From an uncultured Pelagibacteraceae bacterium (lineage in GTDB: Bacteria; Pseudomonadota; Alphaproteobacteria; Pelagibacterales; Pelagibacteraceae), in the NCBI GenBank assembly GCA_902563435.1, contig CACEXE010000005.1, positions 22,745-86,744 of the forward strand: a DNA stretch of 64,000 bases, written 5' to 3'. Under the pieces are notes generated by a model. It searched no databases, was not told the origin of the DNA, and saw nothing but the letters and a program-made list of their open reading frames with translations. How positions within the stretch are numbered: position 1 is the stretch's first letter; every line of letters begins with the position of its first letter. The translations under genes and the position numbers were made by a program. This document shows, piece after piece, positions 1 through 64,000 of this stretch.

Positions 1-15
1 CTGAGCTACCGGCCC
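1..15 (-). tRNA. tRNA-Ile, 5' end only (cut by window edge)
   Basis: Reverse complement GGGCCGGTAGCTCAG is a typical tRNA-Ile 5' acceptor/D-arm, located 3' of the 16S as in standard rRNA operons. Confidence 0.7.
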
Positions 16-120
16 TTTTGTGCAAAAGGAAAAACACTATTTTTAAAAAGAGAAATGAGGACGGTCAACATTAACCTGTTATATTATTTAGATTAAGAAA
101 TAATCCTTAATCATCCTTAG

Positions 121-1593
<1,473 letters not shown>

Positions 1594-1876
1594 TTAAAAA
1601 CGGCGCACACTAGCTTCTATACAAATACTAAGAATAATATTTGTATAATGTTGAAGTGTGTACGACAAATTTTGGTAACCTTAACCGTCCACACTTCTCT
1701 TCTTAAAATATTAACAATTTCAATAGCTAATTGAGCTATAAAGCCCAATAAATAACATTTTTATATGTTGAGTGTGACGCTTATATTGCAAATAATTTAT
1801 AAATCAAGTTTTTAGATAAACAAAATATGTGGTAAAAAGTCATATAAATCAACATTTTTAATCTATCGACGAAATT

Positions 1877-3172
1877 GTGTTAACAAAATTTAAAAGAAAA
1901 ATAAAATCACTTTCGCATATTTTATGGTTAATTTTATTAGTCATAATAATAATTTTTGTAATTATTTTTCAGCAAAAGAATAAAAATTTTCAATATGGAA
2001 GTTTAAAAAAAACTCTTAACAATGTTTACTTCCAAAAAACATTTCAAAAAATAACCTCTGAATTAGAAGATAGATATTCAGAATTTGAGCATATTGTTAG
2101 AGAAGGTGACAATTACGAAAGTATAATTTATGGAATTAAAATATCAGAAAATGAAAAAAAATTATTTCTTGAAACAGTAAAAAAAAATAAAGAAATAAAA
2201 ATTTTAAGACCTAACCAAAAAATTTTTTTTAAAATCGATAATAAAAATCATCCCAAGATAGAAAAATTTGTAATCGAAATTAGCAAAAAAAAAGAGATTT
2301 ATTATGTAAGAGATTATGAAAATAATATTTTTGTTTCAGAAATGCTAGAAAAAAAACTTACTAAAGTTATAGCATACAAAGAAAGCATAATTACTAATAG
2401 CCTTTATCAATCTGCTTTAGATTTAAAAATCAAGCCAAATATCATTATTGAATTTGCAAGGCTATATGGTTTTCAAGTAGATTTTCAAAGAGATATTTGG
2501 AAAAATGACAGTTTTCAAATTATCTATGAAGAATTCTTAAACAAAGATGGAAATGTCATTGAAACTGGCAATATAATATTTGCTAATTTAAATTTACAAA
2601 ATCAAGATAATAAACTTTATAGGCACGAGTATGAAAAAAATAAAATTGATTATTTCGATGAGAATGGAAAAAGTATTAGAAAAACTTTAATGAAAACTCC
2701 AATAAATGGTGCTAGATTGTCATCCTCATTTGGAAAAAGAAAACACCCTATTTTAGGTTTTACAAAAATGCATACTGGAACTGATTTTGCTGCACCTACT
2801 GGTACACCTATACTTGCATCAGGAGATGGTTTGGTAGTTAGAGCTCAGTGGTGTGGAGGTGGAGGAAACTGTGTGAAGATAAAACACAATAGAGTTTATC
2901 AAACTGTTTACGCACATATGTCGAAGTTTGGTAGAGGAATTAAGAAAGGTGCTCGAGTTAAACAAGGTCAAATAATTGGTTATGTTGGGTCAACAGGTCT
3001 CTCTACTGGTCCACATTTACACTATGAAGTTATTGAAAATGGAAGAAAAATAAATTCTCAAAAACTTAAGCTTCCGTCTGGAAAAATATTAAAAGATGAT
3101 CAACGTAAAGTATTCGAAGTAAATAAAATTAAAATTGATGTTCTAAAATCTGATCTAATTTCTAAAATGTAA
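1877..3172 (+). CDS. M23 family metallopeptidase (LysM/OapA-like N-terminal part, C-terminal peptidase M23)
   Basis: Motifs SSSFGKRKHPILGFTKMHTGTDFAAPTGTPILASGDG and GPHLHYEV; N-terminal TM segment; GTG start. Confidence 0.9.
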   Translation: MLTKFKRKIKSLSHILWLILLVIIIIFVIIFQQKNKNFQYGSLKKTLNNVYFQKTFQKITSELEDRYSEFEHIVREGDNYESIIYGIKISENEKKLFLETVKKNKEIKILRPNQKIFFKIDNKNHPKIEKFVIEISKKKEIYYVRDYENNIFVSEMLEKKLTKVIAYKESIITNSLYQSALDLKIKPNIIIEFARLYGFQVDFQRDIWKNDSFQIIYEEFLNKDGNVIETGNIIFANLNLQNQDNKLYRHEYEKNKIDYFDENGKSIRKTLMKTPINGARLSSSFGKRKHPILGFTKMHTGTDFAAPTGTPILASGDGLVVRAQWCGGGGNCVKIKHNRVYQTVYAHMSKFGRGIKKGARVKQGQIIGYVGSTGLSTGPHLHYEVIENGRKINSQKLKLPSGKILKDDQRKVFEVNKIKIDVLKSDLISKM

Positions 3173-3173
3173 T

Positions 3174-3554
3174 TTATTTCGTTGTTGTTTCTTCTACTTC
3201 TTTGTTTTCTGTTTCGTGTTTAACTTGATTATTAGTATCAGAATCCGAGGTATTTTCATTGTGGTTTCTAAACTTTTCTTGAGATGTAAGAATTCTAGAA
3301 AAATGATCTGAGTGCTGCAAGTAGTTCTCAGACAAAATTTTATCCCCATTTGATAGAGCTTCTCTAGCTAGATCATTGTATTTCTCTACAAGTTTTGCAG
3401 CATTTTGATTATTTTTTCCTGGATGTCTTCTTTTAAACGCTGATCCATTGCTAAAATCCCCATTAGGTTTATGTCCATTTCCATTTCTTCTAAATCCTCT
3501 ATCTCCATTTTGCTTGAAGCGACTTCTTCTATTGTTATTTTTGAAATTATTCAT
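3174..3554 (-). CDS. DUF4167 domain-containing protein
   Basis: N-rich/R-rich N-terminus followed by KLVEKYNDLAREALSNGDKILSENYLQHSDHFSRIL, typical of the alphaproteobacterial DUF4167 family next to prmC. Confidence 0.75.
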   Translation of the reverse strand: MNNFKNNNRRSRFKQNGDRGFRRNGNGHKPNGDFSNGSAFKRRHPGKNNQNAAKLVEKYNDLAREALSNGDKILSENYLQHSDHFSRILTSQEKFRNHNENTSDSDTNNQVKHETENKEVEETTTK

Positions 3555-4399
3555 TATTGCAATTTAGTACTTATGATACATCTATCTTTTCCAGATAAAT
3601 CTTTGGATATTTTATTGATATAGAATTTATTATCATTTAGTATTTTTATACATTGTTTCTTTTGTTTGTATCCAATCTCAAGTATTAATTTCCCATTTAT
3701 TTTTAACAATTTTTTACTCTTAAAAATTACTTTTTTTAAATCCCTTAAACCATCAGAACCACCTGATAATGCTAATTTAGGTTCATGGAATTTAATATCA
3801 TTATCTAATCTATTTAATTCAATACTATTTATGTATGGAGGATTAGATACAATTAAATCATAGTTATAAGATTTATATTTGTCAATATCGATATTAATAA
3901 AATTAATCTTATTTTCTAAATGATGTAATTTTGCATTAGTTTTTGCAACATTTAAGGCTTTTATAGATATATCTATAGCTGTTGCTCTACATTTTGGCCT
4001 TTCTTTTAACAAAGAAACTACAATACAACCTGACCCGGTTCCAACATCTAAAATTTTTTTTGACTTATCAATTGGTAAATACTTCAAAGTTTCCTGAATA
4101 ACTAATTCAGTGTCTGGCCTTGGGATCAAAACAGATTTATTTGTTAAAAACTTATGTTTCCAAAAATATTTATAACCTAGAATATATGCCATTGGCTCAT
4201 TTCGATATCTTCTAAATAAATAATTTTTAAATTTTATTATATCTGTATTTTTTAATTTATTATTTGTATTTAATATTATTTCTTCTCTTTTTTTATTAAC
4301 TACTTTAGAAAGTATTAATTCAACATCAAGATATGAATTTTTAATTTTTTTTTTTTTTAAAAAAATCTCACCTTTTTTTAAAATTTGATTGTAATTCAT
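3554..4399 (-). CDS. prmC: Peptide chain release factor N(5)-glutamine methyltransferase
   Basis: SAM-binding DVGTGSGC and NPPY motif; adjacent to prfA. Confidence 0.93.
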   Translation of the reverse strand: MNYNQILKKGEIFLKKKKIKNSYLDVELILSKVVNKKREEIILNTNNKLKNTDIIKFKNYLFRRYRNEPMAYILGYKYFWKHKFLTNKSVLIPRPDTELVIQETLKYLPIDKSKKILDVGTGSGCIVVSLLKERPKCRATAIDISIKALNVAKTNAKLHHLENKINFINIDIDKYKSYNYDLIVSNPPYINSIELNRLDNDIKFHEPKLALSGGSDGLRDLKKVIFKSKKLLKINGKLILEIGYKQKKQCIKILNDNKFYINKISKDLSGKDRCIISTKLQ

Positions 4400-4401
4400 G
4401 T

Positions 4402-5472
4402 TTAAATATTAATGAGTTCATTCTCTTGAGCTTGAATCACTAAATTTTCAATCATCTCATCAAATATTTCACCTTCCATAAATTCAGATAATTTGTGTAA
4501 TGTTAAATTTATTCTATGATCTGTTACTCTTCCTTGTGGAAAGTTATACGTTCTAATTCTTTCTGATCTATCTCCTGTACCAATTTTATTTTTTCTATCT
4601 TTTGATCTTTCTTGATCTCTTTTTTGTCGTTCTAACTCATAAATTCTTGATCTAAGAATTTTTAATCCTTTTTCTTTATTTCTTATTTGCGATTTTTCGT
4701 CTTGCTGACTAACAACTATTCCTGTTGGAATATGTGTAATTCTAACAGCAGAGTCTGTTGTATTTACACTTTGACCGCCTGGTCCACTACTTCTAAATAC
4801 ATCAATTCTTAAATCCTTTTCTTCTATTTTAACATCAACCTCTTCAGCTTCTGGCATAACTGCAACTGTAGCAGCAGATGTATGGACTCTTCCCTGGGTT
4901 TCAGTGTCAGGAACTCTTTGAACTCTGTGAACACCACTCTCATATTTTAAAGAAGAATAAATATTTTTACCTTTTATTGATGCAATAACTTCTTTTAATC
5001 CACCAGCATCACTTTTAGAAATAGATATAACCTCCATTAGCCATTTTTTTTTATGACTTACTTTTTCGTACATTTTAAATAAGTCTGATGCAAATAAACT
5101 CGCCTCTAGTCCTCCTGTTCCAGCTCTTATCTCAATCATCGCATTTTTTGTATCAGCCTCATCTTTAGGTAGCAAAAATAATTTTATTTTTTTTTCATTA
5201 CTTTGATTATTTTTTTCAAGCTCATTTAATTCACTTATAGCTAAATCCTTCATCTCTTTATCTATACCATTATCATTAATTAAATTTTCCAATTCATTTT
5301 TATTTTTTTGAAAGTTAAAATAAGAAACTGCTTCTTTAATAATATCATTTAAATCAGAGTATTCTTTTGACTTTTCTGCAAAAGATTTTTTATCAATTTC
5401 TTGTGAAGATAAATCTTTTTCCAATTTGGAATGTTTTGCTATTAAATCTTGAACTTTAGATAAAGGTATCAT
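4402..5472 (-). CDS. prfA: Peptide chain release factor 1
   Basis: GGQ motif ([21 protein letters not shown]) and RF1 N-terminal domain. Confidence 0.96.
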
Positions 5473-6572
5473 TATTTAGCTTTTTCGATTTCTTCTACTT
5501 TTTCCTCAACTAACCTGACAACTTTGGAAATCATCTCCTCACTTGAAATTTTTTCACTTTCAACTCCATTTAAATAAAGCATATTATTACCTTTTCCTCC
5601 TCCGGTGATACCTATTTCAGTTTGTGCCGCCTCACCTGGTCCATTAACTACACATCCAATTATAGATAAAGAAATGGGAGTTTTTATATGAGATAATCTT
5701 TCTTCTAACTTTTTAACAGTTTCAATTACATTAAAAGCTTGTCTGGCACAAGATGGGCAGGAAATAATTTTTACCCCTCGATTTCGTAAATTAAGTGATT
5801 TAAGTATTTCATTTCCAACTTTTATCTCCTCTACTGGATCGTCAGATAAAGAAACTCTTACAGTATCTCCAATACCGCTCATAAGAAGTGATCCAAAGCC
5901 AATAGAAGATTTTATACTACCAGGTAAAAATGTTCCCGCCTCAGTGATACCTAGATGAAGTGGATAATCAGTAACCTTAGAAAGTTGTCTGTAAGCTTCA
6001 ATAGACAAAAATACATCGGAAGATTTGACACTCACTTTAAATTCATAAAAGTCAAAGTCTTCAATAATACTTATATTTCTTAATGCACTCTCTACTAAAG
6101 CTTCCGGACAAGGTTCTTTATATTTTTCTAATAAGTCTTTTTCTAAAGATCCAGCATTAACACCAATTCTAATTGAACAATTATTATTTTTTGCAGCAGA
6201 AATTACTTCTTTAATTTTTTTTTTATCTCCAATATTTCCAGGGTTAATTCTAAGACAAGCGGCACCACTCTCTGCTGCCTCTATTGCTCTTTTATAGTGA
6301 AAGTGAATGTCAGCAACTATTGGTATAGAAGTATTTTTGATAATATTTCTAAGAGCTTTTGTTGAGTCTTGATCTGGACATGACACTCTCACGATATCAG
6401 CTCCCGCTTCCTCAATACGTTTGATTTGATTTACAGTTTCTTTAATATCTTTTGTTAAAGTATTAGTCATTGATTGAACGGAAATTGGATTATCTCCTCC
6501 AACTTTTACATTGCCAACATTAATTTCTTTTGTTAGTCGTCTTTTTATTTCCCTAAAGGGTCTAATGTTCAT
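5472..6572 (-). CDS. ispG: 4-hydroxy-3-methylbut-2-en-1-yl diphosphate synthase
   Basis: [42 protein letters not shown] motifs. Confidence 0.96.
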
Positions 6573-6575
6573 AAA

Positions 6576-7787
6576 TTATTTATTTAATTTAAATTCTTTG
6601 TGCAGAGAAGATATGGCTTTTCGTACATTCTTTTTATCTATCAACACAGAAATTTTTATTTCTGATGTAGATATTACTTGAATGTTTATTTTTTGATTAG
6701 CAAGAGACTGAAACATTCTATAAGTAACTCCAGGAGTAGTTACCATTCCAACTCCAATTATTGATACTTTTGAAACATTCTTGTCAAACATCAAATCTCT
6801 AAAATTTATTTTTTTATTTTGCAAAATAATTTTTTTTGTTTTGCTTAAATCATCTGACTTTATTGTGAAGGTTAAGTCAGTTTCTTTACCATTAGCAGAA
6901 ATATTTTGAACTACCATATCTACATTAATGGAATTTTCTGATAAAGGTTTAAAAATTGATGCCGCAATACCTGGTTTGTCCCTTACGCCTAAAAGAGTCA
7001 CTTTAGCATCATTAATTGTATTTGAAATACCAGTTATAATCTTATTATTTATTATATTTTTTCTTTTTGTAATTAAAGTGCCATCATTATCTGTAAAGGA
7101 AGATCTCACCTCTATATCTACCCTATTCAACCTTGCATCTTGAATGGAATGAGGTTGCATAACTTTAGCTCCAAGAGAAGCCATTTCTAGCATTTCTTCA
7201 TAAGATATAACTTTTATTTTTTTTGCTGACTTAAGTTTATTTGGATCTGTAGAATAAACACCATCCACATCTGTATATATTATACATTTTTCAGCTTCGA
7301 AAAATTTTGCAAACATAATTGCACTAGCATCTGTACCACCTCTACCAATAGTGGTTATTCTGTTTTTATTATTAATACCTTGAAATCCTGTAATTATAGG
7401 TATCCCCCCTTTTTTTAAATAACTTATGATTTGATTCTTGTTAATTTTGCTAATTCTTGAAAATTTATACTTTCCATCAGTAATGATCGGGATTTGCCAT
7501 GACATCCAAGATCTTGAATTGAAGCCTTTATTAATTAATTCTCCAGAAATTAAAGCGCAGGATACTTGTTCTCCCGATGAAACCAAAACATCATACTCTG
7601 AGTCTGCAAAATTTTTACTAATTTTTTTGGATAAATTGATTAAATTATTTGTCACACCACTCATTGCAGAGGAAAGTACAATTACATTGTATTTTTTTTT
7701 ATATTTAGCAATAATTTTTGCAACTTTTTTAATTCTATCAGTTGTACCAACTGAAGTACCCCCAAATTTTAATACAATTATTTTCAT
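6576..7787 (-). CDS. lysC: Aspartate kinase
   Basis: VLKFGGTSVG, GRGGTDASA, ACT domains. Confidence 0.95.
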   Translation of the reverse strand: MKIIVLKFGGTSVGTTDRIKKVAKIIAKYKKKYNVIVLSSAMSGVTNNLINLSKKISKNFADSEYDVLVSSGEQVSCALISGELINKGFNSRSWMSWQIPIITDGKYKFSRISKINKNQIISYLKKGGIPIITGFQGINNKNRITTIGRGGTDASAIMFAKFFEAEKCIIYTDVDGVYSTDPNKLKSAKKIKVISYEEMLEMASLGAKVMQPHSIQDARLNRVDIEVRSSFTDNDGTLITKRKNIINNKIITGISNTINDAKVTLLGVRDKPGIAASIFKPLSENSINVDMVVQNISANGKETDLTFTIKSDDLSKTKKIILQNKKINFRDLMFDKNVSKVSIIGVGMVTTPGVTYRMFQSLANQKINIQVISTSEIKISVLIDKKNVRKAISSLHKEFKLNK

Positions 7788-7819
7788 TGATAATTTTTTT
7801 TAATATAAATTAAAATATA

Positions 7820-8584
7820 TTGATAAAATACATCTTGATTGTAATGTCAATAACAATGAAAAATAACACAATAAACAAAAAAGAAATAGAAAAATTTTCA
7901 AAAATAGCTGAAGAATGGTGGGATCCTAATGGAAAATTTAAGCCATTGCATAAATTTAACCCTATCAGAATAAAATATATAAGAGATACAATTTTATCTG
8001 AATTTAAAATTAAAAAAAAATATGAGCCATTTAAAGGATTAAGTATTTTAGATATTGGATGTGGTGGTGGATTGCTCTCAGAACCTATGGCAAAACTTGG
8101 AGCAGATGTTGTTGGAATAGATGCTTCTATTAAAAATATACAAGTAGCTAAGTATCATTTAAAAAAAAGTAAACTTAAAATTCAATATTATAATTCTTCT
8201 CCTGAAAATTTAAAAATTAAGAAAAGATTTGATATAATTTTGAATATGGAAATTGTTGAACATGTTGAGGATATTGATTTTTTTATTAAAGAAAGTTCAA
8301 AGTTTTTAAAAAAATCAGGTATAATGTTCATAGCTACCTTAAACAAAACACTTAAATCATATTTATTTGCAATTGTAGGAGCTGAGTATGTTTTAAAGTG
8401 GCTTCCAATAGGTACTCACGATTGGGAAAAATTTGTTAAACCTGATTATTTAACAAATATTTGTAAAAAAAATTCATTAAAATTAAAAAAAATTGATGGA
8501 ATGACTTTTAATCCCATCTTAAATAAATGGTCAGTCACATCTGATAAATCTGTAAATTATATTTCAGAATTCCAAAAATTTTAA
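7820..8584 (+). CDS. ubiG: Ubiquinone biosynthesis 3-O-methyltransferase (the start may be a downstream ATG)
   Basis: EEWWDPNGKFKPLHKFNPIRIKYI and DIGCGGGLLSEPMAKLGADVVGID motifs. Confidence 0.93.
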   Translation: MIKYILIVMSITMKNNTINKKEIEKFSKIAEEWWDPNGKFKPLHKFNPIRIKYIRDTILSEFKIKKKYEPFKGLSILDIGCGGGLLSEPMAKLGADVVGIDASIKNIQVAKYHLKKSKLKIQYYNSSPENLKIKKRFDIILNMEIVEHVEDIDFFIKESSKFLKKSGIMFIATLNKTLKSYLFAIVGAEYVLKWLPIGTHDWEKFVKPDYLTNICKKNSLKLKKIDGMTFNPILNKWSVTSDKSVNYISEFQKF

Positions 8585-9006
8585 TTTTTATCGTCGTCAA
8601 TCCAGGGTATAATATCAGTTTCTATACCTTCTTCTCTTAATTCCTTAACATCTTTAAGAGAAGCACTCCCATAAATACCTTTTTTTTGTTTCTTTTTGTC
8701 ATAATGAATTGATCTTGCTTTATATGTAAAATTTTCTCCAACATACTCAAAATTATCTTTTACAAATTTTTTGTAGTCAGAAAGTTTTTTTCTTACATCT
8801 TTGTATTTTTTTATTTCTTTTAAGTTTTCTTTTTTCTTAGTATTCAATAAATTAGGGGACATCAAGGACTTTTGAACATTTATTGATTCACAGAATTGAC
8901 AATTTAAAAGTTTTAATTTGAGCAACCTGTCGTATTCATTTGAGGCGCTAAACCAGCTTTCGAATTCTCTCTTACAATCTTTACATTTTAACAAATACTT
9001 GATCAT
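8581..9006 (-). CDS. DUF1178 family protein
   Basis: N-terminal CxxC zinc-ribbon-like IKYLLKCKDCKREFESWFSASNEYDRL, characteristic of DUF1178. Confidence 0.8.
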   Translation of the reverse strand: MIKYLLKCKDCKREFESWFSASNEYDRLLKLKLLNCQFCESINVQKSLMSPNLLNTKKKENLKEIKKYKDVRKKLSDYKKFVKDNFEYVGENFTYKARSIHYDKKKQKKGIYGSASLKDVKELREEGIETDIIPWIDDDKN

Positions 9007-9046
9007 GATTTTTATTTAAATATTAATCTGTGAAATTTCAATATAG

Positions 9047-10348
9047 TTAAGTCCTATAATCAGCATTAATTTCAATATATTTTTTTGTTAAATCCATTGT
9101 GTAAGACTTAAATTTTTTAATTCCTTGACCAATATCAACCTCTATTTCAATTAATTGACCTTTCATGTATTCCATAACTTTTTCTTCGTCATAAGATTTG
9201 TATACAGATCCTTTGTGATAAATTTTATGATGTCCAAAAGAAATAGATAATTTTTTCTCATTAATTTTAGAGTCACTGTTTCCAATTGCCATAGCTACTC
9301 TACCCCAGTTTGGATCTTCTCCTGCAATTGCTGTCTTAACTAATAATGAGTTTGCTATTTTAAAAGATATATTTTTTGCATCTTTTTCAGTTCTACAATT
9401 AATACAATTAATAGAAATAAATTTAGAAGCTCCTTCTCCGTCAGAAACAACTTGCTTAGCTAAATTTAATAAAACGTCATGAACTGCCTTGTTAAAATTT
9501 TTAAGTTTAGTATCACTATATTTTTTAATTTCTGAATGATTAACTTTATTTGTTGAAAATATAGAAACCATATCATTTGTACTTGTGTCACCATCACATG
9601 AAATTGCATTAAATGTTGTCTTAATGTTATTTTTTAAGACATCATTTAAAACTGATGAGGATAAAGTTGCATCAGTGAATATATAACCCAATGTAGTTGC
9701 CATATTTGGATAAATCATGCCTGAGCCTTTTGCAATTCCATAAATTTTTATTGTTGATGAACCAATTTTTGTTTCGGACATTGATAATTTTGGTTTTAAA
9801 TCTGTTGTGATTATGCCCATTGCAGCTTTCATCCAGATTAACTTATTTTGTGTATATTTTATTTTCTCAACCAATTCTGGTAATGAGGTTTTAATTTTTT
9901 CTACTGGAAATTTCTCTCCTATAGTACCTGTACAACCAAAAAGTATTTCTTTTGAAGAAATTTGTTTCGGAGTATCTTCATCTCTTTTCTGTATCTCAGT
10001 TAATTTTGAGGATAAGTCTAAAGAAATTTTCCTCAATGCATCATAGCCTTCTAAACCTGTTAATGCATTGGCATTTCTAGTGTTAACTAATAATGCAAAT
10101 ATTTTTTTTGCTTTAATTTTTTTATTCCATTTTAGATTTTCTGATATTAACTTTGATTGGGTATATACAGAGGCATAATTTGCACCATCTCTAAAATAAA
10201 ATAAAACCAAATCATCTCTCTTAAATTTATATAAGCCGGCACTGACTGCAGAAATTGAAACGCCATCAATATGATCTAAATCCTGAAAATCAACAATTTT
10301 AGAGCTTTGACTGCTAGTTTTAATAAAATTGTTTATGTTAAATTTCAT
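9047..10348 (-). CDS. argJ: Bifunctional glutamate N-acetyltransferase / amino-acid acetyltransferase
   Basis: ATTLGYIFTDA, SCDGDTSTNDM, GEDPNWGRVAMAIG motifs. Confidence 0.95.
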   Translation of the reverse strand: MKFNINNFIKTSSQSSKIVDFQDLDHIDGVSISAVSAGLYKFKRDDLVLFYFRDGANYASVYTQSKLISENLKWNKKIKAKKIFALLVNTRNANALTGLEGYDALRKISLDLSSKLTEIQKRDEDTPKQISSKEILFGCTGTIGEKFPVEKIKTSLPELVEKIKYTQNKLIWMKAAMGIITTDLKPKLSMSETKIGSSTIKIYGIAKGSGMIYPNMATTLGYIFTDATLSSSVLNDVLKNNIKTTFNAISCDGDTSTNDMVSIFSTNKVNHSEIKKYSDTKLKNFNKAVHDVLLNLAKQVVSDGEGASKFISINCINCRTEKDAKNISFKIANSLLVKTAIAGEDPNWGRVAMAIGNSDSKINEKKLSISFGHHKIYHKGSVYKSYDEEKVMEYMKGQLIEIEVDIGQGIKKFKSYTMDLTKKYIEINADYRT

Positions 10349-10406
10349 GATATTTAAAATAATTAATTAATTACTATATATTTCTAATATTTAATTTTAT
10401 ATCAAA

Positions 10407-12953
10407 ATGTTCAACCCACTTAATATATTTTCAAAGCTTATTAAAAGCGGAAATGAAAAGGAACTAGGCCGGATTCAACAAATAGTCAATAAAGTTAATC
10501 TTTTAGAAAAAGATTTAGAAAATTTATCTGACGAAATGTTCCCAAAAAAAACCGATAAACTAATTGAAGAAATTAAAAATGGTAAAAGTTTAAACGAAGT
10601 ATTGCCTGAAGCTTTCTCAATGGTGAGAGAAGCATCTAAGAGAATTAGAAATGAAAGACACTTTGATGTTCAGCTTATTGGTGGTGTTGTAATACATGAG
10701 AATAAAATTGCAGAAATGAAAACTGGAGAAGGTAAAACGTTAACCATAGCTCTTGCAGCTTTCCTTAATGCCCTAGAAAAAAAAGGTGTCCATATAGTAA
10801 CTGTAAATGATTATTTGGCTAAGAGAGATAGCGAGAATATGGGAAAGATTTATGAGTTTTTAGGTTTAACCTGTGGATATATTAATACTGGGCAAGATGA
10901 TTTGGAGAGAAAAGAAAATTATTCAAAAGATATAACTTATTCTACCAATAGTGAATTAGGCTTTGATTATTTAAGAGATAACATGAAATTTTCAAAAGTA
11001 TCCATGGTTCAAAGAGAACATAATTATGCTATTGTTGACGAAATTGATTCCTGTTTAATTGATGAGGCTAGAACACCTCTAATAATTTCAGGAGCAACAG
11101 AAGATAAAACAAATCAATATATAGCCATTGATAAACTTGTGAAAAATTTAAAAGAAGAGGATTTTGAAATAGATGAAAAAGATAGAAATATTTTATTAAC
11201 TAATAAAGGTGTGGATAATGTTGAAAATATATTTTCAAATGCTGGAATACTTAAAAATAAAAATTTTTATGATCCAGAAAACCTACATATTGTTCATTTA
11301 GTTAATCAATCATTACGTGCAATCCATCTTTTTCAGAATGGTAGAGACTACATTGTAAAAGATGGGCAAATAATAATAATTGATGAACAAACAGGTAGAC
11401 AATTACCCGGGAGAAGGTTTGGTGATGGTCTTCATCAAAGTCTAGAGGCAAAAGAAAATTTAACAATTAATGCTGAAAATCAAACTTTAGCATCAATTAC
11501 CTACCAAAATTTCTTCAAGCTTTATAAAAAAATAGCTGGATGTACTGGTACCGCATTAACAGAGTCAGAAGAGTTTTTTGAAATTTATAATCTACCAGTA
11601 GTATCAATCCCTACTAATAAGCAGATGATCAGAAAAGATTCGAACGATCAAATATTTAGGACTAGTAAAGAAAAAGATGAAGCAATAATTAGTAAGATTG
11701 TTGAATGTAACGCAAAAGGACAACCATTATTAGTTTTCACTTCAAGTATAAATAAATCTGAACACTTCTCAAATCTATTGGATAAAAAAAATATAAAACA
11801 TACAGTTTTAAATGCGAAAAATCACCAAAGAGAAGCTGAAATCATTGCAGATGCAGGAAAAAGAAACTCAATAATTATTACGACAAGTATTTCAGGAAGA
11901 GGCGTTGACATCAAATTAGGAGGTCAGGATGAGAGAGATAAAGTTGAAATAAAAAAATTGGGAGGGTTGTTTGTTATTGGCACAGAAAGGATGGAAAGTA
12001 GGAGAGTAGACAATCAAGCTAGAGGAAGATCGGGAAGACAAGGTGACGAAGGTAGCTCTATATTCTACGTGAGCTTAGAAGACGATTTAATGAGAATATT
12101 TGGATCTGAGTCCATGAATAATATACTTGAAAAACTTGGGCTTAAAGATGGAGAAAGTATAGACCATCCATGGATAAATAAAGCGTTAGAAAGAGCACAA
12201 CAAAAAGTTGAAGCAAGAAATTTTGATATTAGAAAAACTCTTTTGAAGTTTGACAATGTTTTAAACGATCAAAGACAAGTGATATTTTCACAAAGAAATG
12301 AAGTAATAGAAAATAAAGATTCTAAGCAATATTCTGAAAATTTTCTAGATGAAATTATTGATGATTTGAAACTTAAGAAAACCAAAAAGTTAGCCAATGC
12401 AGGATCAAATGAGATCAATATGCAATTAAAATCCTTATTTGGAAAATCATTTGAAGAAAGTGAAATTAATGAATTAGTTAATCTTGAAAATAAGGCATTT
12501 GAGGAAAAAATAAAAAATAAATTTAAAAGTTCAAGGGAAGAGAGAATAAAAATGTTAAATGAAGAACAATATAATGAAATAGAAAAAAGAATTTTTTTAC
12601 AACTAATTGATCAAAATTGGAAATTACATATTCAATATTTAGAACAATTAAGACAAGTCATTGGTTTAAGATCTTATGGACAAAGAGATCCTTTGGTAGA
12701 ATATAAGAAAGAGGCGTTTACACTTTTTGAAAATTTATTAAATAAACTGAAGTATGATTTAATTACAATTTTATTTAATTTAAAACTTATAGAGAAAAAT
12801 GATAATCAAAATGACATTCAAAATGAGAATAGTATAAACACAAAAAATAATCCAAAATGCTTACTTGTAAAAAATAGAGAAGTTAAAATTTCTAGAAACG
12901 AAAGATGTGAGGCAACAGGGAAAAAATTCAAACATTGTTGTGGTGCTTTATAA
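10407..12953 (+). CDS. secA: Preprotein translocase subunit SecA
   Basis: MKTGEGKTL, GFDYLRDNM, VDEIDSCLIDEARTPLIISG, C-terminal zinc-binding-like tail (CEATGKKFKHCCGAL). Confidence 0.97.
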   Translation: MFNPLNIFSKLIKSGNEKELGRIQQIVNKVNLLEKDLENLSDEMFPKKTDKLIEEIKNGKSLNEVLPEAFSMVREASKRIRNERHFDVQLIGGVVIHENKIAEMKTGEGKTLTIALAAFLNALEKKGVHIVTVNDYLAKRDSENMGKIYEFLGLTCGYINTGQDDLERKENYSKDITYSTNSELGFDYLRDNMKFSKVSMVQREHNYAIVDEIDSCLIDEARTPLIISGATEDKTNQYIAIDKLVKNLKEEDFEIDEKDRNILLTNKGVDNVENIFSNAGILKNKNFYDPENLHIVHLVNQSLRAIHLFQNGRDYIVKDGQIIIIDEQTGRQLPGRRFGDGLHQSLEAKENLTINAENQTLASITYQNFFKLYKKIAGCTGTALTESEEFFEIYNLPVVSIPTNKQMIRKDSNDQIFRTSKEKDEAIISKIVECNAKGQPLLVFTSSINKSEHFSNLLDKKNIKHTVLNAKNHQREAEIIADAGKRNSIIITTSISGRGVDIKLGGQDERDKVEIKKLGGLFVIGTERMESRRVDNQARGRSGRQGDEGSSIFYVSLEDDLMRIFGSESMNNILEKLGLKDGESIDHPWINKALERAQQKVEARNFDIRKTLLKFDNVLNDQRQVIFSQRNEVIENKDSKQYSENFLDEIIDDLKLKKTKKLANAGSNEINMQLKSLFGKSFEESEINELVNLENKAFEEKIKNKFKSSREERIKMLNEEQYNEIEKRIFLQLIDQNWKLHIQYLEQLRQVIGLRSYGQRDPLVEYKKEAFTLFENLLNKLKYDLITILFNLKLIEKNDNQNDIQNENSINTKNNPKCLLVKNREVKISRNERCEATGKKFKHCCGAL

Positions 12954-14054
12954 GAGAATGTTTAAAAATAATATTAATAAAACTACAGTAAAGATGCCAT
13001 AATAAATTTTAGAGTACTTTTTGAAGTTTTGATAAATATTTTCTAATACACTTGCCTTCATAGATAAATCATTTCTATCATCCGATTGTGTTGTAAATCC
13101 CTTATTTCTTCCAATTGACAAAAATTTATTTTTTCTATGGGTAAGAATTTCATCTTTATCCATTCTCTGAAAAAAATCTAAATTTTTCTTTAATGAGTCT
13201 CTTACATTATCTAAAATAAGATCTTTGTCTCTATGAGCACCACCAACAGGTTCTGGAATTATTTCATCAATTATATTTAATTTTAAAAGGTCGCTAGATG
13301 ACATTTTCATTGCAGTTGCGGCCTCTAAAGTTTTTTTTGGGTCTCTCCATAAAATAGTGGCGCATCCTTCTGGGGAAATGACTGAGTATATTGCGTTTTG
13401 AAGCATAATCACTTTATTAGATGATGCTAAAGCTATTGCACCACCAGACCCACCTTCACCAATTATAATTGCTATTGTGGGTACCGTTAATTTCATTGAG
13501 CATTCAATAGATTTTGCTATTGCTTCAGCTTGACCTCTTTCCTCTGCGCCAACACCTGGATACGCACCTGGAGTATCTACAATAGAAATAATTGGAATTT
13601 TAAACTTGTTAGCTAACTCCATAAGTCTAATTGTTTTTCTGTAACCCTCTGGTCTCATCATTCCAAAATTATGATCTATTCTTTTATTAAGGTCTGATCC
13701 TTTTTCTTGACCAATGACTAAAACAGATTTACCGTCGAATTTTGCAAAACCAGCAATAACAGCTTTGTCCTCACCATAATATCTATCTCCAGAAAGTTGG
13801 ATAAAATCATCAAAAAGATTTTCAACAAAAAATTTTGCTTTAGGTCTATCTTCATGACGGGCAACTAATGCTGTTTGCCATGGATCTAAGTTAGAATAAA
13901 TTTTCTCTAACTTTTCATTTATTTCTTTTTCAACTTTGCTTATTCTTGAAGTGTCGACTTCAGATAAACCTTCCTGATTATAGGGGTCTTTTAGTTTATC
14001 TAACTCCTCTTCAAGATTTTTTATATCTGTCTCAAAATTTAGGTAATTTTTCAT
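12948..14054 (-). CDS. accA: Acetyl-CoA carboxylase carboxyltransferase subunit alpha
   Basis: LDFETDI..LE start, SGDRYYGEDKAVIAG, GEGGSGGAIALA motifs. Confidence 0.95.
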   Translation of the reverse strand: MKNYLNFETDIKNLEEELDKLKDPYNQEGLSEVDTSRISKVEKEINEKLEKIYSNLDPWQTALVARHEDRPKAKFFVENLFDDFIQLSGDRYYGEDKAVIAGFAKFDGKSVLVIGQEKGSDLNKRIDHNFGMMRPEGYRKTIRLMELANKFKIPIISIVDTPGAYPGVGAEERGQAEAIAKSIECSMKLTVPTIAIIIGEGGSGGAIALASSNKVIMLQNAIYSVISPEGCATILWRDPKKTLEAATAMKMSSSDLLKLNIIDEIIPEPVGGAHRDKDLILDNVRDSLKKNLDFFQRMDKDEILTHRKNKFLSIGRNKGFTTQSDDRNDLSMKASVLENIYQNFKKYSKIYYGIFTVVLLILFLNILL

Positions 14055-14150
14055 TTAAAATATGTATTATAAACAAAAAAGGCGATAAATTGTTAAAATA
14101 AGTAATTTTGATTGCGCAAAAATGACAATTTATTATAAGATTTTCAATTT

Positions 14151-16301
14151 ATGAGAGAGCAATACATCAAAATTCACAACTTATCGGTAGCAAAAGATCT
14201 AGCTGATTTTGTCAAAAATGAGCTTTTACTGGATACTAATGTTGGTCCTGACGAGTTCTGGAAAGGTTTTGATAAAGTGGTGCATGAATTAGCACCTAAA
14301 AATAAAAAATTACTCGAAATCAGAGAAACATTACAACAAGAAATAGATCTATGGCATAAAAAAAATAGAGACCACGAGATTGACTATAATAAATATAAAA
14401 ATTTTTTGGAAGATATAGGTTATTTAAAAAAAGAAGGTGAAGATTTTAAAATAGCAACTAAAAATTTAGATGAAGAAATATCAAATATAGCAGGACCACA
14501 ATTAGTTGTTCCAATAATGAACTCTAGATATAGCTTGAATGCTGCAAATGCAAGATGGGTAAGCTTATATGACAGTCTTTATGGATCAAATATAATAGAG
14601 TCTGAAGAAAGTGGAAGTGAAAAATATGATCCTTTAAGAGGACAAGAAGTTATTAAGTACACTAGAAACTTTTTGAACAAATATTTTCCAATAAATGACC
14701 TTGACTGGAAAGATATTACTGGTTTAGCAGTAAATAATAAAAAACTTTCAATTTATAAAGAAAATAAAGAATATAATTTATCAGATTTAGAAAAGTTTAT
14801 TGGTCACAGAGGTGATGCAGCCAAACCAAATGCTATTATCTTGAAAAATAATAATCTTCATCTTGAAATAATTATTAATCCGAGAGCATTTAGTGCTGCA
14901 AGAGATGCGGCTGGTATAAGTGATATTATAATTGAGTCTGCTGTTTCAACAATTTGTGATCATGAGGATAGTGTGGCCGCAGTCGATGCTGAGGATAAAG
15001 TAACATGTTACAGAAATTGGTTAGGATTGATGAAAGGAAATTTAAAATCAATATTTGAAAAAAATGGTAAAGAATTAGAGAGAAAACTTAATCCAGATAG
15101 GAGTTACACTTCATTTAATGGTGAAAAGTTGAAACTTCACGGAAGAAGTCTTTTGCTTGTGAGGAACGTTGGACACTTAATGACAAACCCTGCAATCACT
15201 TTAAATGATGGATCAGAAGTTCCTGAGGGAATAATGGATGCTTTCATAACCTCAGCAGCTTGTATTCATGATTTAAAAAGAAAAGGTAATTCGAGAGAAG
15301 GGTCAATTTATATTGTTAAACCAAAAATGCATGGTCCAGAGGAAACAGAATTTACTAATTTAATTTTTACAAAAGTTGAAGAAGTATTAAAATTAGAAAA
15401 AAATACGATTAAGTGTGGAATTATGGACGAAGAAAGAAGAACATCTGCAAATCTTAAAGAATGTATTAGAACACTTAAAGATAGAGTATTTTTTATAAAC
15501 ACTGGATTTTTGGATAGAACTGGTGATGAGATGCATACCTCAATGGAAGCTGGGCCAATGATCAAAAAAGGAGATATGAAAGCGTCTAAATGGATTAAAA
15601 CCTATGAGGATAATAATGTAGATATAGGCTTAAAATGTGGGTTTTCAGGAGTTGCTCAAATAGGTAAAGGAATGTGGGCCATGCCGGACAAAATGAAAGA
15701 AATGATGGAACAAAAAATTGGACATGTCAATGCAGGCGCAAATTGTGCTTGGGTTCCTTCTCCAACTGCCGCTGCATTACATGTTATGCATTACCATGAA
15801 GTGAATGTTTTTGAAAAACAAAAAGCAATATTAAAAAGAGAGCCATCAAAATTATCTGATCTTCTTACTATACCAATAGCAGATCGTCCTAATTGGTCTG
15901 TTGATGAAATTAATACTGAAATTTCAAATTCTGCCCAGACAATTTTGGGTTATGTAGTAAGATGGATTGATCAAGGTATAGGTTGTTCAAAAGTTCCAGA
16001 TATAAACGATATTGGGTTAATGGAGGATAGAGCAACTTTGAGAATTTCATCACAACATATTGCTAATTGGCTTCATCATGGCTTGTGCTCGAATAGACAG
16101 GTTCTTGAAATTTTAAAAAAAATGGCAAAAGTTGTTGATAAACAGAATGAAAACGACTCTAGCTACGAAAGCATGTCACCAGAGTATGATAAATCTATTG
16201 CTTTTAAAGCAGCATGTGAATTAATCTTTCATGGAAAATCGCAGCCTTCTGGCTATACTGAGCCACTATTGCATTTAAACAGATTAATTAAAAAAAGCTA
16301 A
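14151..16301 (+). CDS. glcB: Malate synthase G
   Basis: [53 protein letters not shown] motifs; about 716 aa. Confidence 0.96.
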
Positions 16302-16913
16302 TTAAGCCTCTATCTTTTTTCTATTTTTAAATGCAGATATAAGAGTACCATCATCTAAATTTTCGATTTCTCCACCTACTGGTAAACCTTGGGCTAGTTT
16401 TGAAACTTTGACGTCAGTTTTTTTTAGACTATCTTGAATATAAAATGCAGTAGTTTGACCTTCTACAGTTGCGCTAGTTGCTAAAATTACTTCTTCAATA
16501 TCGTCTTTATTTATTCTTTCTATAAGAGAATTAATAAGCAAGTCCTCTCTATTACTATTATTATTGTTTGAGAGGGTCCCCCCTAAAATATGGAAATAAC
16601 CTTGAAAAATTGAGGAACTTTCTATTGCCCACTGATCTGAAATATTTTCTACAACACAAATTTTATTATATTTTTTTTCTACTATTTCACAATTATTGTA
16701 ACTACACTCAATTGTATTAGGTTTTAATGTTCCACAAATTTTACATCTAACAACATTTTTAAAAACTTCGCTCAAATTTTGAGCCAAAGGCTTAAGTAAT
16801 TCTTGTCGGTTATTAATCAATTTTAAAATTATTCTTTTTGCAGACTTAGGGCCTAACCCCGGTAGCTTTGAAATTAGTTTAATTAAATTATCTATTTCAG
16901 TAATATTTTGCAT
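16302..16913 (-). CDS. recR: Recombination mediator protein RecR
   Basis: LPGLGPKSAKRI, zinc finger CKICGTLKPNTIEC..., Toprim region. Confidence 0.93.
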   Translation of the reverse strand: MQNITEIDNLIKLISKLPGLGPKSAKRIILKLINNRQELLKPLAQNLSEVFKNVVRCKICGTLKPNTIECSYNNCEIVEKKYNKICVVENISDQWAIESSSIFQGYFHILGGTLSNNNNSNREDLLINSLIERINKDDIEEVILATSATVEGQTTAFYIQDSLKKTDVKVSKLAQGLPVGGEIENLDDGTLISAFKNRKKIEA

Positions 16914-16918
16914 TCAAA

Positions 16919-17236
16919 TTATAAAGGCCACTTAAATCCAGGTATTCCAAAATTTCCTGAGGCCTTAGAAATTTCCTCTGCTGTTTTTGATTTAAGTTGT
17001 GATTTTGCATTATTATGTGCAGCAGTAATAAGATCTTCTAATATTACTTTTTCTTCTTTTAAAATATTTTCACTAAGTTTAATTGAAATCATAGTGCCCT
17101 CTCCATTTAGAGTAACCTTTACATCATTTGCTCCTGAGACACCTTCAACCTCGATCTTTTTAATGTTTTCCTGGCTTTCTTTCATTTTGCTCTCAATTTC
17201 TTTTGCTTTTTCCATTAATTTTGAAAAATCTGTCAT
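16919..17236 (-). CDS. YbaB/EbfC family nucleoid-associated protein
   Basis: Size, sequence and position between recR and dnaX. Confidence 0.9.
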   Translation of the reverse strand: MTDFSKLMEKAKEIESKMKESQENIKKIEVEGVSGANDVKVTLNGEGTMISIKLSENILKEEKVILEDLITAAHNNAKSQLKSKTAEEISKASGNFGIPGFKWPL

Positions 17237-17237
17237 T

Positions 17238-18869
17238 CTAATCCTCTTTCAATTCAACATTTATTAATTCTGCATCGGGAAATGCTTCGATCACTTTTTT
17301 ATATGTTTCAGACTTTTTAACATCATCAAATATTTTTTTCTTGTCAATTTTATTTTTTTCTTTTTTTGAAATTTGTCCTTGGTTTTTTGATAGAGAGATA
17401 ATCCATCTCTTAGATGTCCATTCGTAGAGTTTGTTAGATAGATTTTTAATAAAGTCTTTGTCTAAGTTTTCATTAAAAGATATTTCTATTAAACCCTCAG
17501 AGAATGAAACTAAATTTATATTAGTTTCAAGCTCATATTTAAGCTTAGCTTCTTTTCTCTCCGTACATAGATTTATCAAACTTTCAAATGAACCTATTTT
17601 AAGTTCATTAATTACTTCATCATTATTTAAATTTGGTTCAATTTTTTCTTGTTGTGAAACATTTTTGATTTGATCTATTGTTTTACTTGTAATTTTTTTT
17701 TCAGGTTCTTTAATTAAATTATCAGGATTTTTTCCAGTAAAGCTTTCCTCAATATCTTTCTCCTTAAAACCTTTTATTCTCATTAATCTGAAAAGAAACA
17801 TTTCAACTGATAAATTTGGATTTGAAACTATGTTAATTTCCTCAATTGTATCAAGTGTAAATTGCCAAAAAAGGATAATTTCCTTTGAATCTAAATTTTC
17901 AGATATTGTGTAAAGATTACTAAAATCTTGATCATTTAAAGAAAAATTATTTCCATCCAATTTTATAAAATTAATATTTTTCAGGTAATATAAAACCTCA
18001 AGAAAATCATTCAAAAAAATTTCGGGATTTACACCAGAATCATAGATTTTTCTATACAACTCAAATACTTTCTTTTCATCACCACTAAACAGATTTTGTA
18101 ATAGTTCTATCAGAGAACTTTTATCAAAATATCCATAAATACTTTGTGCTTTATCTAGATTTAATTCCTCATCATTATGATTGGCCACAAGTCCACGATC
18201 TAACAAAGATAATGCATCTCTAACAGATCCTTCTGAAATTTTAACAATTAATTTTAAAGCTTCATCAGAAATTTTGCCGCCTTCTTTGTCTTTAACCATT
18301 TTTATATAATTAAAAAGCTCTTCAGATTTCACTCTAGAGAGATCAAAACGTTGACACCTCGATATTACTGTTACAGGAATTTTTTTGATTTCGGTTGTTG
18401 CAAAAATAAATTTTAAATATTTTGGTGGTTCCTCTAATGTTTTTAAAAGCGCATTAAATGCTTGTTTACTTAACATATGAACTTCATCAATAATAAATAT
18501 TTTATATTTAGCAGTTGTTGGTCCATATCTTGAGAATTCAATAAGCTCTCTTACGTCGTCAACGCCTGTTTTGCTTGCAGCATCCATTTCCAAAACATCA
18601 ATATGATTTGAATTTGTAATTGCATCACAGTTACTACATTTTTTCTTACACATGTTTTCAATTCCATGCTCACAATTTAATGACTTTGCAACTATTCTTG
18701 CGAAAGTTGTTTTTCCTACTCCCCTTATACCTGTAAACAAGAACGCGTTAGGTGACTTGTCTGAAATTATTGAATTTTTAATTGTTTCAGCAATAATCTC
18801 TTGGCCAATTAAATCCTCAAATACTTGAGGTCTGTATTTTAAAGCTAGTACTTTCGAATTTTCTGTCAT
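17238..18869 (-). CDS. dnaX: DNA polymerase III subunit gamma/tau (start taken as MTENSKV, downstream of the longest ORF start)
   Basis: ALKYRPQVFEDLIGQE, GIRGVGKTTFARI, IDEVHMLSKQAFNALLKTLEEPP. Confidence 0.95.
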   Translation of the reverse strand: MTENSKVLALKYRPQVFEDLIGQEIIAETIKNSIISDKSPNAFLFTGIRGVGKTTFARIVAKSLNCEHGIENMCKKKCSNCDAITNSNHIDVLEMDAASKTGVDDVRELIEFSRYGPTTAKYKIFIIDEVHMLSKQAFNALLKTLEEPPKYLKFIFATTEIKKIPVTVISRCQRFDLSRVKSEELFNYIKMVKDKEGGKISDEALKLIVKISEGSVRDALSLLDRGLVANHNDEELNLDKAQSIYGYFDKSSLIELLQNLFSGDEKKVFELYRKIYDSGVNPEIFLNDFLEVLYYLKNINFIKLDGNNFSLNDQDFSNLYTISENLDSKEIILFWQFTLDTIEEINIVSNPNLSVEMFLFRLMRIKGFKEKDIEESFTGKNPDNLIKEPEKKITSKTIDQIKNVSQQEKIEPNLNNDEVINELKIGSFESLINLCTERKEAKLKYELETNINLVSFSEGLIEISFNENLDKDFIKNLSNKLYEWTSKRWIISLSKNQGQISKKEKNKIDKKKIFDDVKKSETYKKVIEAFPDAELINVELKED

Positions 18870-18875
18870 TTTAAA

Positions 18876-18962
18876 GGAGACCAACCAACCTGGAAAATAC
18901 TCACTACCCTTGCTATCTTTCGATCCTGGGGGATTTGTGGTAACACCACCTGATTGGCCTCC
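18876..18962 (-). ncRNA. ffs: Bacterial small SRP RNA (4.5S RNA)
   Basis: Reverse complement GGAGGCCAATCAGG...CCCCCAGGATCGAAAGATAGCAAGGGTAGTGAG...CCTGGTTGGTTGGTCTCC: terminal complementarity and an alphaproteobacterial SRP RNA-like apical domain; directly upstream of dnaX. Confidence 0.88.
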
Positions 18963-19011
18963 AACTTTATTATATCAATAAAAAATTCTATTCTACAAGA
19001 AAGTTATAAAT

Positions 19012-19839
19012 TTATTTTTGTCTAAATTTGTCAGATTTATAAACACCTAGAACGTGCATATCGTGGCAATGCAGACCTAATTCCTCAAGTGAGTTTTTGA
19101 TTTTAGGAGATTCTATATGTCCATCTATATCACATAGAAAAAAATATGAGGAAAATGAGTTCTTTTCAGGAAAACTTTGAAGTTTACTCATATTAACTCC
19201 GTTTATTGCAAATCCTGATAGTGCAGAGTAAAGAGCAGCGGGTTTACTTTTCAACTTAAATAATATTGATGTTATATGATTATCATTTGAAAAATCTGGC
19301 TGAAAAATATCTTTACCAAGTAATAAAAATCTAGTCACGTTATCTTTATCATCTTGGACATTTTCTTGTAGAATTTTAAGACCATATATTTCTGCACTAA
19401 GACTAGAAGCTATAGCAGCTTTAGATTTATCTTTAGTTTCTGAAACAAATTTTGCTGAACCAGCTGTATCTGCTCTTACATTTTCTATGAATTTTTTTTT
19501 CTTAATAAAACTTGAGGATTGGCTTAATGCTTGTGCGTGTGAGTAAACATCTTTTATGTCCTCTATTTTCGAATCTTTTAATCCTAATAGATTATGATTA
19601 ATTGGAAAAAAATGCTCTGCATAAATATTTAGTCTGTATTTAAAGATTAAATACTCGACACCAATATTTCCAGTTGTTTTATTTGACTCTGGAATTAAAG
19701 ATTTTATTGAATTATCTACACTAGACCTTTCAAAGCATTCATCAAATGTTTTGCAGGGTATTGTTTCACTCTCTGGATACATTTTTTTAGCACAACTTTC
19801 GCTGTAACTTCCTGCAACACCTTGATAAGCAATTTTCAT
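19012..19839 (-). CDS. pheA: Prephenate dehydratase
   Basis: YQGVAGSYSE start, DNVTRFLLLG, ACT domain. Confidence 0.92.
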   Translation of the reverse strand: MKIAYQGVAGSYSESCAKKMYPESETIPCKTFDECFERSSVDNSIKSLIPESNKTTGNIGVEYLIFKYRLNIYAEHFFPINHNLLGLKDSKIEDIKDVYSHAQALSQSSSFIKKKKFIENVRADTAGSAKFVSETKDKSKAAIASSLSAEIYGLKILQENVQDDKDNVTRFLLLGKDIFQPDFSNDNHITSILFKLKSKPAALYSALSGFAINGVNMSKLQSFPEKNSFSSYFFLCDIDGHIESPKIKNSLEELGLHCHDMHVLGVYKSDKFRQK

Positions 19840-19842
19840 AAT

Positions 19843-20580
19843 TTAATTTTTATATTCCATAATTTTTTTTATTTCTAGATAATCTTCGTCTGTATCTACA
19901 CCGATTGGTTTGGTTTTTGCTAATCCAACGTCTATTTCAATATTGTTATCCATAAGTCTTAATTGTTCTAGTTTTTGTGATTTTTCATTCTGAGTTTGCT
20001 CTAATTGAACAAACTTTTCTAAATATGAAACATTATAAATATAGATTCCAATATGGTGGTAAATATTTTTTTGGGTATTTTTAATTTCTCTGGTGAATGA
20101 TGTTGCTGTTGATAAATTGTTTTGATTAAGTTCCTCTTTTGTGGTTACTTTTACAATATTTTTATTTAAGAAATGTTTTTCGTCTTCAATTTGACAAGCT
20201 AATGTTGAAATTTTAGATTTTTTTTCAATAGTTTTTTTGAGGAGATTTTTAACATCCTCAATATCAAGCATTGGTTCATCTCCTTGAAGATTTATTACAT
20301 ATTCAATATTGTCATCTCTTAACTCTTGATAAGCCTCAAAAATTCTGTCAGTTCCAGTTTTATGATCTTTTTTGGTTAAAATACATTTTCCTCCAAGCTT
20401 AGTGACCTCTTCAAATATTTCTTTATCACTTGTTGCAACATAACTTTCTCCAATAAGAGATGATTTTGCAATTTTGTAAACATGATTGATAATTGAAATA
20501 TTATTGATTTTTAATAAAGGTTTATTTGGTAACCTTGTTGCAGCCAATCTTGAAGGGATTAAAATTACTGTATTGCTCAT
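19843..20580 (-). CDS. kdsB: 3-deoxy-manno-octulosonate cytidylyltransferase
   Basis: ILIPSRLAATRLPNKPL, NLQGDEPML motifs. Confidence 0.94.
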   Translation of the reverse strand: MSNTVILIPSRLAATRLPNKPLLKINNISIINHVYKIAKSSLIGESYVATSDKEIFEEVTKLGGKCILTKKDHKTGTDRIFEAYQELRDDNIEYVINLQGDEPMLDIEDVKNLLKKTIEKKSKISTLACQIEDEKHFLNKNIVKVTTKEELNQNNLSTATSFTREIKNTQKNIYHHIGIYIYNVSYLEKFVQLEQTQNEKSQKLEQLRLMDNNIEIDVGLAKTKPIGVDTDEDYLEIKKIMEYKN

Positions 20581-20676
20581 AAACTAAGTATTATGCGTCT
20601 TTGAGACGCAATAATTAAATTTAAATTTAGTTTTTTTTTTGTTTAACATGTTATACGAGGATAATAATTAAAAATC

Positions 20677-21207
20677 ATGGACTCATTTGAAATTAATAAA
20701 ATTATAGCAGCCATAGTAGTAATTTTTGTTGTTATATTTGGAATAACTAAAATTTCAGACATTATCTATTACGTAGAGAAGCCAAGTCAGTCAGCTTATA
20801 AAGTTGAATTTGCTGAAACAGATAGTACCAAAGCTTCCGCATCAGTTGAAGCAGTTGATATATCTGCTCTATTAGCCATGGGAAGTGTTGATCATGGAAA
20901 GAAGGTCTTTAAGAAATGTAGTGCATGTCATTCGATTAAAAAAGGCGGAAGAAACAATATTGGCCCAGCACTTTATAATGTACTAGGTAGAAATATGGGT
21001 GCTCTGGAAGATTACAAATATTCAAAAGCATTGATAGCATTTGGAAAGGATTGGACTTTTCAAGAGATGAATAGTTTTTTAATAAAACCTGCTTCATATA
21101 TAAAGGGTACCAAGATGGCTTTCGCTGGATTAAAAAAAGAGAAAGATAGAGCTTCAGTAATTCTATATATGAATGCTAATGCTGATAGTCCTTTACAACT
21201 ACCTTAG
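20677..21207 (+). CDS. Membrane-anchored class I cytochrome c (c552/CycM-like)
   Basis: N-terminal TM helix, heme motif CSACH, distal Met region KMAFAGL. Confidence 0.9.
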   Translation: MDSFEINKIIAAIVVIFVVIFGITKISDIIYYVEKPSQSAYKVEFAETDSTKASASVEAVDISALLAMGSVDHGKKVFKKCSACHSIKKGGRNNIGPALYNVLGRNMGALEDYKYSKALIAFGKDWTFQEMNSFLIKPASYIKGTKMAFAGLKKEKDRASVILYMNANADSPLQLP

Positions 21208-22131
21208 TTTGCCAAAACAATATAATAAAATACTCTTTTGAACATAAACTCTGTTTAGAGCTTGTTGCCATACTCTAGATTGTTTACCAAGAAACACTTC
21301 TTCTGTTACTTCATTTCCTCTAGGTAGACAATGCAGAAATATTGCATCTTTCTTGGCTAATTTCATAGTTTTTTTATCTACTTTAAAATTTTTAAATGAT
21401 TTAAGTTTCTTTTTCTTATTTACATTATCGTTTAAAGAAATGATTTTGTCTGTCATTACAACATCAGAGTTTTTAACAGCTATTTCTTTTTTATTAAAAA
21501 TTTTTATTTTTCCTTTTTGTTTTTTTATTAAAGAAATAAGCATTTTATTTGGCTGATAGCTTTTAGGGCATGCAATATTTAGAGAAACAGAGAATTTTAT
21601 ACAAGCTTCTATTAAACTATTCATCATATTGTTATTAGCATCTCCTATCCAACATAGTTTTAATTTTGAAATACTTTTCTTTTTAATTTCTTGAATTGTA
21701 AAAATATCTGATAAAACTTGAGTGGGATGTGAAGATGGGCTTAATCCATTTATTATTGGTATACTCGAAAATTTTTTGAATTGATCTAATTTTTTGTCCG
21801 AGTCTGTTCTCAACATAAAAGCATTACCATAAGTTGATAAAATTTTAGATGTATCTGCTATACTTTCACTACCAATACCTAGGTGCAATTCCTCTGGTCT
21901 TAATGTCAAAGATCCTCCACCTAATTGTTTAATAGCCAAATAAAAACTTAATCTAGTTCTTAAGCTAGATTTTTCAAACATCTGTAAAAGAATTTTACCC
22001 TTTAAAGGTGAGTCTTTGTCTGGATCAAGGGTATTTAATTTTTTTCTTTTTGATTTTCTATTTTTTGCATCAGAAATAATTTTTTTTAAATCTCTTGTAG
22101 GAATATCTCTAATATGAAGAAAGTTTTTCAT
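21199..22131 (-). CDS. argF: Ornithine carbamoyltransferase
   Basis: FEKSSLRTRLSFYLAIKQLGG, HPTQVLSDIFTI, HCLPR motifs. Confidence 0.94.
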   Translation of the reverse strand: MKNFLHIRDIPTRDLKKIISDAKNRKSKRKKLNTLDPDKDSPLKGKILLQMFEKSSLRTRLSFYLAIKQLGGGSLTLRPEELHLGIGSESIADTSKILSTYGNAFMLRTDSDKKLDQFKKFSSIPIINGLSPSSHPTQVLSDIFTIQEIKKKSISKLKLCWIGDANNNMMNSLIEACIKFSVSLNIACPKSYQPNKMLISLIKKQKGKIKIFNKKEIAVKNSDVVMTDKIISLNDNVNKKKKLKSFKNFKVDKKTMKLAKKDAIFLHCLPRGNEVTEEVFLGKQSRVWQQALNRVYVQKSILLYCFGKLR

Positions 22132-23339
22132 TATTTTTTATATCCTTCACAAACTTTATTGATAATTTTTAAAGCTATATTTATTTCATTTTTACTAACA
22201 TTTAATGGAGGCAAAATTCTTATAACATTTTCAGCTGCTCTAATTGTTAGTAGTTTATTTTTCAGTAAACTTTGTATGAATTTTGTCTGGTCATGATGTA
22301 ATTGTATTCCCAGAATTAATCCTACTCCTCTTATTTCTTTAATAATATTTGGAAATTTATTTTTAATTTTATTTAATTCAGAAATAAAATATTTTGAATT
22401 ACTTTTAACTTTTAAAAGAAAGTCTTTCTTAAAAATTTCATCCATTACAGCATTACCAACTGACATTGCTAAAGGGTTTCCTCCAAAAGTAGATCCATGT
22501 GTGCCTGGAACCATAGCCTTAGAAACTTTTTTTGTCATTAACACTGCACCAATTGGAAACCCACCTCCAATTCCTTTTGCTATTGGAACTATATCTGGTT
22601 TTATATTTGCATATTCATATGAAAAAAACTTACCTGATCTCCCAATTCCACACTGAACTTCATCTAAAATAAGAAGAATTTTTTTTTGATTACAAATCAT
22701 TCTCAATTCTTTGAGACACCATGAGGGTATGACTTTAATACCTCCCTCGCCCATTATCGGCTCAATCATGATAGCAGCAGTTTTACTTGTAATTTTTCTT
22801 TTTAGTTCCTTGTGGTTCCCAAATTTAAAATGATCAAATCCGCCCACTTTTGGTCCAAATCCCTCTAACATTTTTTTAGATCCACTTGCGTTTATTGCTG
22901 CAATAGTTCTTCCATGAAAAGAATTTTTAATACAAAGAATTCTATTCTTTTTTGGTTTGCCCAGAGAATAAAAATATCTTCTAGCAACTTTTATGGCAGC
23001 TTCTGTAGCTTCTGCACCACTATTTTGGAAAATGACAGCATTTGCAAACGTTCTCTTTGTTAATTTTTTAGCTAATTCCTCTCCTTCAGGAATTATGAAA
23101 GAGTTAGAAACATGCCAAAGCTTTTTTGATTGTTTATTTATTGCTTTCACTAAATTTGGGTTTGCATGACCTAAAGAATTAACAGCAATTCCTTGAACAA
23201 AATCTAAAAACTTTATTCCTCTCTTTGTATATAAATATGATCCTTTCCCTTTTTCAAAAGATAAGTTTCTTCTTTTATAATTTTTAGCTAAGGAACTCAT
23301 GTTTTTATTATGATTTAATTTTATAACCTTTGTGTACAA
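22131..23339 (-). CDS. argD: Acetylornithine/succinyldiaminopimelate aminotransferase
   Basis: FQNSGAEATEAAIKVAR, SFHGRT, LDEVQCGIGRSGKFF motifs; adjacent to argF. Likely start at MSSLAKNYKRRN. Confidence 0.93.
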   Translation of the reverse strand: MYTKVIKLNHNKNMSSLAKNYKRRNLSFEKGKGSYLYTKRGIKFLDFVQGIAVNSLGHANPNLVKAINKQSKKLWHVSNSFIIPEGEELAKKLTKRTFANAVIFQNSGAEATEAAIKVARRYFYSLGKPKKNRILCIKNSFHGRTIAAINASGSKKMLEGFGPKVGGFDHFKFGNHKELKRKITSKTAAIMIEPIMGEGGIKVIPSWCLKELRMICNQKKILLILDEVQCGIGRSGKFFSYEYANIKPDIVPIAKGIGGGFPIGAVLMTKKVSKAMVPGTHGSTFGGNPLAMSVGNAVMDEIFKKDFLLKVKSNSKYFISELNKIKNKFPNIIKEIRGVGLILGIQLHHDQTKFIQSLLKNKLLTIRAAENVIRILPPLNVSKNEINIALKIINKVCEGYKK

Positions 23340-24120
23340 GCAAGTATGCGAAATAAGTAATAACCAAACTTAAAAAAGTTAGCAATGTAATTCCGAATGT
23401 AACCGATCCATCTAATTGACCAATAAATGAATATCTAAAACCATCTATCATATGAAAAAAAGGATTATAATTACTTAGGATTTTTAAAAAATTTGGCAGC
23501 TTATCAATGCTATAAAAAGTTCCACTCAAAAAACTTAAGGGAACGATTATAAAATTAGTAACAGTACTCATTTGATCAAATTTATCTGCATATAAACCAA
23601 CTATTATTCCAAGTGACCCCATGACTAATCCACCTAAAAATAAAAAAATAAACCATAAAATAAAATTCTGTATTGATAGATCTATAAAAAAAATAAATAT
23701 TAATGTTGAGGCAGATGCAATTAACAAACCTCTTGCTGCAGAAGCAAGTGTTATTGCAAATACTACTTCTGATGATGATAGTGGGCTATGGACAACATCA
23801 GTAATTGTACCCATCATCTTTCCCATCATTAATGATGAGCTAGAGTGAGCAAAACTTTGTTGAATTACTTGCATCATTATTAAACCACTAGCTAAAAATT
23901 TTATATAAGGAACTCCTAATACATCTGCTCTTTGATCTCCAATAGCTAAAGAAATAACTGTTAAGAATAATATACTAGTTAATATTGGTCCAAATAAAGT
24001 TTGACCTGAAACAGTTAGAAATCTTAAAACTTCTTTTTTAAATAATGAATAAGTTCCAACCCAATTGATAAGTCCAAATCTTCTTGTGCCAATTTGATAT
24101 TTTTTCTGTAATTCAACCAT
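23308..24120 (-). CDS. ABC-2 type transporter permease
   Basis: Multiple TM segments, LSGTFYSIDKLPNFLKILSNYNPFFHMIDGFRYSFIG. Confidence 0.85.
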   Translation of the reverse strand: MVELQKKYQIGTRRFGLINWVGTYSLFKKEVLRFLTVSGQTLFGPILTSILFLTVISLAIGDQRADVLGVPYIKFLASGLIMMQVIQQSFAHSSSSLMMGKMMGTITDVVHSPLSSSEVVFAITLASAARGLLIASASTLIFIFFIDLSIQNFILWFIFLFLGGLVMGSLGIIVGLYADKFDQMSTVTNFIIVPLSFLSGTFYSIDKLPNFLKILSNYNPFFHMIDGFRYSFIGQLDGSVTFGITLLTFLSLVITYFAYLLVHKGYKIKS

Positions 24121-24247
24121 AAGTGTTTATTAATAAACTTTTTTTTCGATAATTGTTAAAAAACAAAAAAAAAAGCTTGTTATAGACTGTTAATTGTGAT
24201 CTCAAGATAGTGTTGTAAAAAAACTAAATTATACTAAATATGGTATT

Positions 24248-24745
24248 ATGAGTTGGACAGACGAAAAAGTTAACAAACTAAAGAGTCTTTGGGGTAAAGG
24301 CCAAACAGCCAGTCAAATTGCTGAAATAATTGGAGGAGTTAGTAGAAATGCAGTAATAGGAAAAGCACACAGATTAAACTTATCTGCAAAAATTAAAACA
24401 CGATCTGCTACATATCAGAATAATATTGGAACAATAACACAGGAAAATAAAACTATTAAAAAGGGAAGCAGAAAACATAGATTTAAGTCCTTACTTTTAG
24501 ACAAAAACTTTGAGCCAGCTAAAAATCTTCAGTTAGAAGATTTAAATGAGCACACATGTAAATATATGGAGGCTAATCCAGATGAAAAAGGCGCATCTTT
24601 CTGTGGAAGAAAAACTATCGAAAAATTTTCTTACTGCCCATTACACCTAATGATAGTTTTCCAGCCAAAAGGTAAAAAAGATGAGGTTGTAGAAAAAGAC
24701 GATGAGGTTCCTAAATTTATCGAAAAGAAGGTAAAATCAGCTTAG
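24248..24745 (+). CDS. gcrA: GcrA family cell cycle regulator
   Basis: MSWTDEKVNKLKSLWGKGQTASQIAEIIGGVSRNAVIGKAHRL. Confidence 0.93.
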   Translation: MSWTDEKVNKLKSLWGKGQTASQIAEIIGGVSRNAVIGKAHRLNLSAKIKTRSATYQNNIGTITQENKTIKKGSRKHRFKSLLLDKNFEPAKNLQLEDLNEHTCKYMEANPDEKGASFCGRKTIEKFSYCPLHLMIVFQPKGKKDEVVEKDDEVPKFIEKKVKSA

Positions 24746-24746
24746 C

Positions 24747-25001
24747 TTATTTTAGTATTTTATCTTTGGCTTTTTTAAATTCGTCATCATTTATTATTCC
24801 TTGATCGTGTAAGTCTTTTAAATCTTTTAATTGACTTACAACTTCTAAATTTTGAATTTCATTTTCCTTATTTATTTCCAAGTTTTTTTCATTTTTAATG
24901 ATTTGTTTTGCCTCCACCCCCCTTGTAATTGCTTTTACAGCAATTGAAAGTACAAATGCAAGAATTATGAATACTGTTAAGTAAATAATATTTGCTAACA
25001 T
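24747..25001 (-). CDS. Small membrane protein with SHOCT-like C-terminal domain
   Basis: One N-terminal TM; C-terminal LKDLHDQGIINDDEFKKAKDKIL. Confidence 0.7.
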   Translation of the reverse strand: MLANIIYLTVFIILAFVLSIAVKAITRGVEAKQIIKNEKNLEINKENEIQNLEVVSQLKDLKDLHDQGIINDDEFKKAKDKILK

Positions 25002-25966
25002 TAATCTAACTTATCATTTTTTTTTTTTGAAAATTGACCTCCGCTAGTCCAATTATAACTGTACCTACTGATTTCATCATCAAACTTTTTATTTGCTTCC
25101 ATTTTTAGATCAAAATTAGTTTTATAATTTTTTGATTTGATATTGTCATATTTTAATAGTTTGAGTTGATCAAGTGTAATTAAAGGTTTTGGCATAAGTT
25201 GAAACAATCTAGCATTAATTTTAGCTAAAGGCAAAGGTAGAGAAAACAATAGTCTTTTTTTATTAATTGATTTTAAAATTTTTAATAATAATTCTCTAAA
25301 TGTAAAGACTTCAGGACCAATACATTCAATAGTTTCACCAGTTAACTTATTTTCAACAATTTTAAAAATTATATCTGAGAGATCTGAAACATGAATAGGA
25401 GTAAATTTAGTTTTACCTCCATAGTAAAGAGGCATTACGGGTAGTATACTAAGTAAATTCATAAAATTAGTTGTGAAGTTATCATCAACTGAATATACTA
25501 TAGAGGGTTTTAAAATTACAGAGTTAGGAAAATTTTGCCTTACCTTTTTTTCTCCACTTAGTTTACTTAAAGCATAATTGCTATCTGAAGCTGCTTCGAT
25601 ACCTAGAGCAGACAAATGGATGAATTGGTTAAGAGACTGTTCAGAAGCAATCTTTGAGAGAAGAGAAGGTAGATCAGAATGTATGACGTTAAAATGATTT
25701 TCTCTTTTTTCAAATAAAATACCAATTAAATTTATACAAATGGATGATTTCTGCATCAATTTTGTAATATTTTCCTCAGTAAAAGAATTTACCTCTTCTA
25801 ACTCTAAATATCCAAAATTAGATTGGGTTTTTATTTGATACCCTTTTCTATGGATGCTCCTAGTTACCGCAATAACCCTATAATTATTTTTTGTAAACTT
25901 TCTTATTAAAGATTTTCCTATTTGGCCGGATGAACCAAATATTAAAATTGAATTGTTATTTTTCAT
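25001..25966 (-). CDS. NAD(P)-dependent epimerase/dehydratase (complex I NDUFA9-like family)
   Basis: Rossmann motif ILIFGSSGQIGKSLIRKF, GGKTKFTPIHVSDL; start placed at MKNNNSILIFG. Confidence 0.8.
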   Translation of the reverse strand: MKNNNSILIFGSSGQIGKSLIRKFTKNNYRVIAVTRSIHRKGYQIKTQSNFGYLELEEVNSFTEENITKLMQKSSICINLIGILFEKRENHFNVIHSDLPSLLSKIASEQSLNQFIHLSALGIEAASDSNYALSKLSGEKKVRQNFPNSVILKPSIVYSVDDNFTTNFMNLLSILPVMPLYYGGKTKFTPIHVSDLSDIIFKIVENKLTGETIECIGPEVFTFRELLLKILKSINKKRLLFSLPLPLAKINARLFQLMPKPLITLDQLKLLKYDNIKSKNYKTNFDLKMEANKKFDDEISRYSYNWTSGGQFSKKKNDKLD

Positions 25967-25982
25967 ATATATATATCTATTA

Positions 25983-26594
25983 ATGAATTTAGATATTAAA
26001 TTACATAAAAAAGATTTACCAGATGAAATAAAGTTCAGTGACAAGATTGCAATAGATTGTGAATTTACAGGTCTTAACATTGCAAGAGATAGATTGTGTT
26101 TAATACAAATTTCTTCAGGTAATAATGATGCTCATATAATACAGTTAGATAAAAATAATTACCACGCACCAAACTTAAAAAATTTACTTAGTGATAAAAA
26201 TTTAAACAAATTATTTCATTTTGCGAGAGCTGACCTTTTATTTATTAAGAAATATCTGGAAGTAGATGTAGAAAACGTTAATTGCACCAAAATTATGAGT
26301 AAAATTGCAAGAAGTTACTCAGATAAGCACGGTTTAAAAGATTTGATAAAGGAATTTATTGGAATAGATATAAGTAAACAATTACAATCATCTGACTTTG
26401 GTGGTGATCTTTCAGATAAACAACTTAAATACTGTGCCCAGGATGTTATATATTTGCATAAAATTTATGACTCTTTAAAAAAAATTCTAGAAAGAGAAGC
26501 AAGAAAAGATCTTTACGATAAAACGGTAAAGTTTATTAATACAAGAGTTGAACTAGATTTTGCATCTTTTAAGGAAGATATCTGGTCACACTGA
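25983..26594 (+). CDS. rnd: Ribonuclease D family 3'-5' exonuclease
   Basis: AIDCEFTGLNIARDRLCLIQIS, YCAQDVIYL DnaQ-like motifs. Confidence 0.85.
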   Translation: MNLDIKLHKKDLPDEIKFSDKIAIDCEFTGLNIARDRLCLIQISSGNNDAHIIQLDKNNYHAPNLKNLLSDKNLNKLFHFARADLLFIKKYLEVDVENVNCTKIMSKIARSYSDKHGLKDLIKEFIGIDISKQLQSSDFGGDLSDKQLKYCAQDVIYLHKIYDSLKKILEREARKDLYDKTVKFINTRVELDFASFKEDIWSH

Positions 26595-26595
26595 A

Positions 26596-27576
26596 ATGAA
26601 AGATAAAAAATTATTAAGTATTGCTAAAGAAGTAATTAAAATCGAATGCATCTCTCTTAAAAAACTACAATCTAGTATTGGAAAGTCATTTGAACAAATT
26701 ATAAAAACAATTCTAAATTGCAAAAGTGGTAAAGTAATTATTTCAGGAGTAGGAAAAAGTGGAATAATAGGAAAAAAATGGGCTGCAACATTTTCTTCTA
26801 CTGGGACGCCTTCCTTTTTCTTAGATGCATCAAATGCAAGTCATGGAGATATGGGTCAAATAACTTCAAATGATATAGTAATATTACTAAGCTTAAGTGG
26901 CGAAAGTAGTGAGCTTAAAAATATAATTCAGTATACTTCTCGCAATAAGAATATCAAATTAATTGGCATTACATCAAAAAAAGATTCTCTTTTATACAAA
27001 AATTCAAATGTAAAATTTTTACTTCCAACTGTTAAAGAGGCAGGACCAGGAAGTTATGTGCCTACATCTTCTACAACAGTTCAAATTGCTCTAGGGGATG
27101 CGATAGCAATCACATGTATGCAATATAAAAAGTTTGGAAAAATTGATTTTAAAAAATTTCACCCAGGTGGGTCTCTTTCTATTAAACTTAAGACTGTTGA
27201 AGATTTAATGTTAGTTGGAAAAAAAATACCATTTGTAAATGAAAAATTACAAATGACAGCTGCTCTAAAAAATATCGAAAAAAGGAAACTTGGAACTTTG
27301 ATAGTTTTAAATAATAAAAAATTTACCACAGGTATACTTACAGACGGAGATTTAAAAAGAGTTTCGAATCTATCTACTAATTTAAATAGTTTGCAAATAA
27401 AAGAAGTTATGAAAAAAAATCCAATTAGTGTTGATAAAAATATTTTAGCTGTAGAAGCCCTATCGATAATGAATACAAAAAAAATTACGAGTTTATGCGT
27501 ACATCAGAACAATAAAAAAAATAAGACAATTGGCTTTATTCATATACATGATATTTTGGATGCAAATATAAACTAA
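26596..27576 (+). CDS. kdsD: KpsF/GutQ-type arabinose-5-phosphate isomerase (SIS + CBS domains)
   Basis: GVGKSGIIGKKWAATFSSTGTPSFFLDASNASHGDMG, CBS domains. Confidence 0.93.
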   Translation: MKDKKLLSIAKEVIKIECISLKKLQSSIGKSFEQIIKTILNCKSGKVIISGVGKSGIIGKKWAATFSSTGTPSFFLDASNASHGDMGQITSNDIVILLSLSGESSELKNIIQYTSRNKNIKLIGITSKKDSLLYKNSNVKFLLPTVKEAGPGSYVPTSSTTVQIALGDAIAITCMQYKKFGKIDFKKFHPGGSLSIKLKTVEDLMLVGKKIPFVNEKLQMTAALKNIEKRKLGTLIVLNNKKFTTGILTDGDLKRVSNLSTNLNSLQIKEVMKKNPISVDKNILAVEALSIMNTKKITSLCVHQNNKKNKTIGFIHIHDILDANIN

Positions 27577-28350
27577 ATGTCGATAAAAACTTTTATACAA
27601 GTTTTAATTTTATCTTTAATAATGTTAATTATTGGGGGAGTGTATTTAAAATACTTTGAGACTAAGAAAAATATTGTTGAAGAAGTTAACTTATCTAATT
27701 TAAAAAATAATGAACAACTAGAGGAGCTCAAATCAAAAATATCTGAATTAGAGCTTAAAAACGAACAATTAAGTGAAAAAATAAAAAATAGTAAAAATAA
27801 AACGGTTGAAATAACTGCAAAAACTGAAGAAAGTACAAAACAAATTAAGGAGAATAAAGATACAAGCATCGATCAAAAGGAAAAGACTGAAAAAAAAATT
27901 ATAAAGAAAAAAGAAATAAAAAATTTGGTAAAGGACGTTGAATATACATCAGTTGATCAAAAAGGTAATAGATTCAATCTTTTAGCTAATTCTGGGAAAA
28001 GTAACCCTGACAATAATAACATTTTAGATCTTAAGAATGTTAGAGGTGAGATTAAATCAGATAAAAGAGACAATATCTATATTGTCTCGGATTTCGCACA
28101 GTACGATACCTCAAATTTAAATTCAAAATTTTACGAAAATGTAATAATAGAATATCAAGATAAAAAAATTACTTGTGAAAATTTTGATATCATTATGGAA
28201 ACCAATAAAGCAGTTGCTTATAACAATGTAAAGATTACAGATCCACAGTCAATTATGAAAGCAGGTATTGTTGAATTTGACTTGGCAACAAAAGATGTAA
28301 ATATAAATCCTGAGAATGCAACTACAGAGATTGAGGTCATTACAAACTAA
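27577..28350 (+). CDS. lptC: LPS export protein LptC-like (long coiled-coil N-terminal part)
   Basis: N-terminal TM, coiled coil, C-terminal LptC/OstA-like repeat pattern; directly upstream of lptB. Confidence 0.75.
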   Translation: MSIKTFIQVLILSLIMLIIGGVYLKYFETKKNIVEEVNLSNLKNNEQLEELKSKISELELKNEQLSEKIKNSKNKTVEITAKTEESTKQIKENKDTSIDQKEKTEKKIIKKKEIKNLVKDVEYTSVDQKGNRFNLLANSGKSNPDNNNILDLKNVRGEIKSDKRDNIYIVSDFAQYDTSNLNSKFYENVIIEYQDKKITCENFDIIMETNKAVAYNNVKITDPQSIMKAGIVEFDLATKDVNINPENATTEIEVITN

Positions 28351-29126
28351 TGGCTTTAATTAAAAAATTCAGAATTAAGAAATTTAAAGAGCAAAAATCT
28401 ATTTTAAAACTTCAAAAAATTTCTATGTTTTATAATAAACGACAGATTTTAAACAGTTTAGATTTAAATATTAATCAACAGGAAATTTTAGGAATGTTAG
28501 GACCTAATGGTGTGGGAAAATCCACTATTTTTCATATTATTACTGGATTGAGAGATCCAAGTTTTGGCAAGGTATTAATTAATGGAATAGATTGTACTAA
28601 TATTCCCATCTATGAAAGAGCCACAAAATTTAAACTTGGATATGTGCCTCAATATGGGGGATTTATACAAGACTTAACTTTATATGAAAACTTAAACCTT
28701 GTTGGAGAAATCCATATAAAGGAAAAAGAACTTAGAAAATCTAAAATTGATAAAATTATTTCCCAGTTTGAATTTGATGCATTGTTGAAAATCAAAGCAA
28801 AACATCTTTCAGGTGGACAGAAAAAAAAATTAGTAATTTCAATGGCTCTTATTAATGATCCAAGCATTTTACTTTTAGATGAACCGTTTGCAGCTTTAGA
28901 TATTCTGACTATTAAAATGCTACAGGAAATAATAGTAAACCTTCAATCTTTTGAAAAAATTACTGTGGTAGTTTGTGATCATCAAGCTAGAGATTTATTA
29001 AGCTGTGTAGATAGAGCTATAGTGTTGTCTAATGGTAAAATAATTGCTTCTGGTAGTCCTGATGAAATAGTGAAAGATTCAAGTGCACGAACAGCATATT
29101 TTGGAGACGAATTTAAAATAAATTAA
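28350..29126 (+). CDS. lptB: LPS export ABC transporter ATP-binding protein
   Basis: LGPNGVGKST, LSGGQKKKLVISMALINDPSILLLDEPFAALD, YFGDEF end. Confidence 0.92.
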   Translation: MALIKKFRIKKFKEQKSILKLQKISMFYNKRQILNSLDLNINQQEILGMLGPNGVGKSTIFHIITGLRDPSFGKVLINGIDCTNIPIYERATKFKLGYVPQYGGFIQDLTLYENLNLVGEIHIKEKELRKSKIDKIISQFEFDALLKIKAKHLSGGQKKKLVISMALINDPSILLLDEPFAALDILTIKMLQEIIVNLQSFEKITVVVCDHQARDLLSCVDRAIVLSNGKIIASGSPDEIVKDSSARTAYFGDEFKIN

Positions 29127-29133
29127 CTTAATC

Positions 29134-30459
29134 GTGCCTAATCATATTTTAATAAATAAAAAAATTAAAAGCTTTAAGAAGAAAATAAGAGTAAGTTCAG
29201 ACAAAAGTATTTCAATAAGATCCGTACTTCTAGCATCACAGGCAGTGGGAATATCTAAAATTTCAAACTTATTAGAATCTGAAGATGTGATAAATGCACT
29301 AAAAACAATAAAAAAACTTGGAATAAATTACGTAAAGAAAAGAGGTATTTATCATATCGAAGGATTTGGGTTAAATGGCTTTAATATAAAAAAAAAAATA
29401 AATATAAATGCTGGCAATTCTGGAACATTAGCAAGACTAATTCTAGGATTGTTAGTCAAATCTAAATATAAAGTAAGATTAATTGGAGATAAAAGTTTAT
29501 CTAAAAGGGATTTTTCTAGAGTAATAAAACCACTTAGACTTTTTGGGGTAAACATAAAAAGTAAAAATAACAAACTTCCAATTGAATTATTAGGATCTGA
29601 TTTTTTAAGACCTATTACCTATTATGAAAGTATAGGTAGCGCACAAGTTAAATCTTGTATTTTATTAAGTGCTTTAAATACTCCAGGGACAACAATAATC
29701 AAATCAAAAAAGTCAAGAAACCACACTGAATTAATGCTAAAATTTTTAAATTACCCTATAAAAATTCAAAAAAAAAAATCATTCGATAATATATCTATAC
29801 AGGGCCTTAGGCAGTTTAAAGCTTTTAAATATAATGTGCCTGGAGATATAAGCTCAGCATCTTTTTTCATAGTTTTAACTCTTCTTTCAAAAAAATCTCA
29901 GCTCGTAATTGAAAACGTGAATATCAATGAAAGTAGAGTAGGAATAATAACTATTTTAAATAAAATGGGTGCTAATATTAAATGCAAAAATAAGAAATTA
30001 TATAATGGTGAAAAAATAGCTGATATTTATATAAAAAGTACAGTTAATTTAAAATCTGTAAATTGTTCACCTAAATTGAATAGTTCAGCAATAGACGAGT
30101 TTTTGATAATATTTTTAGCAGCTGCAAAAGCCAAGGGGATTTCAAAGTTTAAAAACTTGGGTGAAATGAATAAAAAAGAGTCGAAGAGATTAGACTTAGG
30201 CGTTTATTTTTTAAAATTAATTGGTGTAAGAGTAGAAAGATTTGGTAATGATTTAAATATTCATGGAAACCCTAATTTATCATTAAACAAAAGTTTTGAA
30301 ATCAAGAATTTTTTAAAAGACCACCGAATTTTTTTTCTTTCATGCATAACAGCATTAACATTAGGTGGTAAATGGAAAATTAATGATAAAAAAAGCGCAA
30401 ACACATCATTTCCAAAGTTTTTAAAAATTATAAAAATGATTGGAGGTAAAATAAATTGA
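29134..30459 (+). CDS. aroA: 3-phosphoshikimate 1-carboxyvinyltransferase
   Basis: SSDKSISIRSVLLASQA, NAGNSGTLARL, GDISSASFF motifs. Confidence 0.93.
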   Translation: MPNHILINKKIKSFKKKIRVSSDKSISIRSVLLASQAVGISKISNLLESEDVINALKTIKKLGINYVKKRGIYHIEGFGLNGFNIKKKININAGNSGTLARLILGLLVKSKYKVRLIGDKSLSKRDFSRVIKPLRLFGVNIKSKNNKLPIELLGSDFLRPITYYESIGSAQVKSCILLSALNTPGTTIIKSKKSRNHTELMLKFLNYPIKIQKKKSFDNISIQGLRQFKAFKYNVPGDISSASFFIVLTLLSKKSQLVIENVNINESRVGIITILNKMGANIKCKNKKLYNGEKIADIYIKSTVNLKSVNCSPKLNSSAIDEFLIIFLAAAKAKGISKFKNLGEMNKKESKRLDLGVYFLKLIGVRVERFGNDLNIHGNPNLSLNKSFEIKNFLKDHRIFFLSCITALTLGGKWKINDKKSANTSFPKFLKIIKMIGGKIN

Positions 30460-31112
30460 AAAAAAGAAATAATATAATTACAGTAGCAATTGACTCGCCA
30501 GCTGCCGCAGGTGCAGGTACTCAAGCAAAATTGATATCAAAAAATTATAATTTATTTTATCTAGATACTGGTAAAATTTATAGATATATAGGTATGTTAA
30601 AACTTAAAAATCAAAAAAAATTTTCCTATAATTTGGTTAAGTATAAAATAGACAATATGAAATTAAGTTATTTAAAAAATAAAAGCTTACTTTCAAATGA
30701 TGTTTCTTTATCAGCAGCAAAGATTGCGAGAGATAAAAAAATTAGAGATATTGTTCATAAATTTCAGCAAAAATATGCATATAATCCTCCAAAAAAATAT
30801 AATGGCTCTGTTTTAGATGGAAGAGATATAATCACAGTACAATTAAAAAATGCTATGTTTAAATTTTTCATAACAGCAAGTGTTAAGGTAAGAGCAGAAA
30901 GAAGATATATGGAATACAAGAGCTTAAATAAAAAAATTACATATAAAGAAGTGCTTAAAAGCCTTAGAATCAGGGACAAATCAGATAAAGAGAGAAAATA
31001 TGGACCTCTAAAAAAAACAAAAGATTCTATCTTGATTAATACCACTAAATTAAGTAAGAAAGCCTGCTTTAAAAAGATAAAAGCAATAATGGACAAAAAA
31101 TTAATTAATTAA
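30456..31112 (+). CDS. cmk: Cytidylate kinase
   Basis: IAVDSPAAAGAGTQAK-type P-loop region, LDTGKIYR, LDGRDI; between aroA and rpsA. Confidence 0.92.
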   Translation: MKKRNNIITVAIDSPAAAGAGTQAKLISKNYNLFYLDTGKIYRYIGMLKLKNQKKFSYNLVKYKIDNMKLSYLKNKSLLSNDVSLSAAKIARDKKIRDIVHKFQQKYAYNPPKKYNGSVLDGRDIITVQLKNAMFKFFITASVKVRAERRYMEYKSLNKKITYKEVLKSLRIRDKSDKERKYGPLKKTKDSILINTTKLSKKACFKKIKAIMDKKLIN

Positions 31113-32854
31113 TGGAAATTTATAAAGACCTATCATCTCCTGCTTCTCAAGAGTTTCAAAAACTACTTAGCAGCCAATTATCTAAAAATAAAATTGAAGA
31201 AGGGAAAATTATAGAAGGTAAGGTTACGAAAATAACAAGTAAATACCTTTTCCTCTTTATACAAGGGTTAAAAAGTGAACCAGTGATTGATATCAACGAA
31301 ATGAAGATGATTGGTGTATCAGAAGAAATTAAAGAAGGTGATACGATACCTGTATTGTTAGAGAAGATTGAAGATAAAAATGGAGATGTAGTCGTTTCAG
31401 CACAAAAAGCTCAAAAAATTAAAGGCTGGAATAAGCTTGTTAAATGTTACGAAAATAATGAGCTAATTAATGGAAAAATTACTCAAAAAACAAAAGGTGG
31501 TGTAATTGTAGAGCACATAGAAACCGGCTCCCTTATGTTTTGTCCGGGATCTCAGATTTCAGATAAGCCTATGAAAAACATTGATCATCTAATTGGTGTT
31601 GAACAAAAATTTGCTCTAATCAAACTTGATATGGTTAGAGGAAATAGTGTTGTATCAAGAAGACAGGTAGTTTCGTCAAACAAAAAGGAAGATAAAGTCA
31701 AAATAATAGAAAAATTCAAAGTTGGAGATATTATAAAAGATGCAGTTGTTAAGGGATATTCTTCTTTCGGTTGTTTTTTCGAGGTAACTACTCCTGAAGG
31801 AACCTTAGACACTCTTTGCCATCTACAAGAGATAAGTTACAGTAGAGTTAATCATCCCGATGAAGTTTTTAACATAGGTGAAAAGCATAATTTAAAAATA
31901 ATTTCAATTGATATGGAAAAATTACAAGTTGGATGCTCTCTTAAACAATTATCGCCAGATCCATTCGAACACATATCTAACTACCAAATAGGAAATAAAT
32001 ATAAAGTAAAAGTTGTAAAAATTGCAGACTATGGATGTTTCTGCGAATTAGAGCCAGGACTAAGTAGTTTGTTACATAGTAGTGAAATTAGTTGGACTAA
32101 GAAAAATATTTCACCAAAGAAGATATTTAATGTCGGAGATCAAATAGACTGTGTAATTACAGAGATTGATAAAGATAAGAGAAGAGTTGCTATTTCACAT
32201 AGGCTCACGCAAGACAATCCTTACACTATGCTTGAAAATAACTATCCTGTGGGGTCTGATATTGATGGAATAGTAAATAATTCTAATGAATATGCAATAT
32301 ACTTAAAATTAGCAGACTTTGATATTGATGGCTTCTTACATTCAAATGACCTTTCATACACTGGTAAACCTGAAGAGGAACTTAAAAAATACAAAAAAGG
32401 TGACAAGCTTAAAGTCAAAGTTTTGGAAATAAAATTAAGCGAACAAAAAGTAAGAGTTGGCTTAAAACAATTACAAAATGATCCTTTTGATTGGTTTAAA
32501 AATAAAAAATTAGAAGACATAATTACTGTTAAAGTTATTTCATCTGATAATAAAGGTTTGATTGTCAAACCTGAAGGGAGTGATCTTGAAATCTTAATCA
32601 AGAAATCTCAAATAGCAATGAGTAGTACAGATGCAAGACCTTCAAGATTTGTAGGTGGCGAACGAATAGATGCAGCCATATCTGAATTAAACTTCGAAAA
32701 AAGAAAAGTATCATTAAGCATTAAATTGCTTGAAGAAATAATGAATGCTAAAGCTATTAAAGAACATTCAAGTCCTTTAAGTGGAAAAAATCTCCCATTC
32801 TCTTCACTTTCTGAGCAATTGGACGATAAAAAAAAGAATAAGGACACTGAATAA
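31112..32854 (+). CDS. rpsA: 30S ribosomal protein S1
   Basis: Multiple S1 RNA-binding repeats, position after cmk. Confidence 0.96.
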   Translation: MEIYKDLSSPASQEFQKLLSSQLSKNKIEEGKIIEGKVTKITSKYLFLFIQGLKSEPVIDINEMKMIGVSEEIKEGDTIPVLLEKIEDKNGDVVVSAQKAQKIKGWNKLVKCYENNELINGKITQKTKGGVIVEHIETGSLMFCPGSQISDKPMKNIDHLIGVEQKFALIKLDMVRGNSVVSRRQVVSSNKKEDKVKIIEKFKVGDIIKDAVVKGYSSFGCFFEVTTPEGTLDTLCHLQEISYSRVNHPDEVFNIGEKHNLKIISIDMEKLQVGCSLKQLSPDPFEHISNYQIGNKYKVKVVKIADYGCFCELEPGLSSLLHSSEISWTKKNISPKKIFNVGDQIDCVITEIDKDKRRVAISHRLTQDNPYTMLENNYPVGSDIDGIVNNSNEYAIYLKLADFDIDGFLHSNDLSYTGKPEEELKKYKKGDKLKVKVLEIKLSEQKVRVGLKQLQNDPFDWFKNKKLEDIITVKVISSDNKGLIVKPEGSDLEILIKKSQIAMSSTDARPSRFVGGERIDAAISELNFEKRKVSLSIKLLEEIMNAKAIKEHSSPLSGKNLPFSSLSEQLDDKKKNKDTE

Positions 32855-32857
32855 AAA

Positions 32858-33148
32858 TTGTCAGCAGTAAAATCAGACTTAATTAAAGAATTATCAAAAA
32901 ACTACCCCAATTTTTTAAAAAAAGATTTAGTTAAATTATTCGATATAGCAGTTTATGAAATACAAGAGTCTTTAAAAAGAGGTGAAAGAGTGGAACTTAG
33001 AGATATATTTTCTTTTGAGCCTAGAGTCCAAAGAGCCAGGGTCTCTAGAAATCCTAAAACAAATGAGAAAATAAATACTCCAGAAAAGAAATCAATTTTA
33101 TTTAAAATGTCAAAGGAATGGGCTAAAAAAATTAATGAAAAAGAGTAA
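32858..33148 (+). CDS. ihfB: Integration host factor subunit beta / HU family
   Basis: RGERVELRDIFSFEPRVQRARVSRNPKTNEKI; follows rpsA. Confidence 0.9.
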   Translation: MSAVKSDLIKELSKNYPNFLKKDLVKLFDIAVYEIQESLKRGERVELRDIFSFEPRVQRARVSRNPKTNEKINTPEKKSILFKMSKEWAKKINEKE

Positions 33149-33806
33149 AGTATTTATCGCCTGTGATAGTAAAGATCTAAATAAAATTAAAGAAATAATA
33201 AAAAAAACACAAAGTTCTAAATTACAGATTGGTTATAAATTTGGTTTAGAATTTTTAAATTCAATAAAAGGAAGAAAATTTATATCAAAAATAAAAAATA
33301 AAATTACTTTTGGAGATTATAAGCTTGCAGATATACCAAATACTTGTGCATCAACTATAAAAGCAGTTAAAGATTTAAATTTTAATTATTTAACAATACA
33401 TATTAGTTCAGGTTTAGAAGCCCTTAAAGCAGCTAAACGTGTCTCGGGTAAAACTAAATTAATTGGAGTAACAATTCTAACCTCCCTTGATAATAAGTCA
33501 TTAAAAGAAATTGGATTTAATAAAAAAGTTGAAGAAATAGTATTACAACAAGCTAAATTGGCGACAAAAGCAAAATTAGATGCAGTTGTATGTAGCGCAA
33601 AAGAAGTAGATACTGTAAAGAAAGTTTTTAAAAAAGAAATCATAACACCTGGTATAAGATTTAATTCTATTTCCAATGACCAAAAAAGAGTTTTAACACC
33701 AAAACAGGCTTACAAAAATGGAAGTGATTGGATAGTAATTGGAAGACCAATTACCAAAGGAAATATAAAAAAAAATCTTCAAACATTAATTGATCATTTA
33801 AATTAA
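33135..33806 (+). CDS. pyrF: Orotidine 5'-phosphate decarboxylase
   Basis: FIACDSKD, KFGLEF, DYKLADIPNT, VVCSAKE, TPGIR motifs. Confidence 0.92.
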   Translation: MKKSKVFIACDSKDLNKIKEIIKKTQSSKLQIGYKFGLEFLNSIKGRKFISKIKNKITFGDYKLADIPNTCASTIKAVKDLNFNYLTIHISSGLEALKAAKRVSGKTKLIGVTILTSLDNKSLKEIGFNKKVEEIVLQQAKLATKAKLDAVVCSAKEVDTVKKVFKKEIITPGIRFNSISNDQKRVLTPKQAYKNGSDWIVIGRPITKGNIKKNLQTLIDHLN

Positions 33807-34429
33807 TGTTAAGAGGAATAAAAATTTGTGGGATCTCTGATCTTATGACTTTAAACTTCATCATAAATCATAAATTTCCACCAAAATTTGTAGGTTTTAT
33901 AACTAATTACAAAAAAAGCAAAAGGTACGTTGAATATGAAAAGTTAAAAAAATTGGTAAGTATTAAAAAAAAAAAGACAAGTTTTGTGTCTGTCCTTGTT
34001 AATCCTAATGATTCCATATTGGAAAAAATTAAAGAATTAAATTTCGACTTTTATCAGCTGTATGATGTAAGTCCTAAAAGAACAAAAACAATAAAAGAAA
34101 AATATAACGTTAAAGTTATCACCGCTTTAACAATTAATAGTCAAAATGATGTTGATAAATATAAAGATTTTTATGAAGTTTCAGACTTAATTCTTTTTGA
34201 CGGAAAGGGATACGAAAAATCAATTGGCTTTGATCATGAATTATTAATTTCTGTGCCTAATTCAGTAAATAAAATGATTGCTGGAAATATAAAAATAGAA
34301 GATATTCCTAACTTTAAAAATAAAGATTACTATATTGATCTAAGTGGTTCTTTAGAAAATGAAGAAGGTAAAAAGGATTTAAAAAAAATTAATAAACTAT
34401 TAAACTTTGCAACTAAAAATGAAAGTTAA
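33806..34429 (+). CDS. trpF: Phosphoribosylanthranilate isomerase (divergent)
   Basis: IKICGISDLMTL start; gene order trpF-trpB-trpA. Confidence 0.85.
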   Translation: MLRGIKICGISDLMTLNFIINHKFPPKFVGFITNYKKSKRYVEYEKLKKLVSIKKKKTSFVSVLVNPNDSILEKIKELNFDFYQLYDVSPKRTKTIKEKYNVKVITALTINSQNDVDKYKDFYEVSDLILFDGKGYEKSIGFDHELLISVPNSVNKMIAGNIKIEDIPNFKNKDYYIDLSGSLENEEGKKDLKKINKLLNFATKNES

Positions 34430-35663
34430 GAAAGGAATTCCAGTTATAGATCAAGGAGATAGACTTGGTTTTTGGGGTGGGAAATTTGGAGGAAATTTTG
34501 TACCTGAAACACTTAAGAAACCTATAGAAGATCTAGAAATACAATTTAATAAATTGAAGAATGACAAGAACTTTATAAAAGAAAGAGATAATTATTTTGA
34601 AAATTGGATTGGAACACCTACAAGGTTTATTAAATTAAATAATTTAACAAAACACGTTGGTGGTGCTCAGATTTGGTCCAAGGTTGTTTCTGATGCTAAC
34701 GGTGGAGCTCACAAAATATATAATGCAACCGTGCATTGTTTATTAGCTAAAAGGTCTGGTAAAAAAGTTATTATAGGCGACACTGGAGCTGGTTACGCTG
34801 GAAAGATGCTGAGTATGGCGGCTAAAAAATTTGGTTTGAAATGTAAAATTTTTATGGGTGCAAAAGACATAAAAAGACAACAGCCAAATGTTAAGGCTAT
34901 GAAAAAAAATGGTGCAGATGTAATTCCAGTATATTCAGGAAGCCAAACACTGGTAGACGCTGTATCTGAATGTATGAGATATTGGGTTGCTAATTGTGAT
35001 ACAACTGCAATGTGTGTTGGTAGTACAGTAGGGCCTGCAATTTTTGTTAGAATATGTGGATGGAGTACTAGTCAAATATCTAGAGAACTTAAAGATCAAT
35101 TAATAAATGAATTTGGTGAAGTTCCTAAAAAACTTAAACTGTATAATTGTGTGGGAGGAGGATCTTCTAGTTTTGGTTTTTGGAATGAATTTATGGATTA
35201 TAGTAAAAAACAAGTTGAGTTTATTGGGGTTGAAGCAGGAGGTCCAAAAAATAGTAAGAAACATGCTGCTCCATTAACGTATGGTTCTAAAATTGGAATA
35301 CTTCATGGTGCAGCTCAGTACGTAAACCAGAATAGTGATGGTCAGATTGAAGAGACCGAGTCGATTTCTGCAGGTCTTGATTATCCAGGAGTATCACCAC
35401 TCCATTGCTTTTTAAAAGATACTAAACGTGCAAGATATACAGCAGCTAGTGATGAAGAGGCTTTAAAAGCTTACCAAATAGTTACAAAATATGAAAATTT
35501 AAGACCATCACTCGAACCGAGTCATGCATTCTCAGTGGCAATCAAAGAAGCAAAAAAATTGAGCAAAGATACAATAGTAATTATTAATAGTTGTGGAGAT
35601 GCATACAAAGATCGTGGAATTTTAGAAAAAAAGTTGGGAAAGAAATATGTTAAATCCAATTAA
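34419..35663 (+). CDS. trpB: Tryptophan synthase beta chain
   Basis: FGGNFVPETL, GGAHKIYNA, GDTGAGYAG, VGGGSS, EPSHAF motifs. Confidence 0.95.
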   Translation: MKVKKGIPVIDQGDRLGFWGGKFGGNFVPETLKKPIEDLEIQFNKLKNDKNFIKERDNYFENWIGTPTRFIKLNNLTKHVGGAQIWSKVVSDANGGAHKIYNATVHCLLAKRSGKKVIIGDTGAGYAGKMLSMAAKKFGLKCKIFMGAKDIKRQQPNVKAMKKNGADVIPVYSGSQTLVDAVSECMRYWVANCDTTAMCVGSTVGPAIFVRICGWSTSQISRELKDQLINEFGEVPKKLKLYNCVGGGSSSFGFWNEFMDYSKKQVEFIGVEAGGPKNSKKHAAPLTYGSKIGILHGAAQYVNQNSDGQIEETESISAGLDYPGVSPLHCFLKDTKRARYTAASDEEALKAYQIVTKYENLRPSLEPSHAFSVAIKEAKKLSKDTIVIINSCGDAYKDRGILEKKLGKKYVKSN

Positions 35664-36447
35664 CCTTGCATTTAAAAACGCCAAAAAAGAGAAGAGACCA
35701 GCTTTACTTACATACACCGTTGCTGGTGATAGCTCAAAAAAGCAATCTTTAGAGATCCTAAAAGCAATTTCTAATTATGCAGATATTTTAGAAGTCGGCG
35801 TGCCTCATAACACTCCTGTTGCAGATGGGGGCCAAATTCAAACTAGCGCTTATAGATCGATTAAAAATGGTATTAAGATGAATGATATTTTTAAAATTGT
35901 TAGCGATTTTAAAAAAAGTAAAAATTCAAAACCAGTAATATTTATGGGTTACTACAATATGATTTTCCAATACGGTGAAAATAATTTTTTAAAAAAATGT
36001 AAAAAATCAGGAGTTAATGGATTAATAGTAGTTGATTTACCATGGCCAGAAAACAAAATTTTTTCAAAGAAATGTAAAAAAAATTCAATTAATTTTATCC
36101 AATTATTATCTCCTACAACATCTAATAAAAGACTTAAAAGTATAACAAAAGACTCTCATGATATGATTTACTACATAAGTATGCTGTCTACTACAGGAGG
36201 AAAACTAAAAGTTTCTCCAAAAAAAATATTAGCTAATTATAATAAAATAAAAAAAATAAATCCTAACAAAAATTGTGTTATTGGATTTGGTATAACTGAA
36301 AAAACTATATCAAAGTTTAAAAATACGGATGGACTTGTCGTTGGTAGTCAAATTTGTAAAGAAATTACTAGAAGTTTAAACAATAGACAAAATCCTGTCA
36401 TAAATGTAAGTAAGATAGTAAGTAAACTAAGAAAAAAAATATCATGA
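35647..36447 (+). CDS. trpA: Tryptophan synthase alpha chain
   Basis: EVGVPHNTPVADGGQIQTSAYRSIKNG, LLSPTTSNKRL. Confidence 0.94.
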   Translation: MLNPINLAFKNAKKEKRPALLTYTVAGDSSKKQSLEILKAISNYADILEVGVPHNTPVADGGQIQTSAYRSIKNGIKMNDIFKIVSDFKKSKNSKPVIFMGYYNMIFQYGENNFLKKCKKSGVNGLIVVDLPWPENKIFSKKCKKNSINFIQLLSPTTSNKRLKSITKDSHDMIYYISMLSTTGGKLKVSPKKILANYNKIKKINPNKNCVIGFGITEKTISKFKNTDGLVVGSQICKEITRSLNNRQNPVINVSKIVSKLRKKIS

Positions 36448-37373
36448 ATTGGTTAACAAAAGCTATAAATTTTGGAGAAAAAATAAAGAAGGTGCTTCGT
36501 AAAAGACCTTCGAAAGAGGATATAGCAAATTCAGATTGGACCAGTTGCTGCAAAGGTCCAATATTAAAGAAAGATTTAGAGAATAATTTATGGGTTTGTA
36601 ATCTTTGCGGAAAACATCATAGAATTAGTTGTAGACAAAGGTTTGATATATTATTCGGTAAAAACGCTTATCAAATTTTAGAGTCACCAATACCTTCAGA
36701 AGATCCATTGAATTGGGTTGATACAAAATCTTATAAAGACAGGCTTAAGATTGCTAGAAAGAAAACTAATCAAAATTGTGCAGTTATGATTGCTAAAGGA
36801 AAAATAAATGGAATTGAAGTAACTGCTGGTGCAATTAACTTTGATTTTATTGGAGGTTCAGTTGGCGCTGCAGAGGGAGAAGCAATAATTTATGGGGTAC
36901 AACATGCAATAGATAATCAAACGCCTTATTTATTTTTTCCTTGTGGAGGAGGACAAAGAATGTTCGAGTCTACAATTGCTTTAGCAAATATGACTAGAAC
37001 AACACTTGCCATAAATGAACTTAAGAATAATAATTTACCTTATATAGTTTGTTTTACTGATCCAACTGCTGGAGGAATAACTGCCTCTTTTGCAATGTTA
37101 GGAGATATTCATCTTGCTGAACCTGGGTGCCTAATAGCATTTGCAGGAAAAAGAGTAATTCAAGCAACAGTCAAGGAAGAATTAAGTTCTGATTTCCAAA
37201 CAGCTGAATTTGTTGAGAAACATGGCTTTGTTGACAGAGTTGTTCAAAGAAAAGATATTCAAAAAGAAGTAGGGAGCCTTCTATCGATATTACTTAGAAA
37301 AAATTCTGATATACATTTAGAAAACTTGAATGAAACTTCAGAAACTAATATCCAAACTAGAGAAGCATCATAA
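36444..37373 (+). CDS. accD: Acetyl-CoA carboxylase carboxyltransferase subunit beta
   Basis: WTSCCKGPILKKDLENNLWVCNLCGKHHRIS zinc ribbon, GGGQRMFE. Confidence 0.95.
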   Translation: MNWLTKAINFGEKIKKVLRKRPSKEDIANSDWTSCCKGPILKKDLENNLWVCNLCGKHHRISCRQRFDILFGKNAYQILESPIPSEDPLNWVDTKSYKDRLKIARKKTNQNCAVMIAKGKINGIEVTAGAINFDFIGGSVGAAEGEAIIYGVQHAIDNQTPYLFFPCGGGQRMFESTIALANMTRTTLAINELKNNNLPYIVCFTDPTAGGITASFAMLGDIHLAEPGCLIAFAGKRVIQATVKEELSSDFQTAEFVEKHGFVDRVVQRKDIQKEVGSLLSILLRKNSDIHLENLNETSETNIQTREAS

Positions 37374-38595
37374 AAAAAAACTAGATTTATCTCTAGGAAG
37401 AACTTTTAATCTCTTAAAAAAACTGGGAAATCCACAAGATAAATTAAAAAATGTCATTACAGTTGTTGGCACTAATGCTAAAGCAAGCATGTGCTATAGT
37501 TTAAAGTCAATACTTAACCAAGCTGGACTTAAAACTAACCTTTATACTTCTCCCCACCTTCTCTCTTATACAGAAAGATACATTTTTGAAGATAAAGAAA
37601 TCGATGAAGAAGATTTAATAGAATTACTGACAGATGTTGAAAAAACTTTAGGAGATGACAATGCAACATTATTTGAAATTTTAACGTGTGCATTTTTAAA
37701 ATATGCTGAAAATTTCAAGGATAATATTAATATTATAGAAGCAGGATTATTTCATCAATTTGACAGTACAAATGTATTTAAGGAAAATTTAATGACGCTC
37801 ATTGGTGTCATCCATAATGATCACTTTCAATGGCTTGAAAATAAATCAATTGAGGGGGTAATATATGAAAAAACAGCTAAGCTTTTAAACTCAAATATAT
37901 TTATTAATAAACAAGTCAATAATGAAATAAGAGATAAAATAGAAAAATCATTGGAAAAAAATACGTCGAATAAATATTTTTTTGGAAAAGATTTTAATAT
38001 TGCAAAGTTCAAGAACGGATTTATTCAATATCGAGATCATTTAGGAGAATTAGTATTACCTGAACCAAGTATTCTTGGAGATCATCAGCTTTATAATATT
38101 AGTACCTCAATTGCTGCATCAAGAAAGATTTTTAATATTAAAGATGAAAATATTATAAATGGTGTCAAAAATATTTCATTAAAAGCAAGACTTGAAGAAA
38201 TAAAATCTGGTAAATTAAAAGATATTGCTGGAAATAATAAACTTGTAATAGATGGTGGTCATAACATTAGCGCAAGTTTTTCTATTGCTAAATGGATTAA
38301 AAATCAAAATGAAGAGGTAAACCTTATCGTAGGTATGATGAAAGACAAGGAACATGTAGAATTTATAAAAGCTTTTGAAAATATAGTAAATTCAATTACT
38401 TTAATCGATATTCCTAATCAGGATGGAGCAATATCAAAGGAAGATTTTAAAAAAAAGTTAGATAATTCAAAATTAAATCTAAAACTTTCTAATGGCATTG
38501 AAGAAAGTATAAAATCGTTATCAAAAAATGAAAACACTATTATACTGTGTGTTGGTTCGCTATATCTTGCTGGAGAAATTTTAAGCTTAAATTAG
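37330..38595 (+). CDS. folC: Bifunctional folylpolyglutamate/dihydrofolate synthase
   Basis: VVGTNAKASMCYSLKSIL, LYTSPHLLSYTER, DGGHNISA; follows accD. Confidence 0.9.
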   Translation: MKLQKLISKLEKHHKKKLDLSLGRTFNLLKKLGNPQDKLKNVITVVGTNAKASMCYSLKSILNQAGLKTNLYTSPHLLSYTERYIFEDKEIDEEDLIELLTDVEKTLGDDNATLFEILTCAFLKYAENFKDNINIIEAGLFHQFDSTNVFKENLMTLIGVIHNDHFQWLENKSIEGVIYEKTAKLLNSNIFINKQVNNEIRDKIEKSLEKNTSNKYFFGKDFNIAKFKNGFIQYRDHLGELVLPEPSILGDHQLYNISTSIAASRKIFNIKDENIINGVKNISLKARLEEIKSGKLKDIAGNNKLVIDGGHNISASFSIAKWIKNQNEEVNLIVGMMKDKEHVEFIKAFENIVNSITLIDIPNQDGAISKEDFKKKLDNSKLNLKLSNGIEESIKSLSKNENTIILCVGSLYLAGEILSLN

Positions 38596-38702
38596 ATATT
38601 TTCTTTAAGCCAGTCCTCTAAATCAGTTTGACTTGTCATTCCAACTTTTGTTGCTTTTAGTTCACCATTTACCACCAAGATTGTAGTGGGTATACCTCTA
38701 AC

Positions 38703-38750
38703 TCCTATTTTGAAGACTAGTCCCCCTCTCTTTTGAAAGGGGGACTAGCC
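38703..38750 (-). repeat. 48-nt hairpin insert 2 in trxA: C TAG TCCCCCTTTC AAAA GAGAGGGGGACTAG stem-loop, ends ATAGGA
   Basis: 14-bp stem 38735-38748 / 38717-38730 (one T-G wobble) with AAAA loop; in-frame TAG in the stem base; flanked by Gly codons GGG (38751-38753) and GGA (38703-38705). Confidence 0.85.
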
Positions 38751-38861
38751 CCCGAATTGGGTCGGGGTGTTAGGGTGATTGTCGATATTCATTGCACCAA
38801 AATCAATATCGGTCATCTCATTTGAGACCTTCTCCACAATGGGAGTATATGCTTTACATGG

Positions 38862-38899
38862 ACCTATAACCCCCCACCTCTAAAGGTGGGGGGTCAACT
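38862..38899 (-). repeat. 38-nt hairpin insert 1 in trxA: TG ACCCCCCACCT TTAG AGGTGGGGGGT stem-loop, ends ATAGGT
   Basis: 11-bp perfect GC-rich stem (13 bp counting one G-T and one T-A at the base) with a 4-nt loop; in-frame TGA at stem base; flanked by Gly codons GGA (38900-38902) and GGT (38862-38864). Confidence 0.85.
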
Positions 38900-39062
38900 T
38901 CCACACCAATCAGCCTCAAATTTGAGGCAGAATGGTTTTGAATTTTTTAAAACTTTTTCATTAAAGTTTTCATCTGTTATTTCTAAAATAGCCATATAAT
39001 TTATATAAATTAATTTATCTTATTTTCAATAGACAAAATATTAACTATTTAATACTTATACA

Positions 39063-40496
39063 CTAAACATTCTCATACTTTTTTTGGATAGACATTGCAT
39101 ATGTATTAAATTCATCTAAGAGAGCTAATTTTTCGTTATCATTTTCATTAGTGTATTTTTCTCTTAAAGTATCAATTTCATTATATAATGTAGGTATTGT
39201 CCACCATTTCTCTTGCCTTTCACTTAATATTCTTTTTGCAATCTCTCTTCTTATTGATTTATACATTGTCTCTGGCAAAACTTCTGGGGCCTCTTGAAAT
39301 ATAATTTTTTTACCAAACCCAACTAATCTATCGTCATCAAATTTATCTAACAAATTTAATTTTTCTTTCCATGGTGCTGCGTGCCAAGCTGGGAAAAGAG
39401 CTGTATCTTTGTTTGAGGTAAATTTAGTATAAATGCTTTCTTCTGCGTATATATCTTCTTGCGATTTTGATTGCTCTTTTTCTTCAGCAACTTCCCTTAA
39501 GGCTGTTAATATATTTTGAGAAAATTGTTCATTATTTTGAACAAATTCTGCTCTTTTTTTAATTACGTTTTTATCAAGTTTGTTATAAGGCTCAGCATTT
39601 ATTCCATATTTTGCATCAATTATAATAGGTGCTTTATTTGCACGTATAGTTCTTAAAAACTTAGGTGTTTTTTTCATCTCAACTTTTAATTCATTTATTG
39701 ATTTATTTATTAAAGGCTGTATTTCAGTTCTCAAATCAATGGAGTAATACCATCCTTGGTAAATTGGGTGCATACAATGTTTTGGATGTAGTGGTACAAC
39801 TAAATGAAGTCTCGATTTACCATAATAATATTCATTCAAAGTAACAATTTCTCCTTTTTTCATTATAGTTTCTGTATCAGATTTATTTGCAGTTCTTAAA
39901 AATGAATCCCAAGTATGCTCTTGTTTATTTTTAACAATCTTTAAAATTTTTGCAGTTAATTCGGCATCAGCAAGTGCTGAGTGAGCATCACTTGCATCAA
40001 TTCCTTGCATTTGAGCTAAGGATGCTAATTTAAATACAGGATTATTTTTTTCATTAATTTCTGTTTCTAATATTGTAGGATCAACTGCATAAGCAGCTCT
40101 TGCAATATTTATACCATCATGTCTTTTATTGGGTGCTGCATTAGTAATATAAGGATATCTAATATTTTTAAAAAACTCTTTCCTTATCATCTCTTCATCA
40201 AAATTAAGGCTACTCCAACCTAAAAATATTGCAGGACTCCATTTTTTAAATATTTTTTCAACTTCCCCCAACATTTGATAATGACTTAAGTTTGTTTGAG
40301 TTAGTTGTTTTATCGATGTCTTATTGACTATTAAGGCCATGGCCTGAAATATCTCTCCCTCAGGAAGACTACACCTTAAATTAAATCGATCTTTCTCTTT
40401 AAAATTTTCGTCAACTAAAATTCCCCCAATTTCAATTATACTTCCGAATGAAGTTGATGCAGAGGAGGACTCCACATCCCATATTGCTAAATTCAT
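39063..40496 (-). CDS. sbcB: Exodeoxyribonuclease I
   Basis: DnaQ-like IWDVESSSASTSFGSIIEIGGILVDENF, GWSSLNFDEEMIRKEFF, DAHSALADAELTAKI; ExoI C-terminal domain. Confidence 0.85.
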   Translation of the reverse strand: MNLAIWDVESSSASTSFGSIIEIGGILVDENFKEKDRFNLRCSLPEGEIFQAMALIVNKTSIKQLTQTNLSHYQMLGEVEKIFKKWSPAIFLGWSSLNFDEEMIRKEFFKNIRYPYITNAAPNKRHDGINIARAAYAVDPTILETEINEKNNPVFKLASLAQMQGIDASDAHSALADAELTAKILKIVKNKQEHTWDSFLRTANKSDTETIMKKGEIVTLNEYYYGKSRLHLVVPLHPKHCMHPIYQGWYYSIDLRTEIQPLINKSINELKVEMKKTPKFLRTIRANKAPIIIDAKYGINAEPYNKLDKNVIKKRAEFVQNNEQFSQNILTALREVAEEKEQSKSQEDIYAEESIYTKFTSNKDTALFPAWHAAPWKEKLNLLDKFDDDRLVGFGKKIIFQEAPEVLPETMYKSIRREIAKRILSERQEKWWTIPTLYNEIDTLREKYTNENDNEKLALLDEFNTYAMSIQKKYENV

Positions 40497-40620
40497 ATTA
40501 TTAACCTCAAATTAGCTTTGTTTTGATGGGTTTTTGGAAAGTTTTTTAAGACTAAACCTTTGCATCTAAACAAGTAGCTTCTAGTTAGTTTCTTCTGTTC
40601 TATGGATTGGTTGGTTAAAG

Positions 40621-41307
40621 TCAAGCTATATTATTTATCTCGTAAAATTTTTTAACTCTTCCCATGAATAAATTTTGATACATCTCTAATTCTGCACCTT
40701 CAATTTTAAATTCTTGAAATAGAATATCTTTTGTACAGAGTAAAATTATCCCTGCTTTCATTTTTGTTCCATGTACTACATCATGAGCCAAAGTATATGC
40801 TCCAAGTTGTAAGAAATAATCTTGAATATAATCTGTTTTTTTAGGTTTATTACTCTGCTTGAAATCTATTATGACATCTTTTCCTTGATATACACCTATT
40901 AAATCAGCAGTACCCGCATATTGCTCAGGATAATAAATAGTTTCTTCCATACCATAAATTTCATCTAATTTATTATTTACACCCTTTTCAATTATTTCTT
41001 TGGCCATATTTTTGTATTGTTCATTACTTTCAAAAAAGCTTTCATTAATCCTGCCTCTTAGGTAATCTTCAATATAAGAGTGCATTGATGTTCCTCTTGA
41101 AGAAGCTTCAGTTTTAATTCTATTTGCCTCCTTAAAACCTACCCGCTCCTGCCAATTTTTGATAGCTGCCTTTTCCTCTTCGGATTTAGTAGCACTTAAG
41201 ATTGTAGTGACACTTGGAAGTTTTTCTTCTCCTAAAGAGTATTTCCTATAACCATCTTCAATTGATCTTGTAGATTTTGGATAAATAAATTTATTACTCC
41301 ACTTCAT
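40621..41307 (-). CDS. PD-(D/E)XK superfamily exonuclease (MGME1/phage exonuclease-like)
   Basis: LPSVTTILSATKS, RGTSMHSYIEDYL, GTADLIGVYQGKDVIIDFKQSNKPK (D...DxK catalytic pattern). Confidence 0.75.
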   Translation of the reverse strand: MKWSNKFIYPKSTRSIEDGYRKYSLGEEKLPSVTTILSATKSEEEKAAIKNWQERVGFKEANRIKTEASSRGTSMHSYIEDYLRGRINESFFESNEQYKNMAKEIIEKGVNNKLDEIYGMEETIYYPEQYAGTADLIGVYQGKDVIIDFKQSNKPKKTDYIQDYFLQLGAYTLAHDVVHGTKMKAGIILLCTKDILFQEFKIEGAELEMYQNLFMGRVKKFYEINNIA

Positions 41308-41318
41308 TCATCTAAACT

Positions 41319-42419
41319 TTAAGAAACTTTTCGTTTGTCTACTTGCTCATAATTACTTGCACCTGAAGGCGAATCTGGATCTGGATCGTCATCTTCATTA
41401 GGATTTTTTATAGAATCTATACTTCTATTGATTGCTCTAGCATCTTTGCCGAAGCTATCAACAACAGACATTGCTTCTTCTAATTTTTTTCTTAAAACTA
41501 AAACATTATTAAAATGCATATTAAATCTAGTACTTATCTTTTTTAAATGATCGTAGATTTCTGATGCATGTTTCTTAATTCTTAAACTTTGAAAGCCCAT
41601 ATGAAGTGATTGTAAATAACCAGATAAATTGTTAGGGCCCATAATAGTTACTTTATATTTTTTCATTATTTCTTGAGTTAATAATTCTTTTGTAGTTGGA
41701 TCTTGATAGTTAGCTAATTCTAGAAATAAACTCTCAGTTGGTGCATAAACTATTGCAAAATCTGTCGTCTTAGGTGGCACGATATATTTTTCGTTCACAC
41801 TTTTTGCTTTTTCTTTAAAAGCTCTAGCAAGTTTGGTTCTTGCATCAGCCATAGCTTTTTTATCGTCTTCCTGATGAGCATCTTGGATGGCTTTAAATCT
41901 CTCAACTGGAAAGTGGCTATCAACTGGTACTAAAATTCCATCTTGAAGTTTAATTGCAAACTCAACATTTTCACCAGTATCCTCTTTCATTTTTACATTT
42001 GAGGAATATTGTGATGCTGGCAATAAATCTTTAATTAAAGAACCCAAACTGAATTCAGCTAAAGTTCCATATTTTTTTACTCCTGCTAATATCTGATTAA
42101 TGCCCTTCTGACTTTCATTTAGATTTTCAACTTGAGTATTAAATGATGCAACTTTCTGATCTACTTGAGTCAGAGCCCCAGTCATATCTTTTGCGATTTC
42201 TTTTGTCATATTGCCAAAAGATGAGTTAAAATCTTTTGCTATGTCTTTTGACATATTGCCAAAAGACTCATTTAAGGAATTTTGAAGTAGATTAATATTT
42301 TCTTGGATTTTATCTATCGTATCATCTTTAGTGTCTTTTTTACTTTTAATCTGAAAATACAATAATACTAAGCTAATTAAAATAAGAGCGGTGATTAGAA
42401 TTAATATAAGTGAGTCCAT
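41319..42419 (-). CDS. rmuC: DNA recombination protein RmuC
   Basis: N-terminal TM plus coiled coil, GSLIKDLLPASQYSSNVKMKEDTGENVEFAIKL, DSHFPVERF, GFQSLRIKKHASEIYDHL. Confidence 0.88.
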   Translation of the reverse strand: MDSLILILITALILISLVLLYFQIKSKKDTKDDTIDKIQENINLLQNSLNESFGNMSKDIAKDFNSSFGNMTKEIAKDMTGALTQVDQKVASFNTQVENLNESQKGINQILAGVKKYGTLAEFSLGSLIKDLLPASQYSSNVKMKEDTGENVEFAIKLQDGILVPVDSHFPVERFKAIQDAHQEDDKKAMADARTKLARAFKEKAKSVNEKYIVPPKTTDFAIVYAPTESLFLELANYQDPTTKELLTQEIMKKYKVTIMGPNNLSGYLQSLHMGFQSLRIKKHASEIYDHLKKISTRFNMHFNNVLVLRKKLEEAMSVVDSFGKDARAINRSIDSIKNPNEDDDPDPDSPSGASNYEQVDKRKVS

Positions 42420-42510
42420 AGTATTTTGAATATACGTATAAATTTAAATTTCAACAGATAAAATTTAGTAAAACCAAAGTTGAATTAAATCTGTACGAGT
42501 ATATTCTTCA

Positions 42511-44475
42511 GTGATGCAGAAAAAAAATCTAAAGCCAAATCGTATTTTCATTAAGGGCATTAATCTTGATAAATTTAAATCATTTGGAAAAAAAACTAAT
42601 ATAGAACTTAGTCCGATGATAAATCTAATTTTTGGAAAAAACAGCTCAGGAAAAAGCTCCATATTACAAGCATTAAGATTAATTAGACAAAGTTATGCTA
42701 AAGATCAGCTTACGCCTTTTAATTTAGAATCTCCAGATAAGTATAAGGATAATGGAGGTATAGATATAGATATTCAATATAAAGGAATAATATCTGATAA
42801 TAAAGAATCTGAAAACTTAAAATTAGGAATAGATACAGGTGTTTTATCAAGTGATGGTAAAAAATTTTTAAATTCAAATAAAGAGATTAATTACGAATAT
42901 CGTTATGTTAATAAATTTTATAAAGGTAAAAAACAACTTATAAAAGACAAAGTTTTACTGAAATCTTTAAACGTAAAAAATCAAGATAACTCTATTGAAT
43001 TTAGTATGGAATTTCCAAAAGCAAACAAATTTGATGAAAGTGGAGATATTGCTTACAACTTAAGTAACAACCAAAGGTATCAGTCAAAAGAAATATTTAA
43101 AAAAGATATAAATTATAAATCTCTTTACTCTCCTTATTATTATAATATTAACCTAAAAAATTTAGAAATAGAAAATCTCAAAAAAATTTATACAGAATTT
43201 AAAAAAAATAAAAAAAATTGTGTCGATCTCTTAAAAAAAATATTACAGCTCTTCAACAAAAAAAATATAGAAGATATAAAAAAATTAAACTTTTCACAAA
43301 TAGACAAAAATATTAAAAAATTTGATGAAGCTGGTAAAATAAAAGATAATAAAAAAAGAATAGAGCAATTAAATAAATATCAAGATAGTTTTGCGAGATA
43401 TTTCGTCATAACAAGAGTTAATTTTGGATTAAGAGAATATTCAGATAAAGAATTAATAGAGATATCAAAAGAAATTAAAAATTTTATCAAATTTTCTGAA
43501 AGTAATTTTTCATATAATGATTTTAAAAAATATATATTTCTAGATTGCTCAATGAAAGTAAAACGGGGAGTGTACTACATGGGAAATTTTTTTTCTAATC
43601 CAGAAAAAAAATTTCAGAAGTATAGATCATCTAATAGGTATAACTTTGTTAACTCAAACTTGGAAAGTAAAATATTGTATATTTATGATTTTATAGTTGA
43701 AATATTAAATTATTATTCTTCCTCTGATACTAGAGAATATAAAGTTCTAGAAATTTTTCGATCTTTCATGAATGAAGAGCAGGGTCCTTTTACAAGAAGC
43801 CTAAGAGGAAATGCTGCTTACAATGATTTAAATATTTGTATGGAAAAAATGTTTATAATTCCTGGCTTAAGATCAATGCCAAAAAGATATTTTGCAAAAG
43901 GAATTCAGACCAGTTACATAGGTGCAAGAGCTGAAAATCTTGCAGAAACGCTAGCAAATCCCGAAATAAGCAAAGATACTAATAAATGGTTAAAAAAACT
44001 GGAAATTCCATATTCTGTAAAAGTTGTAAATGTTGAAAATCATTATGAAATTATTTGGAAACCCAACAATAAGAAAATAAGTATTTATCAAAACCATATC
44101 GGCCTAGGATATCCTTTAATTTTACCATTTATAGTTCAATGTTTGACAGCAAAAAATAAAATTATAGTTGTTGAAGAACCTGAGGTACATTTACACCCTA
44201 AACTGCAAGCTGATTTAGGAGATTTAATAGTGGAGTCATCAATTAAAAATGACAATCAAATCATTTTGGAGACTCATAGTGAAGACTTACTTCTTAGACT
44301 TCTAAAAAAGGTTAGAGACAAAAAAATTCCTCCAAAATTTATATCAGCTAATTATGTATTAAAGGATGGCCAAAAACCATCTGAAGTTAAAAAGATTATA
44401 ATAAATTCTGATGGTCAGTATTTTACTCCTTGGAAAGACGATATTTTTGCTGAAAGACTTAAAGAATTTGAGTAA
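42511..44475 (+). CDS. AAA/OLD-like ATPase with DUF3696-like C-terminus
   Basis: Walker A FGKNSSGKSSILQALRLIRQ, Walker B/ABC-like IVVEEPEVHLHPKLQADLGDLIVESS, ETHSEDLLLRLLKKV. Confidence 0.82.
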   Translation: MMQKKNLKPNRIFIKGINLDKFKSFGKKTNIELSPMINLIFGKNSSGKSSILQALRLIRQSYAKDQLTPFNLESPDKYKDNGGIDIDIQYKGIISDNKESENLKLGIDTGVLSSDGKKFLNSNKEINYEYRYVNKFYKGKKQLIKDKVLLKSLNVKNQDNSIEFSMEFPKANKFDESGDIAYNLSNNQRYQSKEIFKKDINYKSLYSPYYYNINLKNLEIENLKKIYTEFKKNKKNCVDLLKKILQLFNKKNIEDIKKLNFSQIDKNIKKFDEAGKIKDNKKRIEQLNKYQDSFARYFVITRVNFGLREYSDKELIEISKEIKNFIKFSESNFSYNDFKKYIFLDCSMKVKRGVYYMGNFFSNPEKKFQKYRSSNRYNFVNSNLESKILYIYDFIVEILNYYSSSDTREYKVLEIFRSFMNEEQGPFTRSLRGNAAYNDLNICMEKMFIIPGLRSMPKRYFAKGIQTSYIGARAENLAETLANPEISKDTNKWLKKLEIPYSVKVVNVENHYEIIWKPNNKKISIYQNHIGLGYPLILPFIVQCLTAKNKIIVVEEPEVHLHPKLQADLGDLIVESSIKNDNQIILETHSEDLLLRLLKKVRDKKIPPKFISANYVLKDGQKPSEVKKIIINSDGQYFTPWKDDIFAERLKEFE

Positions 44476-44477
44476 TA

Positions 44478-45452
44478 ATGATATATACTTTTTCTTTTGA
44501 CACTAATTTCCTAAATCAATTTAAAAATGATTTAAAAGTTAACGAGGCAACTTTGATTTATCAATTTATTAATAATAATTTCATACAAAGGCAGAACTTC
44601 TACCTTAAAACAAATGAGAAAAGGAAGAAATTCTTTAGTATAAATACTAACGGTGGAAACGGACCCCTTCTTAAAACATTATTATCAAAACTAAGTAAAA
44701 AATATAAAAATTTCCCAAAAAAACTTAAAAAAACTGATTTTATTTTTTCTAATTTAAAAGATCAGAAAGCAAATATTAAATTATTTTCTCACAAAGATAT
44801 ATTAAATAATCACATCAATATAGAAGAAGATTTAGAAGAAAATTATAAACCATTTTGGCAACAGTCAAATAAATTAAGCGAGCAGGCGAATAAAAGAAGT
44901 CTCGCAAGAAATCTGGAGAGAGTGGTTGATCATTCTGATGAAGTATTTCTTGTCGATAGACATGTCCCAAGAGCGATGTGTAAATGCAAAAGTAGTATTA
45001 AAAAATTTGGTGATGATAGACGTGCGAAAGCATATTTAAATAGTTTAGAATATTTTAGCTCTATATTAAAAAATAAAGAGAGCAAGAATAGATTTTTCTG
45101 TGGATTATTAAATACTGAATTGAATGGATTTAATAATGAAGGACTAAATATAGAAAGTATACTTAAAGAGGCATTTTTAACATTTAAAGATATAGGGCTA
45201 TTTGTACATTTATTTACCAAATATGAAGCTTATGAAAAACTACATGAAAGGTTAATAATTGGCCTAATAAAAGACGAATTTTTTGTAATGCTTAGGACAG
45301 AAAAAGGCTTAGATATATTGGATGAAAATTATAACCTTAATAAAGTCAAAAAAAAATTTGATTTTGTTAGAGAAGAGATAGCTTATGATGATTGGCAAGA
45401 TTGGAATGAGACTATTAGATATAGAAAACCTGAAATTGAATTTTTTATTTAA
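44478..45452 (+). CDS. Uncharacterised partner protein of the upstream ATPase (possible PLD-like/MIT_C-like fold)
   Basis: Starts 3 bp after the ATPase stop; contains DEVFLVDRHVPRAM and EKLHERLIIGL, loosely reminiscent of phosphodiesterase-fold H-x-R motifs. Confidence 0.5.
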   Translation: MIYTFSFDTNFLNQFKNDLKVNEATLIYQFINNNFIQRQNFYLKTNEKRKKFFSINTNGGNGPLLKTLLSKLSKKYKNFPKKLKKTDFIFSNLKDQKANIKLFSHKDILNNHINIEEDLEENYKPFWQQSNKLSEQANKRSLARNLERVVDHSDEVFLVDRHVPRAMCKCKSSIKKFGDDRRAKAYLNSLEYFSSILKNKESKNRFFCGLLNTELNGFNNEGLNIESILKEAFLTFKDIGLFVHLFTKYEAYEKLHERLIIGLIKDEFFVMLRTEKGLDILDENYNLNKVKKKFDFVREEIAYDDWQDWNETIRYRKPEIEFFI

Positions 45453-45560
45453 TCAGGCAGATAATAGAAGATCTATGCTGCGACATTCTGGCACGTTTAG
45501 ATAATTAAAAGATCGTATATTTACTCCTGTTCGCTTAATTGCGAATTGGCAGCAATAGCT

Positions 45561-46529
45561 ATGATTAAAACTATTGCCGGTGAGCTGCCCACCAAAACAT
45601 ATTCGAATTCGCATCTAGCTAGACTAGATCACTTTAACCATTTCATAAACTTGAAATGCATAGATTTTTTTTATGGGAAAGCTCATGAAAATCTTAAAGA
45701 TACAGAGAAAAAAGTAATTGATAATACTGTTAACAAATATTGGTATTTAACAAAAGACTATTCAAATTTTCTACAAAAAGAAGATTTAAAAATAGCTGCA
45801 TTAGAAACAGTTTGGGATGCAACAGCTAAGTATTTATTTGGTATTGAAAAATGGAATGTTTCCAATGCTACAAAAAAAAATCCTATTTTTGTCAAATATG
45901 ATGATAATTTCAATTTTTGTAAATTTGCCAACGAACAAATTAAATATAAATTAAGATTAATAATTTATAAAGACAAAACAACTAATTCAGTTTCAAGACT
46001 TCCAGATTCAGATCCTGTTAGAAAAATATTTTTTAATTTTAATAATTGGAAATACGAAAATAATTTACATTTAAAATCATCATTGTCTGATGAAGATTTA
46101 TTATTTTTATCAAAAAAATATGATTGCAAATTCAAACATGTTAAGCTTGTTGAGCAATTTGAAACTCAAATACCTTTAAATGCAGATCAATATATTTCTG
46201 ATGATGGTGAAGAAACTTATTGGGATCATATTGAAGATACAAGGATTGATACTGAAAAAGATTTGAATAATGAAATTATCCTCAAAGAGTTTGAATCATT
46301 GCTAAATAATTTCTACAAGAATTTAAGCTATAGAGACAAATTTATTTTTATCGAGCTTAAAGTAAATCAGAATTGTACACTTAAAGAATTGTCTAAAAAA
46401 TTTAACATTTCTATTGAAGGTGTAAGAAAAATAGCTGAAAAAATTTCAAGTAATTTAAAAATTTATATTATCAAAAATAAAAATAATTTAATTGATAAAA
46501 GAACTGGCAAGTTGAACCTATCAGAATGA
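45561..46529 (+). CDS. Divergent sigma-70 family (RpoH-like) RNA polymerase sigma factor; ATG start at 45561 preferred over TTG at 45546
   Basis: Region 4-like C-terminus YRDKFIFIELKVNQNCTLKELSKKFNISIEGVRKIAEKISSNLK; region 2-like N-terminal half is very diverged. Confidence 0.6.
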   Translation: MIKTIAGELPTKTYSNSHLARLDHFNHFINLKCIDFFYGKAHENLKDTEKKVIDNTVNKYWYLTKDYSNFLQKEDLKIAALETVWDATAKYLFGIEKWNVSNATKKNPIFVKYDDNFNFCKFANEQIKYKLRLIIYKDKTTNSVSRLPDSDPVRKIFFNFNNWKYENNLHLKSSLSDEDLLFLSKKYDCKFKHVKLVEQFETQIPLNADQYISDDGEETYWDHIEDTRIDTEKDLNNEIILKEFESLLNNFYKNLSYRDKFIFIELKVNQNCTLKELSKKFNISIEGVRKIAEKISSNLKIYIIKNKNNLIDKRTGKLNLSE

Positions 46530-46689
46530 CGTATATTAAAATTACATGACTAATAAATTAACAATAAAAACAAGGAGGTTTAATTGTAAAAACATTAGAA
46601 GCTTTGGTAGAAGTAGCTGTAAATTTAAAGTATCTTCTCATACACTTGGATCATCAACCACAATCATATCCTTTCTAAAACATCTAAGT

Positions 46690-46896
46690 ATGAGAAATAG
46701 TTTCACTACCAAAGCTCTAAATAATTCAATTAAAGTATACTTTAGAACTTTTAAAAATATAAAATCGTGTTTTAACTTTAAAGAGAAACTTAAAGATAGA
46801 TTTAATAACTTTTCAAAAAAAAAATTATTTATTGTTAGAAGTATTAATGGAAAAAGAATTCGATACTGTTGTGTTGAAAATGGAAAAAAAACGTAA
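46690..46896 (+). CDS. Small basic hypothetical protein
   Basis: ORF MRNSFTTKALNNSIKVYFRTFK...KRIRYCCVENGKKT; longer upstream ORF start looks implausible. Confidence 0.45.
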   Translation: MRNSFTTKALNNSIKVYFRTFKNIKSCFNFKEKLKDRFNNFSKKKLFIVRSINGKRIRYCCVENGKKT

Positions 46897-46907
46897 ATTA
46901 AATCAAT

Positions 46908-47156
46908 ATGGATAAAAATAATCAAATAAATAGAAAATCAACATTAATATTTGGGCTTAATGAAAATGGGATGAAAAGTCTTTTTAAAGAAAAATTCTTT
47001 AAATATTCTAGATCAAAATATTTTAGTAGCACTAAAAATGCGAATATATTCATTACAAAACTTCAAAAAAAATTTTTTAAAAAATATAGAAAGCCAGTTT
47101 TTGCAAAATTTGAGCAAGATGGAAAAAAATTGATTTATTGGGTTCAAAAAAAATAA
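46908..47156 (+). CDS. Small basic hypothetical protein
   Basis: 82-aa ORF in operon-like spacing before the NurA-like gene. Confidence 0.5.
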   Translation: MDKNNQINRKSTLIFGLNENGMKSLFKEKFFKYSRSKYFSSTKNANIFITKLQKKFFKKYRKPVFAKFEQDGKKLIYWVQKK

Positions 47157-48466
47157 TGAGTACTGAAATTAATATAAAAGACAAAATTAAAAGAAATTCA
47201 TCAATGTTTGTGAATTTTGTAAAAAGTGCTGTTACAGCATCTCCAAAAGTTCAAAATAATTTCTTAGATGTATCTGCAAAAGTTGCAGAAACAGTTTTAA
47301 AAATTGTTAAAGATGCAGATTTAGTTGTTGATCTTAATTATAAAGGTAAAGAATTTTGGTCTGAAAATCGATGTAAAACAGCATGTTTTGTTGATGGTGG
47401 AGTTGATAAAACCTCCATTATAAGCTCCGCGCCGCTTAGTATTAGAGCTGGAAGCTATGTAGTTAAACCAGATGCTATATCAAAAAGAGAGTACTTTGAA
47501 GAAAGTATGGTTTTTTTGGGTGACTTGTATGATCCAAAAAATGAGCTTTATGACTTTATAGATGATGACTTTGAAGAAGATCAAATGCTCAATAAGAAAA
47601 AGGATGGTGCTAGGATTATTTTTGAAGCCGCAACTATAGTAAAACATATTCTTCTTAACAAAAAATTTGATTACTGTTTTTTACATGGTCCTATTGAAGG
47701 AACTGTAATGCCTTTCTCTGTTCCAGGTTTTCCAACTTTTACAAAATTTGCTATTGAAAATATGTTTCCTTTTGCAGTTAATAAAAAAACTGATGTAGCA
47801 GCAAGACACTTTATTAATGTTTATCTCGAAGCTCTTAATTATATTAAAAAAGGTAAGTTTCCTATTTATGGAATTGTAGAGACATCTAATTCAGCACCAT
47901 ATGTAAAAAATCTTTTATATAACTATAAGTCTCAAGGAAAAATTTCAGATAAAGATTACAATAATTTTATTAAAATAATCAAAAAATATAAAATTACAGA
48001 CTCGCATCTTTTAGAGATAATATTGTCAAGTGGCCAAGCTTTAAAACCAATTGAAATTAAAAAACAAATTCAAGGATTTACAGTTACAACTGGATCATCT
48101 TGGGAAGATAAGATGGAAAGTTTTCCGAAAGTATTTATTGGTTATATTAAAACTACAGATAATAACTCGCCTATTAGAATTGAATCTTTAAATAATTCGA
48201 AAAACTTGATTAAAGACTACGAATATATTTTAGGAACTTCTAGATTGCTTCCTAATTATGGTTTTCCTGTTGGGCTTAACGTCGTTGATAAGTTTGCAAA
48301 AATTCCTAACTGGATGAGCAAAGCATCAAGAAAATATTATGCAACACATTTACTTAGACAAGCAGTTAAAAATAAAGATCAAAATACAATAAGTCTTGCA
48401 GTAAAAATTTTATCAAAAAAAGCAAGATCTTGGAGAAATAGACCTATAGGAGGAATAACAAAATAA
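47157..48466 (+). CDS. NurA-domain nuclease
   Basis: ACFVDGGVDKTS metal-site region, FLHGPIEGTVMPFSVPG, YGIVETSNSAPYVKNLL; one gene away from a HerA-type ATPase. Confidence 0.78.
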
Positions 48467-49128
48467 TGACAATGAAACTTTATATATCGCCTAATTACTC
48501 AGAAATTGACGAGTATATTACAATATCAAAAAGTGGTTTTTTCTTTTCAGCTGAGTTTATTGACAAAAATCAGCTTAAAGACAATGAATTCTGCCAATTT
48601 TTTACATCAAACGATTGTGATTATAAATTTGGAGTTTCATTCTCAAAAGAAAAGAAAGAAGGATCTTTTGCGATAATAAATACCTTAAGAGGTAAATACA
48701 AAGATAAATCAAACGCAAGAAGCACAACTGCAACTGCATTTTTCAACAGCACTCCTGTATTTAAAGAACTAACAAAAAATAATCAAAAAAATAGATATAG
48801 TTTAGAATATTCGAAACAATTTGGCTGCTTTGTTTTCAATGTTATTCCTTTTTTTGAAATTTCAAAAAAACCAAATGAAATACCAGATTTAATTACAGGT
48901 ATTTATAAGTGTTATGATGAAGAAAAGCATACTTTATACATCGGTAAAGGAAATTTAAGATCAAGAGTAAAAGAACACCTTGGTAAAGGATGGAACATCA
49001 CAAAAGTCGACTATTCTGTAATTAAAGATAACGATGAGATGCACAAGTACGAGTCTTATCACCTTGAACAATACAAAAAAGAAAACGGTGCTTACCCTCC
49101 ACAAAATATAATAGGAGGTAAAAGATAA
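48466..49128 (+). CDS. GIY-YIG endonuclease domain protein
   Basis: C-terminal GIYKCYDEEKHTLYIGKGNLRSRVKEHLG ... ESYHLEQYKKENGAYPPQN. Confidence 0.75.
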   Translation: MTMKLYISPNYSEIDEYITISKSGFFFSAEFIDKNQLKDNEFCQFFTSNDCDYKFGVSFSKEKKEGSFAIINTLRGKYKDKSNARSTTATAFFNSTPVFKELTKNNQKNRYSLEYSKQFGCFVFNVIPFFEISKKPNEIPDLITGIYKCYDEEKHTLYIGKGNLRSRVKEHLGKGWNITKVDYSVIKDNDEMHKYESYHLEQYKKENGAYPPQNIIGGKR

Positions 49129-49130
49129 TT

Positions 49131-50822
49131 ATGCTTAAAAATTCAAATTGGAAATCTATTGGAACAGTTTTAGGTGAAACATTTATAGATTGTTTTTACT
49201 TTAGTTTAAAAAATTATAAGGCCAAAAAAGGAGATATAGTAACTACTGACTCCAAAGTTCCATCCAGCGAAGGTAAAATCATACCTGTCACCGTATGGGG
49301 AAAAATTTCAACCATAGAAAGTAGTAATGCTTTCTTTCCAACAGAAGCTGCACAAGAACTTACTAACGAAGATATAGATATAAGAGATACTATTCTTCCA
49401 ACAACAAGGGATGAGCTTATTTGTAAGGTAGTTATTCTAGGTTATACCAAAGATGAGGATAAGAGTTCAAAATTACTGCCATTAATTTACCCGGTAAGGC
49501 CTGCAGCAACTGTTAAATATCCATCTAGTGAAGATGTTGAAGCATTACTAATTTCTGATTTGAACTCTTCTCATCCGATTTATATTGGAAGTTTACTAGC
49601 TAGAGAAGCTGTAAAAATAAGGATAGATGCAGATAATTTAGTATCTAGACATGTTTCAATCTTTGGAATGTCTGGTTCTGGAAAAACCGTAATGGTTCGA
49701 AGAATTATGCATGAGATGTTGTGCAAAAATTATCCAATGTTGGTGCTTGATATACATGGAGATTACTTAGGATTTATCCAAAAACAAAAAGAACTCTATC
49801 CAGACAACAAAATAAAATTATTTTATCCAAATTTATCAGTTAATTCAGAAGATAAAGAAATTATTTATACCTTAATCGATAAACTAGGAAAACCATTAAC
49901 TGATCCACAGAAAGATTTTCTTAATTCTTTACTAGAAAAAGTAAAATATGAAGGTGGCAGCCTTCTTAAATATGTCAAATTACTAAATCAAAGATCTAGG
50001 GAATATGCATCTGAAGGTTCAACATCATTTAAAAATATAAGACCAGCCTCAATGTATGTAGTAGCAAGAAGTTTAGGCCAAGTTGCAAAAAAGTTGGAAA
50101 ATATGGAGCAAACTAATTTCAGACATAGAAAAAAAATGAGTAAACTTAAATTTGTAGAATTAGCAGATCCTGCAACTGAACCTGAAAAAATAATTTCTAA
50201 AGGCCAATTAAGTATTTTATATCTAAAAGGATATGAGACTTTACCTGCGAGTGCAATTGTATCAATTTTACTTGAGAATTTATTTAAACACAGACAAGAA
50301 GTGAATGAAGAAATACCTCCTTTCTTAACTATAATAGAGGAAGCTCATAATTTTATTCCTTCAAGATCTGAAAATAAGGATGATCTTCCATCAGTCGAGA
50401 CAATAAGAAAAGTTATTACTGAAGGAAGAAAGTTTGGAACTGGTATAATGATAATATCACAAAGACCATCAAGATTAGATGAAACTATTGCATCACAATG
50501 TAATAGTCAGATTATTTTCAGAATGGTAAATCAAAGAGATCAAAAAGCTACACGAGATAGATCTGAAACTTTAGATGTTGACGACTCAAAACAATTGCCA
50601 AATTTAGCAAATGGCCAAGGTATAATCAGTGGACAAGTAGTAAACTTTTCTTTGCCTGTGCAAATAAAGTTTGATGAAAAACTTATTAACGAAGACATCG
50701 GTAATGAAAACTTCATAGATACTGTAGAAAATTGGGATGACTCTGAAGCTGTTAAAGAAAGACAAAAATTTGCTCAGGATTTCTCAGATATATCAGACAT
50801 GGATAATAGGAGTGCTAACTGA
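49131..50822 (+). CDS. HerA-type DNA translocase ATPase (DUF87)
   Basis: HVSIFGMSGSGKTVMVRRIMHEM, PMLVLDIHGDYLGF, TIIEEAHNFIPS, EGRKFGTGIMIISQRPSRLDETIASQCNSQIIFRM. Confidence 0.88.
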   Translation: MLKNSNWKSIGTVLGETFIDCFYFSLKNYKAKKGDIVTTDSKVPSSEGKIIPVTVWGKISTIESSNAFFPTEAAQELTNEDIDIRDTILPTTRDELICKVVILGYTKDEDKSSKLLPLIYPVRPAATVKYPSSEDVEALLISDLNSSHPIYIGSLLAREAVKIRIDADNLVSRHVSIFGMSGSGKTVMVRRIMHEMLCKNYPMLVLDIHGDYLGFIQKQKELYPDNKIKLFYPNLSVNSEDKEIIYTLIDKLGKPLTDPQKDFLNSLLEKVKYEGGSLLKYVKLLNQRSREYASEGSTSFKNIRPASMYVVARSLGQVAKKLENMEQTNFRHRKKMSKLKFVELADPATEPEKIISKGQLSILYLKGYETLPASAIVSILLENLFKHRQEVNEEIPPFLTIIEEAHNFIPSRSENKDDLPSVETIRKVITEGRKFGTGIMIISQRPSRLDETIASQCNSQIIFRMVNQRDQKATRDRSETLDVDDSKQLPNLANGQGIISGQVVNFSLPVQIKFDEKLINEDIGNENFIDTVENWDDSEAVKERQKFAQDFSDISDMDNRSAN

Positions 50823-50848
50823 TACTAAATTTTACTTTAATTGATGCA

Positions 50849-51139
50849 ATGGTTAGTGCTCTTAAAATAACTCTCATTTTTTATGGTGTTTTTGTATTTT
50901 ATTTATTTGGTAAGTATGAAAAAATTCCTTACTCAGCAAGAAAAGTTATATTTGTCATAGGTAATGGAGGCTGTCTATTTCTTGCTGGGGGTTTAGTAAC
51001 AAGTAATTTTTATCTTATTAAGGGTGGAATATTTATTCTTCTTATTCATGCACTAATAGATGCTCATTTTTTAATATCAAAATACGAAATGTTTAAAAGT
51101 ATTGAAAAGGAAGAGGAAAAAAAAGATGAAAAAGAATAA
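50849..51139 (+). CDS. Small membrane protein, hypothetical
   Basis: Three predicted hydrophobic segments; operon spacing. Confidence 0.5.
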   Translation: MVSALKITLIFYGVFVFYLFGKYEKIPYSARKVIFVIGNGGCLFLAGGLVTSNFYLIKGGIFILLIHALIDAHFLISKYEMFKSIEKEEEKKDEKE

Positions 51140-51314
51140 TTCACATAATTGTCCTGCTTGCGATGGGGTTGGGGAAGTTAAAATCATAAAGAATATTGCT
51201 CAAATCGGCCCTTACCATCTCGGTAAAGAGATTATTGAGAAATGTAGGTTTTGCGAAACATTTAAAAAGGTAGAGCATAGAGTATATGACGAGTTCAGAG
51301 GTAAACCTAACTAA
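51126..51314 (+). CDS. Small zinc-finger-like protein with DnaJ-type CxxCxGxG/CxxC
   Basis: MKKNNSHNCPACDGVGEVKI...EKCRFCETFKKV. Confidence 0.55.
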   Translation: MKKNNSHNCPACDGVGEVKIIKNIAQIGPYHLGKEIIEKCRFCETFKKVEHRVYDEFRGKPN

Positions 51315-51637
51315 TGGGAAAAATAATTACAGTTGAAGATGTTGAAATCGAATTTGAAAAACAACCTTCTGAAAATGTTTGTAATTGGTGCATTTATGTG
51401 AGAGTAAGAAAAAAAAATGCTCAACACTTAGCATTGATGATTAAGACAGATAATAAACCTTTCACGAGGTTTACTTTGAGTACTGGAGATATAACAAAAA
51501 ATTCTGGAGATACTTTAGGCCAAATTATGTCAAATGTTGTTGATTTAAGTAATCTGCAAAAAGAATTGGAGGGTAAAAATAATAACATAATTGATTTTTT
51601 AGAGGCTCTACGAAAAAAAAATAATGAAACAAATTAG
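51314..51637 (+). CDS. Hypothetical protein
   Basis: ORF abutting the preceding stop codon; 107 aa. Confidence 0.5.
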   Translation: MGKIITVEDVEIEFEKQPSENVCNWCIYVRVRKKNAQHLALMIKTDNKPFTRFTLSTGDITKNSGDTLGQIMSNVVDLSNLQKELEGKNNNIIDFLEALRKKNNETN

Positions 51638-51704
51638 TTTACCTTACATAAATAAAACATATTCCAGTCTAGGTAGAGTCAAATTCTCAAATTATAAAAA
51701 TAAT

Positions 51705-52274
51705 ATGCGATTCTTATTAGTTTATTCTTTAAAAATTATATTTATTTTTTTTCTTGTAATTACAACCTCGATAGCAAAAGAAGAGGATGGTTGGATTTTA
51801 GAAGATAGGGATGAATTTATAATGCTTAGTAAAAATGGTGAAATAATTCATGGAGATAAGTTGAGATTTGCTATGTACTTCGATAATTGTGAAAAAGTAC
51901 ATCATTTATTTTCATTCTTAACAACAAAAAATAAGTCAGATATTTACCAAATTGAAAAAAGGAAATTACCTATTACTCTTAATAATACAGCACTTACTGC
52001 AGATGTTATTTATGTGGGTTCTGTATTAAATAATCAAGCTCATTGGGTTATGTTTGAGCTTGGAAGATATGAAACTAGAGAATATTTAACTTTATTGTCA
52101 GGATTTATTCAAGAAAACGAACAATTTGAGATTGTTTTAGCAGATGGTTTGAATTTTGAAGCTGAGGAATATTTTGATATCACAAGAAATAATTGGATAT
52201 TGAGGGACTTTAATTCAAAATTTAGTGAAGCTTATACCCTTTGTAAAGAAAAGAGTACACATAGTGAAAGCTAA
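51705..52274 (+). CDS. Hypothetical exported protein
   Basis: Start at MRFLLVYSLKIIFIFFLVITTSIAKEEDGW gives a signal-peptide-like N-terminus. Confidence 0.55.
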   Translation: MRFLLVYSLKIIFIFFLVITTSIAKEEDGWILEDRDEFIMLSKNGEIIHGDKLRFAMYFDNCEKVHHLFSFLTTKNKSDIYQIEKRKLPITLNNTALTADVIYVGSVLNNQAHWVMFELGRYETREYLTLLSGFIQENEQFEIVLADGLNFEAEEYFDITRNNWILRDFNSKFSEAYTLCKEKSTHSES

Positions 52275-52948
52275 GAGCTAAGCAAGTTTAAAATTTTCTT
52301 CAAACCTTTTTTGTTACTTAATTTTTTATTAGACATTAAAATTGCAGTGCTTTTAAGAATATTTCCATCTTTTAACACTCTTAAATTATTTGCACGTAAA
52401 GTTTCTCCTGTACTAGTTATATCTGATAAAATTTCTGATGAGCCAGTAAATGGATAAACTTCAGTTGCCCCAAGAGATGGGACTAACTTAAATTGAGTTA
52501 CACCTTTTGAAAATAAAAACTCTCTTGTAAGATTTGGATATTTTGTTGCAACTCTCATTCTATTTTTCTTTTTATCTTTAAAATCAAAGGAAATTTCCTC
52601 TAAATCAGCAAGTGTCTGAATATCAATCCACTCGTCTGGAACAGCTAATACTAAAGTTGCATGTCCATATTCAAGCTTTTTAGCAATAGTAATTTTATTT
52701 TGTATATTTAATTCAGTTTCTTTTAATAAATCATATCCTGAAAATCCAATATCTAGAGATCCATCGCCCAACCTTTCTATAATTTCTCTCGCATGTAAAT
52801 AAATAATTCTAATATTTTTATTTCCTTTAACATATCCAAAGAGATCCCTATCACCTCTTTCTGATAGAATTTTGAGCTTTTTAATTTTAAATATATTTAA
52901 AGTATCCTTTCTTAATCTACCCTTGCTTGGAATTCCAATTTTAATCAT
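52271..52948 (-). CDS. hisG: ATP phosphoribosyltransferase catalytic subunit (short form)
   Basis: IGIPSKGRLRKDTLNIF, GFSGYDLL, DITSTGETLRANNL. Confidence 0.93.
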   Translation of the reverse strand: MIKIGIPSKGRLRKDTLNIFKIKKLKILSERGDRDLFGYVKGNKNIRIIYLHAREIIERLGDGSLDIGFSGYDLLKETELNIQNKITIAKKLEYGHATLVLAVPDEWIDIQTLADLEEISFDFKDKKKNRMRVATKYPNLTREFLFSKGVTQFKLVPSLGATEVYPFTGSSEILSDITSTGETLRANNLRVLKDGNILKSTAILMSNKKLSNKKGLKKILNLLSS

Positions 52949-53990
52949 TTAAACTTATTGCACCTCCAACTGCTGGGATTTTTTTTGAAGATCCTAAATC
53001 AGAAATAAGATTGTCATATCGACCTCCATTAACCTGTATTCTTCTAGAGTTTGAATTTATTATAATCTTAAATACCATCCCTGTGTAATATTCCAGATGT
53101 CTTCCAAAAGAAGATGAAAAATTTACATTTAATTTTGAAACATTATCTTTTGTGATTGGAAAATAATTTTTACCAACAGTAAGATTTATTTTATTTTTTT
53201 TAAAAAAAGCATTAAGAGTAGTTGCTGCATTACTCATTTTGCAATTAATTTTTAAATATTCCCTTATAATCTTTACTACATTTTGACCTTTTACTTGTCT
53301 TCTAGGATCTTTTATTTTGTTATCAAATCTGATCAGTATTTCTCTTAAGGAACGCCCTGCTATATTTCTGTTTTGATTTTGTTTGCATAGTTTAAGGTAT
53401 CTTTTTTTATCTAACTCAACGATAGTTTCATCAACATCTGAATTAGTCTCTAAACGTCTTAATAATTCATTAAAATAAGCCTCTCGCCAAAAATGTCTTT
53501 GTAATCTAAGTTTCCACCTTTTTGGTATATCTAATTTATTTATCAATAAGTGAAATATTTCTACATTTCCTATTGTTATACTCCCAGACTTATATCTAAA
53601 TTTATTTAAAACTTTAATACCAGTATTTATTATTTGCTTATCATCTCTTTTTTCATCTTTTGATCCTATGATCTCGAAACCTATTTGATCTCTGATGATT
53701 TTTTCATTTTTTTTCTGAACTTTTCTGAATGCTTGACCATTATAAAATACTTTTGAAGATCTCTTTTTTTTTTGATTGAGATATTTGATACAAGAAGCAA
53801 TAGTTAAATCAGGTCTTAAACAAATTTCCTTTCCATTCTGATCCATAAATGAAAAAATTAAACTTCTAAATGATTCCCCAGATCTCTCGAGAATTAGATT
53901 GGTTGGAATTACTGTATCTAAATCTATATAATCAAATCCACTTGATTTTAAAGATTTAAGTATACTTTCAGATAAGTTTTTTGACTTCAT
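52941..53990 (-). CDS. hisZ: ATP phosphoribosyltransferase regulatory subunit
   Basis: HisRS-like protein lacking full synthetase motifs; overlaps hisG. Confidence 0.88.
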   Translation of the reverse strand: MKSKNLSESILKSLKSSGFDYIDLDTVIPTNLILERSGESFRSLIFSFMDQNGKEICLRPDLTIASCIKYLNQKKKRSSKVFYNGQAFRKVQKKNEKIIRDQIGFEIIGSKDEKRDDKQIINTGIKVLNKFRYKSGSITIGNVEIFHLLINKLDIPKRWKLRLQRHFWREAYFNELLRRLETNSDVDETIVELDKKRYLKLCKQNQNRNIAGRSLREILIRFDNKIKDPRRQVKGQNVVKIIREYLKINCKMSNAATTLNAFFKKNKINLTVGKNYFPITKDNVSKLNVNFSSSFGRHLEYYTGMVFKIIINSNSRRIQVNGGRYDNLISDLGSSKKIPAVGGAISLND

Positions 53991-55362
53991 TTATTAATTC
54001 TTTCTTGGGAATTGTTTTGTTATTCTCACCCTTTACACCCTTTAAATTTTTAATGGTCACTGTATTATCTTTAAATTCATTTTCTCCACAGATTACTGCA
54101 ACTGGTAATTGGCGTTTGTTTGCATAAGTAAGCTGCTTACCAAGATTTTTTTTGGTATCTAAAAATATTTCTGAATTAATATTGTTTTGTCTTAAAAGAT
54201 CTAAAATTTCGTAGTAGTTTTTTAAATATTTTTGATCCATCACACACACTAAAACTGGTTTTTGTTCGTCTAATTGAAACTGATCTAATTGCATTAATGC
54301 AAACAAAAGTCTATCTACACCAAAACTTATACCTGTACCTGGAATATCAACTCCTTTAAATCTTGATATAAGTTGTGCATAGGCTCCACCTGAACAAATA
54401 CTCCCAATATCTACCTCTTTACCTTTATTATTTGTAACTTTAAAATTTAAATTAGTTTCAACAATGAAATCAGAATAATACGCCAAGCCTCTGACAATTG
54501 TGAAGTTGGTTTTGACTTTATCTAAGTTTGATCCATATCTAAGGATTTCAAAAAAGTCTTCTAATTCCTTGATTCCTTCTTGCGATAGTGAATTTTTTAA
54601 ATTTTGTTTCAGTTCATTTAAATCTTTAATTTTTAAATAATCTAATATTTTAGAAACCTGCTTATCATTTAAGTCTGCACCTTTTGTAATAGCACCGCTA
54701 GTATCTTTTCTTTCCTTTCTCAAAAGGTCCTCTACACCTTTTATTCCAAATCCAGGCTTATCAAGTTTATCAATTGCCCTAATAACTTTTAATTGTTTTT
54801 CCTCAGTTATTTGTAATTCATCTAGTAAACCTTGAACTATTTTTCTGTTACTTACATTGATCGTAAACTGATCTTTCTTTAATCCACATTCTAAAAGTGT
54901 TGCTGAAATTAAACTACAAAGTTCAGCGTTAGCTTGTGATGAACTAACATTTCCTACAATATCAAAATCTGCCTGCAAAAATTCTCTATATCTTCCATTG
55001 CCTGCCTTTTCGTTACGAAATACATTTTGAATAGCATATCTTTTATAAATTGAGGGCAACTCTTGATTATTTTGAGCAACAAATCTTGCTAGAGGGCTAG
55101 ATAGGTCATATCTAAGGGTAATATTTTTATCTCCATCTTTAAATGAAAATACATCAGACATAGGATTAGCTTCATCTTCTGCTAGAAAAGATCCTATATT
55201 TTCACTTATTTCGAACGATGGTGTTTCGAGTGGTTCAGCGCCAAACTTAATAAAATTATTCTCAATTACTGATAACAGCTTTTTTTTGAGAAGAAGTTTT
55301 CTATCCCAACGATCTTCAAATCCTGAGGGCAACCCAGGTATTAATTTATTTTCTTTATTCAT
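53968..55362 (-). CDS. hisS: Histidyl-tRNA synthetase (start corrected to MNKENKLIPGLPSGFED; the longer ORF runs into tRNA-His)
   Basis: LRYDLSSPLARFVAQN, FRNEKAGNGRYREFLQADFDIVG, ISFGVDRLL. Confidence 0.94.
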   Translation of the reverse strand: MNKENKLIPGLPSGFEDRWDRKLLLKKKLLSVIENNFIKFGAEPLETPSFEISENIGSFLAEDEANPMSDVFSFKDGDKNITLRYDLSSPLARFVAQNNQELPSIYKRYAIQNVFRNEKAGNGRYREFLQADFDIVGNVSSSQANAELCSLISATLLECGLKKDQFTINVSNRKIVQGLLDELQITEEKQLKVIRAIDKLDKPGFGIKGVEDLLRKERKDTSGAITKGADLNDKQVSKILDYLKIKDLNELKQNLKNSLSQEGIKELEDFFEILRYGSNLDKVKTNFTIVRGLAYYSDFIVETNLNFKVTNNKGKEVDIGSICSGGAYAQLISRFKGVDIPGTGISFGVDRLLFALMQLDQFQLDEQKPVLVCVMDQKYLKNYYEILDLLRQNNINSEIFLDTKKNLGKQLTYANKRQLPVAVICGENEFKDNTVTIKNLKGVKGENNKTIPKKELINEVKKLI

Positions 55363-55366
55363 TTTT

Positions 55367-55441
55367 TGGTACCCTGGCTTGGAATTGAACCAAAAACTAA
55401 AGTTCCACAAACTTTCGTGATAACCATTTCACCACCAGGGC
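55367..55441 (-). tRNA. tRNA-His (GTG)
   Basis: Reverse complement GCCCTGGTGGTGAAATGGTTATCACGAAAGTTTGTGGAACTTTAGTTTTTGGTTCAATTCCAAGCCAGGGTACCA; anticodon stem AAAGT/ACTTT with loop TTGTGGA. Confidence 0.92.
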
Positions 55442-55605
55442 CTGTTGTTGTTTTATACTAATTAGAGTTAAATTTAAATTTTAAAATAGTTAAATAGCTA
55501 GCTGAAAGCCAGCATGAAAATGATGTCTTTTGTGAAATACGAAAATTTTACTATTTTTAATCATGGAGTTTAAATAGCATTTTAGACTTAAAATGCAAGT
55601 ATGTA

Positions 55606-55652
55606 TTGTATAGGAATATTCATAGGGTTTACCTAATTTTATTCCTATACAA
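55606..55652. repeat. 12-bp perfect inverted repeat TTGTATAGGAAT...ATTCCTATACAA downstream of cspA (possible 3'UTR structure/terminator)
   Basis: Arms 55606-55617 and 55641-55652; a nested TAGG/CCTA stem is possible in the loop. Confidence 0.6.
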
Positions 55653-55672
55653 AATTTTAAATGAAATAAATT

Positions 55673-55885
55673 TTAAGAAGTTTTCTTTAAATTCACTGCG
55701 CTCGGACCTTTGTCTCCATCCTGAATTTCAAATTCTACAGCGTCGTTCTCATTCAAAAAACGAAGTCCTGCTTCACGAACTGCGCTTGCATGAACGAAAC
55801 AATCTTTTTCTCCGTCTTCTCTTTCAATAAACCCGTAGCCCTTCTTACCGTTGAACCACTTTACTTTTCCTTTTAATGTACTCAT
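55673..55885 (-). CDS. Cold shock protein
   Basis: [32 protein letters not shown]. Confidence 0.95.
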
Positions 55886-56003
55886 ACTTTTCTTTTACTC
55901 TTTCTTTATTATATTAAACTTAGCTAAACTTCAGCTAGCGGGATAGTTATTAGATTTTAAAATTGAATGCAAGCATTTTTGCTACACGGTTTTATTTCTA
56001 AAA

Positions 56004-56079
56004 TGGTGGCTTCGGCGGGACTCGAACCAGCGACACAAGCCTTTTCAGGGCTCTGCTCTACCAACTGAGCTACGAAGCC
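56004..56079 (-). tRNA. tRNA-Phe (GAA)
   Basis: Reverse complement GGCTTCGTAGCTCAGTTGGTAGAGCAGAGCCCTGAAAAGGCTTGTGTCGCTGGTTCGAGTCCCGCCGAAGCCACCA; anticodon loop CTGAAAA. Confidence 0.95.
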
Positions 56080-56084
56080 ATTAT

Positions 56085-56300
56085 TTAAAACCTAAAAATA
56101 ATTCTTCCTTTTGTCAAATCATAAGGTGTTACTTCCACTGTTACATTATCACCTTGAAGAACTCTAATCCTATTCTTCCTTAACTTTCCAGCTGTGTGAG
56201 CTGTAACAATATGATTATTTTCAAGCTTTACTCGGAACATGGCGTTAGGTAATAAATCGATTACTTTACCTTTAAATTCCAATAAATCTTGTTTCGACAA
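56085..56300 (-). CDS. infA: Translation initiation factor IF-1
   Basis: [61 protein letters not shown]. Confidence 0.96.
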
Positions 56301-56306
56301 ATTTTG

Positions 56307-57572
56307 TTACTCCTTATTTATTCTAGATTTTATACTCAAAGCATGACCTTTTAATTCTTCATACTCAGCGAGATGTGTAGCGTATTCTCCTATTTTCTCA
56401 ACACCTTTTTTTGAAAGAGTTATAAGGCTAATTTTTTTATAAAATTCACTTAAACTTAATCCTGACGAAAATTTAGCTGACGAATTAGTTGGTAATACAT
56501 GATTTGTCCCAACAGCATAGTCGCTTAATGCCATAGGAGAATATTTTCCAATACAAATACTTCCCGCATTTAAAATTTTATCTTTATACTTTTTATAATT
56601 GCTAACATTTATTTCTAAGTGTTCAGGAGCTATCTCATTAATTGCATCAATAATTTGTCTATCATTATATACTTTTAAAATCAGTCCATTATTTTTAATA
56701 CTTTTAGATGCAATATTTTTTCTTGGTAAATCTTTTAATTTTAATTTTAAATCTTTCTTGAATTTGTTGATCAAATTAAAATTTTTAGTGATCAATATAC
56801 TTTGAGAATTTGAATCATGTTCTGCTTGCCCAATCATAGATGTAGTAACTTCATTTAAATTAGTTTTGCTATCTGCTAATATTGTTATTTCAGATGGGCC
56901 TGCAATCATTCCTTCAATACCTACATCTCCAAAAACTTGCCTTTTAGCTCCAGCAACAAAGATATTGCCCGGTCCAACAATTTTATTTACTTTTTGAATA
57001 TAAGCCAAACTACCTATAGCTTGTGCGCCTCCCATTGAAAAAATTTCGTTAATTCCTAATTTTTTTGCTGCATATAAAACTGCAGGATTTAATTTTCCAT
57101 TATTTTTTGGATTTGCTAGTACAATTCTCTTAACACCTGCAATTTTAGCTGGAATAGCATTCATCAATAGTGTTGATGGTAAGTTTGCTGGGACATAAAT
57201 ACCAACCGATTGAATTGGTAAATATTTATACTCAATTTTATTATTTAGATTATCTTTATAAAGGATATCTGTAGTTTTTTGTAAAGAATGAAATTTAAGT
57301 ATCCGTTTGTAAGCAAAATCTATAGCTCTTTTAATCTTAGGGTCTAAAGATTTAATTGCTTTATTAATTTGCTTAATACTTGGCTTAATTTGACTATTTT
57401 TGCTAAATTTTTTCTCATATTTTAAAAGACTTTTATTTTTATTGTTCTTAATATCTTTTAAAATTTTAGATATTTTTTTATTTTCATTTATTTTTTCAGA
57501 TCTTCTAAGATCTAAAAATTTTGTTAAATTATTTAAGTAATTTTTTTTATTACAATTAATTATTTTTATCAT
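56307..57572 (-). CDS. hisD: Histidinol dehydrogenase
   Basis: VGIYVPANLPSTLLMNAIPAKIAG, GPGNIFVAGAKRQVFG, GPSEI. Confidence 0.94.
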   Translation of the reverse strand: MIKIINCNKKNYLNNLTKFLDLRRSEKINENKKISKILKDIKNNKNKSLLKYEKKFSKNSQIKPSIKQINKAIKSLDPKIKRAIDFAYKRILKFHSLQKTTDILYKDNLNNKIEYKYLPIQSVGIYVPANLPSTLLMNAIPAKIAGVKRIVLANPKNNGKLNPAVLYAAKKLGINEIFSMGGAQAIGSLAYIQKVNKIVGPGNIFVAGAKRQVFGDVGIEGMIAGPSEITILADSKTNLNEVTTSMIGQAEHDSNSQSILITKNFNLINKFKKDLKLKLKDLPRKNIASKSIKNNGLILKVYNDRQIIDAINEIAPEHLEINVSNYKKYKDKILNAGSICIGKYSPMALSDYAVGTNHVLPTNSSAKFSSGLSLSEFYKKISLITLSKKGVEKIGEYATHLAEYEELKGHALSIKSRINKE

Positions 57573-57966
57573 TTACTATTTTTTGATCCTCTAGTGTTAC
57601 TTCAATAACTTCAGCGGCAAGAGTTATAATTCTATTTTTCGAAAATAACATAGTTATTTCAAAATTCTCCCCTTTCTTAAAAATATCAATTGTTAATAAT
57701 TCTAATGTTAGATTAGTGTCATTTTGGTCTATATTCTTAGATTTTGATGAATTAATAAATTCAAATTTGATAATACTGTTTATTAATTTATTTTTGTTTT
57801 CCTCTTCTTTACTAAATCTTGCTATAGAAATTAGGAAAATCTTGTTAGAAGCTAAATATTTAACATCGTCAATATTAACTTTACCCTCAGAGCAGCAAGC
57901 TGAAATGATATGAAGATCTTCAGGAGTTTGTGCAATTATCTTTTTTAAATACTGGTTTTCCATCAA
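57556..57966 (-). CDS. DUF2948 family protein
   Basis: Start ...AQTPEDLHIISACCSEGKVNIDDVKYLASNKIFLISIARFSKEE; between hisD and murA as in other Alphaproteobacteria. Confidence 0.75.
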   Translation of the reverse strand: MMENQYLKKIIAQTPEDLHIISACCSEGKVNIDDVKYLASNKIFLISIARFSKEEENKNKLINSIIKFEFINSSKSKNIDQNDTNLTLELLTIDIFKKGENFEITMLFSKNRIITLAAEVIEVTLEDQKIVNDKNN

Positions 57967-59225
57967 TTAACACGTCGAATGTTTACCCCAACTTTTCTGA
58001 GTTTATTCTCTATATTTTCATATCCTCTATCAAGGTGATAAATTCTATTAATTGTGGACGATCCTCTGGCAACTATTGCAGCTAAAACTAATGCAACAGA
58101 GGCTCTTAGATCGCTAGACATTAATTCAGCAGCTTGAAAGTTAGTATCACCTGAAATAAATGCCTTATTTTTTTTTATTATAATCTCAGCACCTAATCTT
58201 CTCAATTCAGCTACATGCATAAATCTATTTTCGAAAATACTTTCGGTTATTGAACTTTTACCTTTAGCCTTACAAAGTAGAACCATAAACTGTGCTTGCA
58301 AATCTGTAGGAAAGTTTGGATATTCTTTAGTAACTAAATTATTTAAATTTTTGATTTTTTTTGGTCCAGATATATGAATTTGTTTTTTAGCTACTTTAAT
58401 TTTTGCTCCAACTTTTTTTAGTAATGATAATTCTGTTTTAATAATTTTTGGATCAAAATTATTTATTTTTAAATTACCTCCAGTTAAACATGCTGCTACA
58501 CAAAAAGTTCCTGTTTCTATTCTATCTGACATCACAGAATAACTTGTACTTTTTAAAGATTTAATACCTTCTATCTTTAAAGTACGTTTACCTATAAATT
58601 TTATTTTCGCACCACCTGATTTTAAAAAATTTATTAAATCAATTATTTCTGGTTCGATAGCGCAGTTTCTAAGAAGAGTAATTCCATTTGCTAAACATGC
58701 AGCTATAATTGTATTTTCAGTTGCTCCAACACTAATTTTTGAAAATCTGATTTTTGTACCTTTAAGTTTTTCTTTCGTATATGCATGGATATAGCCTTTC
58801 TTAATATCATATTTCATTCCAAGTTTTTTAAGTGCATTCAAATGATAATTTACAGGTCTTGCCCCTATTAGGCAGCCACCAGGCAAAGAAGTAATAGACT
58901 TTTGATGTTTGGAAACAAGTGCTCCTAAAACTAATATTCCAGCTCTCATAGTTCTAACAAGTGAATATGATGCAAAAAAATTTTGCTTTTTTTTCTTTGT
59001 TATTTTAACTATTTTTCTATCTTTATTAAATTTTATTTCTGAGCCAAGAGATTTTAAAAGATTAATCATTGTATCTATATCTTTAACGCGAGGTAAATTT
59101 TTTATTATAACCTCTTTTTCAAATAAGATAGTTGACGCTAAAATTGGTAAAGCAGCATTTTTTGAGCCTGAAATTGAAATTTCGCCCTTTATTTTACAAG
59201 GACCTTTAACAATAAATTTTTCCAT
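57963..59225 (-). CDS. murA: UDP-N-acetylglucosamine 1-carboxyvinyltransferase
   Basis: ISGSKNAALPILASTILFE, GGCLIGARPVNYHLNALKKLG, YPNFPTDLQAQFM. Confidence 0.95.
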   Translation of the reverse strand: MEKFIVKGPCKIKGEISISGSKNAALPILASTILFEKEVIIKNLPRVKDIDTMINLLKSLGSEIKFNKDRKIVKITKKKKQNFFASYSLVRTMRAGILVLGALVSKHQKSITSLPGGCLIGARPVNYHLNALKKLGMKYDIKKGYIHAYTKEKLKGTKIRFSKISVGATENTIIAACLANGITLLRNCAIEPEIIDLINFLKSGGAKIKFIGKRTLKIEGIKSLKSTSYSVMSDRIETGTFCVAACLTGGNLKINNFDPKIIKTELSLLKKVGAKIKVAKKQIHISGPKKIKNLNNLVTKEYPNFPTDLQAQFMVLLCKAKGKSSITESIFENRFMHVAELRRLGAEIIIKKNKAFISGDTNFQAAELMSSDLRASVALVLAAIVARGSSTINRIYHLDRGYENIENKLRKVGVNIRRVN

Positions 59226-59227
59226 TA

Positions 59228-59782
59228 TTATATTTTTGGAAGTGTAACTCCCTTTTGACCCTGATATTTGCCATTTCTATCTGCATAAGAAACAGCTGGA
59301 TCCTCATTGCCCTTAATAAAAACAAATTGAGCAACCCCTTCATTGGCGTAAATTTTTGCTGGTAACGGTGTTGTATTAGAGAATTCTAATGTTACATGTC
59401 CCTCCCAGCCTGGTTCAAGAGGTGTAACGTTGACAATTATTCCACATCTTGCGTATGTAGATTTGCCTAAACATATAACTAAAACATTTTTAGGTATCTT
59501 AAAGTATTCCACTGTTCTCGCTAATACAAATGAATTGGGTGGAATTATACATTCAGATGAGTTTTTTGTAATAAAATTAGAAGATTTAAAATTTTTAGGA
59601 TCTACAATTTCTGAATTTACGTTAGTGAAAATTTTAAATTCATCAGAGACTCTCGCGTCATAACCATATGATGAGACACCAAATGATATTTTATCACCTC
59701 TAACTTGTTTATCTTCAAAAGGAGAGATCATGTCATTGTCTCTGGCCATTTGTATAATCCATTTATCAGATTGAACTGACAT
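59228..59782 (-). CDS. dcd: dCTP deaminase
   Basis: [10 protein letters not shown]-type motif, [30 protein letters not shown]. Confidence 0.95.
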
Positions 59783-59886
59783 TATTTATTTTTTTTCTTA
59801 GTTTTTTTTTGAAATTCTTTTCTTTTTTTTAAATTTTTTCTTAATGCAAGTTCAAGCTTACTAAAATTATTCTTTTTTGAACTCAT
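59782..59886 (-). CDS. Very small lysine-rich protein (34 aa, [34 protein letters not shown])
   Basis: Short ORF exactly filling the gap between dcd and the next gene, overlapping the dcd start codon by 1 nt; not in the supplied ORF list (length cutoff). Confidence 0.45.
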
Positions 59887-59889
59887 TAT

Positions 59890-60087
59890 TTATTTTTTGT
59901 CAGGATTTGTAAGATGATCAAGAGTTATAATCTGATCAAGAGGAATGGTTTTATCCTCTTCAATTTTTACTGGGCCAGTTTTCACCTGCTTCTTAGCTCT
60001 TTTTTCTGCAAGTTTTTTCTCCCTTTTTGCTTTTTTTTCCATGAGCTTTGCATTTTTATTAGCTCCATATGTGTAATGAATTCCCAT
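59890..60087 (-). CDS. Small charged hypothetical protein
   Basis: 65-aa ORF MGIHYTYGANKNAKLMEKKAKREKKL...; positioned in operon with dcd/murA. Confidence 0.55.
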   Translation of the reverse strand: MGIHYTYGANKNAKLMEKKAKREKKLAEKRAKKQVKTGPVKIEEDKTIPLDQIITLDHLTNPDKK

Positions 60088-60182
60088 AACATTTTCCTTA
60101 AATAGATATAACCCATTTTAAAAAAAAAATAAGGCAATAATTTGAAAAATTTTAATTTATACACTAATTATCATTAAAAAAT

Positions 60183-60257
60183 GCCCTTGTAGTTTTAATG
60201 TTAAAACAGGCCCTTGGTAAGGGTCAGTTACGAGTTAGATTCTCGTCGAGGGCACCA
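60183..60257 (+). tRNA. tRNA-Thr (GGT)
   Basis: GCCCTTGTAGTTTTAATGTTAAAACAGGCCCTTGGTAAGGGTCAGTTACGAGTTAGATTCTCGTCGAGGGCACCA: acceptor GCCCTTG/CGAGGGC, anticodon loop TTGGTAA. Confidence 0.85.
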
Positions 60258-60260
60258 CTA

Positions 60261-60980
60261 TTATTTTGTATAAAAATTTTTTTTTAGCAAAAACCCAATT
60301 ATAACTAAAATTATTATTCCCAGAATTGGTAAATAAATATCAGGTGAAAAAATTAATTCCAAAATACTTGGTAACTCAGAATTTTCCTTCAAAATTTTGC
60401 TTAAGCCAGATCCAAGAGATGCTCCAACAAATAATTGTGGAGCCATTCCAATTATTGATCCAAGAAAGAAATTTCTAATTTTAACGTTAAATATTGTTGG
60501 TAAAATATTTGAAATAAAAAATGGAATGCCACCTATAAATCTATAGATTAGAAAAAAAATAAATTCATTCTTTTTAAACTTCTCAGTCAAATTGTTAAAA
60601 CGAGATGAAAATTTTTTCTCAACCAAATCTCTTAAAAAATAATTTGCAAATATGTAAAGAAGTGTTGCACCAATAGATAATCCAAATACTACTAGAAAAG
60701 TTCCTAACCACTTTCCAAAAATAAAACCGCCAACTAGAAATACTGGCGTGCCAAAGCCTAATAAGAGGACCCAGACTATGGTACCTATTAAAAAAATAAT
60801 ACTTGATAAAAAAATATTACTATTTTTAATATTCTCTAAAGCTTCTCTATTTTGTCTTATTAATTCATAACTTGAAAAATCCTGAAAGGAAAACTTGTTA
60901 AAAAAAATCATTAAAAAAACAAATACTATCAAAATGTAGGCAGAACCTAAAAATAGTTTAATTTTTTTTTCTCTATTCAT
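60261..60980 (-). CDS. TVP38/TMEM64 (VTT domain) family membrane protein
   Basis: FGTPVFLVGGFIFGKWLGT, FIFFLIYRFIGGIPFFISNILPTIFNV, GSIIGMAPQLFVGASLGSG. Confidence 0.85.
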   Translation of the reverse strand: MNREKKIKLFLGSAYILIVFVFLMIFFNKFSFQDFSSYELIRQNREALENIKNSNIFLSSIIFLIGTIVWVLLLGFGTPVFLVGGFIFGKWLGTFLVVFGLSIGATLLYIFANYFLRDLVEKKFSSRFNNLTEKFKKNEFIFFLIYRFIGGIPFFISNILPTIFNVKIRNFFLGSIIGMAPQLFVGASLGSGLSKILKENSELPSILELIFSPDIYLPILGIIILVIIGFLLKKNFYTK

Positions 60981-61062
60981 TGATTTTTAACTTATTAAAA
61001 ATCACTGTACTTATATATATATATTTGTATAACTACCGAAATTTAACATTAATTTAACAACA

Positions 61063-61200
61063 ATGAAACGTACATATCAACCAAGTACCAGAAAAAGAAA
61101 AAAGGCTGTTGGCTTTAGAGCTAAAAAAAAGACAAAGGGTGGAAGAAAGGTATTAAAAAGAAGAAGAGCCAAAGGAAGAAAAAAATTAACAAATGCTTAA
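61063..61200 (+). CDS. rpmH: 50S ribosomal protein L34
   Basis: [45 protein letters not shown] (read directly; below ORF-list cutoff). Confidence 0.97.
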
Positions 61201-61541
61201 TGAAAAACAAGATTGTTAGCCTTTCTAAAAATGAGGATTTTAAGTCTATCCTGAGTGGAAAAAAAATTTCAAACAAATACTTAACAATTTTCTTTAAAAA
61301 ACTTTCTGATAAAAATAATAATAGATTGAATATTAGTTTTGTAGCCAAAAAAAAAATTGGAAATGCAGTAACCAGAAATAGAATTAAAAGAAGACTAAGA
61401 AATATTATGAATGAAGCAGTGAAATCTATCAACGTTAATCTTAACTACTGTTATTTATTGATTGCTAGAATATCCGTTAGCAAAGAACCTTATGAAACAA
61501 TAAAAAACGCAACACTAGAGGACTTTAAAAAAATTAAATGA
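61200..61541 (+). CDS. rnpA: Ribonuclease P protein component
   Basis: VAKKKIGNAVTRNRIKRRLRNIMNEA. Confidence 0.94.
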   Translation: MKNKIVSLSKNEDFKSILSGKKISNKYLTIFFKKLSDKNNNRLNISFVAKKKIGNAVTRNRIKRRLRNIMNEAVKSINVNLNYCYLLIARISVSKEPYETIKNATLEDFKKIK

Positions 61542-61780
61542 CCAGTTTTATTAAATTTTTAATGATTAAGATTATAAGACTTTATCAAATACTTATATCT
61601 CCATATCTAGGTAATAATTGCAGATATCTTCCAACATGTTCTGATTATTTTATTGAAAACCTAAAAGAGAATGGAATTTTAAAAGGAAGTATTAATGGAT
61701 TTAAAAGAATACTTAGTTGTCATCCGATAAAAATTTTGGGTGGTGGAGAGGGATTTGATCCAGTTAAAAAGAAAAAGTAA
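61538..61780 (+). CDS. yidD: Membrane protein insertion efficiency factor
   Basis: LYQILISPYLGNNCRYLPTCSDYFIENL. Confidence 0.95.
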   Translation: MTSFIKFLMIKIIRLYQILISPYLGNNCRYLPTCSDYFIENLKENGILKGSINGFKRILSCHPIKILGGGEGFDPVKKKK

Positions 61781-61783
61781 TTT

Positions 61784-63467
61784 ATGGATACAAAAAATGT
61801 AATAGCCGCAATATCTCTGAGTGCAGCTGTAATAATACTTTATAGTCTATTCTTCGCTCCAGCAGTAGTAGACCAAAAAGATATTTCAAATGACAAAAAT
61901 ATCACCAGTGAAAATTCTTCAACGGATGCACCATCATTAGTTCAGGATGAAGAAACAATTAAAATATCCAGAAATGAAGCTTTAAAAGAAAATGAAAGAG
62001 TTCTTTTTGAAAATGACAAAGTTAGAGGTTCAATTTCTTTAATTGGGTCTTCAATAGACGACTTAACTTTTAAAAATTATACAAATACTTTAAATGGCGA
62101 TGATAATGTAATCTTATTAAATCCTAAACAATCAGATAATGGATATTATGTAGAAACTGGATGGGCAACAACTAATAAAAATATTGATTTACCAAACTCA
62201 AAATCTCTTTGGAGCATTGAAGGAAATAACAAACTCACACCTAATTCGCCAGTGATTTTAAGTTGGACTAACAATCAAAGTATTAAATTCTTAAAAGAAA
62301 TAAGCATAGATAAACAATATCTTTTTAACATCAAACAAACGATAATTAATAATTCAGATAAAACTTATAACTTTTATCCATATGGACAAATTATTAGGAA
62401 TATAGCGCCTGATGTAACTAATTTTTATATTTTGCATGAGGGTTTAATTGGAGTTTTTGATGATCAACTAGTTGAAGAGGATTATGATGATATTCAGGAA
62501 AAAAAATATTCTAAGAATGCACAATCTGGATGGTTAGGTATAACTGATAAATATTGGCTTACTAGTCTAATACCTGAAAAAGATAAAAGTTTTAGATCCG
62601 ATTTTGATTACAAAAATAAGTTCAGAGCAAATTTTATTGAGACGAATGCAACAGAAGTTGGTGCAAACGAGACAAAAAGTAACTCTATTAGAGTAATAAT
62701 TGCTGCAAAAGAAGTAAACGTTATTGATGGATATGCTGAGAGTGAAAATATCAATAAGTTTGATTTAGCAATAGATTGGGGATGGTTTTACTTTATTGTA
62801 AAACCTTTATTCTTTGCAATTCAATATTTCTTTAATCTAGCTGGCAACTTTGGAATAGCAATTATAATGATTACTGCTTGTATAAGATTAGCATTTTTTC
62901 CACTTGCAAATTACTCATTCAGATCAATGGCTAAAATGAAAGTTCTTCAGCCAGAAATGACAAGACTAAAAGAATTACATAAAGAAGATAAAATGAAACT
63001 TCAACAGGAAATGATGGCTTTATATAAAAGAGAAAAAGTCAATCCAATAAGTGGGTGTCTACCGATTTTCATACAGATTCCGTTTTTCTTTGCAATTTAT
63101 AAAGTTTTGTTTGTAACAATTGAAATGAGACATCAGCCATTTTTTGGTTGGATAAAAGATTTAAGTGAAAGAGATCCTACATCTATATTTAATTTATTTG
63201 GACTAATACCTTGGGACCCTCCTTCTTTTTTTACTGATAGGTGTATGGCCGTGCTTAATGGGTGTTTCAATGTGGATGCAGCAAAAACTAAACCCTACAC
63301 CTCCAGATCCTGTTCAGGCAAAAATATTTATGTTCTTTCCACTATTTTTGACTGTAATACTAGCTCCTTTCCCAGCAGGACTAGTTATTTACTGGACTAT
63401 AAATAACATCTTAACAATGGCACAACAGTACATAATAATCAAAAGAACAACCGTCAAAACTGTTTAA
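61784..63467 (+). CDS. yidC: Membrane protein insertase YidC, reading frame broken by an apparent +1 in a T7 run (63226-63232)
   Basis: First frame 61784-~63230 plus a second frame to 63467 ([72 protein letters not shown]). Confidence 0.93.
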
Positions 63468-63472
63468 TAACA

Positions 63473-64000
63473 ATGGAGATAGAAAAAATAGTACCAAAAG
63501 ATGGTCCTTCCATCGACGAGGTTAAGAAATATATAGATAAATATAAAAATGAATTAATAGTCATTAAATATGGAGGAAATGTTTTTATTGATAGAAATAT
63601 TTTTAACAATTTTATTTCAGATATAAGTATTCTAAATAAGCTAGGATTATCAATAATTATAGTCCATGGAGGTGGTCCTAGAATTAAAAGAGAATTAGAA
63701 AAATCAAATATTCATTCAAAATTTATTAGAGGTTTGAGAGTTACAGACGAAAAAATTATAAATATTGTTGAAGATGTCCTTATTGATTTTAATGAAGATA
63801 TTGTGAATTCTTTAATTGAAAAAGGTTCAAAAGCAATCTCATTAAACACAAAAAAAAATAATGTTATTGAGGTTATTCCAGAAGCAGAGGAACTTGGTTT
63901 TGTTGGAAAACCAAATAAAATAAATACAAATATTATAAAAGATATAATTAAGGTAAATTCAGTTCCAATTATATCACCTTTAGGATTAGGTAATAATAAT
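63473..64000 (+). CDS. argB: Acetylglutamate kinase, N-terminal part (cut by window end)
   Basis: LIVIKYGGNVF...SIIIVHGGGPRIKRELEK...FIRGLRVTDEKIINIVEDVL. Confidence 0.9.
   Translation, partial: MEIEKIVPKDGPSIDEVKKYIDKYKNELIVIKYGGNVFIDRNIFNNFISDISILNKLGLSIIIVHGGGPRIKRELEKSNIHSKFIRGLRVTDEKIINIVEDVLIDFNEDIVNSLIEKGSKAISLNTKKNNVIEVIPEAEELGFVGKPNKINTNIIKDIIKVNSVPIISPLGLGNNN

Follow-up and report, generated by a model that had tools for sequence, protein, structure and literature searches.

Translational bypassing is so far known from one phage gene and from a yeast mitochondrial lineage. In the mitochondria of that yeast, Magnusiomyces capitatus, 81 short inserts called byps disrupt the reading frames of 12 genes, and their removal restores conserved proteins; byps contain hairpins and are mobile. 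Other short palindromes are familiar from bacterial genomes. Rickettsia palindromic elements are small palindromes within alphaproteobacterial genes that are read through in frame and become part of the protein, and REP sequences and palindromic MITEs derived from IS200-IS605 are short, GC-rich, multicopy hairpins that are mostly intergenic. The phage example, gene 60 of T4, has a gap of about 50 nt, a Gly take-off codon, a stem-loop at that codon, a stop within or close to the stem-loop, a landing triplet that fits the take-off tRNA, and a restart of decoding in another frame (PMC5009743, PMC11194080). Sliding on gene 60 is highly processive up to 56 nt (PMC11194080), and for the Magnusiomyces byps imperfectly matched codons with 2-of-3 pairing have been reported (PMC5009743).

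Here we describe a family of short hairpin inserts in SAR11 bacteria (Pelagibacteraceae), which are probably dispersed byp-like elements that are skipped in translation by ribosomal bypassing. As far as could be found, this would be the first byp-like family in bacterial chromosomes: the open-access literature yielded no earlier report of bypassing, or of such inserts, in SAR11 (subscription papers and preprints lay mostly outside the scope of the search). The inserts resemble gene 60 in the features listed for it above, with a stop often in or near the stem-loop. They differ from it in that they are chromosomal, occur in many copies in unrelated genes, lack an evident shared nascent-peptide signal, seldom have an immediate stop (6/32), sometimes match in only two of three landing positions, and use Arg, Cys and Trp take-off codons as well. 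With the Magnusiomyces byps they share small size, multiple copies, disruption of the frame, recovery of conserved proteins once the inserts are taken out, hairpins and apparent mobility. This likeness is one of architecture, and the SAR11 inserts belong to a free-living bacterium, with few copies per genome in a single chromosomal region. Unlike Rickettsia palindromic elements, they carry stops or shift the frame, and unlike REP sequences and IS200-IS605-derived MITEs, they are intragenic, lie in one orientation and leave the frame intact upon removal.

Two hairpin inserts in a thioredoxin gene

The window (the whole stretch of DNA that was analysed, 64 kb with 29% G+C) contains a trxA-type thioredoxin gene on the minus strand, interrupted by two hairpin inserts of 38 and 48 nt (Table 1). 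When its three coding blocks are joined, they encode a protein of 105 aa, MAILEITDENFNEKV...WCG-PCK...TQFG-VRGIPT...ENI, which matches the Pfam Thioredoxin domain with the entire domain covered (E = 2e-25). The claim of the initial annotation that removing both inserts restores an intact protein is thereby confirmed, with its coordinates exact. The gene is flanked by an exonuclease I-like gene upstream and by a convergent folC.

Table 1. Positions in the window of the trxA segments and of intact genes whose orthologues carry inserts
Feature	Position	Strand	Description
gcrA	24248..24745	+	intact in window; G621 orthologue with insert between NAVIG and KAHRL
rpsA (ribosomal protein S1)	31112..32854	+	intact in window; G621 and G486 orthologues with insert between VRG and NAC
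trxA coding block 3	38592..38702	-	VRGIPT...ENI + stop
trxA insert 2, 48 nt	38703..38750	-	GGC TAG, long hairpin, AU-rich spacer UUCAAAAUA; landing GGA 38705-38703
trxA insert 2 predicted take-off stem-loop	38712..38753	-	19 bp, loop AAAA; begins at take-off codon
trxA coding block 2	38751..38861	-	PCKAYT...TQFG; take-off codon GGG 38753-38751
trxA insert 1, 38 nt	38862..38899	-	in-frame TGA; ends ATAGGT; landing triplet GGT 38864-38862
trxA insert 1 hairpin	38896-38867	-	13 bp, 4-nt loop; score 32.5
trxA coding block 1	38900..38995	-	codons 1-32, end ...WCG; take-off codon GGA 38902-38900
exonuclease I-like	39063..40496	-	intact in window; G325, G531, G103 and G243 orthologues with insert between WSNIG and FDDEM
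infA (IF-1)	56088..56300	-	intact in window; 1-2 inserts in orthologues of seven genomes

These two inserts are the only hairpins in the window that score above 24 (32.5 and 43), and dinucleotide shuffles of the window reached a score of 30 in just one case out of 30, so the hairpins are not due to chance. Folded together with their take-off and landing codons, insert 1 has a predicted minimum free energy (MFE) of -25.6 kcal/mol (z -4.4) and insert 2 one of -35.4 kcal/mol (z -7.3). The initial annotation described the stop codon as the base of a hairpin of 11-14 bp; this fails for insert 2, in which the predicted 19-bp stem starts at the take-off GGG and encloses the TAG. The stem of insert 2 shows covariation among homologous inserts, and this insert is the top match within the host genome to both of our covariance models, R1 and R2. 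An Rfam search of the window returned nothing at the inserts and no intron family.

A second, intact trxA, which the initial annotation considered as a check on its reading, is absent from the available host genome sequence (1.18 Mb; the assembly is 78% complete), where the other matches to the Trx fold are more distant family members. Scanning 1.10 of the 1.18 Mb for hairpins revealed no inserts beyond the trxA pair; the other strong hairpins are apparently intergenic, terminator-like or within open frames. One GC-rich strong hairpin, CTCCTCTCATTTGAGAGGGGA (L078:8865-8894), lies in a continuous open frame and, unlike the inserts, is apparently translated through.

A family of related inserts in SAR11 genomes

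Comparative searches brought the total to 32 inserts at 12 sites, in six genes and 22 SAR11 genomes. The interrupted genes, whose identities were assigned by Pfam, are trxA (six sites), infA (two sites), the exonuclease I-like gene, rpsA, gcrA and a gene with a histone-deacetylase fold, and removal of each insert restores a protein of normal length. Covariance models built from the inserts of trxA relatives and of G325 were run on whole genomes and found further inserts; gcrA was added by looking for split genes through homology, an approach blind to hairpins. Among 399 genomes of the genus, model R1 gave matches in 14, of which 13 are carriers and one has a terminator-like match. For the family, 397 genomes yielded six with convincing matches to R2, all of them in the same genus and in the same set of six genes; both carrier counts are lower bounds, since at least four more carriers (G326, G327, G328 and G351) have inserts too diverged for R1. 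Short inserts with weak hairpins would also escape the model searches. Several weak matches (L332, L402-L408) were rejected as terminators, 5' leaders or continuous coding sequence. Phage records contained no inserts that we could find; the pattern CCCCTN{4,20}GGGGNNTAGTC was discarded since its hits in viral contigs are mostly unrelated hairpins, and specific insert patterns gave either nothing or a single chance match in these contigs.

The initial annotation had also pointed to trxA orthologues with and without inserts as informative, and related genomes contain both kinds at a syntenic locus (exonuclease - trxA - folC - accD - trpA). The orthologue in AG-414-M02 (L005) is intact and insert-free, with 80% identity. 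That of AG-404-C02 (G325) has the second insert only, and in this genome the adjacent exonuclease gene and infA are likewise interrupted. In AG-439-K19, AG-919-F21, AG-913-O23 and G351, the sole trxA insert lies between WCG and PCK. Genes with two inserts, besides trxA of the window, are infA of G182 (L320) and trxA of G093 (L321) and of G808 (L327); in both of these trxA genes, the paired inserts belong to different classes.

Structure of the inserts

The inserts are 28-53 nt long, all below the 56-nt limit of gene 60 sliding, and have no fixed frame (length modulo 3 is 0, 1 and 2 in 5, 10 and 17 of the 32). Thus 27/32 have lengths that are not multiples of three, and 31/32 contain an in-frame stop. 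They have a common layout, in which a hairpin, mostly with a loop of 4 nt, usually begins at or a few bases from the last intact codon and is followed by an AU-rich, single-stranded stretch and the landing triplet. Nine inserts that were folded singly gave z values from -3.1 to -7.3.

The stop directly follows the take-off codon in 6 inserts, comes one codon later in 17 and lies farther away in 8; it is absent from the G808 insert between VRG and IPT. Because an immediate stop is found in just 6/32, the stop is not a core part of the element, and in the main class it is supplied by the CTAG that is conserved in the stem. The in-frame stop near take-off, noted in the initial annotation for both trxA inserts, is therefore real and common in the family, but neither universal nor essential.

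This main class has the consensus GGGSGCTAG-stem-CTAGTC-spacer-GGA. In an alignment of 13 related inserts 94.6% of cells are paired, 9 of 16 pairs show two-sided changes, and none of 500 shuffles matched this pairing. One covarying stem segment, for example, is CUAG/CUAG in most inserts, CUUG/CAAG in G312 and CUGG/CCAG in G808, and a G-U pair on the sense strand is retained in 12 of the 13. A second class starts with TGATAG after a Cys codon and occurs in trxA of G808 and G243, at two distinct Cys positions; other inserts are more diverged. The shortest insert, in G093 trxA between DFW and AEW (L321:1676-1706, minus strand), has 28 nt, a stem of about 5 bp and the codons TGG -> TGC, and is unlike the main class.

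At least some of the carriers resemble single-cell genomes (isolates AG-...), and MDA chimeras formed during single-cell amplification, or assembly errors, could give rise to inverted repeats. We nevertheless assign a negligible probability to such an artefact, which is refuted by recurrence: the same sites and covarying homologous stems are found in independent genomes, including assemblies that are 91-97% complete, and chimeras would neither restore reading frames nor prefer one orientation. All 32 inserts are in the sense orientation, which also disfavours unselected insertion. Since related elements sit in different genes, we infer that they move or once moved.

The interrupted genes are maintained by selection

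The initial annotation considered that a palindromic mobile element had recently inserted and killed the gene. Stops or frameshifts in most copies, the presence of related elements at many sites and their variable presence between species would fit this idea, and the elements are indeed dispersed and related. The genes, however, are not dead, and for the family as a whole this explanation is very unlikely, being refuted by the pattern of substitutions and by infA (below). The interrupted genes are kept by purifying selection: beyond inserts at sites common to diverged species, dN/dS is far lower than 1. Downstream of the insert, dN is 0.14 and dS 2.4 for rpsA (G621 and G486; 403 codons), and for the exonuclease I-like gene (378 codons) dN is 0.08-0.21 and dS ranges from 1.4 to saturation. 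Close pairs give dN 0.03 and dS 0.3-0.5 for the deacetylase-fold gene, and dN 0.01-0.02 and dS of about 0.33 for trxA (G326/G327/G328). Open frames downstream of the inserts extend up to 403 aa, and we saw neither the relaxed selection nor the additional lesions that mark pseudogenes. The sense orientation of 32/32 inserts likewise argues against dead genes, as does the splitting of rpsA in two genomes that are each at least 91% complete.

IF-1, the product of infA, is essential in the bacteria studied. In six genomes (G182, G077, G129, G247, G298 and G325), the only infA copy found is split, in G182 by two inserts. Given a split sole infA and purifying selection downstream of the inserts, each carrier must make the uninterrupted protein.

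In principle, this protein could be supplied by a subpopulation of cells whose DNA has lost the hairpin through precise excision. Insert-free orthologues exist (L005), and a reversible element of this kind gains support from the tendency of palindromes between short repeats to be deleted precisely. Still, we judge it extremely improbable, since diverged species retain the inserts with covarying stems, each cell needs IF-1 at all times, and the sense-only orientation would be left unaccounted for.

Take-off and landing triplets

If ribosomes skip the inserts, the tRNA that decodes the take-off codon should be able to pair with the landing triplet. The take-off codons in the family are GGG, GGA, GGT, AGG, CGG, TGT and TGG, and the landing triplets are GGA, GGT, GGC, AGA, AGC, TGA, TTT and TGC. 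In 20 of 20 distinct cases the take-off tRNA could pair with two or more of the three landing bases, with three pairs in 10 cases and two in the other 10 (for example GGT -> AGC, in three genomes, and TGT -> TTT). The mean match is 2.5, versus 0.92 at neighbouring offsets, and 0 of 100,000 permutations gave a mean as high, with the caveat that an element's target preference for G-rich sites would raise the match too. Strict identity of the take-off and landing codons is not seen. The Arg site, with AGG -> AGA, shows the rule to be one of tRNA matching, not of Gly per se. The host tRNA set (Gly GCC/UCC, Arg UCG/UCU, Cys GCA, Trp CCA) agrees with these assignments. Two features that the initial annotation had drawn from trxA are hence not general. 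Its Gly take-off codons (GGA and GGG) are joined in the family by Arg, Cys and Trp codons, and an ATAGGN ending with a Gly landing codon is common but not universal, some landing triplets matching at two positions.

The landing match would be a requirement of re-pairing by peptidyl-tRNA and thus favours bypassing. By contrast, it is unexpected if the inserts are mini-introns, that is, hairpins of 28-53 nt cut from the mRNA at or near a G at each end, with the ends then joined before translation by some enzyme or by the RNA itself, independently of RtcB. Such mini-introns would account equally well for most of the facts, including the evidence for working genes, a hairpin would juxtapose both ends, and in 31 of 32 inserts both ends allow a junction directly behind a G (GG/...AG/ or similar, the slash marking the junction). 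We nonetheless regard this explanation, the main rival to bypassing and a form of the RNA-level removal raised in the initial annotation, as unlikely: RtcB, the RNA ligase that was searched for, is encoded in none of 20 carrier genomes, the window contains no Rfam intron family, the inserts are far below the size of known self-splicing introns, and the G808 insert between EWC and GPC lacks a G before its 3' end. Were mini-introns nevertheless correct, they would constitute a new hairpin class in bacterial mRNA, spread within essential SAR11 genes.

A proposed model of ribosomal bypassing

We infer that the ribosome does the skipping, rather than RNA cutting. The byp-like reading of the initial annotation is consistent with all comparative evidence, and each step of the mechanism is proposed by analogy with T4 gene 60. 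The ribosome would decode the final codon before the insert, the take-off codon (mostly Gly GGN), and would stall because the next codon lies within a very stable hairpin, often near a stop. The peptidyl-tRNA would then release the mRNA, and the ribosome would slide across the hairpin and the AU-rich spacer until that tRNA reaches the landing triplet and binds again through at least two of three base pairs. Decoding could restart in any frame and yield a protein of normal length.

Several observations speak against bypassing. Landing matches of two in three (10/20) are weak pairing by T4 standards. Gene 60 needs a nascent-peptide signal, and no signal of this kind is evident across the genes; by inspection, the six genes share no evident upstream peptide. 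The ribosome would have to unwind a GC-rich stem of 14-19 bp, and bypassing would need to be highly efficient in the highly expressed rpsA. Moreover, the G at both ends could reflect the element's preferred targets instead of a need for pairing, and the G808 insert between VRG and IPT has no in-frame stop. Loss of bL9 was considered as a cause and rejected, as bL9 is present in the host genome.

If the bypassing model is correct, bypassing would be a general bacterial capability, with a family of elements in abundant ocean bacteria that lies even in the genes for IF-1 and S1. The natural variation among the inserts would make it possible to dissect which features (stop, nascent peptide, codon matching) bypassing needs, and the family would show that small dispersed RNA elements persist in streamlined genomes. 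In addition, gene callers break the interrupted genes, so conserved or essential SAR11 genes can appear truncated or missing.

Clustering on the chromosome

All six interrupted genes lie within about 40 kb (contig 1 of G325, about 52.7-92.8 kb), although the model searches spanned whole genomes. In the window, gcrA lies at 24.2 kb, rpsA at 31.1 kb, trxA at 38.6 kb, the exonuclease gene at 39.1 kb and infA at 56.1 kb. Local spread of the elements, or exchange of the region from strain to strain, would explain this clustering. As a separate observation, AG-414-M02 (L005:698-2934) has a truncated rpsA (333 aa) that abuts an exonuclease gene without its N-terminus, an arrangement due either to a deletion or to an amplification chimera.
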